A stretch of DNA of 64,000 bases from Marinilabiliaceae bacterium (GTDB lineage Bacteria; Bacteroidota; Bacteroidia; Bacteroidales; Marinilabiliaceae): NCBI GenBank assembly GCA_016933045.1, contig JAFGBR010000069.1:1-64000 (forward strand). Reading direction: 5' to 3'. Position 1 is the stretch's first letter, and every line of letters starts with the position of its first letter. The notes under the pieces are model-generated. The model ran no database searches and was not told the origin of the DNA. It saw only the letters and a list, made by a program, of their open reading frames with translations. Below, piece by piece: positions 1-64,000 of the stretch. The position numbers and the translations under genes are program-made.

Positions 1-26
1 CGACAAAATGGAAAGCAATCCAAACT

Positions 27-62
27 AAAAAGCCGCAAATGTCACTATTTGCGGCTTTTTTT
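27..62 (+). terminator. Intrinsic terminator of a gene left of the window
   Basis: Perfect 14-bp arms (AAAAAGCCGCAAAT at 27-40 and its complement at 47-60) close a 6-nt loop and run into a T tract. A TAA at 26-28 ends a short open frame from base 2, so a plus-strand gene probably finishes just inside the window; too little of it is present to name. Confidence 0.85.
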
Positions 63-353
63 ATTTTTTGTAATTCAATATCTATTTTTTGTTTTTAAGA
101 AAAATGAGAATTAAAAGGCGAGTTATTTTTTTTCTTATTTTAACTCACCGAAAACGTTACAAATAACACTGAATCAATACAATACTAATTTATTTTTGAT
201 TCTTCTTTTGTCGCTTTTTGTCGTTAATTCCCAATAAATAAGTCAAACATTACCGCTAACGCAGCAAATGCTTTCTTCAAACGAGCCACTAAATTTAATT
301 TTGCGTTGATTATCTGTATTATAGCTAAACATTATTCTTTTATGCAAGTCAAT
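63..353. other. Non-coding stretch upstream of the hip operon
   Basis: AT-rich with no open frame of note. A degenerate half-match to the operator described at 354-375 (TTACC, 8 nt, AGCAA; 250-267) may be a second, weaker repressor site. Nothing else is supported. Confidence 0.5.
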
Positions 354-375
354 TTTTACCTCTGAGGCGGTAAAA
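354..375. promoter_or_regulatory. Candidate HipB operator, TTTTACC-N8-GGTAAAA
   Basis: A perfect 7-bp inverted repeat (354-360 and 369-375) is separated by exactly 8 nt and lies 63 nt before the repressor start codon. E. coli HipB operators follow TATCC-N8-GGATA, so the spacing matches while the half-site differs. Autoregulation of the operon is inferred. Confidence 0.55.
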
Positions 376-438
376 TATTAAATATTGCTTGCAAATGATT
401 ATCTTTTTGTGTATTTTTACTGCTATAACAATAAAGTC

Positions 439-669
439 ATGCTTGAACCTCTATTACTGGCCGATATCATTCGCAAGCACCGCAGGATAGCAGGCTTATC
501 ACAACTACAGCTTGCTGAGATGGCTGGCGTGGGAAAGACCGTTATTTTCGATATTGAGAAAGGAAAGGAGACTATTCAACTTATTACTCTCCGTAAAATA
601 TTACAAGTGCTCAATATCAAGGTGCAGCTTACCAGTCCGTTAATGAATCAAATAATCATTCATGCGTAA
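439..669 (+). CDS. hipB: HipB-like helix-turn-helix antitoxin/repressor
   Basis: A 76-residue protein with one Xre/Cro-type helix-turn-helix (about residues 7-60; core around RRIAGLSQLQLAEMAGVGK, then the recognition-helix end IFDIEKGK). In HipB proteins this domain dimerises, binds operators in its own promoter and contacts the kinase. The ATG at 439 is chosen because the longer frame from a TTG at 385 adds 18 hydrophobic residues absent from HipB families and runs back close to the inverted repeat. It overlaps the next gene by 8 bp, implying translational coupling. Base composition of this operon looks richer in G+C than its flanks, which fits acquisition by transfer. Family call is strong; binding to the 354-375 site is inference. 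Confidence 0.85.
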   Translation: MLEPLLLADIIRKHRRIAGLSQLQLAEMAGVGKTVIFDIEKGKETIQLITLRKILQVLNIKVQLTSPLMNQIIIHA

Positions 670-976
670 AGCCATCGTTTATGTTAATAATTTCGAAGCC
701 GGAACCTTTTCCGAACTCGATTTTCGAAAAACTTATCGTTTTCAATATTTCGATGGTTATACTGGCGAAGCCATCTCTCTTACGATGCCTGTTTCTAAAA
801 GAACTTATGAATACTCAACGTTTCCTTCGTTTTTCGATGGTTTATTACCCGAAGGCCATCAGCTCGAAGGCTTATTAAAAATTGGTAAGATCGATCGCAA
901 CGACTTATTTTCACAACTTATGGCTGTTGGTGATGACCTGGTTGGCAACGTAACGTTAAAGGAGGTATTACAATGA
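662..976 (+). CDS. hipS: Free HipA N-terminal subdomain protein (HipS-like)
   Basis: A 104-residue protein corresponding only to the N-terminal subdomain of HipA kinases (Couple_hipA): a beta-rich start (KAIVYVNNFEAGTFSE), then FFDGLLPEG at 57-65 and a VGDDLVGNVTL end. In the E. coli O127:H6 HipBST system the equivalent small protein, HipS, is the antitoxin and blocks HipT by placing a conserved tryptophan in its active site. This protein has no tryptophan at all; the residue after LLPEG is His66. The gene overlaps hipB by 8 bp and the kinase gene by 4 bp (ATGA), so the three are one operon. It is not a sequencing split of one hipA gene, since both halves have proper starts and a classical coupled overlap. 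Function as antitoxin is inferred from architecture. Confidence 0.75.
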   Translation: MRKAIVYVNNFEAGTFSELDFRKTYRFQYFDGYTGEAISLTMPVSKRTYEYSTFPSFFDGLLPEGHQLEGLLKIGKIDRNDLFSQLMAVGDDLVGNVTLKEVLQ

Positions 977-1905
977 ACAGGTGCCCCATTACCTATCAGC
1001 CCTGTGGCGATCAAACATACAGCCCCGAAGGCTTAAAGAAGCTCTCCGCATCTCTTGCTGAACTCACGCCATTGGATTTCACTGCTGATGAATTACGATA
1101 TGAAGCCATGATCCGTGCTTCAAAAATGTCCATTCAGGGGGTACAGCCAAAGTTAAGTGCCGTACTTAATATCAAGGAACACCGGTTTGATATTGTAGAC
1201 AAAAACGGTCGTTACATACTCAAACCACCTCATCACTTCTTCCCTGAATTACCGCAAAACGAGGATCTCACTATGCATCTGGCATCAATCATTGATATTG
1301 ATGTACCTTTGCACGGCCTTGTATATTCCAGGGATAACAATTTTTCCTACTTTATCAAGCGATTCGATCGTAAAGGTCAGAAGGATAAGATCCACACCGA
1401 AGATTTCGCCCAGTTGGCAGGACTAAGTCGTGACACCAAATATAATTACACCATGGAAAAATTAGTTTATCTCATTGATGAATATTGCACCTTTCCTGCC
1501 ATCGAAAAAGCCAGACTGTTCAAACTGGTGCTCTTCAACTTCTTGGTAGGTAATGAAGACATGCATCTGAAAAACTATTCCATTATTGTTCAAAAAGGAA
1601 AAGTTGAACTCTCTCCAGCTTATGACCTTCTTAACTCAACCATAGTTCTAAAAGGTGATATTGAAGAGATCGCTCTTCACCTAAAAGGCAAAAAATGCAA
1701 TCTGAATAGAGAAGTTCTAATTGATTATTTTGGAAAAGAGTGTTGTGGACTTACAGATATGATAATTGATAAAACATTGGATATTATAAATGGCGCATTG
1801 CCATCCTGGTTCAAGCTCATCGACATCAGTTTTCTATCTGATGACATGAAAGAGAAATATCAATTACTTTTACATAATCGAATTAAAATTCTAGGCTTCT
1901 CATAA
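973..1905 (+). CDS. hipT: HipA-family Ser/Thr kinase toxin (HipT-like)
   Basis: A 310-residue HipA C-terminal kinase without its N-terminal subdomain, which is encoded separately upstream. Visible motifs: Gly-rich loop SIQGVQPKLS (53-62) with Ser53 as a likely autophosphorylation site, FIKRFDR (128-134), catalytic loop GNEDMHLKNYS (193-203), and the metal-binding SPAYDLLN (214-221, Asp218). All core kinase residues are present, so it should be active. Known HipA phosphorylates GltX and HipT phosphorylates TrpS, halting translation; the target here is not known. The SIQ sequence differs from the SIS loop of E. coli HipT. The ATG overlaps the hipS stop. An ordinary split HipA is the alternative description. 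Confidence 0.85.
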   Translation: MNRCPITYQPCGDQTYSPEGLKKLSASLAELTPLDFTADELRYEAMIRASKMSIQGVQPKLSAVLNIKEHRFDIVDKNGRYILKPPHHFFPELPQNEDLTMHLASIIDIDVPLHGLVYSRDNNFSYFIKRFDRKGQKDKIHTEDFAQLAGLSRDTKYNYTMEKLVYLIDEYCTFPAIEKARLFKLVLFNFLVGNEDMHLKNYSIIVQKGKVELSPAYDLLNSTIVLKGDIEEIALHLKGKKCNLNREVLIDYFGKECCGLTDMIIDKTLDIINGALPSWFKLIDISFLSDDMKEKYQLLLHNRIKILGFS

Positions 1906-2023
1906 AACGTAAATCTACAGATATAGCATGCATTAAGCATTAACAAAATATTACTTTTTCTTAATTGATCATTTGCCAGGAATCAATAACTTTGATATTT
2001 GTTATTATTAATTATTCTTAAAC

Positions 2024-2573
2024 TTGAGCATAATATTCAGAAAGCGCAATTGGTTCATTATCTGGTTCATAATTATTATTGATATTCAAATTCGATTTGC
2101 CAATGATATAAATTCTCAGCAATCCTATATCACAAAAGTAATTGATCCAATATCTGAGCCATGACGATGGAACAGCTTTCCTGAAATTGCAGGTGATGGT
2201 GTACGATGTATGGCGCAAACAAAAAAACGGGGAACTGTTTTTTGGATCAAATCACGGCGTATTATTATACGATGGTATCAACTGGGAATCTATTGCTCTT
2301 GATTCTGTTTTTAAAAACCACATTGTAACTAATTTATTTGTAACAGAAAGTGATGAGATTTATGCTTCAACAGATAGCGGACTTTATAAATATAACAACC
2401 AAAATTGGAAAAGACTCTTTCCTGAAAGTTACAACTCCAAGATATCCAAATTATATAAAGTTGGTAAGATTCAGCAACTAAATGATGGCAGCCTGCTTAT
2501 TAGTACAGGACAAACATTTTACAGTGGATTATTGCATTTAAAAGATAATCAATTTACGTTTTACAGCTCTTAA
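2024..2573 (+). pseudogene. Broken N-terminus of a propeller-type sensor (HTCS-like)
   Basis: Read across lesions, this encodes a hydrophobic signal-like start (TTG at 2024), a segment ending ISEP, then RWNSFPEIAGDGVRCMAQ and, in another frame, KNGELFFGSNHGVLLYDG and further propeller blades to TFYSS. This matches the beginning of two-component regulator propeller proteins, where SEPWRW and VRCMxxDxxGxLWFG are usual. Lesions seen: TGA at 2162-2164 where Trp (TGG) is expected; a one-base frameshift in the A-rich run around 2216-2227; and loss of everything after the first blades at 2573. It is therefore a dead fragment. The intact 143-residue frame at 2142-2573 is only its downstream part. Confidence 0.7.
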
Positions 2574-2600
2574 AGTACACTGAAATCATTGATGAAATGA

Positions 2601-3077
2601 TATAACTACAACAATTTTGACACCGAAGCATCAATGTATGCATACACTGCTGAGTTGCCTGAAGATGCGAAAAACATAGTTCTGAATATGGCCGGGCGTA
2701 TGAATGGTGGCGACTTTGAATTCTCGTTTAACAATACCATTGAAGATGATAACAAATTAGTTATTCCTGCTTTAAATCAGGCTCTGATCAATTATGAAAC
2801 CTATAATGGTCCTTACAATGGAACGGGTACAAATATTGAATTCTTTACTTTTTCCGATCAGATTAACCTATTCCCCAATCCTGTTGTTAATGAGCTGTCG
2901 ATATCAACCACATATAGTATTAATTCGATAAAAATTTATTCCTTTTCCGGAATTCTGGTTTATTCTTTTTCCGGTAATACAAGAACTATTAATATGAGCG
3001 ACTTCTATAAAGGTATGTATGTCATACGAATTTCAACAAACAATGGCGATTATCAACAAAAAATTATGAAGAAGTAA
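2601..3077 (+). pseudogene. C-terminal remnant of a T9SS-secreted protein
   Basis: An open frame begins right after a TGA at 2598-2600 and runs to a T9SS type A sorting domain (residues near INLFPNPVVNELSIS, then YSFSGILVYSFSG and GMYVIRISTNNG, ending KKIMKK-like basic residues). There is no signal peptide, and the first in-frame ATG (2634) falls inside a structured domain, so the 5' part is missing. The upstream domain (MYAYTAELPEDAKNIVLNMAG and following) I do not recognise. The deletion junction with the broken sensor gene lies at 2574-2600. Confidence 0.65.
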
Positions 3078-3155
3078 TTATGCGTTTAAAACAGGAAGTA
3101 GAAATAAAAAAAGATCATTAAGAAATAATACATACTCAACTATTTTTAATATATT

Positions 3156-3192
3156 AATTCCCCTCTTCGATTTTTTTTTTAGGAGGGGAATT
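3156..3192 (+). terminator. Hairpin terminator after the T9SS remnant
   Basis: Perfect 10-bp arms AATTCCCCTC / GAGGGGAATT (3156-3165, 3183-3192) with a T10 run in the loop and TTTTATC following. It isolates the GH43 gene from the decay zone. Confidence 0.55.
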
Positions 3193-3236
3193 TTATCATT
3201 TTTGAGAATTCAATTATTTACCAATAATAATTTGAA

Positions 3237-4205
3237 ATGAAATTAAAAGAAGCTTTTTTGTCAGTTTTTGTGTTGCTGTTTTCAATAATAATACACTCAC
3301 AAAACCCTTTAAATTTTGGCAGTAATATTAGAACTGCTGACCCATCTGCTCATGTATGGCAAGATGGACGTCTTTATATCTATGCATCGCATGATATAGA
3401 ATGTCAGGAAGATTTTTGGATGAAAGACTGGCATGTATTTTCAACCGATGACTTAATCAATTGGACAGACCATGGTGCAGTTCTTTCTGTTGAGGAACTC
3501 TCCTGGGCCGATAATTATGCATGGGCTCCAGACTGTGCATATAAAAACGGAAAATATTACTTCTGCTTTCCGGCAGGAACAGGACATAAAGATCGCGTTA
3601 ATCCAGAGAAGAGTACGAAATGGATGGGAATTGGAATTGCTGTAAGCGATTCTCCAACTGGTCCTTTTGTCGATCATATTGATGCACCTTTATGGACTGA
3701 GCCTTATGCAAATGACCCTTGTCTGTTTATCGATGGTGATGGAACTCCTTATTTATATGTGCATGGTAAGGAATTGGATTATAAGGTTGTTGAGTTAACC
3801 AATGATATGAAATCGATAAAAGGCGATTTCTTAAAGATGGATATGGGAGGATATAAACCTCCAATGGAAGGTCCGTGGATATTTAAAAGAAATGAAAAAT
3901 ATTATTTTACAATGCCTGAAAATAATAAGGTTTTAACCTATTATATGTCAGATTCGCCTAAAGGTCCCTGGACTTATAAAGGAATGATAATGGATCAGGA
4001 ACACAGCAGTAACAACCATCATTCAATCGTAGAATATAAAGGTCAGTGGATTTTATTTTATCATCGGTGGATTTATACCGGCGATGCATGTGAAAACAGA
4101 AAAAGACAACGCCATATCTGTGCAGAATATCTGTTTTTTAATGAAGATGGATCGATTAAACCAGTTGTTAGAACTGATGAAGGCTTGACTAAGAAGGAGA
4201 GATGA
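3237..4205 (+). CDS. Glycoside hydrolase family 43 enzyme, periplasmic
   Basis: 322 residues with a signal peptide (about 1-21) and a five-bladed GH43 propeller. The three GH43 carboxylates are recognisable: Asp35 in TADPSAHVW (general base), Asp160 in ANDPCLFIDGDG (pKa modulator) and Glu211 in PPMEGPWIFK (general acid). Also typical are DLINWTDHG and WAPDCAYKNGKYYFCFPA. The family removes terminal arabinofuranose, xylose or galactofuranose from plant polysaccharides; the exact substrate cannot be read from sequence. It has no T9SS tail and no lipobox, so a periplasmic trimming role is inferred. Length is normal for a single-domain GH43. It is followed at 162 bp by a propeller regulator likely to sense its products. 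Confidence 0.88.
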   Translation: MKLKEAFLSVFVLLFSIIIHSQNPLNFGSNIRTADPSAHVWQDGRLYIYASHDIECQEDFWMKDWHVFSTDDLINWTDHGAVLSVEELSWADNYAWAPDCAYKNGKYYFCFPAGTGHKDRVNPEKSTKWMGIGIAVSDSPTGPFVDHIDAPLWTEPYANDPCLFIDGDGTPYLYVHGKELDYKVVELTNDMKSIKGDFLKMDMGGYKPPMEGPWIFKRNEKYYFTMPENNKVLTYYMSDSPKGPWTYKGMIMDQEHSSNNHHSIVEYKGQWILFYHRWIYTGDACENRKRQRHICAEYLFFNEDGSIKPVVRTDEGLTKKER

Positions 4206-4327
4206 TATTAAGAACAAATTTGCTTTTTTAATTAGAAAACAGGTTTGTTGCTTAATTATATAATATTTAACCGAATTTTTTAAAACAATTTTGTTATGAA
4301 GTATTAAAAAGTAACATTTGCGGTAAT

Positions 4328-4335
4328 TAATTTTG
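4328..4335 (+). promoter_or_regulatory. Possible -7 box (TAATTTTG) for the propeller/AraC regulator
   Basis: Matches the Bacteroidota TAnnTTTG -7 consensus 32 nt before the GTG start. No convincing TTTG -33 element is found at the right distance, so support is weak. Confidence 0.3.
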
Positions 4336-4367
4336 TTTTACTTAAACTTGTTAATAAAAGTTTATTT

Positions 4368-7115
4368 GTGAATAATAAGGTGGGAAATAAATGTAACATT
4401 TGCTTATACTTGTTATTGTTAAGTTTGAATCTGTCTTCACAAATTACCTCTTTTCGTAATATAGTAAGTGGTGGCATTGTTGATTTTAAGGTGAATTGTT
4501 TGTTTAAAGATTCGAAAGGATTTATTTGGACCGGTGGATCATATAAAATACAACGATTTGATGGTAACAACTTCTTAGTTTTTGACAAACCACAGGGAGT
4601 AGGTAATGTAAACACCATATCCGAATCGATAAAAGGTCAACTCTATTTTGGAACTTCAGAAGGACTTTATTCATTAAAAAGAAACAGTGCTCATTTAGAA
4701 CCAGTATTATCCTCACAAGTATCCGATAATATCAACTCAATTTATATCGATAGCATAAATAATATATATGCAGGAACCGACGATGGTTTAGTGATCATTT
4801 CAAATGACTCTATCGAAAGAGTTAATATACAAAATCCTGATTTCCCTTTTGACCAAATTTTGTCTATAAAGTACATCTCGAAACAATTTTTCTTATTATT
4901 AACTCCTGGTGGTATTGTAGCTTTTAATCCTGAGACAAAAAAACATAATTACTATCCAACTCATTCAAAAAACAATAATTCTTACTGCAAATGTTTTACA
5001 CGGATTGATTCTATTATTTATATAGGAACCAGAGGTGATGGTATTTATACCTTTAATATGAATACCGGAGTTACAGTACCTTTTATGAATGTTGGAAATG
5101 GTTCAATCTCGAGCATCTCATCAAATAAAGATTCAATTTTATATGTTGGAACTGCCGGGACAGGTGTTTATGTAATCTCTACACCTGAAAAAAGAATTAT
5201 CCGCTCATTTAATTCAAATCCTAAAAGTACAGAAAAGCTTAGTTCTGATATGATTACTGACCTTTTGATTGATGATTTTGGCATTCTTTGGGTTGGTAGT
5301 GGGGAATTGTTGGGATTTGATTATATTTTCCTTGATCCAAAACCATTTATGATTTATAGCACCCCATCTTTTTCAACCTTTAATGTGCCTGTAAATTCAT
5401 TTTATTTTGGTAATCACTATAAGCTATTGACAGGCTTACATGGTCTTTATTATATATCGGATAAAGATGGCAGTGTGGAGGTGTTTGAAGCAGGAATTGG
5501 TAAAGCTCAATGCCTTAAGCCGGGCAAAGTATTGTCAATTGTACCATATGGTGATGAAATTATTTTAGGTGGAGAATGTGGTATTTATACTTTTGATCCT
5601 GCAAACTTGAGTTTAAAGATATTTGAGGGTACTGCCACTTTAAATAACTCCACAATCAATAATATGCATGTCGATTCGATCGGAAATTTATGGATTGCAT
5701 CTTCTACCGGTCTCTCCATTTATAATGCTAAAACTAATTATTTTCAAACTTACAATACTATTAATTCAAATTTACCGGATGATTTTGTTCGGTTCATTTA
5801 TACAGATAAAAATTTAAGAACTTGGATTTGTACAAAAAAGGGAATTTGTTTTTGGAATGATCAGAAGAAGAATTTCTATTTCAATAAATTCCCAGATGGT
5901 TTTATAGACAAAAAATATGTTCACTACATAATGGAAGATAGGAAGGGTAATTTCCTTTTCTGCTACGATGAAAGAGAAGTGTTGTTCTCAGCACCTGATT
6001 TTAAAAAGTATCGACAGGTATGTACTGAAGAAGATGCTGGTTTTACCGGGTTACGTATTCTCAAAATTCTCCAGGAAAAATCTGGTATTTTCTGGTTTAT
6101 TGGTTCGCGAGGGGCTACCAAAGTAAATGAATCATTGACTGATTTTGACATGTATTCAATCTCTGAAGGACTTTATGAACCTTATGCTACAGATGGGCAT
6201 TTTGATACTGAAGAAAGGTTATGGTTATCCAACAACAAAGGACTTTATTATGCTTCAGACAATTTCTCTAAGCTTGATGCGCCAATGGTAATTACCGATA
6301 TAAAGGTCAATGGACATTCAGAAATAAATGAATTACAAGATGCAATTGAAAAAAATGAACTTATTGAATTTAAGCATCATAAAAACAGCATCGAATTTCA
6401 GTTTGCTTTGCTTGATTATACCAGACCTGATTTAATGGTTTATGAATGCAAGCTTTTAGGGATTGATGATGGGTGGACTATTTTAAGGGGAATTGATAAA
6501 ATAGCCTATAAAGCTTTAAAACCGGGTTACTACACGTTTGTGGTTCGCCATAACATGGACAAGAAAACGACAAAAGAAGTCCACTTTAAAATAAAACCCA
6601 TACTAAATTTAACAGAATATATTCTTATCGTAGTTTTTGTGATAGGTATTGGACTATATGCTTATTATCGACTAAAAATGAAAAAAAAGCATATAAGCAT
6701 CAATGTATTAGACAGTGAAACAAATAAGTCTGATGAACAGAAATATCAGTATAATAAAATCAGTCAGAAAAAAGCCGAAGAAATTATTAGTCGACTGAAA
6801 ATATGCATGGAAAATAAAAAGATGTATTTAAACGAAAACTTAAACATGTCCGATCTTGCCAAGGAAGTTGAATGTTCGAATCAAATACTATCACAGGTTT
6901 TTAACCTTTATTTGAATGAGAAATACAACGAATATATTAATAGATATCGCATCAACGAATTTAAACATATCATTTCATCAACAGATCATTCAATATACAC
7001 TTTAAGGTCACTTGCTCAAAAAAGTGGCTTCTCATCTTATACCTCCTTCTATAGAGCTTTTAAAGAACAGACTGGTATTACTCCCAACGATTTTATTAAA
7101 AATCTGAATACATAA
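4368..7115 (+). CDS. Membrane-spanning propeller sensor with AraC DNA-binding domain, no kinase
   Basis: 915 residues: signal peptide (1-25, GTG start), about a dozen two-component-regulator propeller blades (for example FKDSKGFIWTGG, VDSIGNLWIASSTGLSIYN), a Y_Y_Y domain (around 650-740, ending KPGYYTFVVRH), one transmembrane helix (about 751-770), a short linker and an AraC-type helix-turn-helix (about 805-912, with SDLAKEVECSNQILS and SFYRAFKEQTGITPNDF). Histidine-kinase, ATPase and receiver domains found in hybrid two-component systems are absent; the DNA-binding domain follows the membrane helix directly, so this is a one-component, ToxR-like arrangement. It probably binds an oligosaccharide in the periplasm and regulates neighbouring CAZyme genes. 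No frameshift or internal deletion scar is visible, so the short form looks native. Confidence 0.88.
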   Translation: MNNKVGNKCNICLYLLLLSLNLSSQITSFRNIVSGGIVDFKVNCLFKDSKGFIWTGGSYKIQRFDGNNFLVFDKPQGVGNVNTISESIKGQLYFGTSEGLYSLKRNSAHLEPVLSSQVSDNINSIYIDSINNIYAGTDDGLVIISNDSIERVNIQNPDFPFDQILSIKYISKQFFLLLTPGGIVAFNPETKKHNYYPTHSKNNNSYCKCFTRIDSIIYIGTRGDGIYTFNMNTGVTVPFMNVGNGSISSISSNKDSILYVGTAGTGVYVISTPEKRIIRSFNSNPKSTEKLSSDMITDLLIDDFGILWVGSGELLGFDYIFLDPKPFMIYSTPSFSTFNVPVNSFYFGNHYKLLTGLHGLYYISDKDGSVEVFEAGIGKAQCLKPGKVLSIVPYGDEIILGGECGIYTFDPANLSLKIFEGTATLNNSTINNMHVDSIGNLWIASSTGLSIYNAKTNYFQTYNTINSNLPDDFVRFIYTDKNLRTWICTKKGICFWNDQKKNFYFNKFPDGFIDKKYVHYIMEDRKGNFLFCYDEREVLFSAPDFKKYRQVCTEEDAGFTGLRILKILQEKSGIFWFIGSRGATKVNESLTDFDMYSISEGLYEPYATDGHFDTEERLWLSNNKGLYYASDNFSKLDAPMVITDIKVNGHSEINELQDAIEKNELIEFKHHKNSIEFQFALLDYTRPDLMVYECKLLGIDDGWTILRGIDKIAYKALKPGYYTFVVRHNMDKKTTKEVHFKIKPILNLTEYILIVVFVIGIGLYAYYRLKMKKKHISINVLDSETNKSDEQKYQYNKISQKKAEEIISRLKICMENKKMYLNENLNMSDLAKEVECSNQILSQVFNLYLNEKYNEYINRYRINEFKHIISSTDHSIYTLRSLAQKSGFSSYTSFYRAFKEQTGITPNDFIKNLNT

Positions 7116-7505
7116 TTAGAGGTTTCTTTTGTTGTAATTTTTATTTTTCGTTGAGGATATAACCATTCAATTTACTCTTCTGTAATTTAATTTGATTGCA
7201 TACGATTATCTGCAAACCACACCTGAGTTCTTATAACGAACAGGAATACTGCGTGTTGAAGTCTTTATTTTTACCATATAATCAAATGAAAGAAGTGCAA
7301 CCATTGGAATAAGAAAAAATATACATTTTTTAACTTTCTTGCATTGAAATAAACAACAATTAACAAGAGTACAACTTTTATTTCACGACAAGTTCACCAC
7401 GATAAAGTTCATTGTTGCAATTGCTTTTTTCATGAATGCCAAAAAAATATGAATAATGCAGTCTAACGGATATTCATTTTTAATATTAACCAATTATAAA
7501 TTATT
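7116..7505. other. Non-coding gap between regulator and surface protein
   Basis: AT-rich. I see no terminator and no convincing promoter consensus. A 37-codon minus-strand open frame (7206-7320) looks faintly protein-like but has no recognisable relative. Confidence 0.5.
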
Positions 7506-9905
7506 ATGAAGAGAAATTTACTATTTATTGTATGTATGTTATTCATGCTACCTGTGTATTCGCAGACCGACACTTTACGGGTTGATTTTGAAAGATCAGG
7601 AAGTTCTGATCCTGAAACTGGATGGAATATTATGACATTTACCGATAAGGCCATTCCAAGTTCTGTTTTTACCAGCTTTACAGCAATGGGAACAACTTTA
7701 AAAGCAAGAGTATTAATGCTGGATGAAGCTACAGCTAACGTAAACAGCACAAGAGCAATTTTTAGAAATAACAGCAACTATACCGACGAAAAAGCCAATC
7801 TTTTGTCTGATTGGATCGCGGCTGATGTGATGGATGGTTCCAGTAGAACAATTGCAGTCCAAGTTACAGGCATTCCAGCTGGCACATATACATGGAAATC
7901 ATACCATCATGATTTTAGTGATCAAGTAGGCCGATTTCAAGCTAAAGTAGAAAATAAAGCTGGGGTTATTAGTGATTATGATTCAATCTATCAAATCAGT
8001 TTATCCGATCCGAATCAATTGACCCATGTAGGTTATACCAATACATTTCTTAATGTGGCAAAGTATTTTAATGATGCTGTTGTTTCTGCTGGTCCAACCG
8101 ATACAATTACTGTTCACTTTACTCATGAATTTCCACTTGGTGATGCTTCAATAGATCACCCGAATAAGCTATTAATTATTAATGGTTTTGAATTATATGA
8201 AACACCTGCAGTTCTACCTGAGGTCATACACATATCACCTAAATCACTTTCATTCAATGGGGCTTTTACTAAAGCTTTTTCTGTTACAGGCGAGAACCTA
8301 ACTGAGGATATTACTATATCAACACTAGCAAATTGCACTGTTTCACCTTCAACATTACCCTCAGATGCAAATGGTGAAGTTGTTGAAGTCACTTTTGATG
8401 GTGCTGCTGCTGTTGACGGCTACATCTATTTAACAAGTGGAAGTGGGAAAGATAGTGTCAAAATAACAGCTACCGAATATGTTAAGGACACATTAAGAAT
8501 AGACTTTAACAAAAAGGGAGTTACAGCAACCGAAGCAGGATGGAATGTTATTGGATTAAGCGATAAACTAATTCCTACCACTGAATATAATGGATTCAAC
8601 GTATTAAATAGTGAAGTAAAAGTGCTTCCTGTATTTTTAAACAATCCTATTGCTGCAAGCGTAAGGGCTGTTGATCGCAACAGATCTGCAAACTATAGTG
8701 ATACTCTTTTTGAGGTATTAGATGATTATATTGCTGCTGATGCAATTGCAGGAGATATTGCTACCGGAGATCATTGTAATATCTTAGCAATAAAACTAAC
8801 CGGAATACCTGCAGGTAATTATATCTGGAAATCATATCATCACGATACTGATGATCAGGCAGGTAAATTTACCACGAAAGTTGAAAGTAAAGCAGGATAT
8901 AGCTTTGCAGATGACTCGCTCTATCGTACCAGTCAGTCAAGAACAACTGTTGGTGGATACACTGATAATTTTGAAGGAGTGATGAAGGTTATGGAAAGTA
9001 TTGTTTCTGCCGGTATCGATGATACGATTACGGTATCTTTTACCAGCGAATTTGAATTTGATGCTGATACAATGAATACCAACCAAAGCATTAAGTTCGT
9101 GTTGATTAACGGTTTCGAACTAACTATGGCTTCAAGTGTCGCTAAATTATCTCAGTTAGCTGTTACTGGTGGTAATATCTCTCCTGCATTCGACGAAAAT
9201 GTTACCAATTATGATATTGAATTGCCTATTGGCACAACTGTTGAGACAATTTCTGATGTGTTAACTTACGAAGCTGCAGAAGGTGGTACAGCTGTAATAA
9301 ATACTCCTGAATCATTGCCAGGCGAGGGCTCTATTGAGGTTACTGCTCCGGATGGTATCACAAAAAATACATATACCTTAAACTTTACTGTTATACTTAG
9401 CAATGATGCCACTTTATCTAATATTACTGTTGATGCTGGCACTTTAACATCATCATTTAATTCGGCAACTACAGATTATACAGTAGAAGCACCCGCGAGT
9501 ACAGTAACTGTTAATGTTAGTGCAACTAAAAATGATTCTGCAGCTACTGTAACCGGCGATGGAGCAATTGATGTAACATCAGGTGGTGGAGTAGCAACAA
9601 TCCTAGTTAAAGCAGCAGATGGTACTGAGAAAACATATACAGTAACTATTTCTGTTAAAACAAATGCAGTATTAACAAGTCAACTGAATACCGTTTCGGT
9701 TTTCCCAACCATATCAACAACTACTTTTAATATTAAAGCAAAAATAGGAAGTAAAGTTGAAGTATATGATGTATGTGGAGTTCTTGTATTAAGTCAATCA
9801 ATTAGCTCAGATAGTCATGAACTGTCAATTGATAAAAATGGACTTTATATTATTAAAGTGACAGAAGAAGATCACATTTCATTATTTAAAGTAGTAAAAA
9901 AGTAA
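7506..9905 (+). CDS. T9SS-secreted protein with duplicated malectin-like and cadherin-like domains
   Basis: 799 residues: signal peptide (1-20, ending PVYSQ), two copies of a ~210-residue malectin-like module (22-231 and 328-540) that share DTLRVDF/DTLRIDF starts, AGTYTWKSYHHD/AGNYIWKSYHHD cores and LLIINGFEL/FVLINGFEL ends, a BACON/Ig-like sandwich between them (about 236-325), two cadherin-like beta-sandwich domains (about 547-630 and 634-718) and a T9SS type A tail (about 725-799). No hydrolase motif is seen. Malectin-like folds often bind carbohydrate, so a surface glycan-binding or scaffold role is plausible but unproven. The cadherin-like domains resemble those of the GH115 protein downstream. 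It is isolated by a strong terminator. Confidence 0.8.
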   Translation: MKRNLLFIVCMLFMLPVYSQTDTLRVDFERSGSSDPETGWNIMTFTDKAIPSSVFTSFTAMGTTLKARVLMLDEATANVNSTRAIFRNNSNYTDEKANLLSDWIAADVMDGSSRTIAVQVTGIPAGTYTWKSYHHDFSDQVGRFQAKVENKAGVISDYDSIYQISLSDPNQLTHVGYTNTFLNVAKYFNDAVVSAGPTDTITVHFTHEFPLGDASIDHPNKLLIINGFELYETPAVLPEVIHISPKSLSFNGAFTKAFSVTGENLTEDITISTLANCTVSPSTLPSDANGEVVEVTFDGAAAVDGYIYLTSGSGKDSVKITATEYVKDTLRIDFNKKGVTATEAGWNVIGLSDKLIPTTEYNGFNVLNSEVKVLPVFLNNPIAASVRAVDRNRSANYSDTLFEVLDDYIAADAIAGDIATGDHCNILAIKLTGIPAGNYIWKSYHHDTDDQAGKFTTKVESKAGYSFADDSLYRTSQSRTTVGGYTDNFEGVMKVMESIVSAGIDDTITVSFTSEFEFDADTMNTNQSIKFVLINGFELTMASSVAKLSQLAVTGGNISPAFDENVTNYDIELPIGTTVETISDVLTYEAAEGGTAVINTPESLPGEGSIEVTAPDGITKNTYTLNFTVILSNDATLSNITVDAGTLTSSFNSATTDYTVEAPASTVTVNVSATKNDSAATVTGDGAIDVTSGGGVATILVKAADGTEKTYTVTISVKTNAVLTSQLNTVSVFPTISTTTFNIKAKIGSKVEVYDVCGVLVLSQSISSDSHELSIDKNGLYIIKVTEEDHISLFKVVKK

Positions 9906-9915
9906 ATAAATAATT

Positions 9916-9962
9916 AAAACCGTTTGCTATTGAAAATTTTCAATAGCAAACGGTTTTTTTTT
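9916..9962 (+). terminator. Strong intrinsic terminator
   Basis: AAAACCGTTTGCTATTGAAA and its near-perfect complement form a long stem with a minimal loop, followed by nine T. It begins 11 nt after the stop codon of the malectin-like protein gene. Confidence 0.92.
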
Positions 9963-10082
9963 GCATGATTAAGTAAAGACTTTTCATTAACCCAGTGAAG
10001 TTATTTTTAGTGGCACTTTTTTATAAACATTGAATATTCAGTCAATTGTTGTAAGGTTTGACGAAAAAAAAATGAAGGTGAT

Positions 10083-10517
10083 ATGAATTCCTATAAGATT
10101 ATACCTGAGTTGAAATTGGTGATTGAATTCTATTCTGGCAAAATAAGAATTAATGACTTTATTGAGTTGATAGAAAAGGAGGTAAAAGATGAACGTTTTA
10201 ACTCAAAATACAATACCATTGTTTCAATTGATCAAGCAGATGTTGATCTGATTAATTTTTCAGAAGCAAAGAACTGGGTAGAATCAGTTAGATCATTTGA
10301 AGATTATATTGGAAGAAGAAAGTTTGCAATTGTTACTTCTTCTATAAAACAAGTTATAATCAGTACAATGTTTGTATACGAAGCTAAAATACTTCCTATG
10401 CAGATAAAGGTATTTAGTAGTATAGAAGCAGCTCTTAGATGGAATTTAATTAATAGTGAGGAACAATCTCCTGTAATTAAAAAGATAGAGATGTTACGTC
10501 TCTGCAATGTATCTTGA
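10083..10517 (+). CDS. Small cytosolic protein, STAS/SpoIIAA-like fold suspected
   Basis: 144 residues, no signal peptide or membrane segment. The pattern resembles SpoIIAA/STAS-like hypothetical proteins common in Bacteroidota: YKIIPELKLVIEFYSGKIRINDFIELI, then a central NTIVSIDQADVDL strand, RRKFAIVTSS, and a C-terminal KVFSSIEAALRWN helix. Such proteins have no settled function. It stands alone between a terminator and a long gap, among secreted carbohydrate-active proteins, and may be unrelated to them. Coding potential is good (uninterrupted, AT-rich codons like the neighbours); assignment of fold is tentative. Confidence 0.65.
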   Translation: MNSYKIIPELKLVIEFYSGKIRINDFIELIEKEVKDERFNSKYNTIVSIDQADVDLINFSEAKNWVESVRSFEDYIGRRKFAIVTSSIKQVIISTMFVYEAKILPMQIKVFSSIEAALRWNLINSEEQSPVIKKIEMLRLCNVS

Positions 10518-10900
10518 TGTATGTAATAATAATATTACAAACTAAACAATAACCGTGTTAAATATAAAAATGGATTTAATTCGTATTTTTTGTTTGCATA
10601 TAATTATTTGAAACCTGCGTTCTTCTATTTTTAATTCGCTGTTAAATAACCTTTTGGAGCATTTATGCATTCAGGATAATCTAAAGAAATAAAATCGACG
10701 ATTTTAACAATCAGGCTTCTAGGTTATTTTAGTTTCTTTAAAATGAGTGAGATTTTTTGATATACCCCTAAGAGAATAAATATAATTGAACCGAATCTTT
10801 ATTTCTAAGGAGATATATAGCACAAGCTTGTTTTTGCGAAATATTTTGGCAAAAATTTTAAATATGATTTCTGAATATATAATAACAAAAATACTTCATC
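10518..10900. other. Non-coding leader of the GH115 gene with a 15-bp palindrome
   Basis: No gene seen. A perfect palindrome AAAATCGACGATTTT (7-bp arms, one central base, 10691-10705) lies about 200 bp before the GH115 start and could be an operator; no regulator can be assigned. A purine-rich AAGGAGATATATAG stretch (10808-10821) is too far from the ATG to be its ribosome binding site. Confidence 0.4.
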
Positions 10901-13900
10901 ATGAATAAAATCCTTTTTTCTATTATTGTTAGCTTAATTTCTCTACTGATTTCGACCGGATTAAGCCAGGCGCAAAATACAGATGCAACATTGTCTGATA
11001 TTAATTTAGATAATGGGGTATTAACACCAGGATTTAGTGCTGATATTAAAAAATATATTGTTCTTGTTCCTGATGGAACCGAATATATTACAGTAACACC
11101 AGTCTTAAATGATGGGAATGCATCACTTACAGGAGGCGGTGTTATCACACTAAACAGTACCGAAGTAACAACTATTTCGGTTACCGCAGAAGATGGTTTA
11201 ACAAAAATGAATTATACAGTTTTCTTTGCTAACGAAAACTGTTACACCCCAATTTTTACCGACAGGGTTAACCTTGCTCCAAATCCGCTAATGACTTCAC
11301 TTACCGGTTACTATGGTGGTTGGGGAAGTACAAGTATTAATACTGATGCAAACTTTGTTTACGGTGGTAAATCAAGTGCAAAAATAACCGGTGCAAATGG
11401 CGGATCTGTTGATTTTAATACGGTAAAAAATTATGTTGAGGAAGGGGCTTCGTACCTTATCTCAGCAATGTTTTATGTACAGGGCTCTGGAAAAGCTCAA
11501 ATCGGGCATTCTATTAATGGTAGCAGCGTGCTGGCCCAAACCACCAAGACTAATGAGTGGGAAGAAATAAGGGTTTTAGTGGATGTTACTTCATTGAATG
11601 CTAATGCGAACTTATGGCTCAATAATTGGCAAATCGGGGCGTCTGGCGACAATGTTTATATTGATAACTTTCAGATGTACAAAGTTAACAGCGATAATAA
11701 TTTAACCGATTTAACATCGGATGTTGGCGTCCTCATTCCTGAATTCGCTCCTGCTGTAACGGATTATTATTTAATTGTTGATGAGGGTACAAATCAGGTA
11801 ACTATCAGTGCAATTGCTAATACAGCATCAGTTTCCGGCGACGGTCTTGTTGCTCTTACTAACAGTAAAGGAATAGTAGAAATAACGGTAACCGCTGAAA
11901 ACGAAGCGTCTAAAATATACACCATTAATATTGACACTGCCTTGCCGGATACGAATGCGACTTTATCTGCTTTATCCGTTGATATTGGAAACCTTACTCC
12001 CGCATTTGATTCTTTAGTCACCTATTACACCCTTACTGTGCCAGAAGGCACTACCAAAGTGAATGTAACAGCCCAGCCATATTCAGATAAAGCATCTGTA
12101 ACCGGCGATGGAGTTATTGATATTATTAATAATGAGGCAACAGCTTACATTGTAGTAACTGCAGAAAGTGGCAAACAAAAAACATATACCATCAAATGGA
12201 CGGCAATATCACCACATAAAACTACCACCCTATGGGAGGCATACGATGGAGGAGATGCACCTGCCTTTAACGGATATATGGATATCCCTTTTATGGTTGT
12301 TTCGGAAACGGAATCGATTGGCTCAATAAAGATAGCCGGAAGTGATCAAATGGCCACTATTTATTATAGTGCTGAGGATGCATTAGTAGTTGGCAAGGCA
12401 GCAAATGCGTTAAGTGATGATGTGCAGCGCATTACTGGTCTTCGGCCTTTAGTTTCGACCGGGGTACCATCTGCAGCAGAGGCTATAATAATTGGTACAA
12501 TAGGTAAGAGCCCACTTATTGACAGTTTAATTGCGAAAGGGAAAATTGATGTTTCGCAAATAGAAAATAAATGGGAAGCATATACCGCCTCGGTGGTTGA
12601 CAATCCAATGGCTGGTGTCGACAAGGCATTGATCATTGCAGGTAGTGATCGTAGAGGAACAGCTTTTGGTGTTTTTGCGCTGTCCGAATCAATGGGTGTT
12701 TCTCCATGGTATTTCTGGGGCGACGCTCCTGTGCCTCAAAAAGACGCACTTTTTGTAGCAGGAAGTCATATTCAGTCATCACCGGGAGTTAAGTACCGCG
12801 GTATATTTCTTAATGATGAGGATTGGGGCTTAAACCCCTGGGCCTCTAAAACCTTCGAACCCGAAGTGGGCAATATTGGACCAAAGACTTATGCTACTAT
12901 TTTTGAGTTGTTGCTTAGGCTTCATGCTAATTGTATATGGCCGGCAATGCATGAGTGGCCTGTACCAACAACGCCTTTTTACACAGTTCCCGGTAACAAG
13001 GAAATGGCAGATAGCTTTGCCATCGTAATCAGCACATCACATCACGAACCCATGATGCGTAACAGTCATGAATACGTTACAGATGAATTGGGTGAATATA
13101 ACTATTGGACCAACCGGGACAATATATACAATTTCTGGGAGGAACGTGTAAGGGAGACCGCAGCATACGAAAATATCTACACCATAGGCATGCGAGGCAG
13201 GGATGATAGTGGTATGTTGGCACCTCCGGGAACTACAAATGAACAAAAGGCCGCAAAAATTCAAAATGAAATCATTCCTGATCAGCGACAGATGATTACG
13301 GATCACGTGCACGATAATCCGGAGGAGATTCCTCAAATCTTCATTCCTTACAAAGAGACACTTGTTCAGTATCAGTCGGGCCTTACGTTGCCCGATGATG
13401 TAACCATGGTTTGGCCTGATGATAACCATGGTTATATTCGTCAGCTTTCTACTGCTTCAGAAAGGGCACGCCCCGGCGGATCAGGTGTTTACTACCACCT
13501 TTCATATTGGGGTGTTCCAACCAGTTACCTTTGGTTCTGTACCACACCTCCGGGAATGACGCGATCTGAAATGATGAAAGCATGGGATTTTGACGCAAAA
13601 AAAATATGGCTTGTTAATGTTGGTGATCTAAAACCAATGGAATTAGGAGCAGACTTTTTCTTACGAATGGCACGCAATCCGGAAGCTTTTCGAAATTTCG
13701 ACCAACATGCTTATTTTAAAGAGTGGTTTACCAAAACATTTGGCCCCTCAAATGCCGAGGCTGTTGCTGAATTATTGGACAAATATTACCAAATAAATAT
13801 TGTTAAACGAGCAGAACACCTGAATCGGTCAAGTAGTGGTTTCAGTTTTGTTAATAATGGAGATGAAGCTCAAAAGAGACTGGACGAATTTGCAAGCATG

Positions 13901-16045
13901 GTCGATGCTGCCAATGCCATTTATGAATCTCTTCCTGCTGAGCAGAAACCTGCGTTTTACGAGATGGTGTTGTATCAGATGAGAGCTACTTATTACGTGA
14001 ACAAACGCACATTATTGGCAGAACGCAGTCGCCTCTGGGCAAAGCAAAAGCGTGCGGGCACCAATGTTTTAGCTACTGAAGCGATAGCCGCACACAGTTC
14101 ATTACTTAATGAAGTTACATTTTACAACAAGAGCAATGCCAATGGAAAATGGGACTATATGGTCAATCCGATGGATCCATCATTGCTATCCTCATGGGCA
14201 AGAGAAACACAAAATCCATTCATTGAGTCGTCATATGGCAGTTACACCGCACCTTCAACTCCTGGCATAGGGGTAGCCATTGAAGGTACGGAATCTCCTT
14301 TGGTGAAAGGAACTCCCGGTATGCTGCCTGTTTTTAACCGTCCTGCTGAATCGCAGTACTTTATCGATATCTTTAATACAGGTAGCTCACAAAGCTCCTG
14401 GACTGCATATTCTGATAGTTCCTGGGTTATTCTAAGCCAGACTAATGGTACAGACGATGCGAGAATTATGGTAAGCATTGATTGGGAAAGCGCACCTGAA
14501 AATTGTAACTTACCTGCCACAATTGTTATTGAAAGCAACGGTGTTCAACAACTTATTAATCTTAATGTATTCAATCCGGAATATCTGGATCTTGGTTCAC
14601 TTCCCAATGCCGTGGAAGACAATGGTAAAATTGTTATCGAGGCCGAGAATTATATTGATCGAACAGATGCCGGGAATGTTGGATGGCGCGGTGCTAACAG
14701 AGCGACCGCATCTAAGGATGGCATGACGATTCTTCCAGTTACAGCACCAAGTCATAGTACAGGAGACTTATCATCTGCAGCTTCGCTTACCTATCAATTT
14801 CACACATTCAGTACGGGGCCTGTCAATATAAGTACCCAGTGTCTTCCAACCCACCGGATCACATCCGCTCATGCCGGTTTACGTTTTGCGGTATCGCTTA
14901 ATGGAGACACGCCCCAAATCATAGATATTCATGCAAACGAATATAGTGCTGCATGGAATTTAAACACTTTAAGGGCGGCATCTGTCGGAACTTCCAGTCA
15001 TACTATATCCGAACCGGGATTACAGACTCTAAAGATATATATGATTGATGCAGGCGTAGTGTTGGATAAAATGACCATTAACACAAGTGGAATATATGAG
15101 GCAGAAGATTTAAGTGTTCTGCAATCAAACACATCGGTAGTTACTTACACCGATCCACCAGCCAGCGGAGGAGAAGGGCTTCATATTCAGTCGACAGGTA
15201 CAGGGCATTTTGCAACACTAATAATACCTGATGTTAAGGCAAGTGAGTATATCTTGAAAGTTCGTGTAAAGAAATGGGCAAGCCGGGGTATTGTTCAAAT
15301 GTCAATAGCTGAAAAGGCAGAAGGGCCATACACAAATATCGGTGGTACATTTGATCTGTATAACAGTACTGAGCTCTATACTGAACTCGCTCCGCTTGAC
15401 ATTAACTTTACTACCAATGGCTCTAAGTATATTCGTTTTCAAGTAACAGGAAAAAATCCTTCGGCGAGTAACTACTGGGTTTTATTGGATTATTTAAGTT
15501 TAAAGTCGAAACGCAATATTTGTGCTGGACAAAACATTGCTACTCTATCAGCACTAGCAGTTGAGGGTTACAGTTTAACACCTGCATTTGATTCTGGGAT
15601 ATTTACATATAATGTTGAATTACCCAACGGATCTACCAACATACCTGTGGTATCCTACGAATTATCTCACGATGGTGCAGATGTTGACAAAATTGATGCA
15701 ACAACTATCCCTGGTGTTACTAAAATTGTGGTAACATCAGAAGATGGAAGTGTTTCCAATACCTATACCATTAACTTTGTTCTTACAACAGGTACTTCAA
15801 AAAATACACTAAGTGGCATTAGCGTATATCCTAATCCAGCTTCTTCGGTGTTGTTTATTGTAAATGAAGAACATGGAAAAGCGAATGTATTTATTTACGA
15901 TATTTCAGGAGGCCTTGTTTTTGACAAAGCTATTGAAGGCTCAAAAGCGTCTATTAACGTTTCCGACCTTCCTGCCGGCACTTATCTAATAAAGGTAGTG
16001 ACTAATCATAGTGAGCCTTATAACTCAATTATAGTTAAAGATTAA
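10901..16045 (+). CDS. Multimodular GH115 alpha-glucuronidase, T9SS-secreted
   Basis: 1714 residues: signal peptide (1-25), cadherin-like sandwich (28-110), CBM4/9-like domain (about 122-262, NLAPNPLMTSLTGYYGGW), two more cadherin-like domains (266-345, 351-433), a GH115 catalytic region (about 455-1245), CBM6/35-like carbohydrate-binding modules beginning IVIEAENYIDR and IYEAEDLSVLQ, a fourth cadherin-like domain and a T9SS tail (about 1635-1714). GH115 signatures seen: YRGIFLNDEDWGLNPW, RLHANCIWPAMHEWP, MVWPDDNHGYIRQL, PGGSGVYYHLSYWGVPTSYLW. The family removes 1,2-linked (4-O-methyl)glucuronic acid from xylan and related glucuronic acid from arabinogalactan. It should act outside the cell on polymer. 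The number of accessory modules is unusual, as most GH115 proteins are much shorter. Confidence 0.9.
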   Translation: MNKILFSIIVSLISLLISTGLSQAQNTDATLSDINLDNGVLTPGFSADIKKYIVLVPDGTEYITVTPVLNDGNASLTGGGVITLNSTEVTTISVTAEDGLTKMNYTVFFANENCYTPIFTDRVNLAPNPLMTSLTGYYGGWGSTSINTDANFVYGGKSSAKITGANGGSVDFNTVKNYVEEGASYLISAMFYVQGSGKAQIGHSINGSSVLAQTTKTNEWEEIRVLVDVTSLNANANLWLNNWQIGASGDNVYIDNFQMYKVNSDNNLTDLTSDVGVLIPEFAPAVTDYYLIVDEGTNQVTISAIANTASVSGDGLVALTNSKGIVEITVTAENEASKIYTINIDTALPDTNATLSALSVDIGNLTPAFDSLVTYYTLTVPEGTTKVNVTAQPYSDKASVTGDGVIDIINNEATAYIVVTAESGKQKTYTIKWTAISPHKTTTLWEAYDGGDAPAFNGYMDIPFMVVSETESIGSIKIAGSDQMATIYYSAEDALVVGKAANALSDDVQRITGLRPLVSTGVPSAAEAIIIGTIGKSPLIDSLIAKGKIDVSQIENKWEAYTASVVDNPMAGVDKALIIAGSDRRGTAFGVFALSESMGVSPWYFWGDAPVPQKDALFVAGSHIQSSPGVKYRGIFLNDEDWGLNPWASKTFEPEVGNIGPKTYATIFELLLRLHANCIWPAMHEWPVPTTPFYTVPGNKEMADSFAIVISTSHHEPMMRNSHEYVTDELGEYNYWTNRDNIYNFWEERVRETAAYENIYTIGMRGRDDSGMLAPPGTTNEQKAAKIQNEIIPDQRQMITDHVHDNPEEIPQIFIPYKETLVQYQSGLTLPDDVTMVWPDDNHGYIRQLSTASERARPGGSGVYYHLSYWGVPTSYLWFCTTPPGMTRSEMMKAWDFDAKKIWLVNVGDLKPMELGADFFLRMARNPEAFRNFDQHAYFKEWFTKTFGPSNAEAVAELLDKYYQINIVKRAEHLNRSSSGFSFVNNGDEAQKRLDEFASMVDAANAIYESLPAEQKPAFYEMVLYQMRATYYVNKRTLLAERSRLWAKQKRAGTNVLATEAIAAHSSLLNEVTFYNKSNANGKWDYMVNPMDPSLLSSWARETQNPFIESSYGSYTAPSTPGIGVAIEGTESPLVKGTPGMLPVFNRPAESQYFIDIFNTGSSQSSWTAYSDSSWVILSQTNGTDDARIMVSIDWESAPENCNLPATIVIESNGVQQLINLNVFNPEYLDLGSLPNAVEDNGKIVIEAENYIDRTDAGNVGWRGANRATASKDGMTILPVTAPSHSTGDLSSAASLTYQFHTFSTGPVNISTQCLPTHRITSAHAGLRFAVSLNGDTPQIIDIHANEYSAAWNLNTLRAASVGTSSHTISEPGLQTLKIYMIDAGVVLDKMTINTSGIYEAEDLSVLQSNTSVVTYTDPPASGGEGLHIQSTGTGHFATLIIPDVKASEYILKVRVKKWASRGIVQMSIAEKAEGPYTNIGGTFDLYNSTELYTELAPLDINFTTNGSKYIRFQVTGKNPSASNYWVLLDYLSLKSKRNICAGQNIATLSALAVEGYSLTPAFDSGIFTYNVELPNGSTNIPVVSYELSHDGADVDKIDATTIPGVTKIVVTSEDGSVSNTYTINFVLTTGTSKNTLSGISVYPNPASSVLFIVNEEHGKANVFIYDISGGLVFDKAIEGSKASINVSDLPAGTYLIKVVTNHSEPYNSIIVKD

Positions 16046-16112
16046 CACATAACATCCTCTGAAAATACAAAGATTGCTTTTCAGATAGTCATTTTTACGC
16101 AGTATGAATTGA

Positions 16113-16403
16113 ATGACCATTGATAAGTATAAGAATTACTTTGTGTCGGTGACTTCAATCATTGTTAATCCTGATTTCGAGTATAAATCAGAAGTGTTGT
16201 TAAATGATGGAACAACTGTTCGTGGAATTCCTTATGGCTTGGAAACAAAAAGTACTCTTATTGGAAATTCTTTTGGTAATTTATTAATTTATGATCAATT
16301 GATGAGTTGCAATACAATGGTAAATGTATCTCAATCGTGTATATGTATTGCTAAGGTTGTTATTAATTGTGAAGTGTTTAATGAAAAAATATTTGTTAAG
16401 TGA
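16113..16403 (+). CDS. Short hypothetical protein, doubtful
   Basis: A 96-codon open frame with no recognised motif, starting 68 bp after the GH115 stop. The middle (EYKSEVLLNDGTTVRGIPYGLE) reads like protein, with a fairly cysteine-rich end. No signal peptide is present. It could be a real small gene, a relic, or chance in AT-rich DNA. Confidence 0.35.
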   Translation: MTIDKYKNYFVSVTSIIVNPDFEYKSEVLLNDGTTVRGIPYGLETKSTLIGNSFGNLLIYDQLMSCNTMVNVSQSCICIAKVVINCEVFNEKIFVK

Positions 16404-16672
16404 ATTTGAGTGTGGTTGCATAATAATTGTTATGGGTAACTGTTGAGTTTGGTTAGAAATCTGCTCTTGTTTGCAAATTTATATTTTATTTGAATTTGAT
16501 GCAATGTGTGGGTTTCTGACATTTTTTTTATAGTTTTTGTTGAAATATTAATATAAAGTTCGGTTCAAAAAGTGTTTATTAATCGCTCATTTTTGTTTTT
16601 TTGTATATGTAATTTTTGTCAGGTATAGAAATGCATATTATTTGACCAGTTAATAAACTAAATTTTATACAT

Positions 16673-19024
16673 GTGAATCGAATAATTAGAGTAATTGTTG
16701 TAGCATTAATCTTATTTAGCAGCTTTACAGCTTCGGGACAACAACAGGTAAATAATTTTAAGGTAGGTGATAAAGCCTTTCTTTTAAATGACAAACCCTT
16801 TGTAATAAAGGCAGGTGAAATCCATTTTCCCCGTATTCCACGCGAATATTGGGAACATCGTGTAAAAATGGTTAAAGCCATGGGGATGAATACTATTTGT
16901 ATTTATCTTTTCTGGAATTACCACGAAGAGACACTCGGTAAATTCGATTTTACTGGCAATAAAGATGTTGCAGCATTTGTGAAATTGATTCAGGATAATG
17001 GAATGTATTGTATCGTCAGGCCTGGGCCATACGCATGTGCCGAATGGGATATGGGTGGTTTGCCCTGGTGGCTGTTAAAAAAGAAAGATTTACAGGTGCG
17101 TACTAAAGATGACCCCTATTACATGGAGCGAGCCAAGTTATATCTTAAGGAAGTTGGGAAACAACTTGCCCCTCTGCAAATACAAAATGGTGGAAATATA
17201 TTAATGGTTCAGGTCGAAAACGAATATGCTGTGTTTGGCAAAGATGGCGAGTATATGGCTCAAATTAGAGATGCTGTGCGCGAATCGGGATTTGATAAGG
17301 TTGATCTTTTTCGTTGCGATTGGAGTTCGACTTTTAATAAGTATAAATTGGACGGGGTGGCTACAACCCTGAACTTTGGTGCAGGATCGAATGTTGACGA
17401 CCAGTTTAAAAAGTTTAAAGAGATTTACCCCAATTCGCCACTGATGTGTAGCGAGTACTGGACGGGCTGGTTCGATTACTGGGGTCGTCCGCACGAAACA
17501 CGTTCCATAAGCAGTTTCATTGGCAGCCTCAAGGATATGCTGGATCGCGATATCTCTTTTAGTCTTTATATGGCTCATGGTGGGACTTCATTTGGACAAT
17601 GGGGAGGTGCAAACTCGCCACCTTTTGGATGCATGGTGGCGTCGTACGATTATAATGCGCCTATAAACGAAGCCGGACAGGCTACCGATAAGTTTTATGC
17701 GGTGCGCGACCTGCTTAACAACTACCTTCAGGAGGGCGAGTCGTTAGGTGAAATACCGGAACCGTACCCTGTAATTGAAATACCCGAATTTGAATTGACC
17801 CAATCGGCCAATTTATTCGACAATTTACCATCGCCAAATAAAACCGTTGATATTAAATCGATGGAGCATTTCGACCAGGGATGGGGACGGATACTTTATC
17901 GGACAAAGCTTCCAGCAAGTAAAAACAATAGTAAATTGGTTATTACAAAGTTACACGATTGGGCTGTTGTATATATCGATGGTAAATACATGGGCAAGAT
18001 GGACCGTCGCTTAAATGAAAATGCCATTGAATTGCCACCTTTAAAAAAGGGGGCTCAGTTAGATATTCTTGTTGAAGCCATGGGACGGGTTAACTATGGC
18101 AAAACCATTCTCGACCCGAAAGGGATTACTCAAAAAGTGGAGCTTATTTTAAATACCGACACTATTGATCTTAAAAACTGGTTGGTATATAATTTTCCTG
18201 TTGATGATGAGATTTATAAAAACATGAGTTACTCATCAAACACAACGAAAGGACCAAAAGTATATAAAGGGACTTTTTCGCTTGAAAAAACTGGTGATAC
18301 TTGGTTCGATCTATCAAAGTGGGGTAAAGGAATGGTTTGGGTAAATGGTTATAATATTGGTCGTTATTGGCAAATAGGCCCTCAGCAAACGCTGTTTATG
18401 CCCGGATGCTGGCTAAAGAAAGGTGACAATGAAATTATGATCCTCGATTTGATGGAAACAGGTACCAACAAAATTAGTGGCGTTAGCATACCGGTACTAG
18501 ATGTTATTAAAGCCGATGCGTCATTGATACACCGTAAAGATGGAGAGGTGCTTAATCTGCAAAGTGAAAAGCCTGTTTTTAAAGGATCGTTTGTAAATAC
18601 CAAAGGATGGCAGGATGTTGATTTTAAAACAGTTACTCAAGGCCGCTATTTTTGCCTGGAAGCACTCAATGCTCAAAATGAAAAGGATATGTATTCCTCC
18701 ATCGCCGAGCTTGATATTTTAGATGAAAATAATCAGCCAATATCACGTTTAGATTGGAAAATTGTTTATGCTACAAGTGAGGAAGTTACAGCAGCCAATT
18801 GTTCTGCCAACAAAATTTTCGATACGCAGGAATCGACTATGTGGCACACTGCATGGGTGTCAAATAAAGTGAGCCATCCGCATCATATTGTCATCGATTT
18901 AGGAGTTTCATTTAAAATTAAGGGTTTGCGATATTTGCCAAGAACTGATAATAATAACAATGGAAATGTTAAGGATTTTAATGTTTATGTAAAATCATCA
19001 CCATTTATCATTTCTAATTTTTAA
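16673..19024 (+). CDS. GH35 beta-galactosidase with C-terminal discoidin-like domain
   Basis: 783 residues: GTG start, signal peptide (1-22, TASGQ), a GH35 TIM barrel (about 30-360) with IKAGEIHFPRIPREYWEHR, RPGPYACAEWDMGGLPWWL, the acid/base Glu184 in QVENEYAVFG and the nucleophile Glu261 in CSEYWTGWFDYWG. Beta-sandwich domains follow, and an F5/8 type C (discoidin-like) domain ends the protein (about 645-783, DSTMWHTAW-like and HHIVIDLG). GH35 enzymes release terminal beta-galactose, here plausibly from pectic galactan or arabinogalactan side chains. No T9SS tail: likely periplasmic. Only 11 bp separate it from the next gene, so the two are co-transcribed. Confidence 0.93.
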   Translation: MNRIIRVIVVALILFSSFTASGQQQVNNFKVGDKAFLLNDKPFVIKAGEIHFPRIPREYWEHRVKMVKAMGMNTICIYLFWNYHEETLGKFDFTGNKDVAAFVKLIQDNGMYCIVRPGPYACAEWDMGGLPWWLLKKKDLQVRTKDDPYYMERAKLYLKEVGKQLAPLQIQNGGNILMVQVENEYAVFGKDGEYMAQIRDAVRESGFDKVDLFRCDWSSTFNKYKLDGVATTLNFGAGSNVDDQFKKFKEIYPNSPLMCSEYWTGWFDYWGRPHETRSISSFIGSLKDMLDRDISFSLYMAHGGTSFGQWGGANSPPFGCMVASYDYNAPINEAGQATDKFYAVRDLLNNYLQEGESLGEIPEPYPVIEIPEFELTQSANLFDNLPSPNKTVDIKSMEHFDQGWGRILYRTKLPASKNNSKLVITKLHDWAVVYIDGKYMGKMDRRLNENAIELPPLKKGAQLDILVEAMGRVNYGKTILDPKGITQKVELILNTDTIDLKNWLVYNFPVDDEIYKNMSYSSNTTKGPKVYKGTFSLEKTGDTWFDLSKWGKGMVWVNGYNIGRYWQIGPQQTLFMPGCWLKKGDNEIMILDLMETGTNKISGVSIPVLDVIKADASLIHRKDGEVLNLQSEKPVFKGSFVNTKGWQDVDFKTVTQGRYFCLEALNAQNEKDMYSSIAELDILDENNQPISRLDWKIVYATSEEVTAANCSANKIFDTQESTMWHTAWVSNKVSHPHHIVIDLGVSFKIKGLRYLPRTDNNNNGNVKDFNVYVKSSPFIISNF

Positions 19025-19035
19025 AGTTTATACAG

Positions 19036-22000
19036 ATGAAGAGTTTAAAGAGTAATATTTTGAGAATTTCATTTTTTTTGTTTGCAACCCTGATTTTTAC
19101 CGGGGTTGTAACTGCCGGAACAAATGCCACATTTGATTCGAAAAATAGTAAAGCCCCTGAAGTTGAAAAAATCGAAGGTAACTTAGTATCGGAAGAAGGC
19201 GCATGGTGTTGGTTTGCCGATTCAAGGGCTTTGCACTATCAAAATGAATTAGGAACTATTAATAACAGTTACATTGGCTATATCGATGTACACGGTAACA
19301 TCAAAGCTACACAACATAACTTTATTACAGGTGTAACCAGCGAGGTGCTGATACGATCGTATTTTCAACCCGATGACCATGATAATCCATCTTTTTTGGT
19401 TTTGCCCGATGAGAGAATTATGATTTTTTATTCGCGTCATACTGATGAGGCTTGTTTTTATTACCGGATTTCGAAAAAACCGGGTGATATTACCAGTTTG
19501 GGCGATGAGATAAAAATCATAACTTCAGCAAATACAACGTATCCATCTCCTTTTATTTTATCCGATGACCCCACTCATTTTTATCTTACCTGGAGGGGGA
19601 TAAACTGGCATCCAACCATTGCCCGAATAACTATACCTGACGAAAACGATCAGGTTACTGTTGATTGGGGACCCTATCAAATGGTTCAATCTACCGGAGC
19701 TCGTCCTTATTGTAAATATGCTTCAAATGGAAAGGATAAAATTTTCATGTCCTATACCACTGGGCATCCCGATAATGAATATCCAAATTATTTATATTAC
19801 AATTACATTGACATTAACAGTAAGCAACTTAAAGATGTTAATGGTACTGTTCTTAAAACCATTTCGAGTGGCCCGCTTAGTGTGAACAAAACAACATTTC
19901 CGGCCAGTTATCCCAATGCGGTAGTTGATATGCCAACCAATCAACGCGATTGGGTTTGGCAAACTACAAACGACACCGATGGAAAACCTGTTGTTGCAAT
20001 GGTTCAAATAAACTACGATAAAAACACTCATAATTATTACTATGCAAAGTGGACGGGTACCCAATGGCGAAAAACGTTTCTGGCTAATGGAGGCGGTCAT
20101 TTTCATCAAACACCAGGTTTGGAGCTGTGTTACAGTGGTGGTATGGCCATTGACGATAGTGCTCCTAATGTTGTTTATTGCTCGGTGCCTGTAACCGGAA
20201 CTTCAGGTACTGTTTATGAGATAATGAAGTACACTATTGATAATGAAGGTGCTGTTGCTTCTACAGAGCAAATTACCATCAACTCAACACTGAATAATGT
20301 GCGCCCATATATTGTTACAAATTCGGGTAACAGTCCTTTAAAATTGGTTTGGATGCATGGTAATTATTACGATTGGATTGTGAGCTCCACTCGCCCACAA
20401 GGTTATCCAACATCTATTCATAGCGATTATGCATTAACAACAGAAAGCATTGACTTAACCAACGGGTTAATTTTAAATGAAGAATTTGACGGTACTGTTA
20501 CAGGCACTGCAACTGTTAAAAGCGGCGTTTTAGTTTCCTCCAAAGATACTTATGCTACACTCTCTGTTTCGGATGATACAACATTTTCAATATCCTTGTC
20601 GCCTTATTTTTACGATGGGGCTTACGAAGGCGATGTTCTTACTATGGGAACGATTAAATTTGGTTTAAATGGCGTGTCGCAAAAGCCTTATGTGGCTGTT
20701 GGTGAAGATGTTTATAACAGCACCAACCTGTTTGGCACTTCGGATGTTTGGCAAACAACAAACCGTGGAACCGGTGGGCAATGGTACACACCGACAAAGC
20801 ACAAGTTTTTTAACCTTACACTTAATTACAATGGAAATGAACTGATAGTATTTCGAAATGGTATTATTGACCAGGTTATTGAAATTAAAGGGTTGACTCT
20901 TACTGATGTTACACTTGGAGGTTTTAATGGTTGGGTTGAAGATTGCAATATTTACAATAGAGTATTAACTCAGGAAGAGATAAAAATATTGACCAAAAAA
21001 AGCCTGAATTACACCTTAGATAATAGTTTGCTTACAGAAATAGAACTGGCATCGCTTGAGGTCCCTTCTGATATTTATACTGATGTGGTTCTTCCGGCGA
21101 AGTCAAATTCGGGAAATTCAATAACCTGGGTATCCGGCACAACCTCAGTATTGTCAAATACAGGTCTGGTAAACCATCCTCAAACTTCTACCGCAATTGA
21201 GCTTACTGCAACAATTAATGGTGTATCAAAAAGTTTTACAACCACCGTTTGGCCTCGCAATATTAACAATAACATCAGGTTCAAATACACTTTTGATGCC
21301 GATGATGACTACACAAACGAAGGTGTGCGTTATGTGCAGGATAAGTCGGGAAATGAAAAAGATGCCCGGATAATGGGTAGTGCCCTTATAAATGGGAAAC
21401 TCGATTTAACGGCAAACACAGCTGGCGGTTTTTCAACAAATGGTTATGCCATTGCCCCCGAAGGCACTTTAAATAACCTTCGTAGTTTTTCGTTTTTGGC
21501 TCGAATAACGCCATTGGCATTATCTAAAGCACCTCGTATTTTCGATTTTGGTTCGGCTTCAACAAACAGTATTTTGCTAAGGGCAAGTGCTTTTACTGCC
21601 GGTTATAAATACAATGGTAATTCAACAATTCTTATTAATTCGTCTCAATCACTTGTTGTTGGTAGTGAAAACAAAGTGGCCATGACTTTTGATGCAAAAA
21701 CAAAGACTACAAAAATTTATCTCAATGGCGTTGAAACAGCCAGTAGTACAGCAATTGTTTATGAGCCTTACCAGTTAACAATTATTGGCGCCGATAAACG
21801 TAATTACATTGGTCGTACACAATGGTGGGATACTTCGGTTGCAGCCGATAATATTGATGTGCAAGGCACTATGGATGATCTGTTTTTATATGATATTGCC
21901 TTAACCGCCGATGAAATTACAGCTCTTCAATCGGATGGAACCTCAGCTATCAAGAATGTTGAAAAATCATTCTGCTCTATCTATCCAAATCCTACATTTC

Positions 22001-22215
22001 GAAACGACAAAATTCTGATTAATTGCGAATGTATGGCTGGTGAAATGAATGACCTTAGAGTTGAAGTAACTAATTTGTCAGGTGAGATTATACAATTTGA
22101 TTATCCCAAATCGTTACCGTTTGAGTTAAATGGGATTGAAGACAGCGGCGTATATATTGTACACCTGACTGCGGGAAAACGAAGCTTAATTAAGCAAAAA
22201 CTGGTTGTGATATAA
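19036..22215 (+). CDS. BNR_4-family propeller protein with LamG domains, T9SS-secreted
   Basis: 1059 residues: signal peptide (about 1-28), a BNR_4-type propeller (about 45-475; GAWCWFADSRALHYQ, FYSRHTDEACFYYRIS, PDNEYPNYLYYNYID, NGGGHFHQ), a LamG/concanavalin-like domain (about 480-655), an Ig-like domain (about 665-742), a second LamG domain (about 745-965, MDDLFLYDIALTADEI) and a T9SS tail (975-1059). BNR_4 proteins are often annotated as putative neuraminidases but are related to propeller polysaccharide lyases such as ulvan lyases; the reaction here is unknown. Histidine and tyrosine residues in the HFHQ and HPDNEYPNY segments are candidates for lyase catalysis. It is second in an operon with GH35, so galactose- or uronate-containing glycans are likely substrates. 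Confidence 0.8.
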   Translation: MKSLKSNILRISFFLFATLIFTGVVTAGTNATFDSKNSKAPEVEKIEGNLVSEEGAWCWFADSRALHYQNELGTINNSYIGYIDVHGNIKATQHNFITGVTSEVLIRSYFQPDDHDNPSFLVLPDERIMIFYSRHTDEACFYYRISKKPGDITSLGDEIKIITSANTTYPSPFILSDDPTHFYLTWRGINWHPTIARITIPDENDQVTVDWGPYQMVQSTGARPYCKYASNGKDKIFMSYTTGHPDNEYPNYLYYNYIDINSKQLKDVNGTVLKTISSGPLSVNKTTFPASYPNAVVDMPTNQRDWVWQTTNDTDGKPVVAMVQINYDKNTHNYYYAKWTGTQWRKTFLANGGGHFHQTPGLELCYSGGMAIDDSAPNVVYCSVPVTGTSGTVYEIMKYTIDNEGAVASTEQITINSTLNNVRPYIVTNSGNSPLKLVWMHGNYYDWIVSSTRPQGYPTSIHSDYALTTESIDLTNGLILNEEFDGTVTGTATVKSGVLVSSKDTYATLSVSDDTTFSISLSPYFYDGAYEGDVLTMGTIKFGLNGVSQKPYVAVGEDVYNSTNLFGTSDVWQTTNRGTGGQWYTPTKHKFFNLTLNYNGNELIVFRNGIIDQVIEIKGLTLTDVTLGGFNGWVEDCNIYNRVLTQEEIKILTKKSLNYTLDNSLLTEIELASLEVPSDIYTDVVLPAKSNSGNSITWVSGTTSVLSNTGLVNHPQTSTAIELTATINGVSKSFTTTVWPRNINNNIRFKYTFDADDDYTNEGVRYVQDKSGNEKDARIMGSALINGKLDLTANTAGGFSTNGYAIAPEGTLNNLRSFSFLARITPLALSKAPRIFDFGSASTNSILLRASAFTAGYKYNGNSTILINSSQSLVVGSENKVAMTFDAKTKTTKIYLNGVETASSTAIVYEPYQLTIIGADKRNYIGRTQWWDTSVAADNIDVQGTMDDLFLYDIALTADEITALQSDGTSAIKNVEKSFCSIYPNPTFRNDKILINCECMAGEMNDLRVEVTNLSGEIIQFDYPKSLPFELNGIEDSGVYIVHLTAGKRSLIKQKLVVI

Positions 22216-22244
22216 TTTTTTGTTGCATGCTTACGATTGTTTGA

Positions 22245-22413
22245 AAGGTTTTGTTTGACCCCGATTATAATTATGGCTACATAAAAAAACTAAACAATTC
22301 CGATGAACAAAAATGCAAAGGTGGTTCTGGAGTTTACTACCATATTTCGTATATTTTGTCCTAATTATTATTTGTGGTTGAATACAACTCCACCGGCATT
22401 GATTTGTGCCTAA
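22245..22413 (+). pseudogene. Relic of a second GH115 gene
   Basis: Between the BNR_4 gene and the sigma factor, one frame reads LFDPDYNYGYIKKLNNSD and KGGSGVYYHISY; after a frameshift at about 22352-22360 it continues PNYYLWLNTTPPALICA to TAA. This aligns with the conserved GH115 segment of the intact gene (WPDDNHGYIRQL, PGGSGVYYHLSYW, TSYLWFCTTPPGM). The nucleotide sequence is too different for it to be a recent copy, so it is a degraded paralogue. Confidence 0.75.
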
Positions 22414-22428
22414 ATGCAAAAGGCTTTT

Positions 22429-22836
22429 TCATTTATTCAACGTTTCCCGAATCGTTTTTTTTATATCGCGAAATGTTTGAGGGGGTGTATTGAATGATAA
22501 AAGAGACTCAATATTTAAGTTTAATTCAATTTCTGGTATTGTATTTTCTGAAATAATATTCAGACGGAATTTTTTATTACGTAATTTTTGTAAACAATTA
22601 TTTTTGGCAACTGTGAACAGATAGGCTGCAATGTTACTGTTGTTCCATAAGCTTTCTTTTTTTGCCCAAAAAGTCATAAATGTATCCTGTACAATATTTT
22701 CTGCCCAGTCGTGTTGTGGAATATAAGTGCTTATAAAATAGTAAAGTTGTGAGTAATATTGGGTATATATTTGATGGAATTCGACTTCTGTAACAGTTTT
22801 CGTTTTATCGAATACATCTTTTTTGTAGTTTAACAT
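22429..22836 (-). pseudogene. Truncated ECF sigma factor (region 2 only)
   Basis: 135 residues. Sigma region 2 is clear: FHQIYTQYYSQLYYFISTYIP, then the DWAENIVQDTFMTFWAKKESL core and IAAYLFTVAKNNCLQKLRNKK. The protein stops at DIKKTIRETLNK, exactly where ECF factors of the Bacteroidota polysaccharide type go on to region 4 with its helix-turn-helix for the -35 element. The usual length is about 180-200 residues, so roughly a third is missing. The loss abuts the GH115 relic, which suggests a single rearrangement. A region-2-only protein could still bind core polymerase, but a dead gene is more likely. No anti-sigma (FecR-like) partner is nearby. Confidence 0.75.
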
Positions 22837-22922
22837 ATACCTTTGGGTGAATATTTTGCATAAATAAAGGTATGTTGTACAATTATTAAATCAAAGTAAT
22901 TTGTGATATTTATTAATGAATG

Positions 22923-23087
22923 TTAATTTTTATCTCGTCTTCTTCTGCTTTTTAATGTTTTTTGAGTAGATACTTTCTTTTTGCTGTCTTTTAACAAATT
23001 TTTTATGGTATAATTAAATTCCATTTTGCTGAAAATTTGATGTAAACAGACGTCATCAGCAACTATTTGTGAAATATTTCTGTTCAT
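22923..23087 (-). CDS. Possible 54-residue basic protein
   Basis: An ATG-initiated frame in the 568-bp gap 22837-23404 encodes a protein starting MNRNISQIVADDVCLHQIFS with a strongly basic end (LKSRRRRDKN). No family is recognised. It lies upstream of and in the same orientation as the truncated sigma factor. The rest of the gap is very AT-rich and shows no other feature. Confidence 0.25.
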   Translation of the reverse strand: MNRNISQIVADDVCLHQIFSKMEFNYTIKNLLKDSKKKVSTQKTLKSRRRRDKN

Positions 23088-23404
23088 AGTATTTAAATTT
23101 TTATGCTTTAATTAACAATTAAAACCGGCTAATTGGTTTTGTTATTTTTATTGTAAAACTCTAAATATTAAAATGTATTATATGACTTTTTTTTGTCATA
23201 TATCAGCTTTTATTCGTCAATATTCAAAATTTTAACAGTAAAAATATAATTAAATATCAGAATATATTTATCAATCTAAGCCATTTTATTATCATATTTT
23301 GCCAATTGGATTGTTGTTGTAAATAAATGAAATATAATTATTTAAGTTGATTTAATTGTGTATAAATAATTATATTTAACTTTAATTTTATAAAACCTAA
23401 TATT

Positions 23405-24718
23405 ATGCAGACTAGACTAATTTTATCATTAATGTTGGCATGCCTGATGGCATTCTCTACCCAGGCTCAAATAGATATTGAAGGGAAAATAAGAGATAAG
23501 AGTCGCGATCGAGCTGACCAGCGAGCCGATGAAGGCATTGATAAAGGGTTGGATAAGCTGGAAGAAGGTATTGGCACCATGTTTAAAAAGAAGAAAAGCA
23601 ATCGTAGCGATGAAGAACAAGATAATGAAGATGATCAGAAAGAGAGCAATGAAGAGAATGAAGATGAAGATGATAATGATAGTGAAGGCTTAATAAAAGA
23701 AAAAAAAGTTGTTCAGAAACAAAAACTTCAGGCTTTCACCCAATACGATTTTGTGCCTGGTGATAAAATTTTATATTTTGAAGATTTTTCTCAGGATGCA
23801 ATTGGCGATTTTCCGGATCATTGGACTACGAATGGTGGTGGCGAAGTCAAAATCCTGAATATTGGTAACGGAAAATGGTTTCACATGAATGGTGATGATG
23901 CCGTTTATAATTATTCGAGAAGTATAAACTTCCCCAATAATTTTATTATGGAATTTGATATTATCCCTGATGAAGAATTTAATGAGTTTACACTCACCTT
24001 TTATGAGGAACAAGAGCCACGGGAATTAAACGATGACTTATATCCAGGCGATAAAGGGTTGCATGTTACTTTAGGTAGTGAATTCTGGAGAACAAAAGGA
24101 TATAACAACATTGATGAAGCCGACTGGCTGGAGGGAAGTTCTCAAAAAAATTATGTTGTAAAAGAAGAGATTAATCATGTTATTATATGGATTCAAAACC
24201 GCCGGATAAGAATCTATCATCAAGGAAGCAAAGTGCTAGATATGCCAACCAATATTTTTACTGGCACTAAATTTTCACGTATTCGTTTCAGTGGATGGGA
24301 TACATCAAGTAAACCTTACATCAGTAATATAAAAGTAACGACTGCAGCACCCGATACCAGAAGTAAACTGTTAACTGAAGGCCAACTCATTTCGTATGGT
24401 ATTTATTTCGATTCGGGAAAAGATGTTGTTAAGCACGAATCGTATGGTGCTATTAAAGACATTGCTGACGTGTTAAAAGAAAATCCATCTGTTCGGGTAA
24501 AAATAGTAGGGCATACCGATAGCGATGGTGATAATACATCCAACCTGGATCTTTCAAAACGAAGGGCCGCATCGGTTAAAAACTATTTGGTTAGCCAGTT
24601 TCAAGTGAATGGCAGCAACATTGAAATTGATGGTAAAGGCGAAACTGAGCCAATTGAAAACAATAGCACAGCACAAGGAATGGCTCGTAACAGAAGGGTT
24701 GAATTTTTAAAACTTTAA
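23405..24718 (+). CDS. OmpA-family outer-membrane/peptidoglycan-associated protein
   Basis: 437 residues: signal peptide (1-21, STQAQ), a charged helical segment with repeated RDRADQRADEGIDKG, a very acidic low-complexity stretch (about 68-97, E/D/N rich), a LamG-like jelly roll (about 115-320, YFEDFSQDAIGDFPDHWTTN) and a C-terminal OmpA domain (about 325-437) with FDSGKDVVKHESYGAIKDIA, IVGHTDSDGDNTSNLDLSKRRA and RNRRVEFLKL. The OmpA domain binds peptidoglycan through the conserved Asp and Arg of NLDLSKRRA. There is no transmembrane barrel, so it is a periplasmic or lipid-free envelope linker. The jelly-roll-plus-OmpA form is seen in several Bacteroidota. No obvious tie to neighbouring enzymes. 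Confidence 0.88.
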   Translation: MQTRLILSLMLACLMAFSTQAQIDIEGKIRDKSRDRADQRADEGIDKGLDKLEEGIGTMFKKKKSNRSDEEQDNEDDQKESNEENEDEDDNDSEGLIKEKKVVQKQKLQAFTQYDFVPGDKILYFEDFSQDAIGDFPDHWTTNGGGEVKILNIGNGKWFHMNGDDAVYNYSRSINFPNNFIMEFDIIPDEEFNEFTLTFYEEQEPRELNDDLYPGDKGLHVTLGSEFWRTKGYNNIDEADWLEGSSQKNYVVKEEINHVIIWIQNRRIRIYHQGSKVLDMPTNIFTGTKFSRIRFSGWDTSSKPYISNIKVTTAAPDTRSKLLTEGQLISYGIYFDSGKDVVKHESYGAIKDIADVLKENPSVRVKIVGHTDSDGDNTSNLDLSKRRAASVKNYLVSQFQVNGSNIEIDGKGETEPIENNSTAQGMARNRRVEFLKL

Positions 24719-25013
24719 ATAATTAATAGTTGACATATTTATTAATGTTTAATGTCAGTGTATGAATTTAATATTTAAATGATGCATATAATTCTTGCAT
24801 TAGGAGTGTTATATGCATTTTAATATTCAAATATGCCACCTGTTAGCAATAAAAGAATAGTTTTTTTTATTTGACAATATCGTGATGGTTTATATTATAA
24901 ATTAGGGTTTCACTTATCTAATAAATAAAAAATTTGACTAGTGAAACTATCATGTTAAAAATTTCTATACACTGGGTAATAGCTTGATCCGATTTATCGT
25001 GAATTATTGGCAG
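24719..25013. other. Non-coding upstream part of the leader of the unknown gene
   Basis: AT-rich with no open frame and no consensus promoter that I can place. The 3' end merges into the shared hairpin element described next. Confidence 0.4.
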
Positions 25014-25041
25014 GTACCTTCAGACTATTGGAGCAGGCTAT
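25014..25041 (+). promoter_or_regulatory. Leader hairpin element, copy A (shared with serB)
   Basis: Hairpin CTTCA (25018-25022) / TGGAG (25029-25033) with a 6-nt loop, followed by CAGGCTAT. The block ends 29 nt before the ATG at 25071. It matches the serB leader at 60400-60427 in 21 of 28 positions without gaps. In the stem, A-T here is G-C there and T-G here is C-G there, so pairing is conserved while sequence changes. No known riboswitch family is recognised. Confidence 0.5.
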
Positions 25042-25070
25042 TTAATCTTTAAAAAGCATATTATTAGTAT

Positions 25071-26363
25071 ATGAATAATTTAAGTTATTTGGTAATTATA
25101 GGTTTGTTGTTAACCGATTTTATTCTTCATTTTGATTTGTCTGCTCGGGAATTATTCGATTCTAATAAGGTAGTAGTGTTGAAAGACGAAGGCATAGAAA
25201 TGATGCCTTTTGCTAAAGGAGAAGTGCTAACGCGTAACGTCATGGATGATCAGTATCTATCTGCATTTCCCAGGAATCATGTTAACCAGCTTAAAATCTG
25301 CCAAAGTGATATTAAACGAATTGTTTCTACATGGAAAGAGATTTTACCGCCTAAGGGTTTTAGAGTAACCTACTTCAATTACATCGATCAAATTTATAAT
25401 CAAGAAGTTTATGATTTATCGAAGGACGATCCTGCTCCTATTATCTCAGGTCATGTTTCGATTGTTTTTCATCCCTATTATAAAGGTGACAACGGTCAAC
25501 CGGTTATTGACCCCGAAGTAAATGCTCAGGTTGCCATTCATCTGAACGATATTTATATTCTAGCTGGCTCACCACTTGTGGCCGATATCCATGTTTGCCC
25601 CAAACAAACAGATATTTTTCATGGATGTCCTATTTTTCAAACCAACCGACATGAGATCACAATTGTTAGCAAAAAAAATATTCCTTTTTTTATACCGGTT
25701 TCCAGGCAAGATCTTATTGAAACATTCATTAAATACTGGGAAAATTATATTCAGAAAGAGAAACAGCAGCAAATAAGGCCCGAAAGCCAGCAAAATATGC
25801 AATCTCTTGCCGGTGAAAGTGCACTACGTAAGGTTGAAATGAAAAAGGCCTATAACGAACTGTTGAAATATGATAAAAACGCGGCTGAACAACTAAAAAA
25901 ATCTTTTTATGAAGTGGAAGCCGCCATCGCCAGCGAAGCTGCCGGCTCCGAAGGAACCCTGACTCAATCAGATTTGATTGATAACAGCATACAAATGGCT
26001 TTAGAAACCATTGTTGCATTAAGGCAAGAACTGGCAACCATGCCTCAGTCCGAAAGGCAGCAACAGGCCTATTACAATGCCAATGCTATGGAACAATACA
26101 ACAACCGTTCGGGGCTTGTGCCAATAAATAATAATTACGAAGGGATGCCATTGATTCGGGTTAACTCTGCTTTAGTTGATCCTAACGATCCTTCCATTCA
26201 GTTAATGGTTATCCAATGGTATTATGTAGGCAATAATAGCGACCGGCCTCGTTTTTACAACGAAGGAAAGGAAGGTTACCTGTTGGCTGCTTGGAATATG
26301 GCTCAATTATATCAACAGGAACTAATATGGAATGAATTGTTTAATATTGTTCATGGAGAATAG
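25071..26363 (+). CDS. Secreted protein of unknown function
   Basis: 430 residues I cannot place in a family. Visible: an N-terminal hydrophobic segment (about 4-22) that could be a signal peptide or anchor; a folded part with ISGHVSIVFHPYYKGDNGQPVIDPEVNAQ style beta strands and four cysteines around 195-206 (HVCPKQTDIFHGCPIF); an Ala/Glu/Gln-rich helical region (about 240-350) likely to form a coiled coil; and a C-terminal aromatic part (MVIQWYYVGNNSDRPRFYNEGKEGYLLAAWNMAQLY). No T9SS tail or lipobox. Transcribed alone with a ~100-nt leader that carries the same hairpin element as serB. Confidence 0.7.
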   Translation: MNNLSYLVIIGLLLTDFILHFDLSARELFDSNKVVVLKDEGIEMMPFAKGEVLTRNVMDDQYLSAFPRNHVNQLKICQSDIKRIVSTWKEILPPKGFRVTYFNYIDQIYNQEVYDLSKDDPAPIISGHVSIVFHPYYKGDNGQPVIDPEVNAQVAIHLNDIYILAGSPLVADIHVCPKQTDIFHGCPIFQTNRHEITIVSKKNIPFFIPVSRQDLIETFIKYWENYIQKEKQQQIRPESQQNMQSLAGESALRKVEMKKAYNELLKYDKNAAEQLKKSFYEVEAAIASEAAGSEGTLTQSDLIDNSIQMALETIVALRQELATMPQSERQQQAYYNANAMEQYNNRSGLVPINNNYEGMPLIRVNSALVDPNDPSIQLMVIQWYYVGNNSDRPRFYNEGKEGYLLAAWNMAQLYQQELIWNELFNIVHGE

Positions 26364-26656
26364 TGTTAATGTTATATGCTTAACATTGGTAAAAAAAATG
26401 TCGATTAATATATGTGATTAACAAATAAATAATATATTTCCAGTAAGTTGAGTATTGATTTTTTTGGTTTAATTGGTTGATATTTATTGAATTGCATTAA
26501 TAATATTAGTTGGTTTTGAGTAACTTTATCACTTAACAATAATTTGAGTTTTACATATTATCTGCTTTATTTTCTCTTAATATATGCTATTCATCTTTGC
26601 ATCGTAAATAACATTTTATTTATGAAGTACTTTAAACTAAACTTTAGAAAAAAAAG

Positions 26657-28225
26657 ATGAAAAAATTAAGAAAAATCAATGCTGCAATTATAGCAGCATC
26701 TATGTTTATTGGATTAGCATGGTTAACTACTTCGTGTGAAGAAACGGAAACAATTGAAAAAGAAGTTATTCAGGAGGTTGAAATACGGGATACTATTACT
26801 CTTAATCCGTTAATCAATTTTAAAACTCCTAAATATGTGTTTTTTTTTATTGGAGATGGCATGTCTGCTGCACAGATTAATTTAGCAGAAGCTGCACTAG
26901 GAAGTTCTGAGTTTAAACTGAAGAGTGCCAGTGTTGGATTAGGGGAATTAAATATTCGTCAATTACCAGTGTCAGGTATGCAAACAACTCATGCACAGGA
27001 TCGATATATTACAGGATCTGCAGCATCTGCAACAGCATTGGCATGTGGTGAAAAAACTACAATAAACACTATTTCAATGAATGGAGATCATTCTGCCGAC
27101 CTTAAAACTATGGCAGAAATGGCTAAAGAAAAGGGAATGAAAGTGGGAATTGTATCAAGTGTTAGTATTGATCATGCTACTCCGGCATGTTTTTACGCAC
27201 ATACTGCTACTCGTAAAAATTTGCAGGAAATTGGACAAGATCTTATTAATAGTGGTTTCGATTATTTTGCAGGTGGTAATGTGTGTCATAATAAGTATAA
27301 AGATTATTCGCTTGATAGTTTTATTAATGATGCTAAATTAAGAGGGTATAGCTATGTTAATACACAATCGGCTTTTGCTGCTTTAAATAGCAATTCAGGT
27401 AAGGTAATAGCTACATTGGAATGTTTACGTAATTATGTTGCAGATGGCTGTGCTTTGCCTTACGAACTAGATATTAATGATCAGACTAGTGATAATGATA
27501 AAATTACTCTTGCTGAATTTACAAAAAAAGGTATTGAGGTATTAGATAATGATAATGGTTTCTTTATTATGGTTGAAGGTGGGAAAATTGACTGGGCTTG
27601 TCATGCAAATGATGCAGTTGCTACTGCTCATGATATGATTGGTTTTGATAATGCCATTGGTGAAGCTTTGGCTTTTTATGAAAAACATCCTGATGAAACC
27701 TTGATTGTTGTTACCGGAGATCATGAATGTGGCGGTTTATCGTTAGGTTTTTCTTCTACAGGATATGAAACAGCTTTTGATTTGCTGCAATATCAGAATA
27801 AATCGTATTGGCTTTTTGAAGAAAATCTAAAAGCTAAAATTAAGGATAGTTTAGTTACAACTTTTGAGCAGGCTTTAGAAGAGGTTAAACTTAATTTTGG
27901 TTTGGGCGATGAATCATTAAATAGTGTATTGGCTCTTTCGGAATATGAATTAGAGCTTTTAAGAGATAGTTATAATCGCACAATTAATGGTGAGTCCGAT
28001 CATCAACCGGAGGAGATTTCTGTTATTTATGGTTATTATGATCCGTTTACTGTAACAGTAACTCATATTCTTAATAATAAAGCGGGTATAGATTGGACTA
28101 GTTATTCTCATACAGGTTCACCAATACCAGTTTTTGCAAAAGGGCAAGGCGAATTGAACTTTAGCGGATATTATGATAATACAGATGTTGCGAAAAAAAT
28201 TATGGCTATTGCTGGGTTAAAGTAA
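26657..28225 (+). CDS. Alkaline phosphatase lipoprotein (PhoA superfamily)
   Basis: 522 residues. A lipobox ending LTTSC (Cys27) makes it a lipoprotein. Alkaline phosphatase motifs: FFIGDGMSAAQ (metal Asp), TGSAASATALACGEK with nucleophile Ser121, SVSIDHATPACFYAH, MVEGGKIDWACHANDA and VVTGDHECGG (zinc ligands), and a late SHTGSPIPVFAKG. The residue before the nucleophilic serine is Gly, where E. coli PhoA has Asp. The enzyme hydrolyses phosphate monoesters at the cell envelope. It is a single gene with its own terminator and no Pho-box that I can identify. Confidence 0.92.
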   Translation: MKKLRKINAAIIAASMFIGLAWLTTSCEETETIEKEVIQEVEIRDTITLNPLINFKTPKYVFFFIGDGMSAAQINLAEAALGSSEFKLKSASVGLGELNIRQLPVSGMQTTHAQDRYITGSAASATALACGEKTTINTISMNGDHSADLKTMAEMAKEKGMKVGIVSSVSIDHATPACFYAHTATRKNLQEIGQDLINSGFDYFAGGNVCHNKYKDYSLDSFINDAKLRGYSYVNTQSAFAALNSNSGKVIATLECLRNYVADGCALPYELDINDQTSDNDKITLAEFTKKGIEVLDNDNGFFIMVEGGKIDWACHANDAVATAHDMIGFDNAIGEALAFYEKHPDETLIVVTGDHECGGLSLGFSSTGYETAFDLLQYQNKSYWLFEENLKAKIKDSLVTTFEQALEEVKLNFGLGDESLNSVLALSEYELELLRDSYNRTINGESDHQPEEISVIYGYYDPFTVTVTHILNNKAGIDWTSYSHTGSPIPVFAKGQGELNFSGYYDNTDVAKKIMAIAGLK

Positions 28226-28256
28226 TAATACCTTGTTAACTAAACTATATATTAAT

Positions 28257-28290
28257 AAGCCTGTACATATCAGATAATGTACAGGTTTAT
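28257..28290 (+). terminator. Terminator of the alkaline phosphatase gene
   Basis: AAGCCTGTACAT and ATGTACAGGTTT form a stem over an 8-nt loop, 32 nt after the stop codon. The T tract is short (TTTATTAAT), so efficiency may be moderate. Confidence 0.65.
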
Positions 28291-28344
28291 TAATGTAATT
28301 TATTAAACGTATATGCTTCTTATTTTAAATACAATAATTATCAT

Positions 28345-28361
28345 TCGTGGTTTTTCCACGA
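28345..28361. other. Small perfect hairpin before the YibE/F gene
   Basis: TCGTGG and CCACGA flank a T5 loop 29 nt before the GTG start. It could be a leader stem-loop or a short operator; no function is assignable. Confidence 0.3.
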
Positions 28362-28390
28362 GGCATGTTATTTAACTAAATTATATTCTC

Positions 28391-29521
28391 GTGAGGTCAA
28401 ATAATCAAAAGATTAGTAATTTTTTTATTGGTTTTATTATAGTATTATCAATTGTTTTATGGTTAATGCCTACCGGTTTTGAAAATCCTTCTCAGATAAA
28501 AAATTCGATAAGAACAAAAGCATTAGTTGTTAAAGTTGATGATGCCGATTTGAAGAATCATAGTATTGTTACTATCGGAACGCAGGATTTAAATTTAAAA
28601 ATTTTGTCTGGTAAATTTAAAGGAGATACTATAAATGCACATAATGTATTGATGGGGCAAAAGAAACTTGATAAATTATTTAAACCGGGTGATCGAGTTT
28701 TGGCTGTTATAAAAATGGATCCGAATACTGGACGAATTATTTCTGCACGTGCCGATGATTTGTATCGTTTATCAACAGAGTGGATTTTGTTATTGCTTTT
28801 TGCTTTATTTCTTGTGGGTTTTGCCGGAATAACAGGGTTTAAAGCTCTTTTGTCATTTGTTTTTACAGCAATAATTCTTTGGAAAGTATTAGTCCCTTTT
28901 TTGTTAAAAGGTTATTCTCCTGTAATTGTTTCTTTTATTATTGTAACAATAACAACTACTGTTATTATTTTATTGATTAACAATTTTTCGAAAAAAGGAA
29001 TGGTTGCACTTATTGGATCTATTGCTGGAGTTGCTATTACTACATTACTTGCTTTGGTTTTTGGTTATTTCTTTGCTATTCCAGGTACAGTACAGGAATT
29101 TTCAGAGATGTTACTTTATGCAGGTTTTACAAATCTTAATATGGGCGATATTTTTATTTCGTGCATTTTTTTATCTGCAGCTGGTGCTGTTATGGATGTG
29201 GCAATGGATATTGCCGCTGCACAAAATGAAATAATTGAAAAAAGACCCGATATACATACAAAGGAGTTAATTATTTCTGGTTTCAATGTGGCTTATCCGG
29301 TTATTGGTACAATGACAACTACACTTCTTTTTGCTTATTCGGGTAGCTTTATGTTTGTATTTATGATGTTTATGGCTAAAGGCACTCCAATGGATACTAT
29401 TTTTAATACTAATTATATTGCTGCTGAAGTTCTTCACACTATAGTTGGTAGTTTTGGTCTTGTATTGGTGGCTCCTATTACTGCAATTGTTGGTGGTTTT
29501 ATTTACCCGGTGAAAAAATAA
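28391..29521 (+). CDS. YibE/F family membrane protein
   Basis: 376 residues with a GTG start: one N-terminal membrane helix (about 10-27), a soluble extracytoplasmic domain (about 35-128, LKILSGKFKGDTINAHNVLMG and FKPGDRVLAVIKMDPNTGRI), then seven or more membrane helices. The family signature region GAVMDVAMDIAAAQNEI (about 266-282) is present. YibE/F proteins are widespread in Firmicutes and Bacteroidota; their transport role is not established. It lies between terminators on both sides and converges on the GH3 gene, so it is a single transcription unit. Confidence 0.88.
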   Translation: MRSNNQKISNFFIGFIIVLSIVLWLMPTGFENPSQIKNSIRTKALVVKVDDADLKNHSIVTIGTQDLNLKILSGKFKGDTINAHNVLMGQKKLDKLFKPGDRVLAVIKMDPNTGRIISARADDLYRLSTEWILLLLFALFLVGFAGITGFKALLSFVFTAIILWKVLVPFLLKGYSPVIVSFIIVTITTTVIILLINNFSKKGMVALIGSIAGVAITTLLALVFGYFFAIPGTVQEFSEMLLYAGFTNLNMGDIFISCIFLSAAGAVMDVAMDIAAAQNEIIEKRPDIHTKELIISGFNVAYPVIGTMTTTLLFAYSGSFMFVFMMFMAKGTPMDTIFNTNYIAAEVLHTIVGSFGLVLVAPITAIVGGFIYPVKK

Positions 29522-29541
29522 ATAAGTGGAAAATAATAACT

Positions 29542-29585
29542 ACACTTTAGCTTTATAATACTAAAAGCTGATAAAGCTAAAGTGT
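29542..29585. terminator. Bidirectional hairpin between convergent genes
   Basis: Perfect 14-bp arms ACACTTTAGCTTTA / TAAAGCTAAAGTGT with a 16-nt loop, between the ends of the YibE/F gene (+) and the GH3 gene (-). The U tracts are weak on both sides, so it may protect 3' ends as much as terminate. Confidence 0.6.
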
Positions 29586-29641
29586 AAATGATTAAAGTGT
29601 ATTTATTTGCGTTAAATATAATTTATTCAATTGGTGTTTTT

Positions 29642-32281
29642 TTACAAGTCGGTAAACTGATATTTTCCGGTAACACGAAAAGTGCCTTTTATGACATTAG
29701 TCGTTGAAGCATTATTTGCACCTTTATAATTTGGTTGTTCTCCTCCAATGTATACAGCAAAATTGCCAGGTTCGATAACTCTTTTCGAATTATTATTTAT
29801 TATTGATAGTTGGCGCGGCGTTAGTGTAAATTCAACTCTTCTGCTCTCTCCGGCTTTAAGGTGTATCCGTTCAAAACCTTCTAATTGTATTATGGGGCGT
29901 GGTGTACTGGCTTTTGTATCAGTAATATAAAGCTGTGCTACTTCGTCACCAGCTTTTCCCCCAGTATTTGTAATGGTTACTGATATTTTAATATCTTCCC
30001 CGGCTTTAATTGTTTTGGGTATAATTATATTCGAATACGAAAAAGTTGTATAACTTAACCCATAACCAAAAGGATATAGTGGTTCTCCTTTGTAATAACG
30101 GTAAGTGCGTCCTTCCATGTCGTAATTTTCGAAATCGGGTAGTTCATTGAGCGATTTATAATATGTTATTGGTAAACGACCTGCCGGATTGTAATCACCC
30201 CATAAAATATCGGCTAGCGCATTACCTCCTTCTTCGCCCGGATAACCTACATTTAGTATGGCATCAATATTTTCTTTTGCCCAGTTAATAGCCATTGCAC
30301 TACCGGCATTTATGACTAAAATAACTGGTTTGCCGGTTGCTTTCACTGCCTTTAATAGATCTTCCTGTTGTTTTGGAAGTGCAATGTCGTTACGATCGCC
30401 TCCTTCTCCTTCCAATCGTTGCGATAAACCAAGAACTACTACTGCTACATCGGCTTTTTTAGTAATCATAACTGCTTCTTCAACCAGTTTTTTTTCAGGC
30501 ATGGCCCATAACAGACTGGCTTGCGCATTTGTTTCATCGCTGAAAAACTCAATTTCAATGAGATATTTTTTACCTTTTTCAAGTGTTAGTCTGTTGGTTG
30601 CATATTTCGGATGATGATTGGAACCCTTGCCAATGCTTATTTCTTTTCCATCAATCTTGATGGTCATTCCTCGTTTTGCAAATAAACCGAGTTCATAGAT
30701 TCCATTGGTCGGAGGTACCAGATAACCTGTCCATCGAATAGAAAATGTATCTATTAATTCTTTTGAAATGGGGGCGTATTGCCACGAAAAGTCGATTATA
30801 TCATCAACACGTGTTAAAACAGGCTCTCCCGAAAAATTTGTATTGTTATAATATCTTCCCATAAGTCCCTGACGGCCATCTTTGGTTTGAAGATAAACAG
30901 ATGGAATGGGTTTCAAATTGAGTGTTTCATCATCTAAATGTGATCCTTCGGCATAAAGAATTTCGATTTGTGGCTCGACTTTATTTTTTATTCCCTTTAG
31001 AAAGGTTACTGGATTTTTAGGTGTGCCATGATAATTTCCTACCAGCGACTCCCAATTGTCGGCATTGGGGCCTATTACAGCTATTGTTTTAATATTGTTT
31101 TTTGACAATGGCAGTAGATTGTTATTGTTTTTCATTAAAATGGTACTTTCCTGAGCTGCTTTTCTGGCAAGGCTTTTATTGGCATCGGAACAAACAATGC
31201 CATAAGGTATTGTTGAATATGGGACAATTTCATCAGGATCGAACATCCCCATTTTGAAACGAGCCAATAAAATTCGGCGTAATGCCACATCTATTTCTTT
31301 TTCGGTAATCAGACCTTCTTTAACCGATTCACCTAGGCTTTTGTAATAACTGCCACAATTAAGGTCGCATCCTCCTTTAACTCCAATGGCTGCCGCTTCA
31401 GCCTTGCTTTTGGCAATTTTATGACCGGTATGAATATCGCGAATGGCACCACAGTCCGAAACTACATAGCCATCAAAACCCCATGTGTCGCGTAATAGCT
31501 TATTTAATAAAAAGTTGTGTCCGCTACACGATTCGCCTCTAAAACGGTTGTAAGCCCCCATTACTGAATATACCTTTGCATCTTTTATGGTTTTATAAAA
31601 TGCAGGCAGATAGGTTTCGTACAAATCACGATTGCTTACATCAATATCGAACGAATGACGAAGTTTTTCGGGGCCTGAATGAACGGCGAAGTGTTTTGAC
31701 GTTGCTATGGTTTTAAAATATTTTGGATCATTGCCCTGTAAGCCAATAATGAATTTGGTTGCCAATTCGCCTGTAAGGTATGGGTCTTCACCGTAGGTTT
31801 CATGACCGCGGCCCCATCGTGGATCGCGAAAAATATTAATATTGGGTGACCAAAAATCGAGTCCTGTATAAATATTTCTTTTACCATTACGAACAAACTC
31901 ATGATGTTTGGCTCGTGCTTCATCTGAAATTACAATGCCAATTTGTTCCATCAAATCTTTATTAAACGAAGCTGCTACGCTTATCGATTGTGGAAATACC
32001 GTTGCATACCCCGCTCTTGCCACACCATGTAAACACTCGTTCCACCAGTCGTATTCCGGTATTTGAAGGCGTGTTATGGATTTGGAACTGTTAGTCATTT
32101 GACTGATTTTTTCCTCCAATGTCATTTGGTTTAATAATATTTCAACTCGTTCTTCAAATGGGAGGTGATAATCGAGATATGAAAAATTAACCTCTTTATT
32201 TTGGGCAGAACAGAATATACTGCCGGAGTTTATTATTACAAATAAACTGTAAAATGTGACTTGTTTTAAAATTGAAAGCAT
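29642..32281 (-). CDS. GH3 beta-glucosidase/xylosidase with inserted PA14 domain
   Basis: 879 residues: signal peptide (about 1-26, GSIFCSAQ), GH3 N-domain (about 35-350) with WWNECLHGVARAG, SVMGAYNRFRGESC and the nucleophile Asp276 in YVVSDCGAI, GH3 C-domain split by a PA14 module (about 470-595, LMGRYYNNTNFSGEP, YELGLFAKRGMTIKIDG), and a fibronectin-III-like end. The SDCGAI motif and the WWNECLHG start are typical of xylan/glucan-acting members of the family. PA14 insertions shape the active site and bind oligosaccharide. No T9SS tail, hence probably periplasmic. It is divergent from the PL11 gene, with a shared 274-bp promoter region. Confidence 0.93.
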   Translation of the reverse strand: MLSILKQVTFYSLFVIINSGSIFCSAQNKEVNFSYLDYHLPFEERVEILLNQMTLEEKISQMTNSSKSITRLQIPEYDWWNECLHGVARAGYATVFPQSISVAASFNKDLMEQIGIVISDEARAKHHEFVRNGKRNIYTGLDFWSPNINIFRDPRWGRGHETYGEDPYLTGELATKFIIGLQGNDPKYFKTIATSKHFAVHSGPEKLRHSFDIDVSNRDLYETYLPAFYKTIKDAKVYSVMGAYNRFRGESCSGHNFLLNKLLRDTWGFDGYVVSDCGAIRDIHTGHKIAKSKAEAAAIGVKGGCDLNCGSYYKSLGESVKEGLITEKEIDVALRRILLARFKMGMFDPDEIVPYSTIPYGIVCSDANKSLARKAAQESTILMKNNNNLLPLSKNNIKTIAVIGPNADNWESLVGNYHGTPKNPVTFLKGIKNKVEPQIEILYAEGSHLDDETLNLKPIPSVYLQTKDGRQGLMGRYYNNTNFSGEPVLTRVDDIIDFSWQYAPISKELIDTFSIRWTGYLVPPTNGIYELGLFAKRGMTIKIDGKEISIGKGSNHHPKYATNRLTLEKGKKYLIEIEFFSDETNAQASLLWAMPEKKLVEEAVMITKKADVAVVVLGLSQRLEGEGGDRNDIALPKQQEDLLKAVKATGKPVILVINAGSAMAINWAKENIDAILNVGYPGEEGGNALADILWGDYNPAGRLPITYYKSLNELPDFENYDMEGRTYRYYKGEPLYPFGYGLSYTTFSYSNIIIPKTIKAGEDIKISVTITNTGGKAGDEVAQLYITDTKASTPRPIIQLEGFERIHLKAGESRRVEFTLTPRQLSIINNNSKRVIEPGNFAVYIGGEQPNYKGANNASTTNVIKGTFRVTGKYQFTDL

Positions 32282-32555
32282 AAACTGATTTTTTTTATAT
32301 TAATTCTTTTCATTAGTGTTTGTCTACCATAGACGAATCCTTGTTTCAGATTTTTTTGTTTTGTAAAACTGTTAAAAATCAAAATGATTAAAGGGTAATA
32401 AAAATATCTTTTTATGGTATTTTTTGTTCAAAGTTGAATTATGTTTTAAAATGAGTTGTTAAAAATATGATTTGATATATAAATGTACGAATTGATATAA
32501 TCAAAAAAGTTTGCCATACGTAATATTGCACGGTTTAACTATAAAAACAAGAAAA

Positions 32556-35500
32556 ATGAAAAAAGTTCACTTATTGATGATTATGTTGATGTTTATGTCT
32601 AATGTTTTCGCTCAACACAATCTTGAGGTGTTGGATAGGGGGGTGGTTGCTGTTAAAACCAATACGGGTGTGTTTGTGAGTTGGCGAATACCGGGTGAAG
32701 AGTGGCATAACGTTAGGTATAATGTGTATCGCGATGGAAACAAATTGAATAGTGAACCGCTAGATGTATCGAATTATTCCGATCTGTCAGGAACAATAGG
32801 TAATGCATATACCGTATCGGCAGTTATTGATAGCGTTGAACAACCTCAATCAGCAAGTGTTAATACTTTAAGCAGTAATTATAAAGAAATACAGTTTGAT
32901 CTGCCTCCTGGAGGCACAACTCCTGCCGGTGAAGCTTACACTTATACACCCAACGATTTTAGTGTTGGTATGTTAGATGGCGATGCTTCTTATGATCTTG
33001 TTGTTAAATGGGATCCATCTAATGCACATGATAACTCACATGCCGGATATACAGGTAATGTAATTATTGATGGATATACTTTAGGTGGCAATAAACTATG
33101 GCGAATTGATTTGGGAAAAAATATACGTGCCGGGGCGCATTATACCCAGTTTATGGTGTATGATCTGGATGGTGACGGAATTGCCGAAATTGCATGCAAA
33201 ACAGCACCCGGAACCATAGACGGGCTGGGTAATTACCTGGGTAAGGGCCCTGCTGCTACCGATAATGATTTGGCCGATTATCGAAATACTGCCGGTTATA
33301 TTTTAACGGGTCCTGAATACCTCACGGTTTTTAATGGACAAACAGGGGCTGAGATGGCTACTGTTAGTTATGTGCCCCCAAGGGGTAATGTTTCCGACTG
33401 GGGCGATGAATATGGAAACCGTGTAGACCGTTTTTTGGCTGGTGTGGCATATCTCGATGGAATTAAGCCAAGCATTGTTATGGCAAGGGGATACTATACC
33501 AGGACTGTTTTGGCTGCATGGGATTGGGATGGTACAGCATTGAGTTCACGATGGGTGTTTGATACCAACAACGCAGGCAATGGCGCTTATTACGGACAGG
33601 GAAACCACAATTTGTCAGTTTCTGATGTTGATAACGATGGAAGAGATGAGATTATTTACGGTTCGATGACGGTAGATGATGATGGTACCGGATTATACAC
33701 AACCGGGTTAGGCCATGGTGATGCCATGCACGTGGGCGATTTGGATCCTTATAGGAAAGGGATTGAAGCATTTCGTTGTCTTGAAGGTGGTGATGGTGGA
33801 ACTGTTTTGCACGATGCTGCCACAGGCCAGATTTTAATCAGGCATAAAACCTATTCAGATTGCGGACGCTGTTGCGCAGCTAACATATCGAATAATTACA
33901 AAGGAGCAGAAGTATGGGGTGGTGGAAAGGTTTTTGCAGCATCAACCGGTGCAGATATTACCAATGCCGGATTTTTAGTCTCTTCAAATTTCAGGATTTA
34001 TTGGGATGGTGATTTGTTAGAAGAGTTGCTCGATAATACTTCGGTTACTAAAACTGATTACAATAACCCGGTGTTCTCAGCTGCGGGTGCCTATTCGAAT
34101 AATGGATCAAAATCAACATCTTGTTTGCAGGCCGATATTTTGGGTGATTGGCGCGAAGAACTTATTTTTCGTACTTCGGATCCATCTAAAGTACGCATTT
34201 ATACAACAACAGCACCAACCATTTACCGGAATTATACGTTAATGCACGACCGGCAATATCGTTTGGGTGTGGCCTGGGAAAATGTGGGTTACAATCAGCC
34301 TCCCCATACCAGTTATTTTTTAGGTGAGGCCGAAGGTATTTTATTGCCCCCACCTCCTGTAATGAATAATCAAAGACTTGTTTATAACGGTACCGGAACG
34401 TGGGACAACTCTTTACCGATTTGGATGAAAGATGGCGTAGCAGCTGTTTATACCGATGGGGAACATGTTTATTTCAATAGCTCCGAAGGAACCAACGACA
34501 CCATTGGGTTGTCGATCGTGGTTAGCCCCGATGTTTTAACCGTTGTTTCACCCGGTAATTACACGCTCGATGTGGACGGAGGTAAGTTGACAGGTGAGAT
34601 GAAACTGGTTAAACAGGGAATAGGACAATTTTCGTTAAATGGTGTGCACGATTATACCGGTGTAACTGAAATATGGGATGGGACTTTTAATCTTGATGGT
34701 GATCTGACTCATAGTGCCGTTTGGGTAAATATGTTTGGTCAGTTTTCATCGAAGGGAAAATTGGGAAAAGGATTGGTTATGCGTTATAGCTCCAAACTTG
34801 TTATTGGAGGAAACAATAATGCAGCGACCCTGACCATCACCGATTCATTGAGTGTGGAAGAAAAAACAGAAATCAGCCTCGATATCTTTGGTTTGTCAGA
34901 AGTACAGAATGATTCGTTGAAAATAAATGGCAATATGTATTTAGCCGATGGTTCTATTTTGAATATTGTACCTCACCTGTCCGATGGTGAAATATACCTT
35001 GCTCCCGGAGAGTATCTGCTGGCTTCTGCTACCGGTAATATTGTATGCAATATTGAACAAATTGAATTGACAGGTATTGAAGGAATGCCGGCATCGTTGA
35101 TTGTCAGGAATGATTCATTGCTGCTGAATGTAAAAGAGATGCGTTCTCCTTCTGCTGTAATATGGAATGGCTCTCTTTCTGACGACTGGGACTTGGTTAA
35201 TTCAAAGAATTTTTTAAATGCTTCAATTGATGATATTTTTGTAACCGGCGATGAGGTGACGGTGAACGATGATGCAGTATCCAACATTATTGATGTTGTG
35301 GAAGATGTAATGCCTGCCTCGTTAACCTTTGTAAATAACAGTGTCAATTATACCATATCGGGCAGTGCGGCCATATCGGGCAATGCCACATTAACCAAAA
35401 AAGGATCGGGCAAAGTTACCATCACCAACACAAACGATTTTTCAGGAAAGGTGTTAGTTGAAGAAGGGACGCTTGAAGTGAAATCAATGCCTAACTCTAT

Positions 35501-37052
35501 TGATGGAAATGGGGCTATTGGCGGCGTGTCGGGTAATGCCTCTTTATTTGAAATAAATGGAGGTACGTTTAGTGTCACCAATGCAACTACCGCCGAACGA
35601 GCATTAACCATCGGGGTAAATGGTGGAACCATTCAAACAACAGTTAAAGTGAACTGGAACGGTAAAATTGTGGGGGGAACATTAACAAAGACAGGTGGTG
35701 GTGAATTAACCTTTAACAGTGCCAATGCTAATAACGAACTGATATTACAAACGGGAACAGTGAGACTTACAACTGAAGAAGCTTTGCCTGGCAGGAAAGT
35801 GATATTCAGAGATGGTGTGTTGAATTGTTACGATAATGGAGGCACTTATAGCCTAGCTACATATCCGTTGGTTGTTGAAGAAGGCCAAAAAGGAACTATT
35901 TATGTTGACGGAAGATGTGAGTATAGAAACACACTTACCGGATCGGGTACTCTGAATGTTAGTATCCCTTGGATAAGAACTGATTTTACTGGTAACTGGT
36001 CGGCATTCGAAGGTACTATTAATCTTATGGGTGCTAGTTGGTTCAGAAATTTTAATTCGTATGGTTATGGAAAAGCAAAAATAAACATGCCTTCAGGAAC
36101 TTCAATGACTGCTATGAATGATCAGATAGTGAAAATTGGATCTTTAATAGGAGCCGGTAATTTGTCAGGTTCTGGAACATGGGAGTTAGGCTCACGAAAT
36201 GAAAGTTTTATGTTTAGAGGCGTTATTGAGTCAGGTTCTATTAATAAAGTTGGAACAGGTATTATGACTCTTACTAATGCTAGTACTTTAACCGGACTAG
36301 TTACTGTAACATCTGGAGGTATGATGGTTATTAACTCAAGTGGTAGTGCAACAGGCACAGGAACTGTTTATGTGAAAGATGGTGCTTTTCTTGGCGGAAT
36401 GGGAATAATATCTGGTTCTGTAATTGTGCAAAATGGAGGTATTTTAAAAGCTGGTTACGAAGTTGATGGGTATAATTATACCGGAACATCTTTGCGCGTG
36501 AAGAGTGCAACATTGAATTCAAATTCTGTTTTTTATGTAAAAACAAATACCATTGGTTCTAAATCTGATAAGCTTATTGCTTCTGAATCGTTTATTGCCA
36601 ATGGTCAATTGGTAATGAATAAAACAACTACTTTGGCCTATTCTGCCGGTCAAACTTATCAAATTGTTTCTGCTCCATCTATTTCCGGTGCTTTTAATTC
36701 TGTTTCTCCTGAAACTCCGGGTGATGGTTTAGTATGGGATTTTAGTGAGTTTAATACATCTGGAATTGTGAAGGTAAATGTTGCAAACAGTATAACTAAT
36801 GTATCTAAGGCTGATGAGTTAAGTTTGTATCCAAATCCTTCAAGTGGAGTGGTATATATCAATTTCTCTGAAGGAAGAGGTAATGCTATTGTGCAAATTG
36901 AAACACTTAATGGTGAAGTTGTAAGTGTGCTTGATGGAAGTGTTGATTTATCGCAATTGAAAATTGATTTGGGTAATCTTGATAAAGGTGTTTATTTAAT
37001 TCGTGCTTGTTTTAATGATAAGGTGTTGATTGGTAAAGTTATCTTAAAATAA
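32556..37052 (+). CDS. PL11 rhamnogalacturonan lyase fused to autotransporter-type repeats, T9SS-secreted
   Basis: 1498 residues from the ATG at 32556; an earlier TTG at 32511 would add a segment before the signal peptide (LLMIMLMFMSNVFAQ), so it is rejected. Domains: PL11 N-terminal sandwich and eight-bladed propeller (about 20-610; DRGVVAVKTNTGVFVSWRIPGEEW, FMVYDLDGDGIAEIACKTAPGTIDG, NRVDRFLAGVAYLDG, QADILGDWREELIFRTSD, YRLGVAWENVGYNQPPH), then about 800 residues of glycine-rich beta-helical repeats of the autotransporter passenger type (LTKKGSGKVTITNTNDFSGKV, LTKTGGGELTFNSANANN) and a T9SS tail (about 1425-1498). PL11 cleaves the rhamnogalacturonan-I backbone by beta-elimination. The repeat region probably forms a long solenoid between enzyme and cell surface. 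Confidence 0.9.
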   Translation: MKKVHLLMIMLMFMSNVFAQHNLEVLDRGVVAVKTNTGVFVSWRIPGEEWHNVRYNVYRDGNKLNSEPLDVSNYSDLSGTIGNAYTVSAVIDSVEQPQSASVNTLSSNYKEIQFDLPPGGTTPAGEAYTYTPNDFSVGMLDGDASYDLVVKWDPSNAHDNSHAGYTGNVIIDGYTLGGNKLWRIDLGKNIRAGAHYTQFMVYDLDGDGIAEIACKTAPGTIDGLGNYLGKGPAATDNDLADYRNTAGYILTGPEYLTVFNGQTGAEMATVSYVPPRGNVSDWGDEYGNRVDRFLAGVAYLDGIKPSIVMARGYYTRTVLAAWDWDGTALSSRWVFDTNNAGNGAYYGQGNHNLSVSDVDNDGRDEIIYGSMTVDDDGTGLYTTGLGHGDAMHVGDLDPYRKGIEAFRCLEGGDGGTVLHDAATGQILIRHKTYSDCGRCCAANISNNYKGAEVWGGGKVFAASTGADITNAGFLVSSNFRIYWDGDLLEELLDNTSVTKTDYNNPVFSAAGAYSNNGSKSTSCLQADILGDWREELIFRTSDPSKVRIYTTTAPTIYRNYTLMHDRQYRLGVAWENVGYNQPPHTSYFLGEAEGILLPPPPVMNNQRLVYNGTGTWDNSLPIWMKDGVAAVYTDGEHVYFNSSEGTNDTIGLSIVVSPDVLTVVSPGNYTLDVDGGKLTGEMKLVKQGIGQFSLNGVHDYTGVTEIWDGTFNLDGDLTHSAVWVNMFGQFSSKGKLGKGLVMRYSSKLVIGGNNNAATLTITDSLSVEEKTEISLDIFGLSEVQNDSLKINGNMYLADGSILNIVPHLSDGEIYLAPGEYLLASATGNIVCNIEQIELTGIEGMPASLIVRNDSLLLNVKEMRSPSAVIWNGSLSDDWDLVNSKNFLNASIDDIFVTGDEVTVNDDAVSNIIDVVEDVMPASLTFVNNSVNYTISGSAAISGNATLTKKGSGKVTITNTNDFSGKVLVEEGTLEVKSMPNSIDGNGAIGGVSGNASLFEINGGTFSVTNATTAERALTIGVNGGTIQTTVKVNWNGKIVGGTLTKTGGGELTFNSANANNELILQTGTVRLTTEEALPGRKVIFRDGVLNCYDNGGTYSLATYPLVVEEGQKGTIYVDGRCEYRNTLTGSGTLNVSIPWIRTDFTGNWSAFEGTINLMGASWFRNFNSYGYGKAKINMPSGTSMTAMNDQIVKIGSLIGAGNLSGSGTWELGSRNESFMFRGVIESGSINKVGTGIMTLTNASTLTGLVTVTSGGMMVINSSGSATGTGTVYVKDGAFLGGMGIISGSVIVQNGGILKAGYEVDGYNYTGTSLRVKSATLNSNSVFYVKTNTIGSKSDKLIASESFIANGQLVMNKTTTLAYSAGQTYQIVSAPSISGAFNSVSPETPGDGLVWDFSEFNTSGIVKVNVANSITNVSKADELSLYPNPSSGVVYINFSEGRGNAIVQIETLNGEVVSVLDGSVDLSQLKIDLGNLDKGVYLIRACFNDKVLIGKVILK

Positions 37053-37068
37053 TTGTTGACTTTTTTTC

Positions 37069-37108
37069 AAGAGAAGATGGGGTTTCAGTCTCTGTCTTCT
37101 CTTTTTTT
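37069..37108 (+). terminator. Terminator of the PL11 gene
   Basis: AAGAGAAGA / TCTTCTCTT arms (37069-37077, 37095-37103) followed by a T7 run, 17 nt after the stop codon. Confidence 0.8.
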
Positions 37109-37199
37109 ATTTATATTAATGAGAATTAAGGTAGAAATTACTATTAAAAATTTTTTGTAATGAACTAACAGGATTTATTTATAGCCACAATATGGTGGA

Positions 37200-37284
37200 G
37201 ATTCCCGACAACGTTGGGATGATAAAACAAAACTAGCGGTACAAACACTTTCAAACGCCTCTCATTTCCGCGCAGGCAGAAATC
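37200..37284. repeat. Inverted pair of 23-nt REP-like units
   Basis: Two 23-nt units, each internally palindromic, face each other: 37200-37222 begins GATTCCCG and ends GGGATGA; 37262-37284, read on the minus strand, begins GATTTCTG and ends GAAATGA. They match at 14 of 23 positions including both ends. They are clearly richer in G+C than the rest of this 461-bp gap, in which no gene is seen. This layout is that of REP doublets (REPIN/BIME-like elements). Confidence 0.45.
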
Positions 37285-37513
37285 TTATTTTATTTCTAAA
37301 ATTTCTGTGTATTTTTTATTGTTACTTCATTATTATTCTATTTTTAACTAACTCTGATTTTAAACATTTGATTCGAATTGTTTTTTGAATAACAATAGTT
37401 AATACGAATTGATTCAAATATAGACGATTTGATAATAATATAATAATACAAATAATTGAAATTTGTTTTTGTTAAAAAAAATCTACACAGTTTGTTAATC
37501 AAATCTATCTATT

Positions 37514-39157
37514 ATGAAAAAATTATTACTTAGTGCATTGTTGGTGTCTTTTGTGGCAATGTTTACGAATGATGTTAAAGCCTACACAAATGAAGTGAGG
37601 GCTTCAGGATCTAGTTACATCTGGCGGACAGATAATGTTGACAGGGGCACTGTATCAGATCTTGCTACTGCTATCAACAATACTCTTGCTGCTAACCGTG
37701 AGATTCATGTTTTAGTAGGAGGTTATTTGTCTGCTACTATCGGACGGCTTCCTATTAATGTTAAGATGTATTTTCATGGTAATACTTTTACTACTACTCA
37801 TTCTGGAATTGCTGTCCATGCTAAAAACGTATCAGGAGTAAAGGTATATGATATGAAACTTAATGCCCCTAATAATTTCTATGTTTTTCGGTTTAGTGGG
37901 GTTAGCAACGCTGTTCTTTCTGGAATCAGTATCAACGGTGGCGGTATTGGCATGCGCATTGAAAGTAGTGATGCAAAAGATCCTTGGAACTTCACTTTTA
38001 CAGATCTTACAGTTCAGAATTGTACTTATGAAAATACCAGCTCACATGGTCTTGAAACCTATAGTGTGGATCGTTTCAATATTACCGGTATTGTTGCCAG
38101 AAACACCGGTGAGTGTGGTGTATGTTTGAACTCTAGCAGGAATGGTACTGTTGGAACAGTTGATGCTTACAGGTGCTGTAAGGGGGGCGGATATGCCGGT
38201 CTGCGTTTATGTAATACCTGTTATAATGTTACATCCAGCTATTTGAAAGCAACAGAATGTGGTCGTGGATATTTCGTGCTTTCAGGAAGTTACAATTGCC
38301 ACTTGAATAATTGTGAAATCTATAATTGTAGTGATGTAGGAATATGGTTGGAAAACGTAACAAATTGTACTGTAAAAGCTGGTTGTGTTGTTGGTAATTT
38401 TACTAGAATTTCAGGATCAGGTTCTTATGCTAATGTTAGTACATCGTGTGGTATTAATGGTGTGTACAAATTACAAAACAGGGGTACAGGATTAGTACTT
38501 GATGGTTATGGAAGAACAGCTAACGGTAGTGTTTGTGCCCAGTATAGTAATGGTACCACCCATCCAAATGCTAAATGGGAAGTGATAGCTTTGGGAAGTT
38601 ATTACCAGATAAAAAATGTAGGCACAGGATTGGTTTTGGATGGTTATGGACGAACTGCCAATGGCTCTGATTTAGCTATGTATTCAAGTTCAACAACTCA
38701 TGTTAATTCGCAATGGACTTTTGAAAATTACGATGGAAACTATTATCGCATAAAAAACCGTGGTACCGGTTTGTATATCGATGGAATGGGACGGACTGCC
38801 AATGGCGATGCCTGCGGACAATATGCTAATACCACCCATGTTAATGCGCAATGGATTTTGGTCCCAACCACCAAATCAGCTCTTCTGGATGAAAATCAGA
38901 ATCTATCAGATGGAGCAGAGGATTTGAATGGCATTGAAATATATCCTAATCCTGTTCAAAACGAGTTAAATATCAATTGGTCTTCTGATAAGAAACAAAA
39001 TACTCAGGTTTCAATTTTTAATGGTACCGGCAAATGTGTCATTGAAAAAGCAGATATTTCTGGATCTGTTGATGTGAGTCAGCTTAACAGTGGCGTGTAT
39101 ATTATTAAAGTGACTTGTGGAAATGAAATAGTTGTTCGTAAGTTTATAAAAGAATAA
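37514..39157 (+). CDS. Right-handed beta-helix protein with ricin-type lectin repeats, T9SS-secreted
   Basis: 547 residues: signal peptide (1-23, DVKAYT), a parallel beta-helix (about 40-310) with short rungs such as VSGVKVYDMKLNAPNN, FNITGIVARNTGECGVCLNSSRNG and CHLNNCEIYNCSDVGIWLENVTNC, notably rich in Cys and Asn; three near-identical ricin B/CBM13 repeats (about 318-455, each with RGTGLVLDGYGRTANGS-like cores); and a T9SS tail (about 465-547). The beta-helix fold is shared by pectate lyases, polygalacturonases and other polysaccharide enzymes, but I see no diagnostic catalytic motif. Location between PL11 and a hybrid sensor suggests a pectin-related role. Confidence 0.8.
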   Translation: MKKLLLSALLVSFVAMFTNDVKAYTNEVRASGSSYIWRTDNVDRGTVSDLATAINNTLAANREIHVLVGGYLSATIGRLPINVKMYFHGNTFTTTHSGIAVHAKNVSGVKVYDMKLNAPNNFYVFRFSGVSNAVLSGISINGGGIGMRIESSDAKDPWNFTFTDLTVQNCTYENTSSHGLETYSVDRFNITGIVARNTGECGVCLNSSRNGTVGTVDAYRCCKGGGYAGLRLCNTCYNVTSSYLKATECGRGYFVLSGSYNCHLNNCEIYNCSDVGIWLENVTNCTVKAGCVVGNFTRISGSGSYANVSTSCGINGVYKLQNRGTGLVLDGYGRTANGSVCAQYSNGTTHPNAKWEVIALGSYYQIKNVGTGLVLDGYGRTANGSDLAMYSSSTTHVNSQWTFENYDGNYYRIKNRGTGLYIDGMGRTANGDACGQYANTTHVNAQWILVPTTKSALLDENQNLSDGAEDLNGIEIYPNPVQNELNINWSSDKKQNTQVSIFNGTGKCVIEKADISGSVDVSQLNSGVYIIKVTCGNEIVVRKFIKE

Positions 39158-39183
39158 AAGCATAGAAGGTTAATACATTAAGA

Positions 39184-39217
39184 GGATGCCTGTTAAATTT
39201 TCAGGCATCCTTTTTTT
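39184..39217 (+). terminator. Strong intrinsic terminator
   Basis: GGATGCCTG / CAGGCATCC arms over a 9-nt loop, then T7, 27 nt after the stop of the beta-helix gene. Confidence 0.9.
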
Positions 39218-39243
39218 ATTTTTCTTAATTCCCTATCTGTTTG

Positions 39244-39251
39244 TATTTTTG
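39244..39251 (+). promoter_or_regulatory. -7 box (TATTTTTG) for the hybrid sensor
   Basis: Exact match to TAnnTTTG, 26 nt before the ATG, just after the terminator at 39184-39217. A well-placed -33 TTTG is not evident. Confidence 0.4.
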
Positions 39252-39277
39252 AGTTTTAATACAGACACGATTCAATT

Positions 39278-42200
39278 ATGTATAAATATTTCATCATTGT
39301 ATCATTATTTCTGTCGCAATCTTCTTTTTCCGAAAATAAAATATTGCGGTTCAGGCAGTTAACAGCAAAAGATGGATTGGCTCAAAATGGCACCATTGGC
39401 ATTGCTCAGGATAAATATGGCTTTATGTGGTTTGGTACATGGAGTGGTCTTTGTCGTTACGATGGGTATGAGTTTACCACTTATCACAACCATGAGGGTG
39501 ATTCAACTTCAATTGTAAATGACCGGATTCTTAGTGTTTATAATGATTCTGTTGGCGATATCTGGATTAGTTTTGTTAATGATATGCAGATTTGCAAATA
39601 CAATTACGATCAGGATAATTTCATCCGTTTTTTATTCGATGAGGTTGATCAACAAATTGCCGATTCATTACGGAGGTATAAGCCATTTGTAAGAAGTATT
39701 GCCCAAACTCATGATTATAAGTGGTTGGTTGAATACCCTGAAAACCGTCTGGAGCAAATTAATAAACGAAATGGAGAAAAAACGATATACAAACCCGACC
39801 CATTTAATAACTGGGCTATAAACAGTGAGTTTGTTGGGGAGATATATCTCGATGACAATGGCATATTATGGGTTTCAACAATTGGTAGCGGTGTTAATTT
39901 TGCTGATACAAAACAAAAAGGGTTTCAGCTTTATCGTAGTTCCGTTTTCTCAAATGAAATAAGGGCTTTTTGTAAAGACCGGGATCAAAACATCTGGGTT
40001 GGTACCCGTAGTAATGGTATTGGTGTGCTTGATACCCGAAATAAGACTTTTAATCATTGTCCGGTTGAGAAAAATGAAGCAATGGGCGAGAATACTTATA
40101 GTCAGATCAGAAAGATGTATTGCGATCGTTTTGGCTATATCTGGATTGGTACTAAAGCCGGTTTGCGTAAGTATGATCCTAAAAACAAGATTTATACCGA
40201 TTACAACATTTACAGTAAAAGCCGCATACCTCATAATTGGGTTTTTGAAATTATGGAAGATCATAACGGCGATTTATGGATTGGCACTTTCTGGGGATTT
40301 TCAAGATACAACCGCGAAGATGATAGTTTTCAGTATTACGAGCCTAAAACAATGCTTTCGAACCATAAGGTTCGTGCTATAAAGGAGGATAACGAATTTA
40401 ACCTGTGGGTAGCAACGGAAGAAGGCGGGCTTACCTGCCTTAAACGTAAATCGCACACCGATAATGGTCCTGAAGATTTCATTCCAACCTATTACAGGCA
40501 TAACGTTAACGATAGCAATTCAATAAGCAGTGATAATATCTACTCAATGGATATTGATGAGAAGGGGCAGATATGGCTGGCAACATCTAATGGGTTGAAT
40601 GTTTTTGATCCAAAGATGGGTCATTTCAAGTGCTTGTCGGTTAATGAGGGTATTCCTGATAAGATGATAATGGCTGTTTTGTGCGATCAGGATGGATACA
40701 CATGGATCAGTCATACAAAAGGGTTATCGCGTATTCAAATCGACAACTTTATCATCACTTCTTATACCGACGAAGATGGTTTGCAGGATAAAGATTTCAT
40801 GGAAAATTCATGTTTTCGCGACACTGTAACCGGCGAACTCTATTTTGGTGGCACCAATGGATTAAATGTTTTTCATCCTTCTAAAATAGAGGACAATACA
40901 ATTGCTCCGCGTGTTTATACTACCGCATTGTATGTGCTTAATAAACGGGTTGAGGTGAATGAACCATTTAATGGAAGGGTAATTCTTTCAAAACCTGTTT
41001 ATCTCACCCAAGAATTAACTCTGGAACATCAGGACAGAACCATCTCTTTTGATTTTGCAGGTATTCATTTTTCAAATCCCAGGGGCAATCGTTATAAATA
41101 CAAACTCGAGGGGTTCGACGATGAGTGGATTTATACAAACGCATCCAAAAGAACTGCGTCGTATTCAAACCTTCGTGCAGGCAACTACACGTTTAAATTG
41201 CTTGCTGCCAATTCCGATGGGGTATGGTGTGATCAGCCTGCAACCCTGTCGATTAAAGTGTTGCCCCCCTGGTGGTTATCTGGTTGGACTTATGTGGGTT
41301 ATTTTATACTGATTCTGCTGTTGTTTTATTTAATCATTCGGATTATAACAGCCCAGGAAAAATACAAACAACAAATAGAGTTTGAAAAATTAAAAGCCGA
41401 CAAACTACTTGAGTTTGATAACTTAAAATCGAAATTTTTCACCAACATGGCGCATGAGCTTCGAACACCGCTCTCTCTGATCATCGATCCTTTGGAAAAA
41501 GTCATTAACGACAGCTTGTTTACAACTGCCACGAAAAATTATTTTCTTCTCATGCAGCGAAATGCCAAACGGCTTTATAAACTTACCAATCAACTACTCG
41601 ATTTTAGAAAGATGGAGACCGGCCAATTGAATCTTGTTAAGTCGGTTAACGATATGGTGTTTCATCTTTATGGAGTATATGAGTCTTTTTCTGGTCAGGC
41701 AGTTCAACGCAATATTACCTATCAGTTTCAAACAACCGAAAAAAAACTGTTGGTCGAATACGATGTTGAGAAGATAGAATCTGTGCTTTATAATCTTATT
41801 TCCAATGCTTTTAAATACACACCCGACAATGGTGCAGTCACCCTGAAACTAACAGTTGTTGTAGCCAATAATGAAGAAGTTATTGTTGTTGAGGTGGTTG
41901 ATACCGGCAAGGGAATCAATTCCGATTCGATAAATAACATCTTTAGTATGTTTTACAAGGAAGATGATAATGGACAACCGGGAGATAAAAGTTATGGAAT
42001 TGGCCTGGCATTTACAAAAGAGCTGGTTGAATTACATGGAGGAACAATAGCAGTTGAAAGTGAACCAGGCAGGGGAGCTTGTTTTAAAGTTACATTGCCC
42101 TATAAGTATGTTGAGGATAGTTTACCGGAAATCGGTAATGATGGTTCAAATACTGATCTAACGATTGCTATTACTAATAAGCCTGTTAACGAATATGATC

Positions 42201-42985
42201 CACAAGAAAATGAAAACGACATCAAAGAAACATCGCTATTGGTGATTGAAGACAATGATGATATCCGAAATTACCTGATTTCGCAACTTTCAGCAACTTA
42301 CCTCGTGCATGATGCCACCAACGGACTTGAAGGTTTTGACAAGGCAATTGACTGTTTGCCCGATTTGATTGTAAGCGATGTAATGATGCCCGGAATGGAT
42401 GGCTTTGAGCTTTGCCGGAAACTCAAAACTGATGTGAGGACCAGTCATATTCCGGTTATTTTGCTCACCGCAAGGCAATCAGATGAGAGTATTATTGAAG
42501 GGTATCAAACAGGAGCTGATGCCTATATTGTGAAACCTTTTAATTCGCTTGTTTTAATCAGCCGAATACAAAACCTAATTAATTCGCGATCTCAACTGCG
42601 TCATTTTTTTGGAAAAGGTAATATCCTCGATACAAAGGCAATAACGAATAATACAACCGATGAGGCTTTTGTTAATAAAGCAATTAAAATTATTATTGAC
42701 CATTTGGAAGACACCGGTTTTAACAGCGAAACGCTGGCTGATAAACTAAAAATGAGCAGGGCTTTGATGTATAAAAAAATCAAATCGTTAACCGATATGA
42801 CAGTTCATCAGTTTATTATTACCGTTAAAATGAATAAAGCTGCTGAATTATTGTTGTCGGGCGATTACTCCGTGTCAGAAGTTGCATATAAAGTAGGTTT
42901 TACTGTTGCAGGTAATTTTACCCGTACGTTCACTAAACAATTTGGGTGCAGTCCTTCGGAATATATCTCAAAACAAAAAAAATAA
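39278..42985 (+). CDS. Hybrid two-component system (HTCS) regulator of glycan use
   Basis: 1235 residues: signal peptide (about 1-18), ~14 propeller blades (KDGLAQNGTIGIAQDKYGFMWFGTWSGLCRYDG and repeats), Y_Y_Y domain, membrane helix (about 670-692), HisKA with phospho-accepting His726 in NMAHELRTPLSLI, HATPase (N-box LISNAFKYTPDNG, G-boxes DTGKGI and YGIGLAFTKEL), receiver domain with Asp1034 in VSDVMMPGMDG, and an AraC helix-turn-helix end (SEVAYKVGFTVAGNFTRTFTKQFGCSPSEY). This is the full HTCS layout of Bacteroidota polysaccharide loci, sensing an oligosaccharide in the periplasm. All phosphorelay residues are intact. It probably controls the PL11 and beta-helix genes upstream. Confidence 0.96.
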   Translation: MYKYFIIVSLFLSQSSFSENKILRFRQLTAKDGLAQNGTIGIAQDKYGFMWFGTWSGLCRYDGYEFTTYHNHEGDSTSIVNDRILSVYNDSVGDIWISFVNDMQICKYNYDQDNFIRFLFDEVDQQIADSLRRYKPFVRSIAQTHDYKWLVEYPENRLEQINKRNGEKTIYKPDPFNNWAINSEFVGEIYLDDNGILWVSTIGSGVNFADTKQKGFQLYRSSVFSNEIRAFCKDRDQNIWVGTRSNGIGVLDTRNKTFNHCPVEKNEAMGENTYSQIRKMYCDRFGYIWIGTKAGLRKYDPKNKIYTDYNIYSKSRIPHNWVFEIMEDHNGDLWIGTFWGFSRYNREDDSFQYYEPKTMLSNHKVRAIKEDNEFNLWVATEEGGLTCLKRKSHTDNGPEDFIPTYYRHNVNDSNSISSDNIYSMDIDEKGQIWLATSNGLNVFDPKMGHFKCLSVNEGIPDKMIMAVLCDQDGYTWISHTKGLSRIQIDNFIITSYTDEDGLQDKDFMENSCFRDTVTGELYFGGTNGLNVFHPSKIEDNTIAPRVYTTALYVLNKRVEVNEPFNGRVILSKPVYLTQELTLEHQDRTISFDFAGIHFSNPRGNRYKYKLEGFDDEWIYTNASKRTASYSNLRAGNYTFKLLAANSDGVWCDQPATLSIKVLPPWWLSGWTYVGYFILILLLFYLIIRIITAQEKYKQQIEFEKLKADKLLEFDNLKSKFFTNMAHELRTPLSLIIDPLEKVINDSLFTTATKNYFLLMQRNAKRLYKLTNQLLDFRKMETGQLNLVKSVNDMVFHLYGVYESFSGQAVQRNITYQFQTTEKKLLVEYDVEKIESVLYNLISNAFKYTPDNGAVTLKLTVVVANNEEVIVVEVVDTGKGINSDSINNIFSMFYKEDDNGQPGDKSYGIGLAFTKELVELHGGTIAVESEPGRGACFKVTLPYKYVEDSLPEIGNDGSNTDLTIAITNKPVNEYDPQENENDIKETSLLVIEDNDDIRNYLISQLSATYLVHDATNGLEGFDKAIDCLPDLIVSDVMMPGMDGFELCRKLKTDVRTSHIPVILLTARQSDESIIEGYQTGADAYIVKPFNSLVLISRIQNLINSRSQLRHFFGKGNILDTKAITNNTTDEAFVNKAIKIIIDHLEDTGFNSETLADKLKMSRALMYKKIKSLTDMTVHQFIITVKMNKAAELLLSGDYSVSEVAYKVGFTVAGNFTRTFTKQFGCSPSEYISKQKK

Positions 42986-42989
42986 ATCA

Positions 42990-43187
42990 TTAATCAAGTT
43001 CTCTTAAAATATCTTCCACTTCGGCTTCTGTTTTTTGTAGTTTTTGCTTGCATTGTTTTATTAAAAATGAAACTCTTTTAACTTTTTCCGATAATTCGTC
43101 AATGTCTAAATCATCTTGTTCAATTTTTGACAAAATATTTTCAATTTCTTCAATTGATTCTTTGTAGTTTAATGTTTTCTTTGTCAT
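42990..43187 (-). CDS. xseB: Exodeoxyribonuclease VII small subunit
   Basis: 65 residues with the XseB pattern: LNYKESIEEIENILSKIEQDDLDIDELSEKVKRVSFLIKQCKQKLQKTEAEV, a two-helix coiled coil that binds the large subunit XseA. Exonuclease VII degrades single-stranded DNA in both directions. It is last in a minus-strand run, 4 nt after the histidine kinase gene, so probably translated from the same message. Confidence 0.93.
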   Translation of the reverse strand: MTKKTLNYKESIEEIENILSKIEQDDLDIDELSEKVKRVSFLIKQCKQKLQKTEAEVEDILRELD

Positions 43188-43191
43188 TTTA

Positions 43192-45396
43192 TTATTTTGC
43201 TAATGGAACAGTAAAGTAGAAAGTACTACCTTTTTCTAATTCACTTTCTGCCCAAATTTTGCCTTTATTTATTTCAACAAATTCTTTACACAATATTAGT
43301 CCGAGGCCTGATCCTTTTTCGTTAAATGTCCCTTTTGTTGATATATTCGAATCAATTCGAAATAGTTTTTCAAGATTTTCTTGGCTAATTCCTACTCCAG
43401 AATCAGCTACTGATATTTCAACCATTTCATGGTTTCTTTTTGCCGAAACAACTATTGATCCTCCTACTTTTGAGAATTTTATTGCATTACTAATGAGATT
43501 TCTTAAAATGGTGTTAAATAGATTAACATCGGCAAATGCTTCGAGTCTTTTTTCTATTTTGCCAGATATTAATATGTCTTTTTCTTCTGAGCTTAACCGT
43601 AATAATGATATAATATTATTACACTGAATTGATACGTCAAGCTTTTCAGGTGTGTATTGTGTTGATCCAACTTGTGTGCGCGACCATAATAAAAGATTAT
43701 CGACTAGTGCATATAGTTTTTTTGAGTTTGAATGCACCATTTGTGCATAGTCGTGCAAATCCTTTGTGTTATTCGATTCGGCATGAAGTACCAACATTTC
43801 GGAGAATCCGAGTATGGAGTTGATTGGACTTTTTAGGTCGTGACTAATAATTGAAAAAAACTTATCTTTTGTAGCATTTAGATTTTGTAGTTTTTTATTG
43901 TAAACTGAGATGCGACGGTTGACTTTTTGATTTAAAAAAAAGGCTAAGAATAATATGATGGTTATGAGTCCTAAAAAAGCTGAAGTTAAAAGGAATATTT
44001 TTCGTTTATTTTTTTCTTTTAAAAACAGGTGATCGTTGACTTTTTTTTCGGCTATTAATTCCTGGATTATTTTTTCTTTTTTTATTGATCGGTATATAGC
44101 ATCCATTCTTGCCATATATTCGATAGTTTTATCATTTATTATTTTGTCTTTTATTTCGGCATATTTATTTTTATAGTAAAGAGCGTTTTTGTATGAGTTT
44201 TGTTTCTCAAAAAGTTCACTTAGAGCTAGTAAACAATTTGCCTCTTTTTCCTTTTCGCCTATTTTGTTTGCTACTGTTGATGCCTGAGTTAAATAGTTTT
44301 CGGCTAATTCAAAATTATTTAGTGCTATTAGTGTTAAACCTAAATGATATTTAATATCAGCATAGAGTGAAATGTCATGTGTCTCTGTTATTAGTTTAAG
44401 TGCATCTTGATAATATTTTATTGCATATCTGAATTGTCCGCTTTTAAAATGTGTATTGCCAATATTAACATTTACTGTAGCTATTTTTAAGGTGTCTTTT
44501 CTTGATTCCTGTATTGATAAACTATTAAAAAAATTTTCCAAGGCAAGTGCGGTATTGTTCAAATTTAAATAAACTTCACCTATGTTATTTAGGCAAATGC
44601 TTATGCCCGTGGAATCGTTAAGGTCAATGAAAATTTTTTTTGCATTGGTATATGATTCTAATGCTTTTTCGTATTGTTGTGTTTGAATATAAATATTACC
44701 TAAACTGTTTAGTGAATTGGCTTCAATATTTTGATTTTTTGTTTGCGATGCCAGTTCGTTTGCCAGGAGGAGGCATTCAATGGCTTTTGTGTAATTGGCA
44801 AATTGTGAATATACTATCCCTTTATTTGTTAATGTTTTTAGTCGTAGCGATTCATTTGTGTTTTTTATAGCATAATCCATTGCTTTATCAAAAAAATCCA
44901 ATGCTTGAGGGTAGTTTCTTTGATACCAATATGATACTCCTATGTTATTGTAAATATTACCTGTTAAATCATTGTTTTTATCTACTGATGATATGTCGAG
45001 CGATTTCGAAAAGTATTCAATTGCTTTGTCAGGACTGTGTTTTTCATTTAATAATTTTCCGTAAAGGAAAAGCAATTCAGGGAGGTGTGTCTTGAAATTG
45101 TCGTTATTTGTTGCTTTTAAGCATTTTGACAGGATTGAGTCTGTTTCGTTTTTTAGATGTAACGACAGTGCTTTTTTTGCTAATAAAATACCTTTGTTTA
45201 TTTGTTCTTTTGAATTAATTTCTTTTTCGGTATCAGTTAAAAAAATATTAATTTGTTTTTGAAGTTCTTCTGTATTACAAAAAGATATTGAATCGTTGGG
45301 GGTTTGCGCAAACATTATATTTGCACCAGGTGGTGCAAATACCCAGTAGAAGATAATCAGGATATAAACTATTCTCTTCTTTAATACAAGGCACAT
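43192..45396 (-). CDS. TPR-containing membrane histidine kinase
   Basis: 734 residues: signal peptide (about 1-30), roughly nine tetratricopeptide repeats outside the membrane (about 65-430; NIYNNIGVSYWYQRNYPQALDFFDKAMDYA is typical), a coiled coil, a membrane helix (about 465-488), HisKA with His519 in FSIISHDLKSPINSILGFSEM, and HATPase (NLISNAIKFS, SGVGIS, GSGLGLILCKEF). It has no receiver or DNA-binding domain, and no response-regulator gene lies beside it, so its partner is elsewhere. It sits between xseA and xseB, 91 nt after xseA and 4 nt before xseB. Its signal is unknown. Confidence 0.92.
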   Translation of the reverse strand: MCLVLKKRIVYILIIFYWVFAPPGANIMFAQTPNDSISFCNTEELQKQINIFLTDTEKEINSKEQINKGILLAKKALSLHLKNETDSILSKCLKATNNDNFKTHLPELLFLYGKLLNEKHSPDKAIEYFSKSLDISSVDKNNDLTGNIYNNIGVSYWYQRNYPQALDFFDKAMDYAIKNTNESLRLKTLTNKGIVYSQFANYTKAIECLLLANELASQTKNQNIEANSLNSLGNIYIQTQQYEKALESYTNAKKIFIDLNDSTGISICLNNIGEVYLNLNNTALALENFFNSLSIQESRKDTLKIATVNVNIGNTHFKSGQFRYAIKYYQDALKLITETHDISLYADIKYHLGLTLIALNNFELAENYLTQASTVANKIGEKEKEANCLLALSELFEKQNSYKNALYYKNKYAEIKDKIINDKTIEYMARMDAIYRSIKKEKIIQELIAEKKVNDHLFLKEKNKRKIFLLTSAFLGLITIILFLAFFLNQKVNRRISVYNKKLQNLNATKDKFFSIISHDLKSPINSILGFSEMLVLHAESNNTKDLHDYAQMVHSNSKKLYALVDNLLLWSRTQVGSTQYTPEKLDVSIQCNNIISLLRLSSEEKDILISGKIEKRLEAFADVNLFNTILRNLISNAIKFSKVGGSIVVSAKRNHEMVEISVADSGVGISQENLEKLFRIDSNISTKGTFNEKGSGLGLILCKEFVEINKGKIWAESELEKGSTFYFTVPLAK

Positions 45397-45487
45397 ATAA
45401 GTTTATATAAAGTCAAGCTATGAAGTATAAAAATAGATAAAGTTTCAGATAAATCAAATATATAGAAGAATAACACGAAATCTTATT

Positions 45488-46855
45488 TTATTTAACAATA
45501 CTTGTTATTGTGCCTTGGTGAAGAATGGTAGTTAAATCCTGGCCTTTGATTACATTGTTTGGATCTTTTATTATTTTCCCATTTTGATAGGTTATTGAAT
45601 ATCCTTTTTTTAAAACAACAAGAGGATCGTTCAAATGGTTTTGGTTTTCGAAAGATAATATCTTATGTGTTTCGTCTTTTATTCTATGATAACTCCCTCG
45701 TTTTAGATTCTTTTGATGATGTTGTAGTTGGAAATGAGCATTATTTATTTTCTGAATGGAAAGTGAAGCTAGTGTTTCTGCTTTGCGGTGAATTGTTGTA
45801 AGGTTCTTTTTTGTTGTTTGTTCGGCTGTATACTTTAGTAAGTCTTTATATCTTAATATTTTTATGTTTTGTTTTGAAAGATGTTTAAGTATTCGTGGCT
45901 GGAATGAGTTTGCAAGATCTCGAAGTTTTTCTTTTTCATTATATAGTGATTCTTCTAATATGCTGTAGGCTATTTCTTTATATTCTTCTAATTTTAAACT
46001 GAACTGATGATTGTGGTTTATTAAATATTCGGCCACCGCAGTTGGTGTTTTAAGCTGAAGGTGCGATACCATATCGGTAATGGAAGTGTCTCTTTCATGG
46101 CCTATACCTGTTAAAACTGGAAGGGGGAATTGGGCTATGTTTAATGCCAGTATATAAGAATCGAAGCATAACAGATCGGTTGTTGATCCACCTCCTCTTA
46201 TTATGGCTACTGCATCAAAAATATTTTCGTGTTGGTATATCTGTTCCAGTGCGTTAATAATTGATTCTTCGGCTTTTTCGCCTTGCATAATTGCAGGGTA
46301 AAGTTTATGGTAAAAGCAATAGCCAAAAGGGTTTTTGTCAAGTTGATTAACAAAATCTTCGTATCCGGCGGCTGTGGGTGATGAGATGATTGCAATTTTT
46401 TGAATAACATCGGGGCTTTTAAGTTGTTTGTTCATCTCAAATACGCCTTCTTCTTTGAGTTGATTAATGATGAGTTGACGTCGTTGAGCTAAATCGCCAA
46501 GAGTGTAATTCGGATCAATATCTTTAATGTTTAAACTTAATCCATAAACCTCCTGAAACTCAATATTTACGCGTATTAATACTTTTATTCCTGCTGTTAG
46601 TTGTTGCCCTGTACTTGTTTCGAAATAGGGTTTTAACAGTTTAAATGTGTACGACCAAATGGTGGCTTTTATTCGTGCTATTATTTGATCTGAATTACTG
46701 TTTTTTTCTATTAATTCGAGATAACAATGACCGTTGGGGTTTACCTTAATATCGCTTATTTCGGCAATTACCCAAATCGATTCCCAGTATTTCTCTGCAA
46801 TTGATTCTTTTATATTTTTACATAAAGAATATAATGAAATGGACGATTGGGGCAT
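45488..46855 (-). CDS. xseA: Exodeoxyribonuclease VII large subunit
   Basis: 455 residues, a normal length. N-terminal OB-fold (WVIAEISDIKVNPNGHCYLELIEK), catalytic domain with FGYCFYHKLYPAIMQGEKAEESI, VAIIRGGGSTTDLLCFDSY and LTGIGHERDTSITDM, then a long helical region that binds XseB. It starts 4 nt after the end of the subtilase gene, so the two overlap in expression. Confidence 0.96.
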   Translation of the reverse strand: MPQSSISLYSLCKNIKESIAEKYWESIWVIAEISDIKVNPNGHCYLELIEKNSNSDQIIARIKATIWSYTFKLLKPYFETSTGQQLTAGIKVLIRVNIEFQEVYGLSLNIKDIDPNYTLGDLAQRRQLIINQLKEEGVFEMNKQLKSPDVIQKIAIISSPTAAGYEDFVNQLDKNPFGYCFYHKLYPAIMQGEKAEESIINALEQIYQHENIFDAVAIIRGGGSTTDLLCFDSYILALNIAQFPLPVLTGIGHERDTSITDMVSHLQLKTPTAVAEYLINHNHQFSLKLEEYKEIAYSILEESLYNEKEKLRDLANSFQPRILKHLSKQNIKILRYKDLLKYTAEQTTKKNLTTIHRKAETLASLSIQKINNAHFQLQHHQKNLKRGSYHRIKDETHKILSFENQNHLNDPLVVLKKGYSITYQNGKIIKDPNNVIKGQDLTTILHQGTITSIVK

Positions 46856-46859
46856 GGTT

Positions 46860-48467
46860 TTAAGGTTTAATTATTTTCTTCGATATATTAAATTTATCAT
46901 TGAATAGTTGTATAATATATACTCCCTTTGGAATTGATTGTTTTATACATATTGTTGATTCTGAACTTTTGAATTTCATTAGGCAATTTCCTGAAATGTT
47001 TATTAGTTGAACGGTATATGGTTTTGTGTGGTTTTTTAAAAATATTGTAATGTAACCATTGGGGTCTGTCCAAGCTTTTATTTCTACATTTGAGTTCTTA
47101 TGTAAATCTTTTGCAAAGTTTGGAATTCCATATCCATAATACTTATTTGGATTTGAATACTTACTCCCTGATTTGCGAATAGTATTGATAATGTTGTATG
47201 AATTACTTGAAGGGAGTGACTCCCATAAACATGCTGCAAGTCCTGATATTACAGGTGCAGCATACGAAGTCCCATGTCCTCGTTTTATGGTTCCATCCAT
47301 GTCCTGAACTGCATTGTAAACTCCCATGCATATTACATCGGGTTTAATTTGATTGATATATGGGTTGCCTATTGATGAAAATGATGCGAGTAATGAGTCT
47401 TTCGTCATGGCACCGATGCATAATACGTCCGGTGCATCTGATGGTGTTGAAATATATTGCCAGTCTGAATTCCCTTCATTGCCTGCACTTACAACTACAA
47501 CCATTCCTTTACTAACAGCTATATTTGCAGCCTTCGAAATTCTTGACGTGCCATCGAGTTGTGATGGTAAAAAGTTTAATTCTTCATTGTCGAAGGTGGT
47601 GTATCCGAGTGATGAATTAATAATATCTACTCCTACACTGTCGGCAAATTCAGCAGCACAAACCCAATAATCTCCTTCTATCGGGAATTCAGAAGTTGCA
47701 TCTTCGGTTCTCAATAACCAAAATGATGCTTTTGGTGCTGTGCCCAGGTATGAACCTGAGATATTGCCTCCAATTATCGATAATACATGCATGCCATGAG
47801 GGTGTGTTGTATAAATGTTGGAATTAGGGTCGACAAAATCTTTGGTTCCTAATATTTGGTTGTTCTTGAATAGATTTTGAAAACATGGAAGGTAATTTAC
47901 TCCATAAAAACCCGCATCAATGATAGCTATATGTTTTCCTTCTCCTAAAAAACCGAAATTGTGTAAGCTGGTTCCATTTACTGTTGATATTTGATCATAA
48001 GCATCTCCGTATATAAGTGATTTGTTATGCTCTGATGTTTTTAACGTTGTTAATTTATCGAATTTTGGAGTATTATCGGTAGTAATGAAACCTTTATTTA
48101 AACTTACGGTTTTTATAAAATGTAATTGTTTTATTGTGTCTATTAGATTTAGGTCATTACACTTTATTATTGCCCCATTAAGCCATTTTGAGGTGTTTAT
48201 TATATTTACATTTAGCTTTTTTAGTTTGTTTATGTATGTTTCTGATACCCCAAGATCTGTTGAGTCAATTTTTATTCCCTGATTTGATCGTCGTTGAATT
48301 GCTCGTTGTGAAAGGAATAATTCTGGATGATTGATTTGATGGGGGGTACCTTTTTTATCAATGAATGTGACAAAAAAGCAGATGTCACTTTGTGCTATGC
48401 ATAATGTATATTGGTATCCAACCAATAAAAATATTATTATAGTTTTTAATAATATGTTTTTTTTCAA
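46860..48467 (-). CDS. Subtilisin-like serine protease (S8), T9SS-secreted
   Basis: 535 residues with signal peptide (about 1-26), an S8 domain and a T9SS-like tail. Catalytic residues: Asp184 (AIIDAGFYG), His224 (THPHGMHVLSIIGG), Asn330 (VVVSAGNEGN, oxyanion hole), Ser401 (GHGTSYAAPVISG). An N-terminal pro-region (about 28-150) with FLSQRAIQRRSNQGI is typical of a Bacteroidota S8 group. The only in-frame start is a TTG at 48467; it overlaps the TGA of an upstream 53-codon frame (TTGA), suggesting coupled translation. It precedes xseA by 4 nt. Confidence 0.92.
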   Translation of the reverse strand: MKKNILLKTIIIFLLVGYQYTLCIAQSDICFFVTFIDKKGTPHQINHPELFLSQRAIQRRSNQGIKIDSTDLGVSETYINKLKKLNVNIINTSKWLNGAIIKCNDLNLIDTIKQLHFIKTVSLNKGFITTDNTPKFDKLTTLKTSEHNKSLIYGDAYDQISTVNGTSLHNFGFLGEGKHIAIIDAGFYGVNYLPCFQNLFKNNQILGTKDFVDPNSNIYTTHPHGMHVLSIIGGNISGSYLGTAPKASFWLLRTEDATSEFPIEGDYWVCAAEFADSVGVDIINSSLGYTTFDNEELNFLPSQLDGTSRISKAANIAVSKGMVVVVSAGNEGNSDWQYISTPSDAPDVLCIGAMTKDSLLASFSSIGNPYINQIKPDVICMGVYNAVQDMDGTIKRGHGTSYAAPVISGLAACLWESLPSSNSYNIINTIRKSGSKYSNPNKYYGYGIPNFAKDLHKNSNVEIKAWTDPNGYITIFLKNHTKPYTVQLINISGNCLMKFKSSESTICIKQSIPKGVYIIQLFNDKFNISKKIIKP

Positions 48468-48625
48468 CCTAACATTTTTTTATAGTTCGAATAGCCTGCT
48501 TCTGAGAAAATAGCATGATTATATTCATAAATGTTTCGCGATATATCGGGATAAGTTGTTTTTAGTTTTAAACATACTTGTTTTATGAAATTTTCATATA
48601 TTATTATGGAGTTGGCATTATTAAT
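48464..48625 (-). other. Protein-like open frame without canonical start
   Basis: A 53-codon frame between the MORN gene and the subtilase gene reads as convincing protein (YENFIKQVCLKLKTTYPDI, then SEAGYSNYKKMLG) but has no ATG/GTG/TTG near its beginning. It overlaps the end of the MORN gene and its TGA overlaps the TTG start of the subtilase. It may be a relic, a product of frameshifting from the MORN gene end, or a gene using an unusual start. Confidence 0.3.
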
Positions 48626-49467
48626 TCAGGATTGTTTAGATACTGTTCGGGGTCTTTTAGTATTGATCTGTTTTTTTCTAGCTCATCAAATATTGCTTTT
48701 TCTCTTTTTTCTAACAATTCGGGGTTGGTTGGTACTCCTTTATTAAATTCAATTTCTTTTATTTTTTTACCTTTTTCATCAAAAAAAGTCCAAATGCCAT
48801 GTTCAAATCCTTCGTAATAATTTCCATTTATTTCTGTAATGCCATTTTCGAAAAAATAGAGGTATGAGCCATGTATTTTGTTGTTTTTATTTTGTGTGAC
48901 CATTTTTTTGTTCCCAGTTATGAAATATTGAGACCATGGTCCTTCTTTTACATTGTTTTTCCACGATATTTTTTCGGCAATCTCTCCGCTTGAGTAATAA
49001 ATGTATTCTATTCCTTCTTTAAGTCCGTTTTTGTAAGTTTCTTTCGATGATAATTCGCCTTTTGAATTGAAGAATATCCATGTGCTGTCTTTTAAATTAT
49101 TATTAACGTAATTTCCTTTAGCAATTAGTGTTCCTTTTTCGTTGAACATCTCAGCATTACCTTTTGTGCAGGTTTCGTTATAATTTATTTTTACTTGTAG
49201 TTTGCCCGATGGGTAATAGCGCTGAAGAAGCCCAACGGGTTTGTCATTTTTAAAAAAGGCAGTATATGCTTTGTTACCATTTGGATAATCCTTCTCCCAT
49301 TTGCCTTGTTTTTTTCCCGTTTTGTCTGTTTTATTAATGTTTTCTGATTTTATTTTTGCCGACGGAGTAGTTATTGCCGGTTTTTCAAATAAATCTAAAC
49401 CTTGTGCAGTTGTAATTAATTGACTTAAACTGAAAAATGCTATTAATAAGAATGTTTTATAGTTCAT
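48604..49467 (-). CDS. MORN-repeat (YwqK-like) secreted protein
   Basis: 287 residues: signal peptide (about 1-22, ITTAQG) and some eight MORN_2 repeats with the usual G-x-W-x-x-Y/F pattern (KQGKWEKDYPNGNKAYTAFFKND, KEGPWSQYFITGNKKM, EHGIWTFFDEKGKKIKEIEF). Such proteins are labelled YwqK-family antitoxins in databases by similarity to a Bacillus immunity-type protein, but in Bacteroidota they are mostly periplasmic with unknown role. No toxin gene is adjacent. It is first in the minus-strand run leading to xseB. Confidence 0.85.
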   Translation of the reverse strand: MNYKTFLLIAFFSLSQLITTAQGLDLFEKPAITTPSAKIKSENINKTDKTGKKQGKWEKDYPNGNKAYTAFFKNDKPVGLLQRYYPSGKLQVKINYNETCTKGNAEMFNEKGTLIAKGNYVNNNLKDSTWIFFNSKGELSSKETYKNGLKEGIEYIYYSSGEIAEKISWKNNVKEGPWSQYFITGNKKMVTQNKNNKIHGSYLYFFENGITEINGNYYEGFEHGIWTFFDEKGKKIKEIEFNKGVPTNPELLEKREKAIFDELEKNRSILKDPEQYLNNPELIMPTP

Positions 49468-49569
49468 TTTTTAACTGTTTTATCTGTTTTGTAAAAGTAA
49501 TGAAACACCATTTTTTTACAAACATTTTTGTTGGTGTTATAGTTTTTTGGTTGATATACGTTTATAAAC

Positions 49570-49599
49570 AAAAAAAGTCCTCAATTGAGGACTTTTTTT
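49570..49599. terminator. Bidirectional terminator after dnaK
   Basis: AAAAAAGTCCTCAATTGAGGACTTTTTTT is a self-complementary hairpin with T tracts on both strands, 21 nt past the dnaK stop and upstream of the MORN gene. Confidence 0.9.
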
Positions 49600-49620
49600 G
49601 TTTATAAATAATGAGGTAGA

Positions 49621-51528
49621 TTACTTCACTTCTTCAAAGTCAACATCTGTTACTTCATCATCGCCTTTTGAGCCAGAATTACTGCTTCCTGATGATGCGT
49701 TGGCATCAGGGCTTGGTTGTTGAGCTTGTCCGGCGTTATACATTTCTTGTGAGGCAGCCTGAAATACCTGATTTAGTTCAGTAGTTGCTGAATCAATACC
49801 TGGAATATCTTTGTTTTTGTGAGCTTCCTTTAGTTTAGTAAGAGCTGCTTCTATTGGAACTTTTTTATCGGCTGGCAGTTTGTCTCCAAAATCCTTTAAT
49901 TGTTTCTCGGTTTGGAAAATTAAACTGTCTGCATGATTTAATTTATCAATTTGTTCTTTTGCAGCTTTATCAGCTTCTGCATTTGCTTCAGCTTCTGTTT
50001 TCATCTTTTTTATTTCGTCATCTGACAATCCTGATGAAGCTTCAATACGAATACTTTGCTCTTTACCGGTTGCTTTATCTTTAGCAGTTACATGCAAAAT
50101 GCCATTTGCGTCAATATCGAATGTTACTTCAATTTGAGGTACCCCTCTTGGTGATGGTGGAATGCCATCTAAGTGGAACCGACCAATAGTTTTGTTGTCT
50201 TTTGCCATTGGTCTTTCACCCTGTAATACGTGAATTTCTACAGATGGCTGGTTGTCGGCAGCAGTTGTAAATGTTTCCGATTTTTTAGTAGGAATAGTTG
50301 TATTTGCTTCAATTAATTTGGTCATTACACTACCCATTGTTTCAATACCTAGCGAAAGAGGAGTTACATCAAGTAATAAAACATCTTTCACTTCGCCGGT
50401 TAAAACACCACCTTGAATTGCAGCACCAACAGCAACTACTTCATCGGGGTTAACTCCTTTCGAAGGTTTTTTACCAAAAAAGTCTTCAACAATTTTCTGA
50501 ATTGCAGGAATACGTGTTGATCCGCCTACTAAAATAACTTCGTCAATTTCAGAAGCTGAAATTCCAGCATCTTTTAAAGCTAATTTACAAGGTTCTAATG
50601 TGCGTTGGATTAATTTATCAGCCAATTGTTCGAATTGTGCTTTGCTTAACGAACGCACCAAGTGTTTCGGAATGCCATCAACAGGCATAATATATGGTAA
50701 ATTTATTTCTGTAGATGTTGAACTTGAAAGTTCTATTTTAGCTTTTTCGGCAGCATCTTTTAACCGCTGAAGAGCCATAGCATCTTTTCTTAAATCAAGA
50801 CCCTCATCTTTTAAAAATTCATCAGCAAGCCAGTTAATAATAACATCATCAAAATCATCACCGCCAAGGTGAGTATCTCCATTTGTCGATTTAACTTCAA
50901 AAACACCATCTCCTAATTCTAGTATAGAAATATCGAAAGTGCCACCACCCAAGTCAAATACAGCAACTTTCATTTCTCTGTCCATCTTATCAAGCCCGTA
51001 AGCTAATGATGCAGCAGTGGGTTCGTTAATGATTCGACGAACTTTTAATCCTGCAATTTCGCCGGCTTCTTTTGTTGCTTGGCGTTGTGCATCGTTAAAA
51101 TATGCAGGAACTGTAATAACTGCTTCTGTTACTTCTTGTCCAAGATAATCTTCTGCTGTTTTTTTCATCTTCTGAAGAACCATTGCAGAGATTTCTTGTG
51201 GAGAATATAAACGATCGTCAATTTTTACCCTGGGGGTGTTGTTGTCGCCTTTTACTACATCGTATGGAACACGTTTTACTTCGTTAGGGATTTCGTTGTA
51301 CATCGATCCCATAAAACGTTTAATGGAATAGATTGTTTTGTGTGGATTGGTAATAGCCTGTCTTTTGGCCGGATCACCAACTTTTCGTTCTCCGTTTTCA
51401 ATAAAAGCCACAATTGATGGCGTTGTTCTTTTTCCTTCGCTGTTAGGAATTACTACAGGTTCACTACCCTCCATTACCGATACACAGGAGTTGGTTGTGC
51501 CTAAGTCAATACCAATAATTTTTCCCAT
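49621..51528 (-). CDS. dnaK: Chaperone DnaK (Hsp70)
   Basis: 635 residues, full length. [11 protein letters not shown] at the N-terminus, [60 protein letters not shown], substrate-binding domain with [17 protein letters not shown], and a C-terminal [13 protein letters not shown] tail that matches the EEVD-like ends of bacterial DnaK. It refolds proteins with DnaJ and GrpE; neither gene is adjacent, which is common in Bacteroidota. Transcribed alone. Confidence 0.99.
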
Positions 51529-51577
51529 TTTTATTAAAGATTATATTAATTCATTCAAATTTTCATTAACTCACTTG

Positions 51578-51600
51578 TGGCAATTCAAAGGTTGTGCCAA
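51578..51600 (-). promoter_or_regulatory. Candidate promoter/operator of dnaK
   Basis: On the minus strand TTGGCAC is followed by AACCTTTGAA and TTGCCA. The first part resembles a sigma-54 -24 element, but the -12 GC is GA. AACCTTTG is one base off the TAnnTTTG box. TGGCA-N12-TGCCA is also an inverted repeat that a repressor could use. It lies about 50-70 nt before the ATG; which reading is right cannot be decided here. Confidence 0.3.
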
Positions 51601-51767
51601 TTATAAAATGAATTGTTTTTTATGAAAAAATGACAAATAGATATAATAGTGATTTGTTTTTTGTCATTATAATGTGACAAGACGTCATGGTGTCTGTTTT
51701 GTTTTTTCTTTGTTTTTCTTTTTAATTAGCTGAATAACGATAGTTATTATTCCATAATTAATATTTG

Positions 51768-51775
51768 TACATTTG
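51768..51775 (+). promoter_or_regulatory. -7 box (TACATTTG) for panB
   Basis: Exact TAnnTTTG match. Transcription would begin near 51782, which favours the downstream ATG (51796) as the start. Confidence 0.4.
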
Positions 51776-51795
51776 CGGATGTTAAAATGAAGATT

Positions 51796-52614
51796 ATGTC
51801 AGTACATAAAAATAAACCTCGAAAGGTTACTACCCATGTGCTTATGGAGATGAAGCATACCGGTGAAAAAATTGCAATGCTTACAGCTTATGATTATTCA
51901 ATGGCTAAAATACTTGATAAAGCCGGTTTAGATGTAATTTTGGTGGGTGATTCTGCTTCAAATGTTATTGCAGGATGGGAAACAACACTTCCTATTACTT
52001 TGGATCAGATGATTTATCATGGAGCTTCTGTGGTTCGTGCTGTTGATAGGGCTTTGGTGGTTGTTGATATGCCTTTTGGCTCTTATCAGGGAAATTCGAA
52101 GGAGGCTCTTAATTCGGCCATTAAAATCATGAAGGAAACGGCTGCTGATGCTGTTAAATTAGAGGGTGGTAAAGAGATTATTGAATCGGTAAACAGAATT
52201 ATTTCGGCCGGAATTCCGGTAATGGGTCATTTGGGTTTGACGCCTCAGTCGATTAATAAGTTTGGTACGTATACTGTTAGAGCAAAAGATGAGGAAGAAG
52301 CTGTGAAATTACGTGAAGATGCTTTGTTGCTGCAAAATGCAGGTTGTTTTGGTGTTGTTTTGGAAAAAATACCTGCTAAACTGGCTCAATTAGTAACTAA
52401 AGATTTGGTTATTCCAACCATTGGAATTGGTGCCGGAGCCGGTGTTGATGGGCAGGTTTTAGTATTACACGATATGCTTGGCATTACACAGGAGTTTTCA
52501 CCTCGTTTTTTAAGGCGTTATAATAACTTATTTGAACAAATAAGTGGATCTGTTACTAGTTATATTAATGATGTTAAGGCTGTTGATTTTCCAAATAATA
52601 AGGAACAGTATTAA
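51796..52614 (+). CDS. panB: 3-methyl-2-oxobutanoate hydroxymethyltransferase
   Basis: 272 residues from the ATG at 51796 (an ATG at 51787 would add three). First step of pantothenate synthesis: transfers a hydroxymethyl group from methylene-tetrahydrofolate to alpha-ketoisovalerate. Seen: [87 protein letters not shown] and [23 protein letters not shown]. Metal-binding Asp residues in VGDS and VVDMPF are intact. panC is not in this window. A pseudouridine synthase gene follows after 57 nt. Confidence 0.98.
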
Positions 52615-52671
52615 TATATATATTGTTGTCCTTTTGAATATAGTATTAATTTATAATGTGTTGTAAAAAAG

Positions 52672-53367
52672 ATGGGTGAAAAGAGAATGCCGATTGTATT
52701 GTATGAAGATAATCATATTATTGCTATAAATAAAACCAATCATGACTTGGTTCAGGGAGATAATAGCGGTGATGAACCATTGAGTGACATGGTAAAGGCA
52801 TATATAAAAGAGAAGTATAATAAGCCTGGTGATGTTTATTTAGGTGTTGTACACCGTCTTGACAGACCTGTTAGTGGTGTTGTTTTATTTGCCCGTACAA
52901 GTAAAGCTTTAACTCGTTTAAACAAGATGTTTATTGAGAAAGAAGTTAAAAAAACTTATTGGGCTATTGTAAAAGAATTACCGGAGCATGATGAGGAAAC
53001 TTTGATTCACCACATGCTTAAAGATTCTAATAAAAATAAATCGTACGCTTTTTTAAAGCCACGAAAAGGAACAAAGGAGGCTGAGTTAAAATATAAACTT
53101 ATTTCAAGTACTTCGAATTATCATTTGTTGGAGGTTGAGTTAAAGACAGGACGACATCATCAGATTAGATGCCAGCTTGCTAAAATTGGTTGTCCAATAA
53201 AAGGTGATTTAAAATATGGATTCCCTCGTTCAAACCAAGATGGAGGAATAGGGTTACATGCTCGTAGTATTGAATTTATTCATCCGGTAAAAAATGAACC
53301 TGTTATTATTGTAGCAGAAGCTCCCTCTAACGAGGTGCTTTGGAAGGAATTTCAGAATATACATTAA
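52672..53367 (+). CDS. RluA-family pseudouridine synthase
   Basis: 231 residues, one catalytic domain without an N-terminal S4 domain. Catalytic Asp in GVVHRLDRPVSGVVLFARTSKALTRL; also KTYWAIVKELPEH, LLEVELKTGRHHQIRCQLAKIGCPIKGDLKYG and GIGLHARSIEFIHP. It converts uridine to pseudouridine in rRNA or tRNA; the short form resembles the TruC/RluA group, but the exact site cannot be assigned. It converges on cdd with a 4-bp overlap of their 3' ends. Confidence 0.92.
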   Translation: MGEKRMPIVLYEDNHIIAINKTNHDLVQGDNSGDEPLSDMVKAYIKEKYNKPGDVYLGVVHRLDRPVSGVVLFARTSKALTRLNKMFIEKEVKKTYWAIVKELPEHDEETLIHHMLKDSNKNKSYAFLKPRKGTKEAELKYKLISSTSNYHLLEVELKTGRHHQIRCQLAKIGCPIKGDLKYGFPRSNQDGGIGLHARSIEFIHPVKNEPVIIVAEAPSNEVLWKEFQNIH

Positions 53368-53855
53368 TTTGAAGTTAAATTATTGCTCGAAAAAGATAAT
53401 GGAAGAAGAGCCTTTGCCGTGGAAATCTTCCATATTTTTTTTTCTCCAACAAGTAATAATTCAATTGGCGATGATTGTCTGCTTTCACTTTCAATTAAAA
53501 CCTGTCTGCAACTGCCACATGGAGTAATGGGTGTATCTGTTGTCTCATTTTTGTAACCACCAATAATAGCTATTTGAATAATTTTTTTTGTTGGGAATTG
53601 TGAATTAGCATAAAAAAGAGCAACTCTTTCGGCACACAGACCCGATGGAAATGCTGCATTTTCCTGATTTGAGCCGGTTGTTATTGAGCCATCATCAAAT
53701 AATATGGCTGCACCAACTTTAAAATTTGAATAGGGTGAGTAGGAGTTGTTGCGAATTTCGTTGGCCTTTTGTATTAATAGTTGTTCAGTGGTCGATAAAG
53801 TTTCGGTAGAATCAAATTCCTGGTATGAAATAATTATTTCTTTATTTATATTCAT
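53364..53855 (-). CDS. cdd: Cytidine deaminase
   Basis: 163 residues. Zinc site: CAERVALFYA (Cys ligand and catalytic Glu) and PCGSCRQVLIE (two Cys ligands). YSPYSNFKVGAAILFDDGSITTGSNQENAAFPSGLCAERV is typical of tetrameric CDDs. It deaminates cytidine and deoxycytidine in pyrimidine salvage. The C-terminus overlaps the stop codon of the neighbouring convergent gene. Confidence 0.96.
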   Translation of the reverse strand: MNINKEIIISYQEFDSTETLSTTEQLLIQKANEIRNNSYSPYSNFKVGAAILFDDGSITTGSNQENAAFPSGLCAERVALFYANSQFPTKKIIQIAIIGGYKNETTDTPITPCGSCRQVLIESESRQSSPIELLLVGEKKIWKISTAKALLPLSFSSNNLTSN

Positions 53856-53909
53856 TTTTATTGTTTTACTATTTTATTACAAGTTTATTTTCTTAGTAAC
53901 TCATTTTTT

Positions 53910-53917
53910 TATCTTTG
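53910..53917 (+). promoter_or_regulatory. -7 box (TATCTTTG) for the glucosaminidase
   Basis: Exact TAnnTTTG match 25 nt before the ATG. No clear -33 TTTG. Confidence 0.45.
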
Positions 53918-53941
53918 TAACAATTCAAAAATAGAATAAAG

Positions 53942-54898
53942 ATGTACGGATTTTTGCGTTTTTTTAGATATATATTGGTTATTTTTTTATTGGTATTATT
54001 TTCTTCGTCGGCAGTAGCCAAAATGACTCCTCGTGATTATGTAGATAAATATAGTAATTTAGCTGTTAAAGAGATGAAAAGATCAGGAGTTCCTGCAAGT
54101 ATTACATTGTCGCAAGGAATGTTGGAGTCAAATTTTGGAAATAGTAAATTGGCAATTGAGGCGAATAACCATTTTGGTATTAAGTGTCATAACGATTGGA
54201 CGGGTAAAACAATGCATCGCGATGACGACAGACCTAATGAATGTTTTCGAAGTTATAAGTCGGTGCTTGAATCTTATACAGATCATTCAAATTTTTTAAG
54301 AGAACGTAGTAGGTATGAGTTTTTATTTGAGTTAAAATCGACCGATTATAAAGGGTGGTCTTATGGCTTAAAAAAGGCTGGTTATGCAACAGATCCGAAT
54401 TATCCGAAGCGATTGATTAAGCTTATTGAGGATTATGAATTGTATAAATATGATATTGAACTTGATGAGAAGGATTTACGAACCAATGATGATTTTGTAA
54501 AAGTTTCGGTTCGAAAGAATATTGATGGTTTTGTTATTGATATTGAAGATCGACATGAAGTTAAATATAATAATGGAGTTAAATATATTGAGGTAGAAGA
54601 AGGTGATTCTTTTGAGCTTATTTCGGAGGAGTTTGGAATGCGTCCATGGGAGATTTATACTTATAACGATTTAGATGCAAATGCATCGGTTAAAAAATAC
54701 AGGTATTTATATATTCAACCTAAAAAAGGTCGGGCTAATCGTAGTTATTCATTTCATATTTTAAAACATAGTGAAACGTTACATTATTTGTCGCAAAAAT
54801 ATGGAGTTAAACTGCGTAAAATATATAAGTTTAATAATTTTGAGAAGGGCTATGAACCTACAGCCGGCACTAAAATATATTTGCGAAAAAAACATTGA
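53942..54898 (+). CDS. Secreted glucosaminidase with LysM domains
   Basis: 318 residues: signal peptide (about 1-26, SSSAVAK), a GH73-type endo-beta-N-acetylglucosaminidase domain (about 30-170; PASITLSQGMLESNFGNSKLAIEANNHFGIKCHNDW with the catalytic Glu in LESN, YADPNY-type end ATDPNYPKRLIKLIEDYEL) and two LysM-like peptidoglycan-binding modules (about 220-265 and 272-318). It cleaves the glycan strands of peptidoglycan during wall growth or separation. Lies between cdd and fmt as a single gene. Confidence 0.94.
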   Translation: MYGFLRFFRYILVIFLLVLFSSSAVAKMTPRDYVDKYSNLAVKEMKRSGVPASITLSQGMLESNFGNSKLAIEANNHFGIKCHNDWTGKTMHRDDDRPNECFRSYKSVLESYTDHSNFLRERSRYEFLFELKSTDYKGWSYGLKKAGYATDPNYPKRLIKLIEDYELYKYDIELDEKDLRTNDDFVKVSVRKNIDGFVIDIEDRHEVKYNNGVKYIEVEEGDSFELISEEFGMRPWEIYTYNDLDANASVKKYRYLYIQPKKGRANRSYSFHILKHSETLHYLSQKYGVKLRKIYKFNNFEKGYEPTAGTKIYLRKKH

Positions 54899-54954
54899 TG
54901 AGTCTAAAAAAACATGATAAATTCTATATTTATTATGAAAGAATAACTGTAATG

Positions 54955-55902
54955 TTATTCTAAATGATAATTATGGATGTTATTTCCTCGTAAAAATTCA
55001 TCAATCTGCATCCTTTTTTTTCCGGCTATTTGTAAGTTTTTAATTTTTAGTGCTCCATTTTTACATCCTATTATGATATATGTTTTTCCATCTGTTTCAA
55101 TTTCGGAGGGTGTTAAACATGATGATGTAATAAGTTCAGTATCGAAGATTTTAAAAACTGAAGTCTTTTGTTCTTCGTTAATTATATTAGTCCATGCTCC
55201 TGGATATGGTGATAATCCGCGAATGAAATTATAAATTATTATGGCATCCTGGTTCCAGTTAATCTGACAGGTTTCTTTGAAAATTTTTGGGGCATTTTTT
55301 AATGGTTCATGAGTGATGATTTTATTTTGAGGTATTGGATTTGTTTTACCTGATTGAATTGCATTTACTGTTTTAACTACTAATGAAGCACCCTTTGTCA
55401 TTAATTTGTCATGTACAATTCCTGCATTATCTGAGAAATTAATAGGGACTTTTTCCTGAAAAAGTATACTTCCAGTGTCAATTTCGTGTTGAATAAAAAA
55501 TGTGGTAATTCCGGTTTCTTTGTCGCCGTTTATAACAGCCCAATTAATTGGTGCTGCACCTCTGTAATGGGGTAGTAATGAAGCATGTAGGTTAAATGTC
55601 CCTAGCTTAGGCATGTTCCATACCGATTCGGGGAGCATCCTGAAAGCAACAACAATTTGCAAATCGGCATTTAACGATTTTAGTTCGTTAATAAAAACCG
55701 GGTCTTTTAAATTTAAGGGTTGTAAAATATTTAGTTTTCTCGAAAGCGCATATTCTTTTACTGGCGATTGTTGAAGTTTTTGTCCTCTTCCGGCTGGTTT
55801 GTCGGGTGCTGTTATAACACCTACTATATTAAATTTATTTTCGACAAGTGCTTTTAAACTTTCAACAGCAAAATCGGGTGTGCCCATAAAAATAATTCGC
55901 AT
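54955..55902 (-). CDS. fmt: Methionyl-tRNA formyltransferase
   Basis: 315 residues, normal length. MRIIFMGTPDFAVESLKAL, APDKPAGRGQKLQQSPVKEYAL, FRMLPESVWNMPKLGTFNLHASLLPHYRGAAPINWAVINGDKETGITTF with catalytic Asn/His, and a C-terminal OB-fold (WTNIINEEQKTSVFKIF, GALKIKNLQIAGKKRM). It formylates Met on initiator tRNA. Together with def 366 bp upstream on the same strand it covers both ends of the N-formyl cycle. Confidence 0.98.
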   Translation of the reverse strand: MRIIFMGTPDFAVESLKALVENKFNIVGVITAPDKPAGRGQKLQQSPVKEYALSRKLNILQPLNLKDPVFINELKSLNADLQIVVAFRMLPESVWNMPKLGTFNLHASLLPHYRGAAPINWAVINGDKETGITTFFIQHEIDTGSILFQEKVPINFSDNAGIVHDKLMTKGASLVVKTVNAIQSGKTNPIPQNKIITHEPLKNAPKIFKETCQINWNQDAIIIYNFIRGLSPYPGAWTNIINEEQKTSVFKIFDTELITSSCLTPSEIETDGKTYIIIGCKNGALKIKNLQIAGKKRMQIDEFLRGNNIHNYHLE

Positions 55903-55998
55903 TGTAAAATATATTTATTGTGATATTTTTTGTTAATTTTTTAGGTTTGGTTATTGAAAAATGTGATCTGGTTTTATTAATGATTGTATTTATAATAT

Positions 55999-56006
55999 TA
56001 TTTTTG
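55999..56006 (+). promoter_or_regulatory. -7 box (TATTTTTG) of the fmt-def intergenic RNA
   Basis: Exact TAnnTTTG match placing transcription start at about 56011-56014, which is precisely where the outer helix of the structured element begins. A -33 TTTG is not evident. Confidence 0.45.
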
Positions 56007-56010
56007 AAAT

Positions 56011-56136
56011 AGAGGGTGGAGATAGTTAATACTTTTGTATCATATCGGAGGGAACTTTCCGATTTTTTTGTAAAATAATGTTACATAAAAGTATAACAAA
56101 CATGACCGCATGTTTAATTTCTCCACCCTTTTATTT
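56011..56136 (+). ncRNA. Candidate structured small RNA between fmt and def
   Basis: Five nested perfect helices: P1 GGGTGGAGA 56014-56022 with 56120-56128; P2 ATACTTTT 56029-56036 with 56087-56094; P3 ATCGGA 56044-56049 with 56058-56063 (8-nt loop); P4 TGTAA 56069-56073 with 56081-56085 (7-nt loop); P5 AAACATG 56098-56104 with 56109-56115 (ACCG loop). P2 encloses P3 and P4; P1 encloses P2 and P5. P1 extends outward to 56011 through a pair that is G-U only in plus-strand RNA, and TTTTATTTTG follows, so a plus-strand transcript is favoured. It is antisense in direction to both flanking genes and overlaps neither. No family (6S, SRP, tmRNA, RNase P) is recognised. Confidence 0.6.
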
Positions 56137-56268
56137 TGTTTACTTTAATAACACCAATAATATTTAAAAGTTTTTAAGTATTAACGATTGCTAAAAAAAT
56201 ATTATTTATTGTAACGAAGAGTGGGTTGTTTTAATACTTTTATTGTTAGTTGTTTATTAAGTTGTTAG

Positions 56269-56823
56269 TTATTTTTGTGATTTTATTCGATAATTAACAT
56301 CAACATTACCTTTCGAAATAGAATTGAGTTTTCCTTTTAAAAAACGTTTTTTTAATTGGCTTAAATGATCTATAAATAATGTGCCTTCGGTGTGATCGTA
56401 TTCGTGTTGAATAACTCTTGCTGCAAAACCTATGTATGTTTCATCGTGTTCTACAAAATTTTCGTCCTGATAGATAATTCTTATTTTTGATTGACGTGTA
56501 ACATTTTCTCTAATTCCAGGTAGACTTAAGCATCCTTCACTTTCATCCATTTCGTCACCATAAATTTCTAATATTTCGGCATTAATAAATACCTTTTTGA
56601 AATCTTTTAACTCAGGGTAATCTTCTTCCATAGGTGTAGCATCAATTACAAACAGGCGAATCGATAGTCCAATTTGGGGAGCTGCTAAGCCTATTCCGTC
56701 TGATTTATACATGGTTTCATACATATCTTCTATTAATTGATGAAGTCCTTCATAATTTTCATCAATTTCTTCAGCTACTTTTCGTAATACAGGTTGGCCA
56801 TATAAATAAACAGGTAAAATCAT
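56269..56823 (-). CDS. def: Peptide deformylase
   Basis: 184 residues with all three motifs: [19 protein letters not shown] (Cys metal ligand) and [12 protein letters not shown] (two His ligands and catalytic Glu). Removes the formyl group from nascent proteins. 31 nt separate it from ruvX upstream, so the two are probably co-transcribed. Confidence 0.98.
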
Positions 56824-56854
56824 TTTTTAAACGTTAAATATTTAAGTTGCAAAA

Positions 56855-57274
56855 TTAATGGTTTTTTTTCTGTTCGAGGTATGATTGCAGAATTATGGTT
56901 GCACTAATTTTGTCGATTAATTCTTTGTTTCTACGATCCATTTTTTTTAAACCACCGTCAATCATTGTCTGGAATGCCAGTTTTGATGTAAATCGTTCAT
57001 CTACCCATTCAACGTTTAAGTGTGGGTATTTGTTTGATATTTGTTTAAAAAATGGTTTTATGAATTTCAATGATTCTGACTCCTCGCCACTATTTTGTAA
57101 CGGATGTCCAATAATTATTTTTTCAACAGTTTCTTTTTTTAGGTATTCGTCAATAAAACTGGCCAGATCTTTTGTAACTACAGTTGTGAGACCATTTGCA
57201 ATAATTTGCAGAGGGTCGGTTACGGCAATGCCACACTTTTTTTTGCCATAATCAATGGCTAATATTCGTCCCAT
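56855..57274 (-). CDS. ruvX: RuvX/YqgF-family nuclease
   Basis: 139 residues with an RNase H-like fold: GRILAIDYGKKKCGIAVTDP (first acidic residue), IIGHPLQNSGEESES, VEWVDERFTSKLA and KIDSATIILQSYLE-like end (DKISATIILQSYLEQ). Members process pre-16S rRNA and were earlier called putative Holliday junction resolvases. First gene of a ruvX-def pair. Confidence 0.95.
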   Translation of the reverse strand: MGRILAIDYGKKKCGIAVTDPLQIIANGLTTVVTKDLASFIDEYLKKETVEKIIIGHPLQNSGEESESLKFIKPFFKQISNKYPHLNVEWVDERFTSKLAFQTMIDGGLKKMDRRNKELIDKISATIILQSYLEQKKNH

Positions 57275-57333
57275 TATGTAAGATTAATTTTGGAGTAAAG
57301 CTAGTGAAACATTATTTATTGGCATAAATAAAA

Positions 57334-57363
57334 AAAGAGTGACAAAATCTGTCACTCTTTAAA
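57334..57363 (-). terminator. Terminator of ppdK
   Basis: AAAGAGTGACA / TGTCACTCTTT arms with a 5-nt loop; read on the minus strand it is followed by a T7 run. It lies about 20 nt after the ppdK stop. Confidence 0.88.
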
Positions 57364-57381
57364 AAGTATTAATTTTATTAA

Positions 57382-60087
57382 TTATCGAATAGCAGCTTGA
57401 GCAGCAGCTAACCGAGCTATAGGTACCCTGAATGGGGAACAGCTAACGTAATTCATACCTACTCGGTGGCAAAATTCTACGGAACTTGGTTCTCCTCCAT
57501 GTTCGCCACAAATACCTATTTTAAGTTTGCTACGGGTTGATCGGCCTTTTTTTACGGCAATATCAACTAATTGACCAACGCCATCCTGATCTAATATTTG
57601 GAAAGGATCATTTTTGAGAATTCCTTTTTCGATGTAAATGGGTAAAAATTTGCCGGCATCATCGCGTGAATATCCAAATGTCATTTGTGTTAAATCGTTG
57701 GTGCCAAAAGAGAAAAATTCGGCTATTTCAGCTATTTCATCGGCTGTTAAGGCAGCCCGGGGTATTTCAATCATTGTTCCAACCATGTATTCAATTTGAT
57801 CACCTCTTTCTTTAAATACTGTTTTAATGGTTGATCGTACAATTTCTTCCTGCATTTTTAATTCTTTTACTGTTCCAACCAATGGGATCATGATTTCAGG
57901 ATGTGTTGTAACGCCTTTCTTTTTAAGGTCTAGCGAAGCTTCAATTATAGCACGAGCCTGCATTTCGGTAATTTCGGGGTAAGTATTGCCTAATCGGCAA
58001 CCTCTGTGACCAAGCATTGGGTTAACTTCGCTCAAATCTTCAACTTTTTGTTTTATTTTTTCAACTGAAATGCCCATTTCTTTAGCCATATCTTTTTGAT
58101 TGGCATCTTCGTGTGGAACAAATTCGTGCAGTGGAGGATCAAGTAGACGTATAGTTACAGGGAGTCCTGCCATTGCTTCAAAAACACTACTAAAGTCTTT
58201 TCGTTGTATTGGAAGGAGTTTATCTAAAGCCTTTCTGCGTCCTGTTTCATCATCGGCAAGTATCATTTCACGCATGGCTTTAATTCGTTCTCCTTCGAAA
58301 AACATGTGTTCGGTTCGGCATAAACCTATGCCTTCGGCTCCAAATGCAACGGCTTGTTTGGCATCGCGTTCGGTTTCGGCATTGGTACGGACTTTAAGTG
58401 TGCGGTATTTATCAGCAAGCTTCATTATTTCGCCAAAATCGCCACTTAACTCTGGATTAATAGTTGCAATTTTATCGTTATAAACCTCACCGGTTGTTCC
58501 ATTAAGAGAAATCCAGTCGCCATCTTTTAAAGTAATACCACCAGCGGTAAGGGTTCTTTCTTTGTAGTTTATTATACAACTGCCGGCACCCGATACACAG
58601 CATTTGCCCATTCCTCTTGCTACAACAGCTGCGTGTGATGTCATGCCACCTCTTGCAGTTAAAATACCTTTGGCAATGTCCATTCCTTCTAAATCTTCGG
58701 GCGATGTTTCGATGCGAACTAATATGGTTACTGGGTATTTTTTAGCTTCATCGGCATGGAATACAATCTGACCGGTTGCAGCACCAGGAGAGGCTGGTAG
58801 CCCTTTTGCAAGTATTTTAGCCATTTTTATGGCTGCCTTGTCGAAAACCGGGTGAAGCAATTCATCGAGTTTATTAGGTTCTTGTCGCAATATTGCTGTT
58901 TTCTCGTCAATTTTTCCTTCGCGAAGCATGTCCATTGCAATTTTAACCATTGCGGCTGCGGTTCTTTTTCCATTTCGGGTTTGGAGCATCCATAGTTTTC
59001 CGTCTTGAATTGTGAACTCTAAGTCCTGCATGTCTTTGAAATACTCTTCGAGTTTCCGTTGTGTGTCGAAAAGTTCTTTGTAAGCATAAGGCAAAGCTTC
59101 TTCAAGTGAAGGGTATTTTTTCGATCTTTCTTCTTCAGATATTTCGGCCAATTTTGACCAGCGAATTGATCCTTCTTTAGTAATTTGCTGAGGGGTTCTG
59201 ATACCAGCAACAACATCTTCGCCCTGTGCATTGATTAAGTATTCACCATTGAATATATTTTCGCCTGTGGCTGCGTCGCGAGTGAAGGCAACCCCGGTAC
59301 CCGAGTTGTTGCCCATATTGCCATAAACCATAGCTTGAACATTTACAGCGGTGCCCCATTCTTCGGGTATTTGGTGCATTGTTCGGTAATATTTAGCACG
59401 AGGATTCATCCAGCTGTCAAAAACTGCACAAACAGCTCCCCATAATTGATCCCAGGGGTCAACGGGGAAGTCATGACCGGTTTTTTTCTTAACAGCAATC
59501 TTAAATTTTTTCACTAATTCTTTTAAATCTTCAACTGATAAGTCGGTATCATTTTCAATTCCTTTAGCTGATTTTACCTCTTCCATTATTTCTTCGAAAG
59601 GATCAATATCTTCTTTCGATTCGGGTTTCATACCCAAAACCACATCTCCATACATTTGAACAAATCGTCGGTATGAATCCCATGCAAATCGGTCGTTACC
59701 CGATTTTTTAGCTATACCGTTAACGGCATCGTCGTTTAGTCCCAGATTTAAAACGGTGTCCATCATTCCCGGCATTGACACCCGAGCTCCTGAGCGTACC
59801 GATACCAGTAATGGGTTATCTTTGTCGCCAAATTTAGATCCCATCATTGATTCAATGTTTGCAACAGCAGCTTTAACATCTGCTTTTAATAATGCAACAA
59901 CTTTGGTTTTTCCTAATTCATTATATTCAGTACATACATCGGTTGTAATGGTAAAACCGGGAGGAACAGGAACTCCAATTAAATTCATTTCAGCCAGGTT
60001 AGCTCCTTTTCCTCCGAGCAGGTTTTTCATATCTGCTTTCCCTTCGGCTTTTCCATTTCCGAAGGTATAGACGCGTTTAGTATTCAT
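57382..60087 (-). CDS. ppdK: Pyruvate, phosphate dikinase
   Basis: 901 residues, full length. N-terminal ATP-grasp domain (GGKGANLAEMNLIGVPVPPGFTITT, SVRSGARVSMPGMMDTVLNLGLND), phospho-histidine domain (LTARGGMTSHAAVVARGMGKCCVSG), and C-terminal PEP-binding barrel (LCRTEHMFFEGERI, GHRGCRLG, GTMIEIPRAALTADEIAE, FFSFGTNDLTQMTFGYSRDD, ICGEHGGEPSS). Interconverts pyruvate, ATP and phosphate with PEP, AMP and pyrophosphate, supporting glycolysis with pyrophosphate or gluconeogenesis. Single gene; divergent from serB with a 368-bp gap. Confidence 0.99.
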   Translation of the reverse strand: MNTKRVYTFGNGKAEGKADMKNLLGGKGANLAEMNLIGVPVPPGFTITTDVCTEYNELGKTKVVALLKADVKAAVANIESMMGSKFGDKDNPLLVSVRSGARVSMPGMMDTVLNLGLNDDAVNGIAKKSGNDRFAWDSYRRFVQMYGDVVLGMKPESKEDIDPFEEIMEEVKSAKGIENDTDLSVEDLKELVKKFKIAVKKKTGHDFPVDPWDQLWGAVCAVFDSWMNPRAKYYRTMHQIPEEWGTAVNVQAMVYGNMGNNSGTGVAFTRDAATGENIFNGEYLINAQGEDVVAGIRTPQQITKEGSIRWSKLAEISEEERSKKYPSLEEALPYAYKELFDTQRKLEEYFKDMQDLEFTIQDGKLWMLQTRNGKRTAAAMVKIAMDMLREGKIDEKTAILRQEPNKLDELLHPVFDKAAIKMAKILAKGLPASPGAATGQIVFHADEAKKYPVTILVRIETSPEDLEGMDIAKGILTARGGMTSHAAVVARGMGKCCVSGAGSCIINYKERTLTAGGITLKDGDWISLNGTTGEVYNDKIATINPELSGDFGEIMKLADKYRTLKVRTNAETERDAKQAVAFGAEGIGLCRTEHMFFEGERIKAMREMILADDETGRRKALDKLLPIQRKDFSSVFEAMAGLPVTIRLLDPPLHEFVPHEDANQKDMAKEMGISVEKIKQKVEDLSEVNPMLGHRGCRLGNTYPEITEMQARAIIEASLDLKKKGVTTHPEIMIPLVGTVKELKMQEEIVRSTIKTVFKERGDQIEYMVGTMIEIPRAALTADEIAEIAEFFSFGTNDLTQMTFGYSRDDAGKFLPIYIEKGILKNDPFQILDQDGVGQLVDIAVKKGRSTRSKLKIGICGEHGGEPSSVEFCHRVGMNYVSCSPFRVPIARLAAAQAAIR

Positions 60088-60320
60088 ATTAGATTTGGTT
60101 TTGAAATAATTGTTCGAATAAATTTGAATAGATTTAGTTAATATTTTTTTGCGATAAACCTAATAAACTTGTTAAAATACATATAAAAATATAAAAAAAG
60201 AGCTAATCATATATGAATACTATTTGAAAGTTTAAATTTTATTTGCATTAAAGCTTTTTGTATGAGATATTCAATTGTTTTTGTATGATTACATTTTATA
60301 GAAGCCTGTTAATCTTTTTG

Positions 60321-60328
60321 TATTTTTG
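60321..60328 (+). promoter_or_regulatory. -7 box (TATTTTTG) for serB
   Basis: Exact TAnnTTTG match. It predicts a leader of about 120 nt that contains a 6-bp hairpin with CATG loop (60350-60365) and the shared element at 60400-60427. No firm -33 box is seen. The rest of the ppdK-serB gap (60088-60320) holds nothing I can identify. Confidence 0.45.
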
Positions 60329-60399
60329 CAAGTGAGAACATTGTTATTAAACGAGCATGTTCGTTAAAAACACAATTACGGATGGAAATTTACATGTGA

Positions 60400-60427
60400 G
60401 TTCCTCCGAAATTTCGGAGCAGGCTAT
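60400..60427 (+). promoter_or_regulatory. Leader hairpin element, copy B (serB)
   Basis: CTCCGAAATTTCGGAG (60404-60419) forms a perfect hairpin; aligned with copy A it is a 5-bp stem with a 6-nt loop, followed by the same CAGGCTAT. The block ends 28 nt before the serB ATG (29 nt in copy A). It could act as a translational or transcriptional control element; the ligand or factor is unknown. Confidence 0.55.
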
Positions 60428-60455
60428 CTGGCTATAATTAATAAATTATTTAAGG

Positions 60456-61682
60456 ATGAAACGTAAAAAAGAGATTATACTTTTAAATATATCAGGAGAG
60501 GATAAACCTGGGTTAACTACATCGTTGACCAATATTTTGGCTCAATATGAAGTGAATATTTTGGATATTGGGCAAGCTGTTATTCATGAGGATTTAGGTT
60601 TGGGTATATTGTTCGAGGTTTCAGAATCTGCTGAATCATCGCCAATATTAAAAGATGTTTTATTTAAAGCTTATGAGTTGGGGTTGAATATTAAGTTTAC
60701 GCCTATATCAGAAGAAAAATATACAGAATGGGTTTCTCATCAAGGAAAAGACCGATATATTATTACTCTTTTGTCGCGTAAGCTTACAGCTGTTCAGCTT
60801 GCAAAAGTTACAAAGGTTATTTCGGATCAGGATTTGAATATTGATATTATTTCCCGTTTAAGTGGCAGAATACCTATTAATAATAAAACATCGGATGCTA
60901 AGTCGGTAGTTGAGTTTTCGGTTCGTGGAACACCTAAAAATGTTGAGGCAATAAAAAAAGAGTTTGTTGATATTGCACAGGAAGCTGGTGTTGATATTGC
61001 ATTTCAGGTCGATAATATTTTTAGGCGTAACCGTCGGTTAATTTGTTTTGATATGGATTCAACATTAATACAGGCCGAGGTTATTGATGAGTTGGCACGT
61101 GAAGCCGGTGTGTACGATAAGGTAAGTGAAATAACTGAAGCTGCTATGCGTGGCGATATAGATTTTAAAGAGAGTTTTGTGCAGCGTGTAGCACTTTTAA
61201 AAGGACTTGATGAATCGGTGATGAAACGGATTGCCGAAAATTTACCATTAACTGAAGGTGCTGAAAGACTTTTTGCGGCTTTAAAAAAGTATGGTTATAA
61301 AACTGCAATTTTATCGGGGGGGTTTAATTATTTTGGTAATTATTTAAAAAATAAGCTTGGAATTGATTATGTGTTTTCAAATGAACTTGAAATAGCAAAT
61401 GGACAGCTAACCGGAAAGCATGTTGGAGAGATTGTTGATGGAGCTAAAAAAGCAGAACTTTTAAAACTTCTGGCGTTTAAAGAAGATATCCATCTTGATC
61501 AGGTTATTGCAGTTGGTGATGGGTCTAATGATTTGCCAATGCTTCAATTGGCCGGATTGGGAATTGCTTTTCATGCGAAGCCTAAAGTTAAAGAATCGGC
61601 AAAACATGCAATTTCGGAAATTGGTTTGGATGCTATTTTGTATTTGTTGGGATTTAGAGATAGAGAGATTAATTTGAAATAA
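60456..61682 (+). CDS. serB: Phosphoserine phosphatase with ACT domains
   Basis: 408 residues: two ACT-type regulatory domains (about 5-80 and 95-185; EIILLNISGEDKPGLTTSLTNIL, YIITLLSRKLTAVQLAKVTKVI) and a HAD phosphatase (about 190-400) with FDMDSTLIQAEVIDELA (Asp199 nucleophile, Asp201 acid), LSGGFNYF, AVGDGSNDLPMLQLAGLGIAF. Last step of serine synthesis. ACT domains usually bind amino acids, so serine feedback is plausible. The leader carries a conserved hairpin element that may add control at the RNA level. Confidence 0.97.
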   Translation: MKRKKEIILLNISGEDKPGLTTSLTNILAQYEVNILDIGQAVIHEDLGLGILFEVSESAESSPILKDVLFKAYELGLNIKFTPISEEKYTEWVSHQGKDRYIITLLSRKLTAVQLAKVTKVISDQDLNIDIISRLSGRIPINNKTSDAKSVVEFSVRGTPKNVEAIKKEFVDIAQEAGVDIAFQVDNIFRRNRRLICFDMDSTLIQAEVIDELAREAGVYDKVSEITEAAMRGDIDFKESFVQRVALLKGLDESVMKRIAENLPLTEGAERLFAALKKYGYKTAILSGGFNYFGNYLKNKLGIDYVFSNELEIANGQLTGKHVGEIVDGAKKAELLKLLAFKEDIHLDQVIAVGDGSNDLPMLQLAGLGIAFHAKPKVKESAKHAISEIGLDAILYLLGFRDREINLK

Positions 61683-61869
61683 ACTAAGATTATACTGTTG
61701 GTTTTGGATAAAGGTTACGTTTTTTAGTCAAAAAAAAATGATGTATTATCACAAAAAAATGGAGTTTGGTCTTTTTTTATTATCGATAATATTTTAATTA
61801 CTACCGTTAAGTTATTGGTTTGCAATTACATAATGAAGTTTTTTTGTGTGTTTTGTAAATATTTTAAAA

Positions 61870-61902
61870 TTTGAATAGAATGCATAAAATGAATTAAATT
61901 TG
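61870..61902 (+). promoter_or_regulatory. Full Bacteroidota-type promoter for the lipoprotein gene
   Basis: TTTG at 61870-61873, 21-nt spacer, TAAATTTG at 61895-61902. Both elements and the spacing match the -33/-7 consensus. It predicts a leader of about 30 nt. Confidence 0.6.
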
Positions 61903-61938
61903 AACTCTTTATTAAATTAAAAACTAATTTTTACCGAT

Positions 61939-62640
61939 ATGAAAAATATTTTCTATGCAAGTTTAATTCTTTTGTTTGCAATTACCTCGTGTATAAAAGA
62001 ACAACCGAAACCCGAAGCCGGTAATATTCCTGGAATGGGAGAAACACCTGGAGAGATAGAGATTGCAACTCCATTTGAATTACCTGATGGTATTAGTATT
62101 GAAGGATCTATTGTTGGACTTTCAGGAGGTTCCGTATCTGTGCCGGAAGAAACTGAATTGAAATCGTTAAACACATGGTGGAGATACAGAGGTTCGGGAA
62201 AACAAGTGCAATGTGGTATGACTTTTAGAAATGACAAATCAGATGCGGTTGATATAGAAATACCGGGTGGATGTGTTTTTGAAAATCAGGAATCTGATGG
62301 TCAGCATGGTATTTGTTTACAAACAATTCGTATTCATGTATTAGGAAATAGTCAGGTTCAATTGAAATTTTATTTGTATTGTTTAAATGAAGGAAGACCT
62401 GCCAGTAGAATTCAGGATACATACATTATTAGGGGGGTGACTGGTTCTCAGTCGTTTGCTGATTTGGTTAATTCATTGAAGAATAAAAGAATTGATATCT
62501 CAATGTTTAGTGATAATATGAATGATTATGATGTTATTGCAGATAAGATTCAACAATGTGTTTGGAAATTAACGAACTCTATTTATGGTATTAATAAAAC
62601 CGATTGGGATTATATAAATTATTTAGATGAAATGGATTAA
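61939..62640 (+). CDS. Lipoprotein of unknown function
   Basis: 233 residues with a lipobox ending AITSC (Cys18), followed by a Pro/Gly/Glu-rich linker. The body begins with a Gly/Ser segment, then VQCGMTFRNDKSDAVDIEIPGGCVFENQESDGQHGICLQTIRIHV and LKFYLYCLNEGRPAS, resembling a beta-sandwich with conserved cysteines. No family recognised. A single gene with its own promoter and terminator. Confidence 0.75.
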   Translation: MKNIFYASLILLFAITSCIKEQPKPEAGNIPGMGETPGEIEIATPFELPDGISIEGSIVGLSGGSVSVPEETELKSLNTWWRYRGSGKQVQCGMTFRNDKSDAVDIEIPGGCVFENQESDGQHGICLQTIRIHVLGNSQVQLKFYLYCLNEGRPASRIQDTYIIRGVTGSQSFADLVNSLKNKRIDISMFSDNMNDYDVIADKIQQCVWKLTNSIYGINKTDWDYINYLDEMD

Positions 62641-62682
62641 TTTTAATATGAAATTTATTTGAAGTAATAAAATATAGGTTTT

Positions 62683-62718
62683 AAAAAAGGAATGTATAAT
62701 TTAATACATTCCTTTTTT
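62683..62718 (+). terminator. Strong symmetric terminator
   Basis: 15-bp arms AAAAAAGGAATGTAT / ATACATTCCTTTTTT with a 6-nt loop, between the lipoprotein gene and the hydrolase gene. Confidence 0.92.
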
Positions 62719-62734
62719 AATTTATACAACAGGT

Positions 62735-62741
62735 AAAGGAG
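62735..62741 (+). promoter_or_regulatory. Unusually strong Shine-Dalgarno (AAAGGAG)
   Basis: AAAGGAG stands 6 nt before the ATG of the hydrolase gene. Bacteroidota genes, including the others I checked here, mostly lack such a sequence; it fixes the start at 62748. Confidence 0.6.
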
Positions 62742-62747
62742 TGAAAT

Positions 62748-63563
62748 ATGGTAAGTAAATCCGTTTATGTTATTGTTGTTTTTTTAATTATTGTAGCATC
62801 GGTGATGTTCTGTTTTAGAGATAAGGTGATTAGTATGTACTATTTAAGTTCTTTTGAATCGGGTAGATATAGTAATAGTGAATATTCACGGGTTTTAAAT
62901 TACAGATTGTATCAACCTAAAGTAGAAGATGGACAAGTTTTACCATTAGTTTTATATCTTCATCCTTTTGGTGATAATGGAAGTGATAATACAAGACACA
63001 TAACAAGTGTAATACTTAATTGGATAAAAAAAGCAGAGTTAATACAATACCCATGTTTTATTTTAGCACCTCAGTGTCCGATGGGTATGGAATGGGTTGA
63101 TAAAAATCCGAATAATAAGCCGCCATTTAAACATTATTCTTTGGGTGAATATCCTGAAACAGAGGAGCTTAAAATGACTATGGAAGTTATTAAAGAGTTA
63201 ATTAAAACTAAATCGATTGATCAGAGTCGTATTTATGTTATTGGTTTTTCAATGGGAGCAACAGGTTGTTGGGATATATTATGCAGATATCCTGATTTTT
63301 TTGCAGGTTCTCTTATTGCCTCAGGGGTTTCGGATACTATGCAGGCTTATAGGTTAGTAGAAGTACCAGTTATTGCTTATAGTGGTGAAAATGACCAAGT
63401 TGCTCCGTATAGCCTTAATAAACAAATGGTTGAAAAGATTAATTTACAAGGAGGGCGAGCAAAATTTGTTTTGTTCAATGATGAAGGGCATGATATTGCA
63501 TTTAAAGCTTTAAATTCTGAAAAATCAGTAAAATGGTTATTTGAGCAGAAAAAAGATAGATGA
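62748..63563 (+). CDS. Membrane-anchored alpha/beta hydrolase (esterase-like)
   Basis: 271 residues: N-terminal membrane anchor (about 5-22), then an alpha/beta hydrolase fold of the phospholipase/PHB-depolymerase-like type. LPLVLYLHPFGDNGSDN (oxyanion region), nucleophile Ser168 in VIGFSMGATGCWD, acid Asp in AYSGENDQVAPY, and catalytic His in FNDEGHDIAF. Likely an esterase or peptidase-like hydrolase on the outer face of a membrane; substrate unknown. The start is set by AAAGGAG. Confidence 0.85.
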   Translation: MVSKSVYVIVVFLIIVASVMFCFRDKVISMYYLSSFESGRYSNSEYSRVLNYRLYQPKVEDGQVLPLVLYLHPFGDNGSDNTRHITSVILNWIKKAELIQYPCFILAPQCPMGMEWVDKNPNNKPPFKHYSLGEYPETEELKMTMEVIKELIKTKSIDQSRIYVIGFSMGATGCWDILCRYPDFFAGSLIASGVSDTMQAYRLVEVPVIAYSGENDQVAPYSLNKQMVEKINLQGGRAKFVLFNDEGHDIAFKALNSEKSVKWLFEQKKDR

Positions 63564-63596
63564 TGATATAATTGTTATTGACAATAAAGTGTTAGC

Positions 63597-64000
63597 TTAT
63601 AATATTTCGATAAAATTGATTGGTGTATTATTATTTGTTGAAATGCTTAATGCAAATTGATTTGTTAATATTGTTGTTATTTGGAAGTATTGGTATTTTG
63701 TTTTTTGTGAGTTTAATTGTTGGAATTTTTTTTTGCCAGGTGTCATGTTTGATAAAGTAAGATCAATTCCAATTCCTAATCCCAGCATTTTATAAAAAGC
63801 TTCTTTTCTTGTCCATATTTCATAAAATTTTTGTAGTTCCTTTTCTTTTGTTTGATTATTATCAGATATGTAATTTATTTCTTCTACATTAAAATATTTG
63901 TTTACAATTGAGCGTATATTATTAATTGGTTTTATCACTTCTATATCTACACCCACTATGAATTTATTGGTTTGGGTTAATGCAAAAGAAAAATAATTAC
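63597..64000 (-). CDS. 4'-phosphopantetheinyl transferase (Sfp type), 5' end beyond window
   Basis: The frame stays open to the window edge: upstream of the GTG at 63956 it reads NYFSFALTQTNKFIVGVDIE, so the true start lies outside. Sfp motifs present: GVDIE (metal-binding Asp and Glu) and FYEIWTRKEAFYKMLGLGI (W-x-x-KEA). The enzyme moves phosphopantetheine from CoA to carrier proteins. The C-terminus is normal. At least 134 residues are visible. Confidence 0.88.
   Translation of the reverse strand, partial: NYFSFALTQTNKFIVGVDIEVIKPINNIRSIVNKYFNVEEINYISDNNQTKEKELQKFYEIWTRKEAFYKMLGLGIGIDLTLSNMTPGKKKFQQLNSQKTKYQYFQITTILTNQFALSISTNNNTPINFIEIL

Follow-up and report, generated by a model that had tools for sequence, protein, structure and literature searches.

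PATEs, in the available part of PMC3119063, have no terminal inverted repeats, are of non-coding length, carry near-terminal palindromes and occur as heterogeneous copies; the same pages describe a targeting oligonucleotide of 4–6 nt at the boundary and attack by other small repeats. Guide-target pairing is described for IS200/IS605 in the accessible portion of PMC6006769. That portion also gives REPs a size of 21–65 nt and a largely intergenic location, and describes a RAYT (TnpA-REP) subclass 2.6 of Bacteroidetes whose genes are flanked by atypical structures with genomic copies. The bcr1 repeats of the Bacillus cereus group have a TTTAT motif and present a puzzle similar to that of the element described below, according to the sections of PMC6542083 that were available.

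The locus described here very probably belongs to a family of non-coding, non-autonomous mobile repeats, ~92–160 nt in length, found in this order of Bacteroidota. The window, which is the whole stretch of DNA analysed, comprises 64,000 nt of contig JAFGBR010000069.1 from a Marinilabiliaceae bacterium (GCA_016933045.1, the source genome below). It was searched with a covariance model, R1, built from 24 sequences. Three copies of the element were found, one of them weak, and are given here in window coordinates with their hairpins and downstream genes.

24941..25076, plus strand: weak, degenerate copy of a variant element, leader of a 430-aa ORF (R1 E 0.013 in an unfiltered search of the window; E 0.78 genome-wide)
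25018..25033, plus strand: hairpin D, first site, CTTCA (25018–25022) / TGGAG (25029–25033) with loop GACTAT, in the degenerate copy
25071..26363, plus strand: 430-aa ORF, no family, with the terminal ATG of the degenerate copy as its start
46860..48467, minus strand: 535-aa ORF for a subtilisin-like protease with a T9SS sorting tail (ORF list; TTG start exactly at the element end)
48462..48586, minus strand: third element copy, beyond the two original sites (R1 E 1.6e-9 in the window, 9.4e-8 in the genome)
60346..60461, plus strand: element copy, serB leader (R1 E 4.7e-19, all 138 model positions; blast pieces to the C66 copy)
60404..60419, plus strand: hairpin D, second site, CTCCG (60404–60408) / CGGAG (60415–60419) with loop AAATTT, an optional insert of the element
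60456..61682, plus strand: serB, phosphoserine phosphatase, 408 aa (TIGR00338 E 1.1e-83; Pfam ACT and HAD)

The serB copy begins at 60346 with ATTAA, a decayed ATGAA, and its right ATGAA ends at 60460, the terminal ATG of the copy being the ATG of serB. Hairpin D is present in this copy and hairpin B is absent. The minus-strand copy ends at a terminal TTG codon (48467–48465), which suggests TTG 48467 as the true start of the subtilisin-like ORF. In the 535-aa product, the T9SS tail (TIGR04183) scores above cut-off and the protease models (TIGR03921 and others) score below theirs. Further support for the degenerate first-site copy comes from positions 24970–25011, which match a variant element on contig C28 at 86% (E 5.3e-6). 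The 430-aa ORF itself had no match in Pfam, PADLOC or NCBIfam.

A preliminary description of the window had paired 25014–25041 with 60400–60427 as a covarying leader hairpin, and its sequence details hold. The two stretches share 21 of 28 identities and GGAGCAGGCTAT, both have a 5-bp stem and a 6-nt loop, two stem pairs differ on both sides between the sites, and the hairpin lies 29 nt from ATG 25071 in one case and 28 nt from ATG 60456 in the other. The shared 12-mer alone was rightly judged uninformative, with 22 places in the source genome at up to one mismatch versus 16 for a reversed control pattern. The significance of the match lies in the longer element around the 12-mer. Six of the eight loci read (the first eight of the 22 places) share up to ~150 nt around the 12-mer, and a 158-nt element copy gave 44 blast pieces in the source genome at E ≤ 1. 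The hairpin of both sites is an optional insert within a longer dispersed repeat.

Read in register, the copies follow a single plan: ATGAA, ACGAGCAT, a small hairpin, a spacer, ATGC GAGTTCCAT NNN, an A+T-rich stretch and N'N'N'ATGAA, with a boundary after each ATGAA. The unit is bounded by these two pentamers, ATGAAAC at the left faces GTTYCAT, and tandem copies lie head to tail with one ATGAA in common. Optional parts of the plan are hairpin B (CTTGTCCCGATATATCGGGA) within the spacer, a short insert resembling ATCGGCGGAGCC, and hairpin D (CTCCGAAATTTCGGAGCAGGCT) after GAGTTC, the last being the hairpin of the original finding. Source-genome copies occur both with and without each hairpin. 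These palindromic inserts, hairpins B and D, are optional passengers and may be REP-like. Other short palindromes (ATCCGCCATAGGCGGA, CTGTTCCGCAGCGCGGAAGG and TCCCGATAAATTGGGACAAGTT) were seen inside the element at L106, L111, L117, L114 and L116, where they look like separate REP-type repeats nested in it; TCCCGATAAATTGGGACAAGTT is hairpin B in reverse orientation. One degenerate copy, L027 (G000:C24:6108–6161), lies near a sequence on the other strand that resembles, by eye only, the 3' end of RNase P RNA. No autonomous long version was found among 59 left ends in ~1.2 Mb, and the six of these left ends that have no middle motif within 170 nt are, by reading, decayed or variant copies with no gene inside.

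The family is present in high copy number. R1 gave at least 60 matches at E ≤ 0.01 and at least 71 at E ≤ 1 in the source genome (150 of 4348 candidates scored). With the source genome counted, at least 40 of the 71 family genomes have matches at E ≤ 0.01, and at least 42 of the 247 order genomes have matches at E ≤ 0.001. At least 118 R1 matches at E ≤ 1 were obtained in genome G022, and G015 holds at least 42 element matches. A blastn search of plasmid and phage records gave no element match. A pattern search located one copy on IMG/VR contig L390 (443–582, minus strand) between two neighbouring ORFs, with the left ATGAA holding the stop of one and the right ATGAA the start of the other; from a reading of its ORFs, L390 looks like a fragment of a Mu-like phage. 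The preliminary description had taken its find to be undescribed. This agrees with the literature searched, which took in few subscription journals and held no description of such a structured, covarying element at a fixed distance from starts; a word search of the available part of PMC2267715 matched no term.

Placement relative to genes was counted for 58 of the 60 source-genome matches (C24:6108 and C79:290125 left out). In 50 of these 58 copies the end coincides exactly with the beginning of an ORF of at least 60 aa, as compared to 2/116 for a control using the two other frames. The expectation that a covariance model would find many more matches at starts is borne out by these counts. In the 50 abutting copies the last codon is ATG, GTG or TTG in 47 and CAG, ATA and ATT in L013, L123 and L217, respectively. 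The eight copies without an ORF at their end are L017, L021, L120, L124, L125, L130, L213 and L226; for L017, an inner ATGAA provides the gene start. Direct abutment was seen for 7/11 copies in G015, 4/18 in G041 and 4/17 in G022. A second sample from G022, with genes called by the longest-ORF rule, contained 34/41 loci that point towards the next gene and 12/41 that abut an ORF directly, and seven further loci reach the ORF through a second, variant element in tandem that R1 misses. The low direct count in the first G022 sample arises partly because such a second element often follows. Some copies serve no gene by reading: L111 follows a stop codon and precedes a terminator-like hairpin, and others lie before tiny ORFs.

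All seven G022 insertions tested have element-free counterparts in genomes of the same genus, in which the gene start carries just one ATGA(A). One copy (L232 1539–1637; C1 384738–384836) sits between two genes, named mraW-like and ftsL-like from a reading of their translations, and harms neither frame: the upstream gene stops at the TGA within the left ATGAA, and the downstream gene starts with the ATG of the right one. By reading, this insertion is inside a cell-division gene cluster. Its flanks map to adjacent DNA in G062 with a 5-nt overlap equal to one ATGAA. The junction is also element-free in G064 (ATGAG) and G004 (ATGAA), and G063 has a different sequence there. For each of six further loci (6/6), analysed with their flanks joined, one or more of G062, G063 and G064 lack the element at the corresponding site. 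At one of the six, G063 is empty but G064 has an element in the same position. The upstream flank of the L242 locus aligns near the junction only.

At these sites, which come from one genus, the element and one ATGAA are gained, or cleanly lost, at a start codon. Whatever ended at the target is preserved in the left pentamer, which in one case holds the TGA that stops an overlapping upstream gene; the right pentamer provides the start codon. Because the right ATGAA gives the start codon back, the protein is unchanged by the insertion. The target is a pre-existing ATGA(A), nearly always a start codon in the source genome and one in at least 19 of 41 loci in G022.

Judged by its sequence, the internal motif is complementary to both element ends. 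With G-T pairs allowed, and whatever the letters involved, the three bases that precede the terminal ATGAA are complementary to the three that follow GAGTTYCAT at 85 of 97 sites, as compared to a mean of 33 and a maximum of 46 in 5000 shuffles. Ten Watson-Crick triplet versions of internal CATNNN and right-end NNNATG occur, including CCG/CGG, CAG/CTG, GTG/CAC and TTG/CAA. Since copies within one genome are related, a comparison of distinct triplet combinations is the fairer measure, and here 15 of 26 are paired (shuffled mean 4.3, maximum 11). An earlier test on R1-selected copies, nearly all of one version, was weak (49/95 paired; shuffled mean 40, maximum 50). The P1 arms pair at 4.70 of 6 versus 4.32 when shuffled (132 segments), with a GA/GA mismatch kept in 91/132 segments. 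In alignment A2 the named structure is paired in 88.5% of cells versus 85.7% when shuffled; two of five measures lie above all 500 shuffles, and pairs changed on both sides (5) are not above them. Six single copies folded as DNA have unremarkable energies (z −0.16 to −2.12).

The best reading of these data is a non-autonomous mobile element that works like PATE/IS200-605 derivatives or bcr1 and is inserted at start codons, to which we assign a probability of roughly 0.85. Such an element would move as a folded single strand with its enzyme supplied in trans, and the internal CAT-containing motif would serve as the guide for the element ends, as in IS200/IS605 and PATE derivatives. We infer that the enzyme may be a Y1 single-strand transposase acting in trans because this fits the guide logic of IS200/IS605 and PATEs, as given in the available parts of PMC6006769 and PMC3119063, respectively. 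No match to PF01797 (Y1 transposase) was found in the source genome (95% complete) or in the element-bearing G015 (76% complete). Among 14 selected relatives, twelve gave Y1 matches; these do not visibly track element copy number. R1 was run on 30 Y1 loci of relatives, part of 48 listed, and found element copies near one of them, upstream and not flanking; the Y1 genes read in relatives are flanked by other, unrelated palindromes. On these grounds, a Y1/RAYT transposase as a flanking partner was rejected.

For a bias towards the lagging strand, the signals are mixed and no general trend was seen: contig C1 of G022 is striking, and the 38 elements outside it, on 20 other stretches, are split by GC skew into 19 for and 19 against. 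In the first 400 kb of C1 (L292–L311), 11/11 element loci are on the plus strand, where long ORFs are balanced (139 vs 134).

An explanation that overlaps the best reading in all but the enzyme is a tyrosine or serine site-specific recombinase acting between ATGAA sites, as with integron cassettes or bcr1. It would account for a core at both ends and for tandem arrays that share one core pentamer, and it agrees with a source genome that has no Y1 gene and with the lack of a general replication-strand bias. However, the right-end triplet beside the junction covaries in a manner reminiscent of IS200/IS605 guide pairing. Integron attC core sites read RYYYAAC and GTTRRRY, motifs that the element arms ATGAAAC and GTTYCAT do not fit. 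We regard a recombinase of this kind as a serious alternative, though less likely than not.

The preliminary description had itself favoured a cis-regulatory RNA or protein-binding site, perhaps tied to serine or one-carbon metabolism. In its general form, a riboswitch, leader or protein-binding site in 5' UTRs with a regulon that includes serB, this explanation draws on the fixed position before starts in 50/58 source-genome copies, on covariation, on the conservation of the P1 arms and on a start codon within a potential hairpin. The precise empty sites (7/7) instead mark an inserted repeat, copies also lie behind stop codons or away from genes, and the genes downstream are unrelated, with neither a common function nor orthologous placement. 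Among 72 downstream proteins compared, 50 of them from the source genome, no cross-genome pair was related at E ≤ 1e-3. The serine/one-carbon regulon was rejected, as the 300 nt before serB in 17 relatives are, by reading, element-free and the targets are unrelated. R1 on 32 of 55 serB loci found nothing at serB and three matches elsewhere (E 0.7–0.98). Rfam, against which a check had been proposed, gave no match at gathering score in the window, and a known RNA family was ruled out by the absence of such matches; at E ≤ 0.5, seven element loci yielded five sub-threshold matches, all in L154 at 1133–1295 and outside the element at 1501–1639. Together with a start-codon hairpin that is broken in most source-genome copies, these results make regulation as the basis of the shared leader very improbable.

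The start-codon (terminal, P3) hairpin is paired in 16/59 rows of the source genome, one of the 59 being the reverse-strand shadow of another copy, and in 8/11, 17/18 and 14/17 copies in G015, G041 and G022, respectively. In the same 59 rows, the right (terminal) ATG is kept in 52 and the left ATG in 29. A retained start codon together with a broken P3 hairpin is as expected if the host retains the start codon and not the structure. The left ATG retains its G in 36/59 rows, and the bases next to this G are kept in 49–56/59, as if the upstream start codon were selected against in the source genome. Here the family would be old: its structure would be decaying, its upstream ATG disappearing, and the surviving copies would mostly be those incorporated into the start region of a gene. 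Of all regions in 28 short source-genome copies, the P1 arms show the highest conservation (0.92–0.93, other regions 0.70–0.90), which could stem either from constraint in the active lineage or from a retained host function. A side effect of the element on downstream gene expression is possible.

A conserved small ORF or N-terminal extension (consensus read as MKRACSLK..., its stop overlapping the next ATG) is scarcely credible and was rejected as a small peptide, since neither frame nor length is kept: L013 and L017 are by reading open in frame from the left ATG into the gene, but other copies have in-frame stops or have lost the first ATG (29/59 retained in the source genome), lengths range between 92 and 160 nt, and hairpins are present in some copies and missing in others.

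We return to the mobile element inserted at start codons. That it constitutes a new class of mobile DNA, in which an internal guide able to pair with both ends targets and regenerates start codons, with >100 copies in a genome and an enzyme still to be found, is a tentative proposal that we place somewhat short of even odds. If this is true, the element spreads by way of the first codons of genes, a target that would otherwise be harmful. A start codon as a safe landing site would explain the common 'leader' of unrelated genes, which is easily mistaken for a regulon. The family would also be a case of mobile DNA that rewrites 5' UTRs, at the scale of the G022 matches, and leaves genes unbroken. 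Through its covarying guide, the enzyme could be sought and end recognition tested directly.

The element shares with REPs and REPINs its nature as high-copy palindromic DNA. However, it is not in the REP size range, the Y1 genes read here are flanked by unrelated palindromes, and the GTAG-type tetranucleotide conserved at the foot of REP hairpins is, by reading, absent from the element consensus (single copies such as L007 and L031 have one by mutation). It differs from bcr1 in phylum, sequence and motif, and a link to start codons is not described for bcr1 in the source text available. Unlike in MITEs, whose terminal inverted repeats are those of a transposon, both ends read ATGAA in the same direction and the inverted repeat is internal.

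The likeness to PATEs and IS200/IS605 extends to several traits. The element has no terminal inverted repeats, is too short to code, carries near-terminal palindromes and occurs as heterogeneous copies, and like PATEs it is invaded by other small repeats. A fixed target of 4–6 nt at the junction has its counterpart in ATGA(A), present at 7/7 empty sites, and an inner guide that pairs with the end oligonucleotide has its putative counterpart in CATNNN/NNNATG (85/97). In contrast to both systems, no linked Y1 gene or Y1 transposon with the ends of the element was found in the source genome or at the 30 Y1 loci, no general strand bias was seen, and the pairing tract covaries at the right end. A further difference is the target, ATGAA, which in many cases is a start codon; since the element itself terminates in this pentamer, the gene is left intact.
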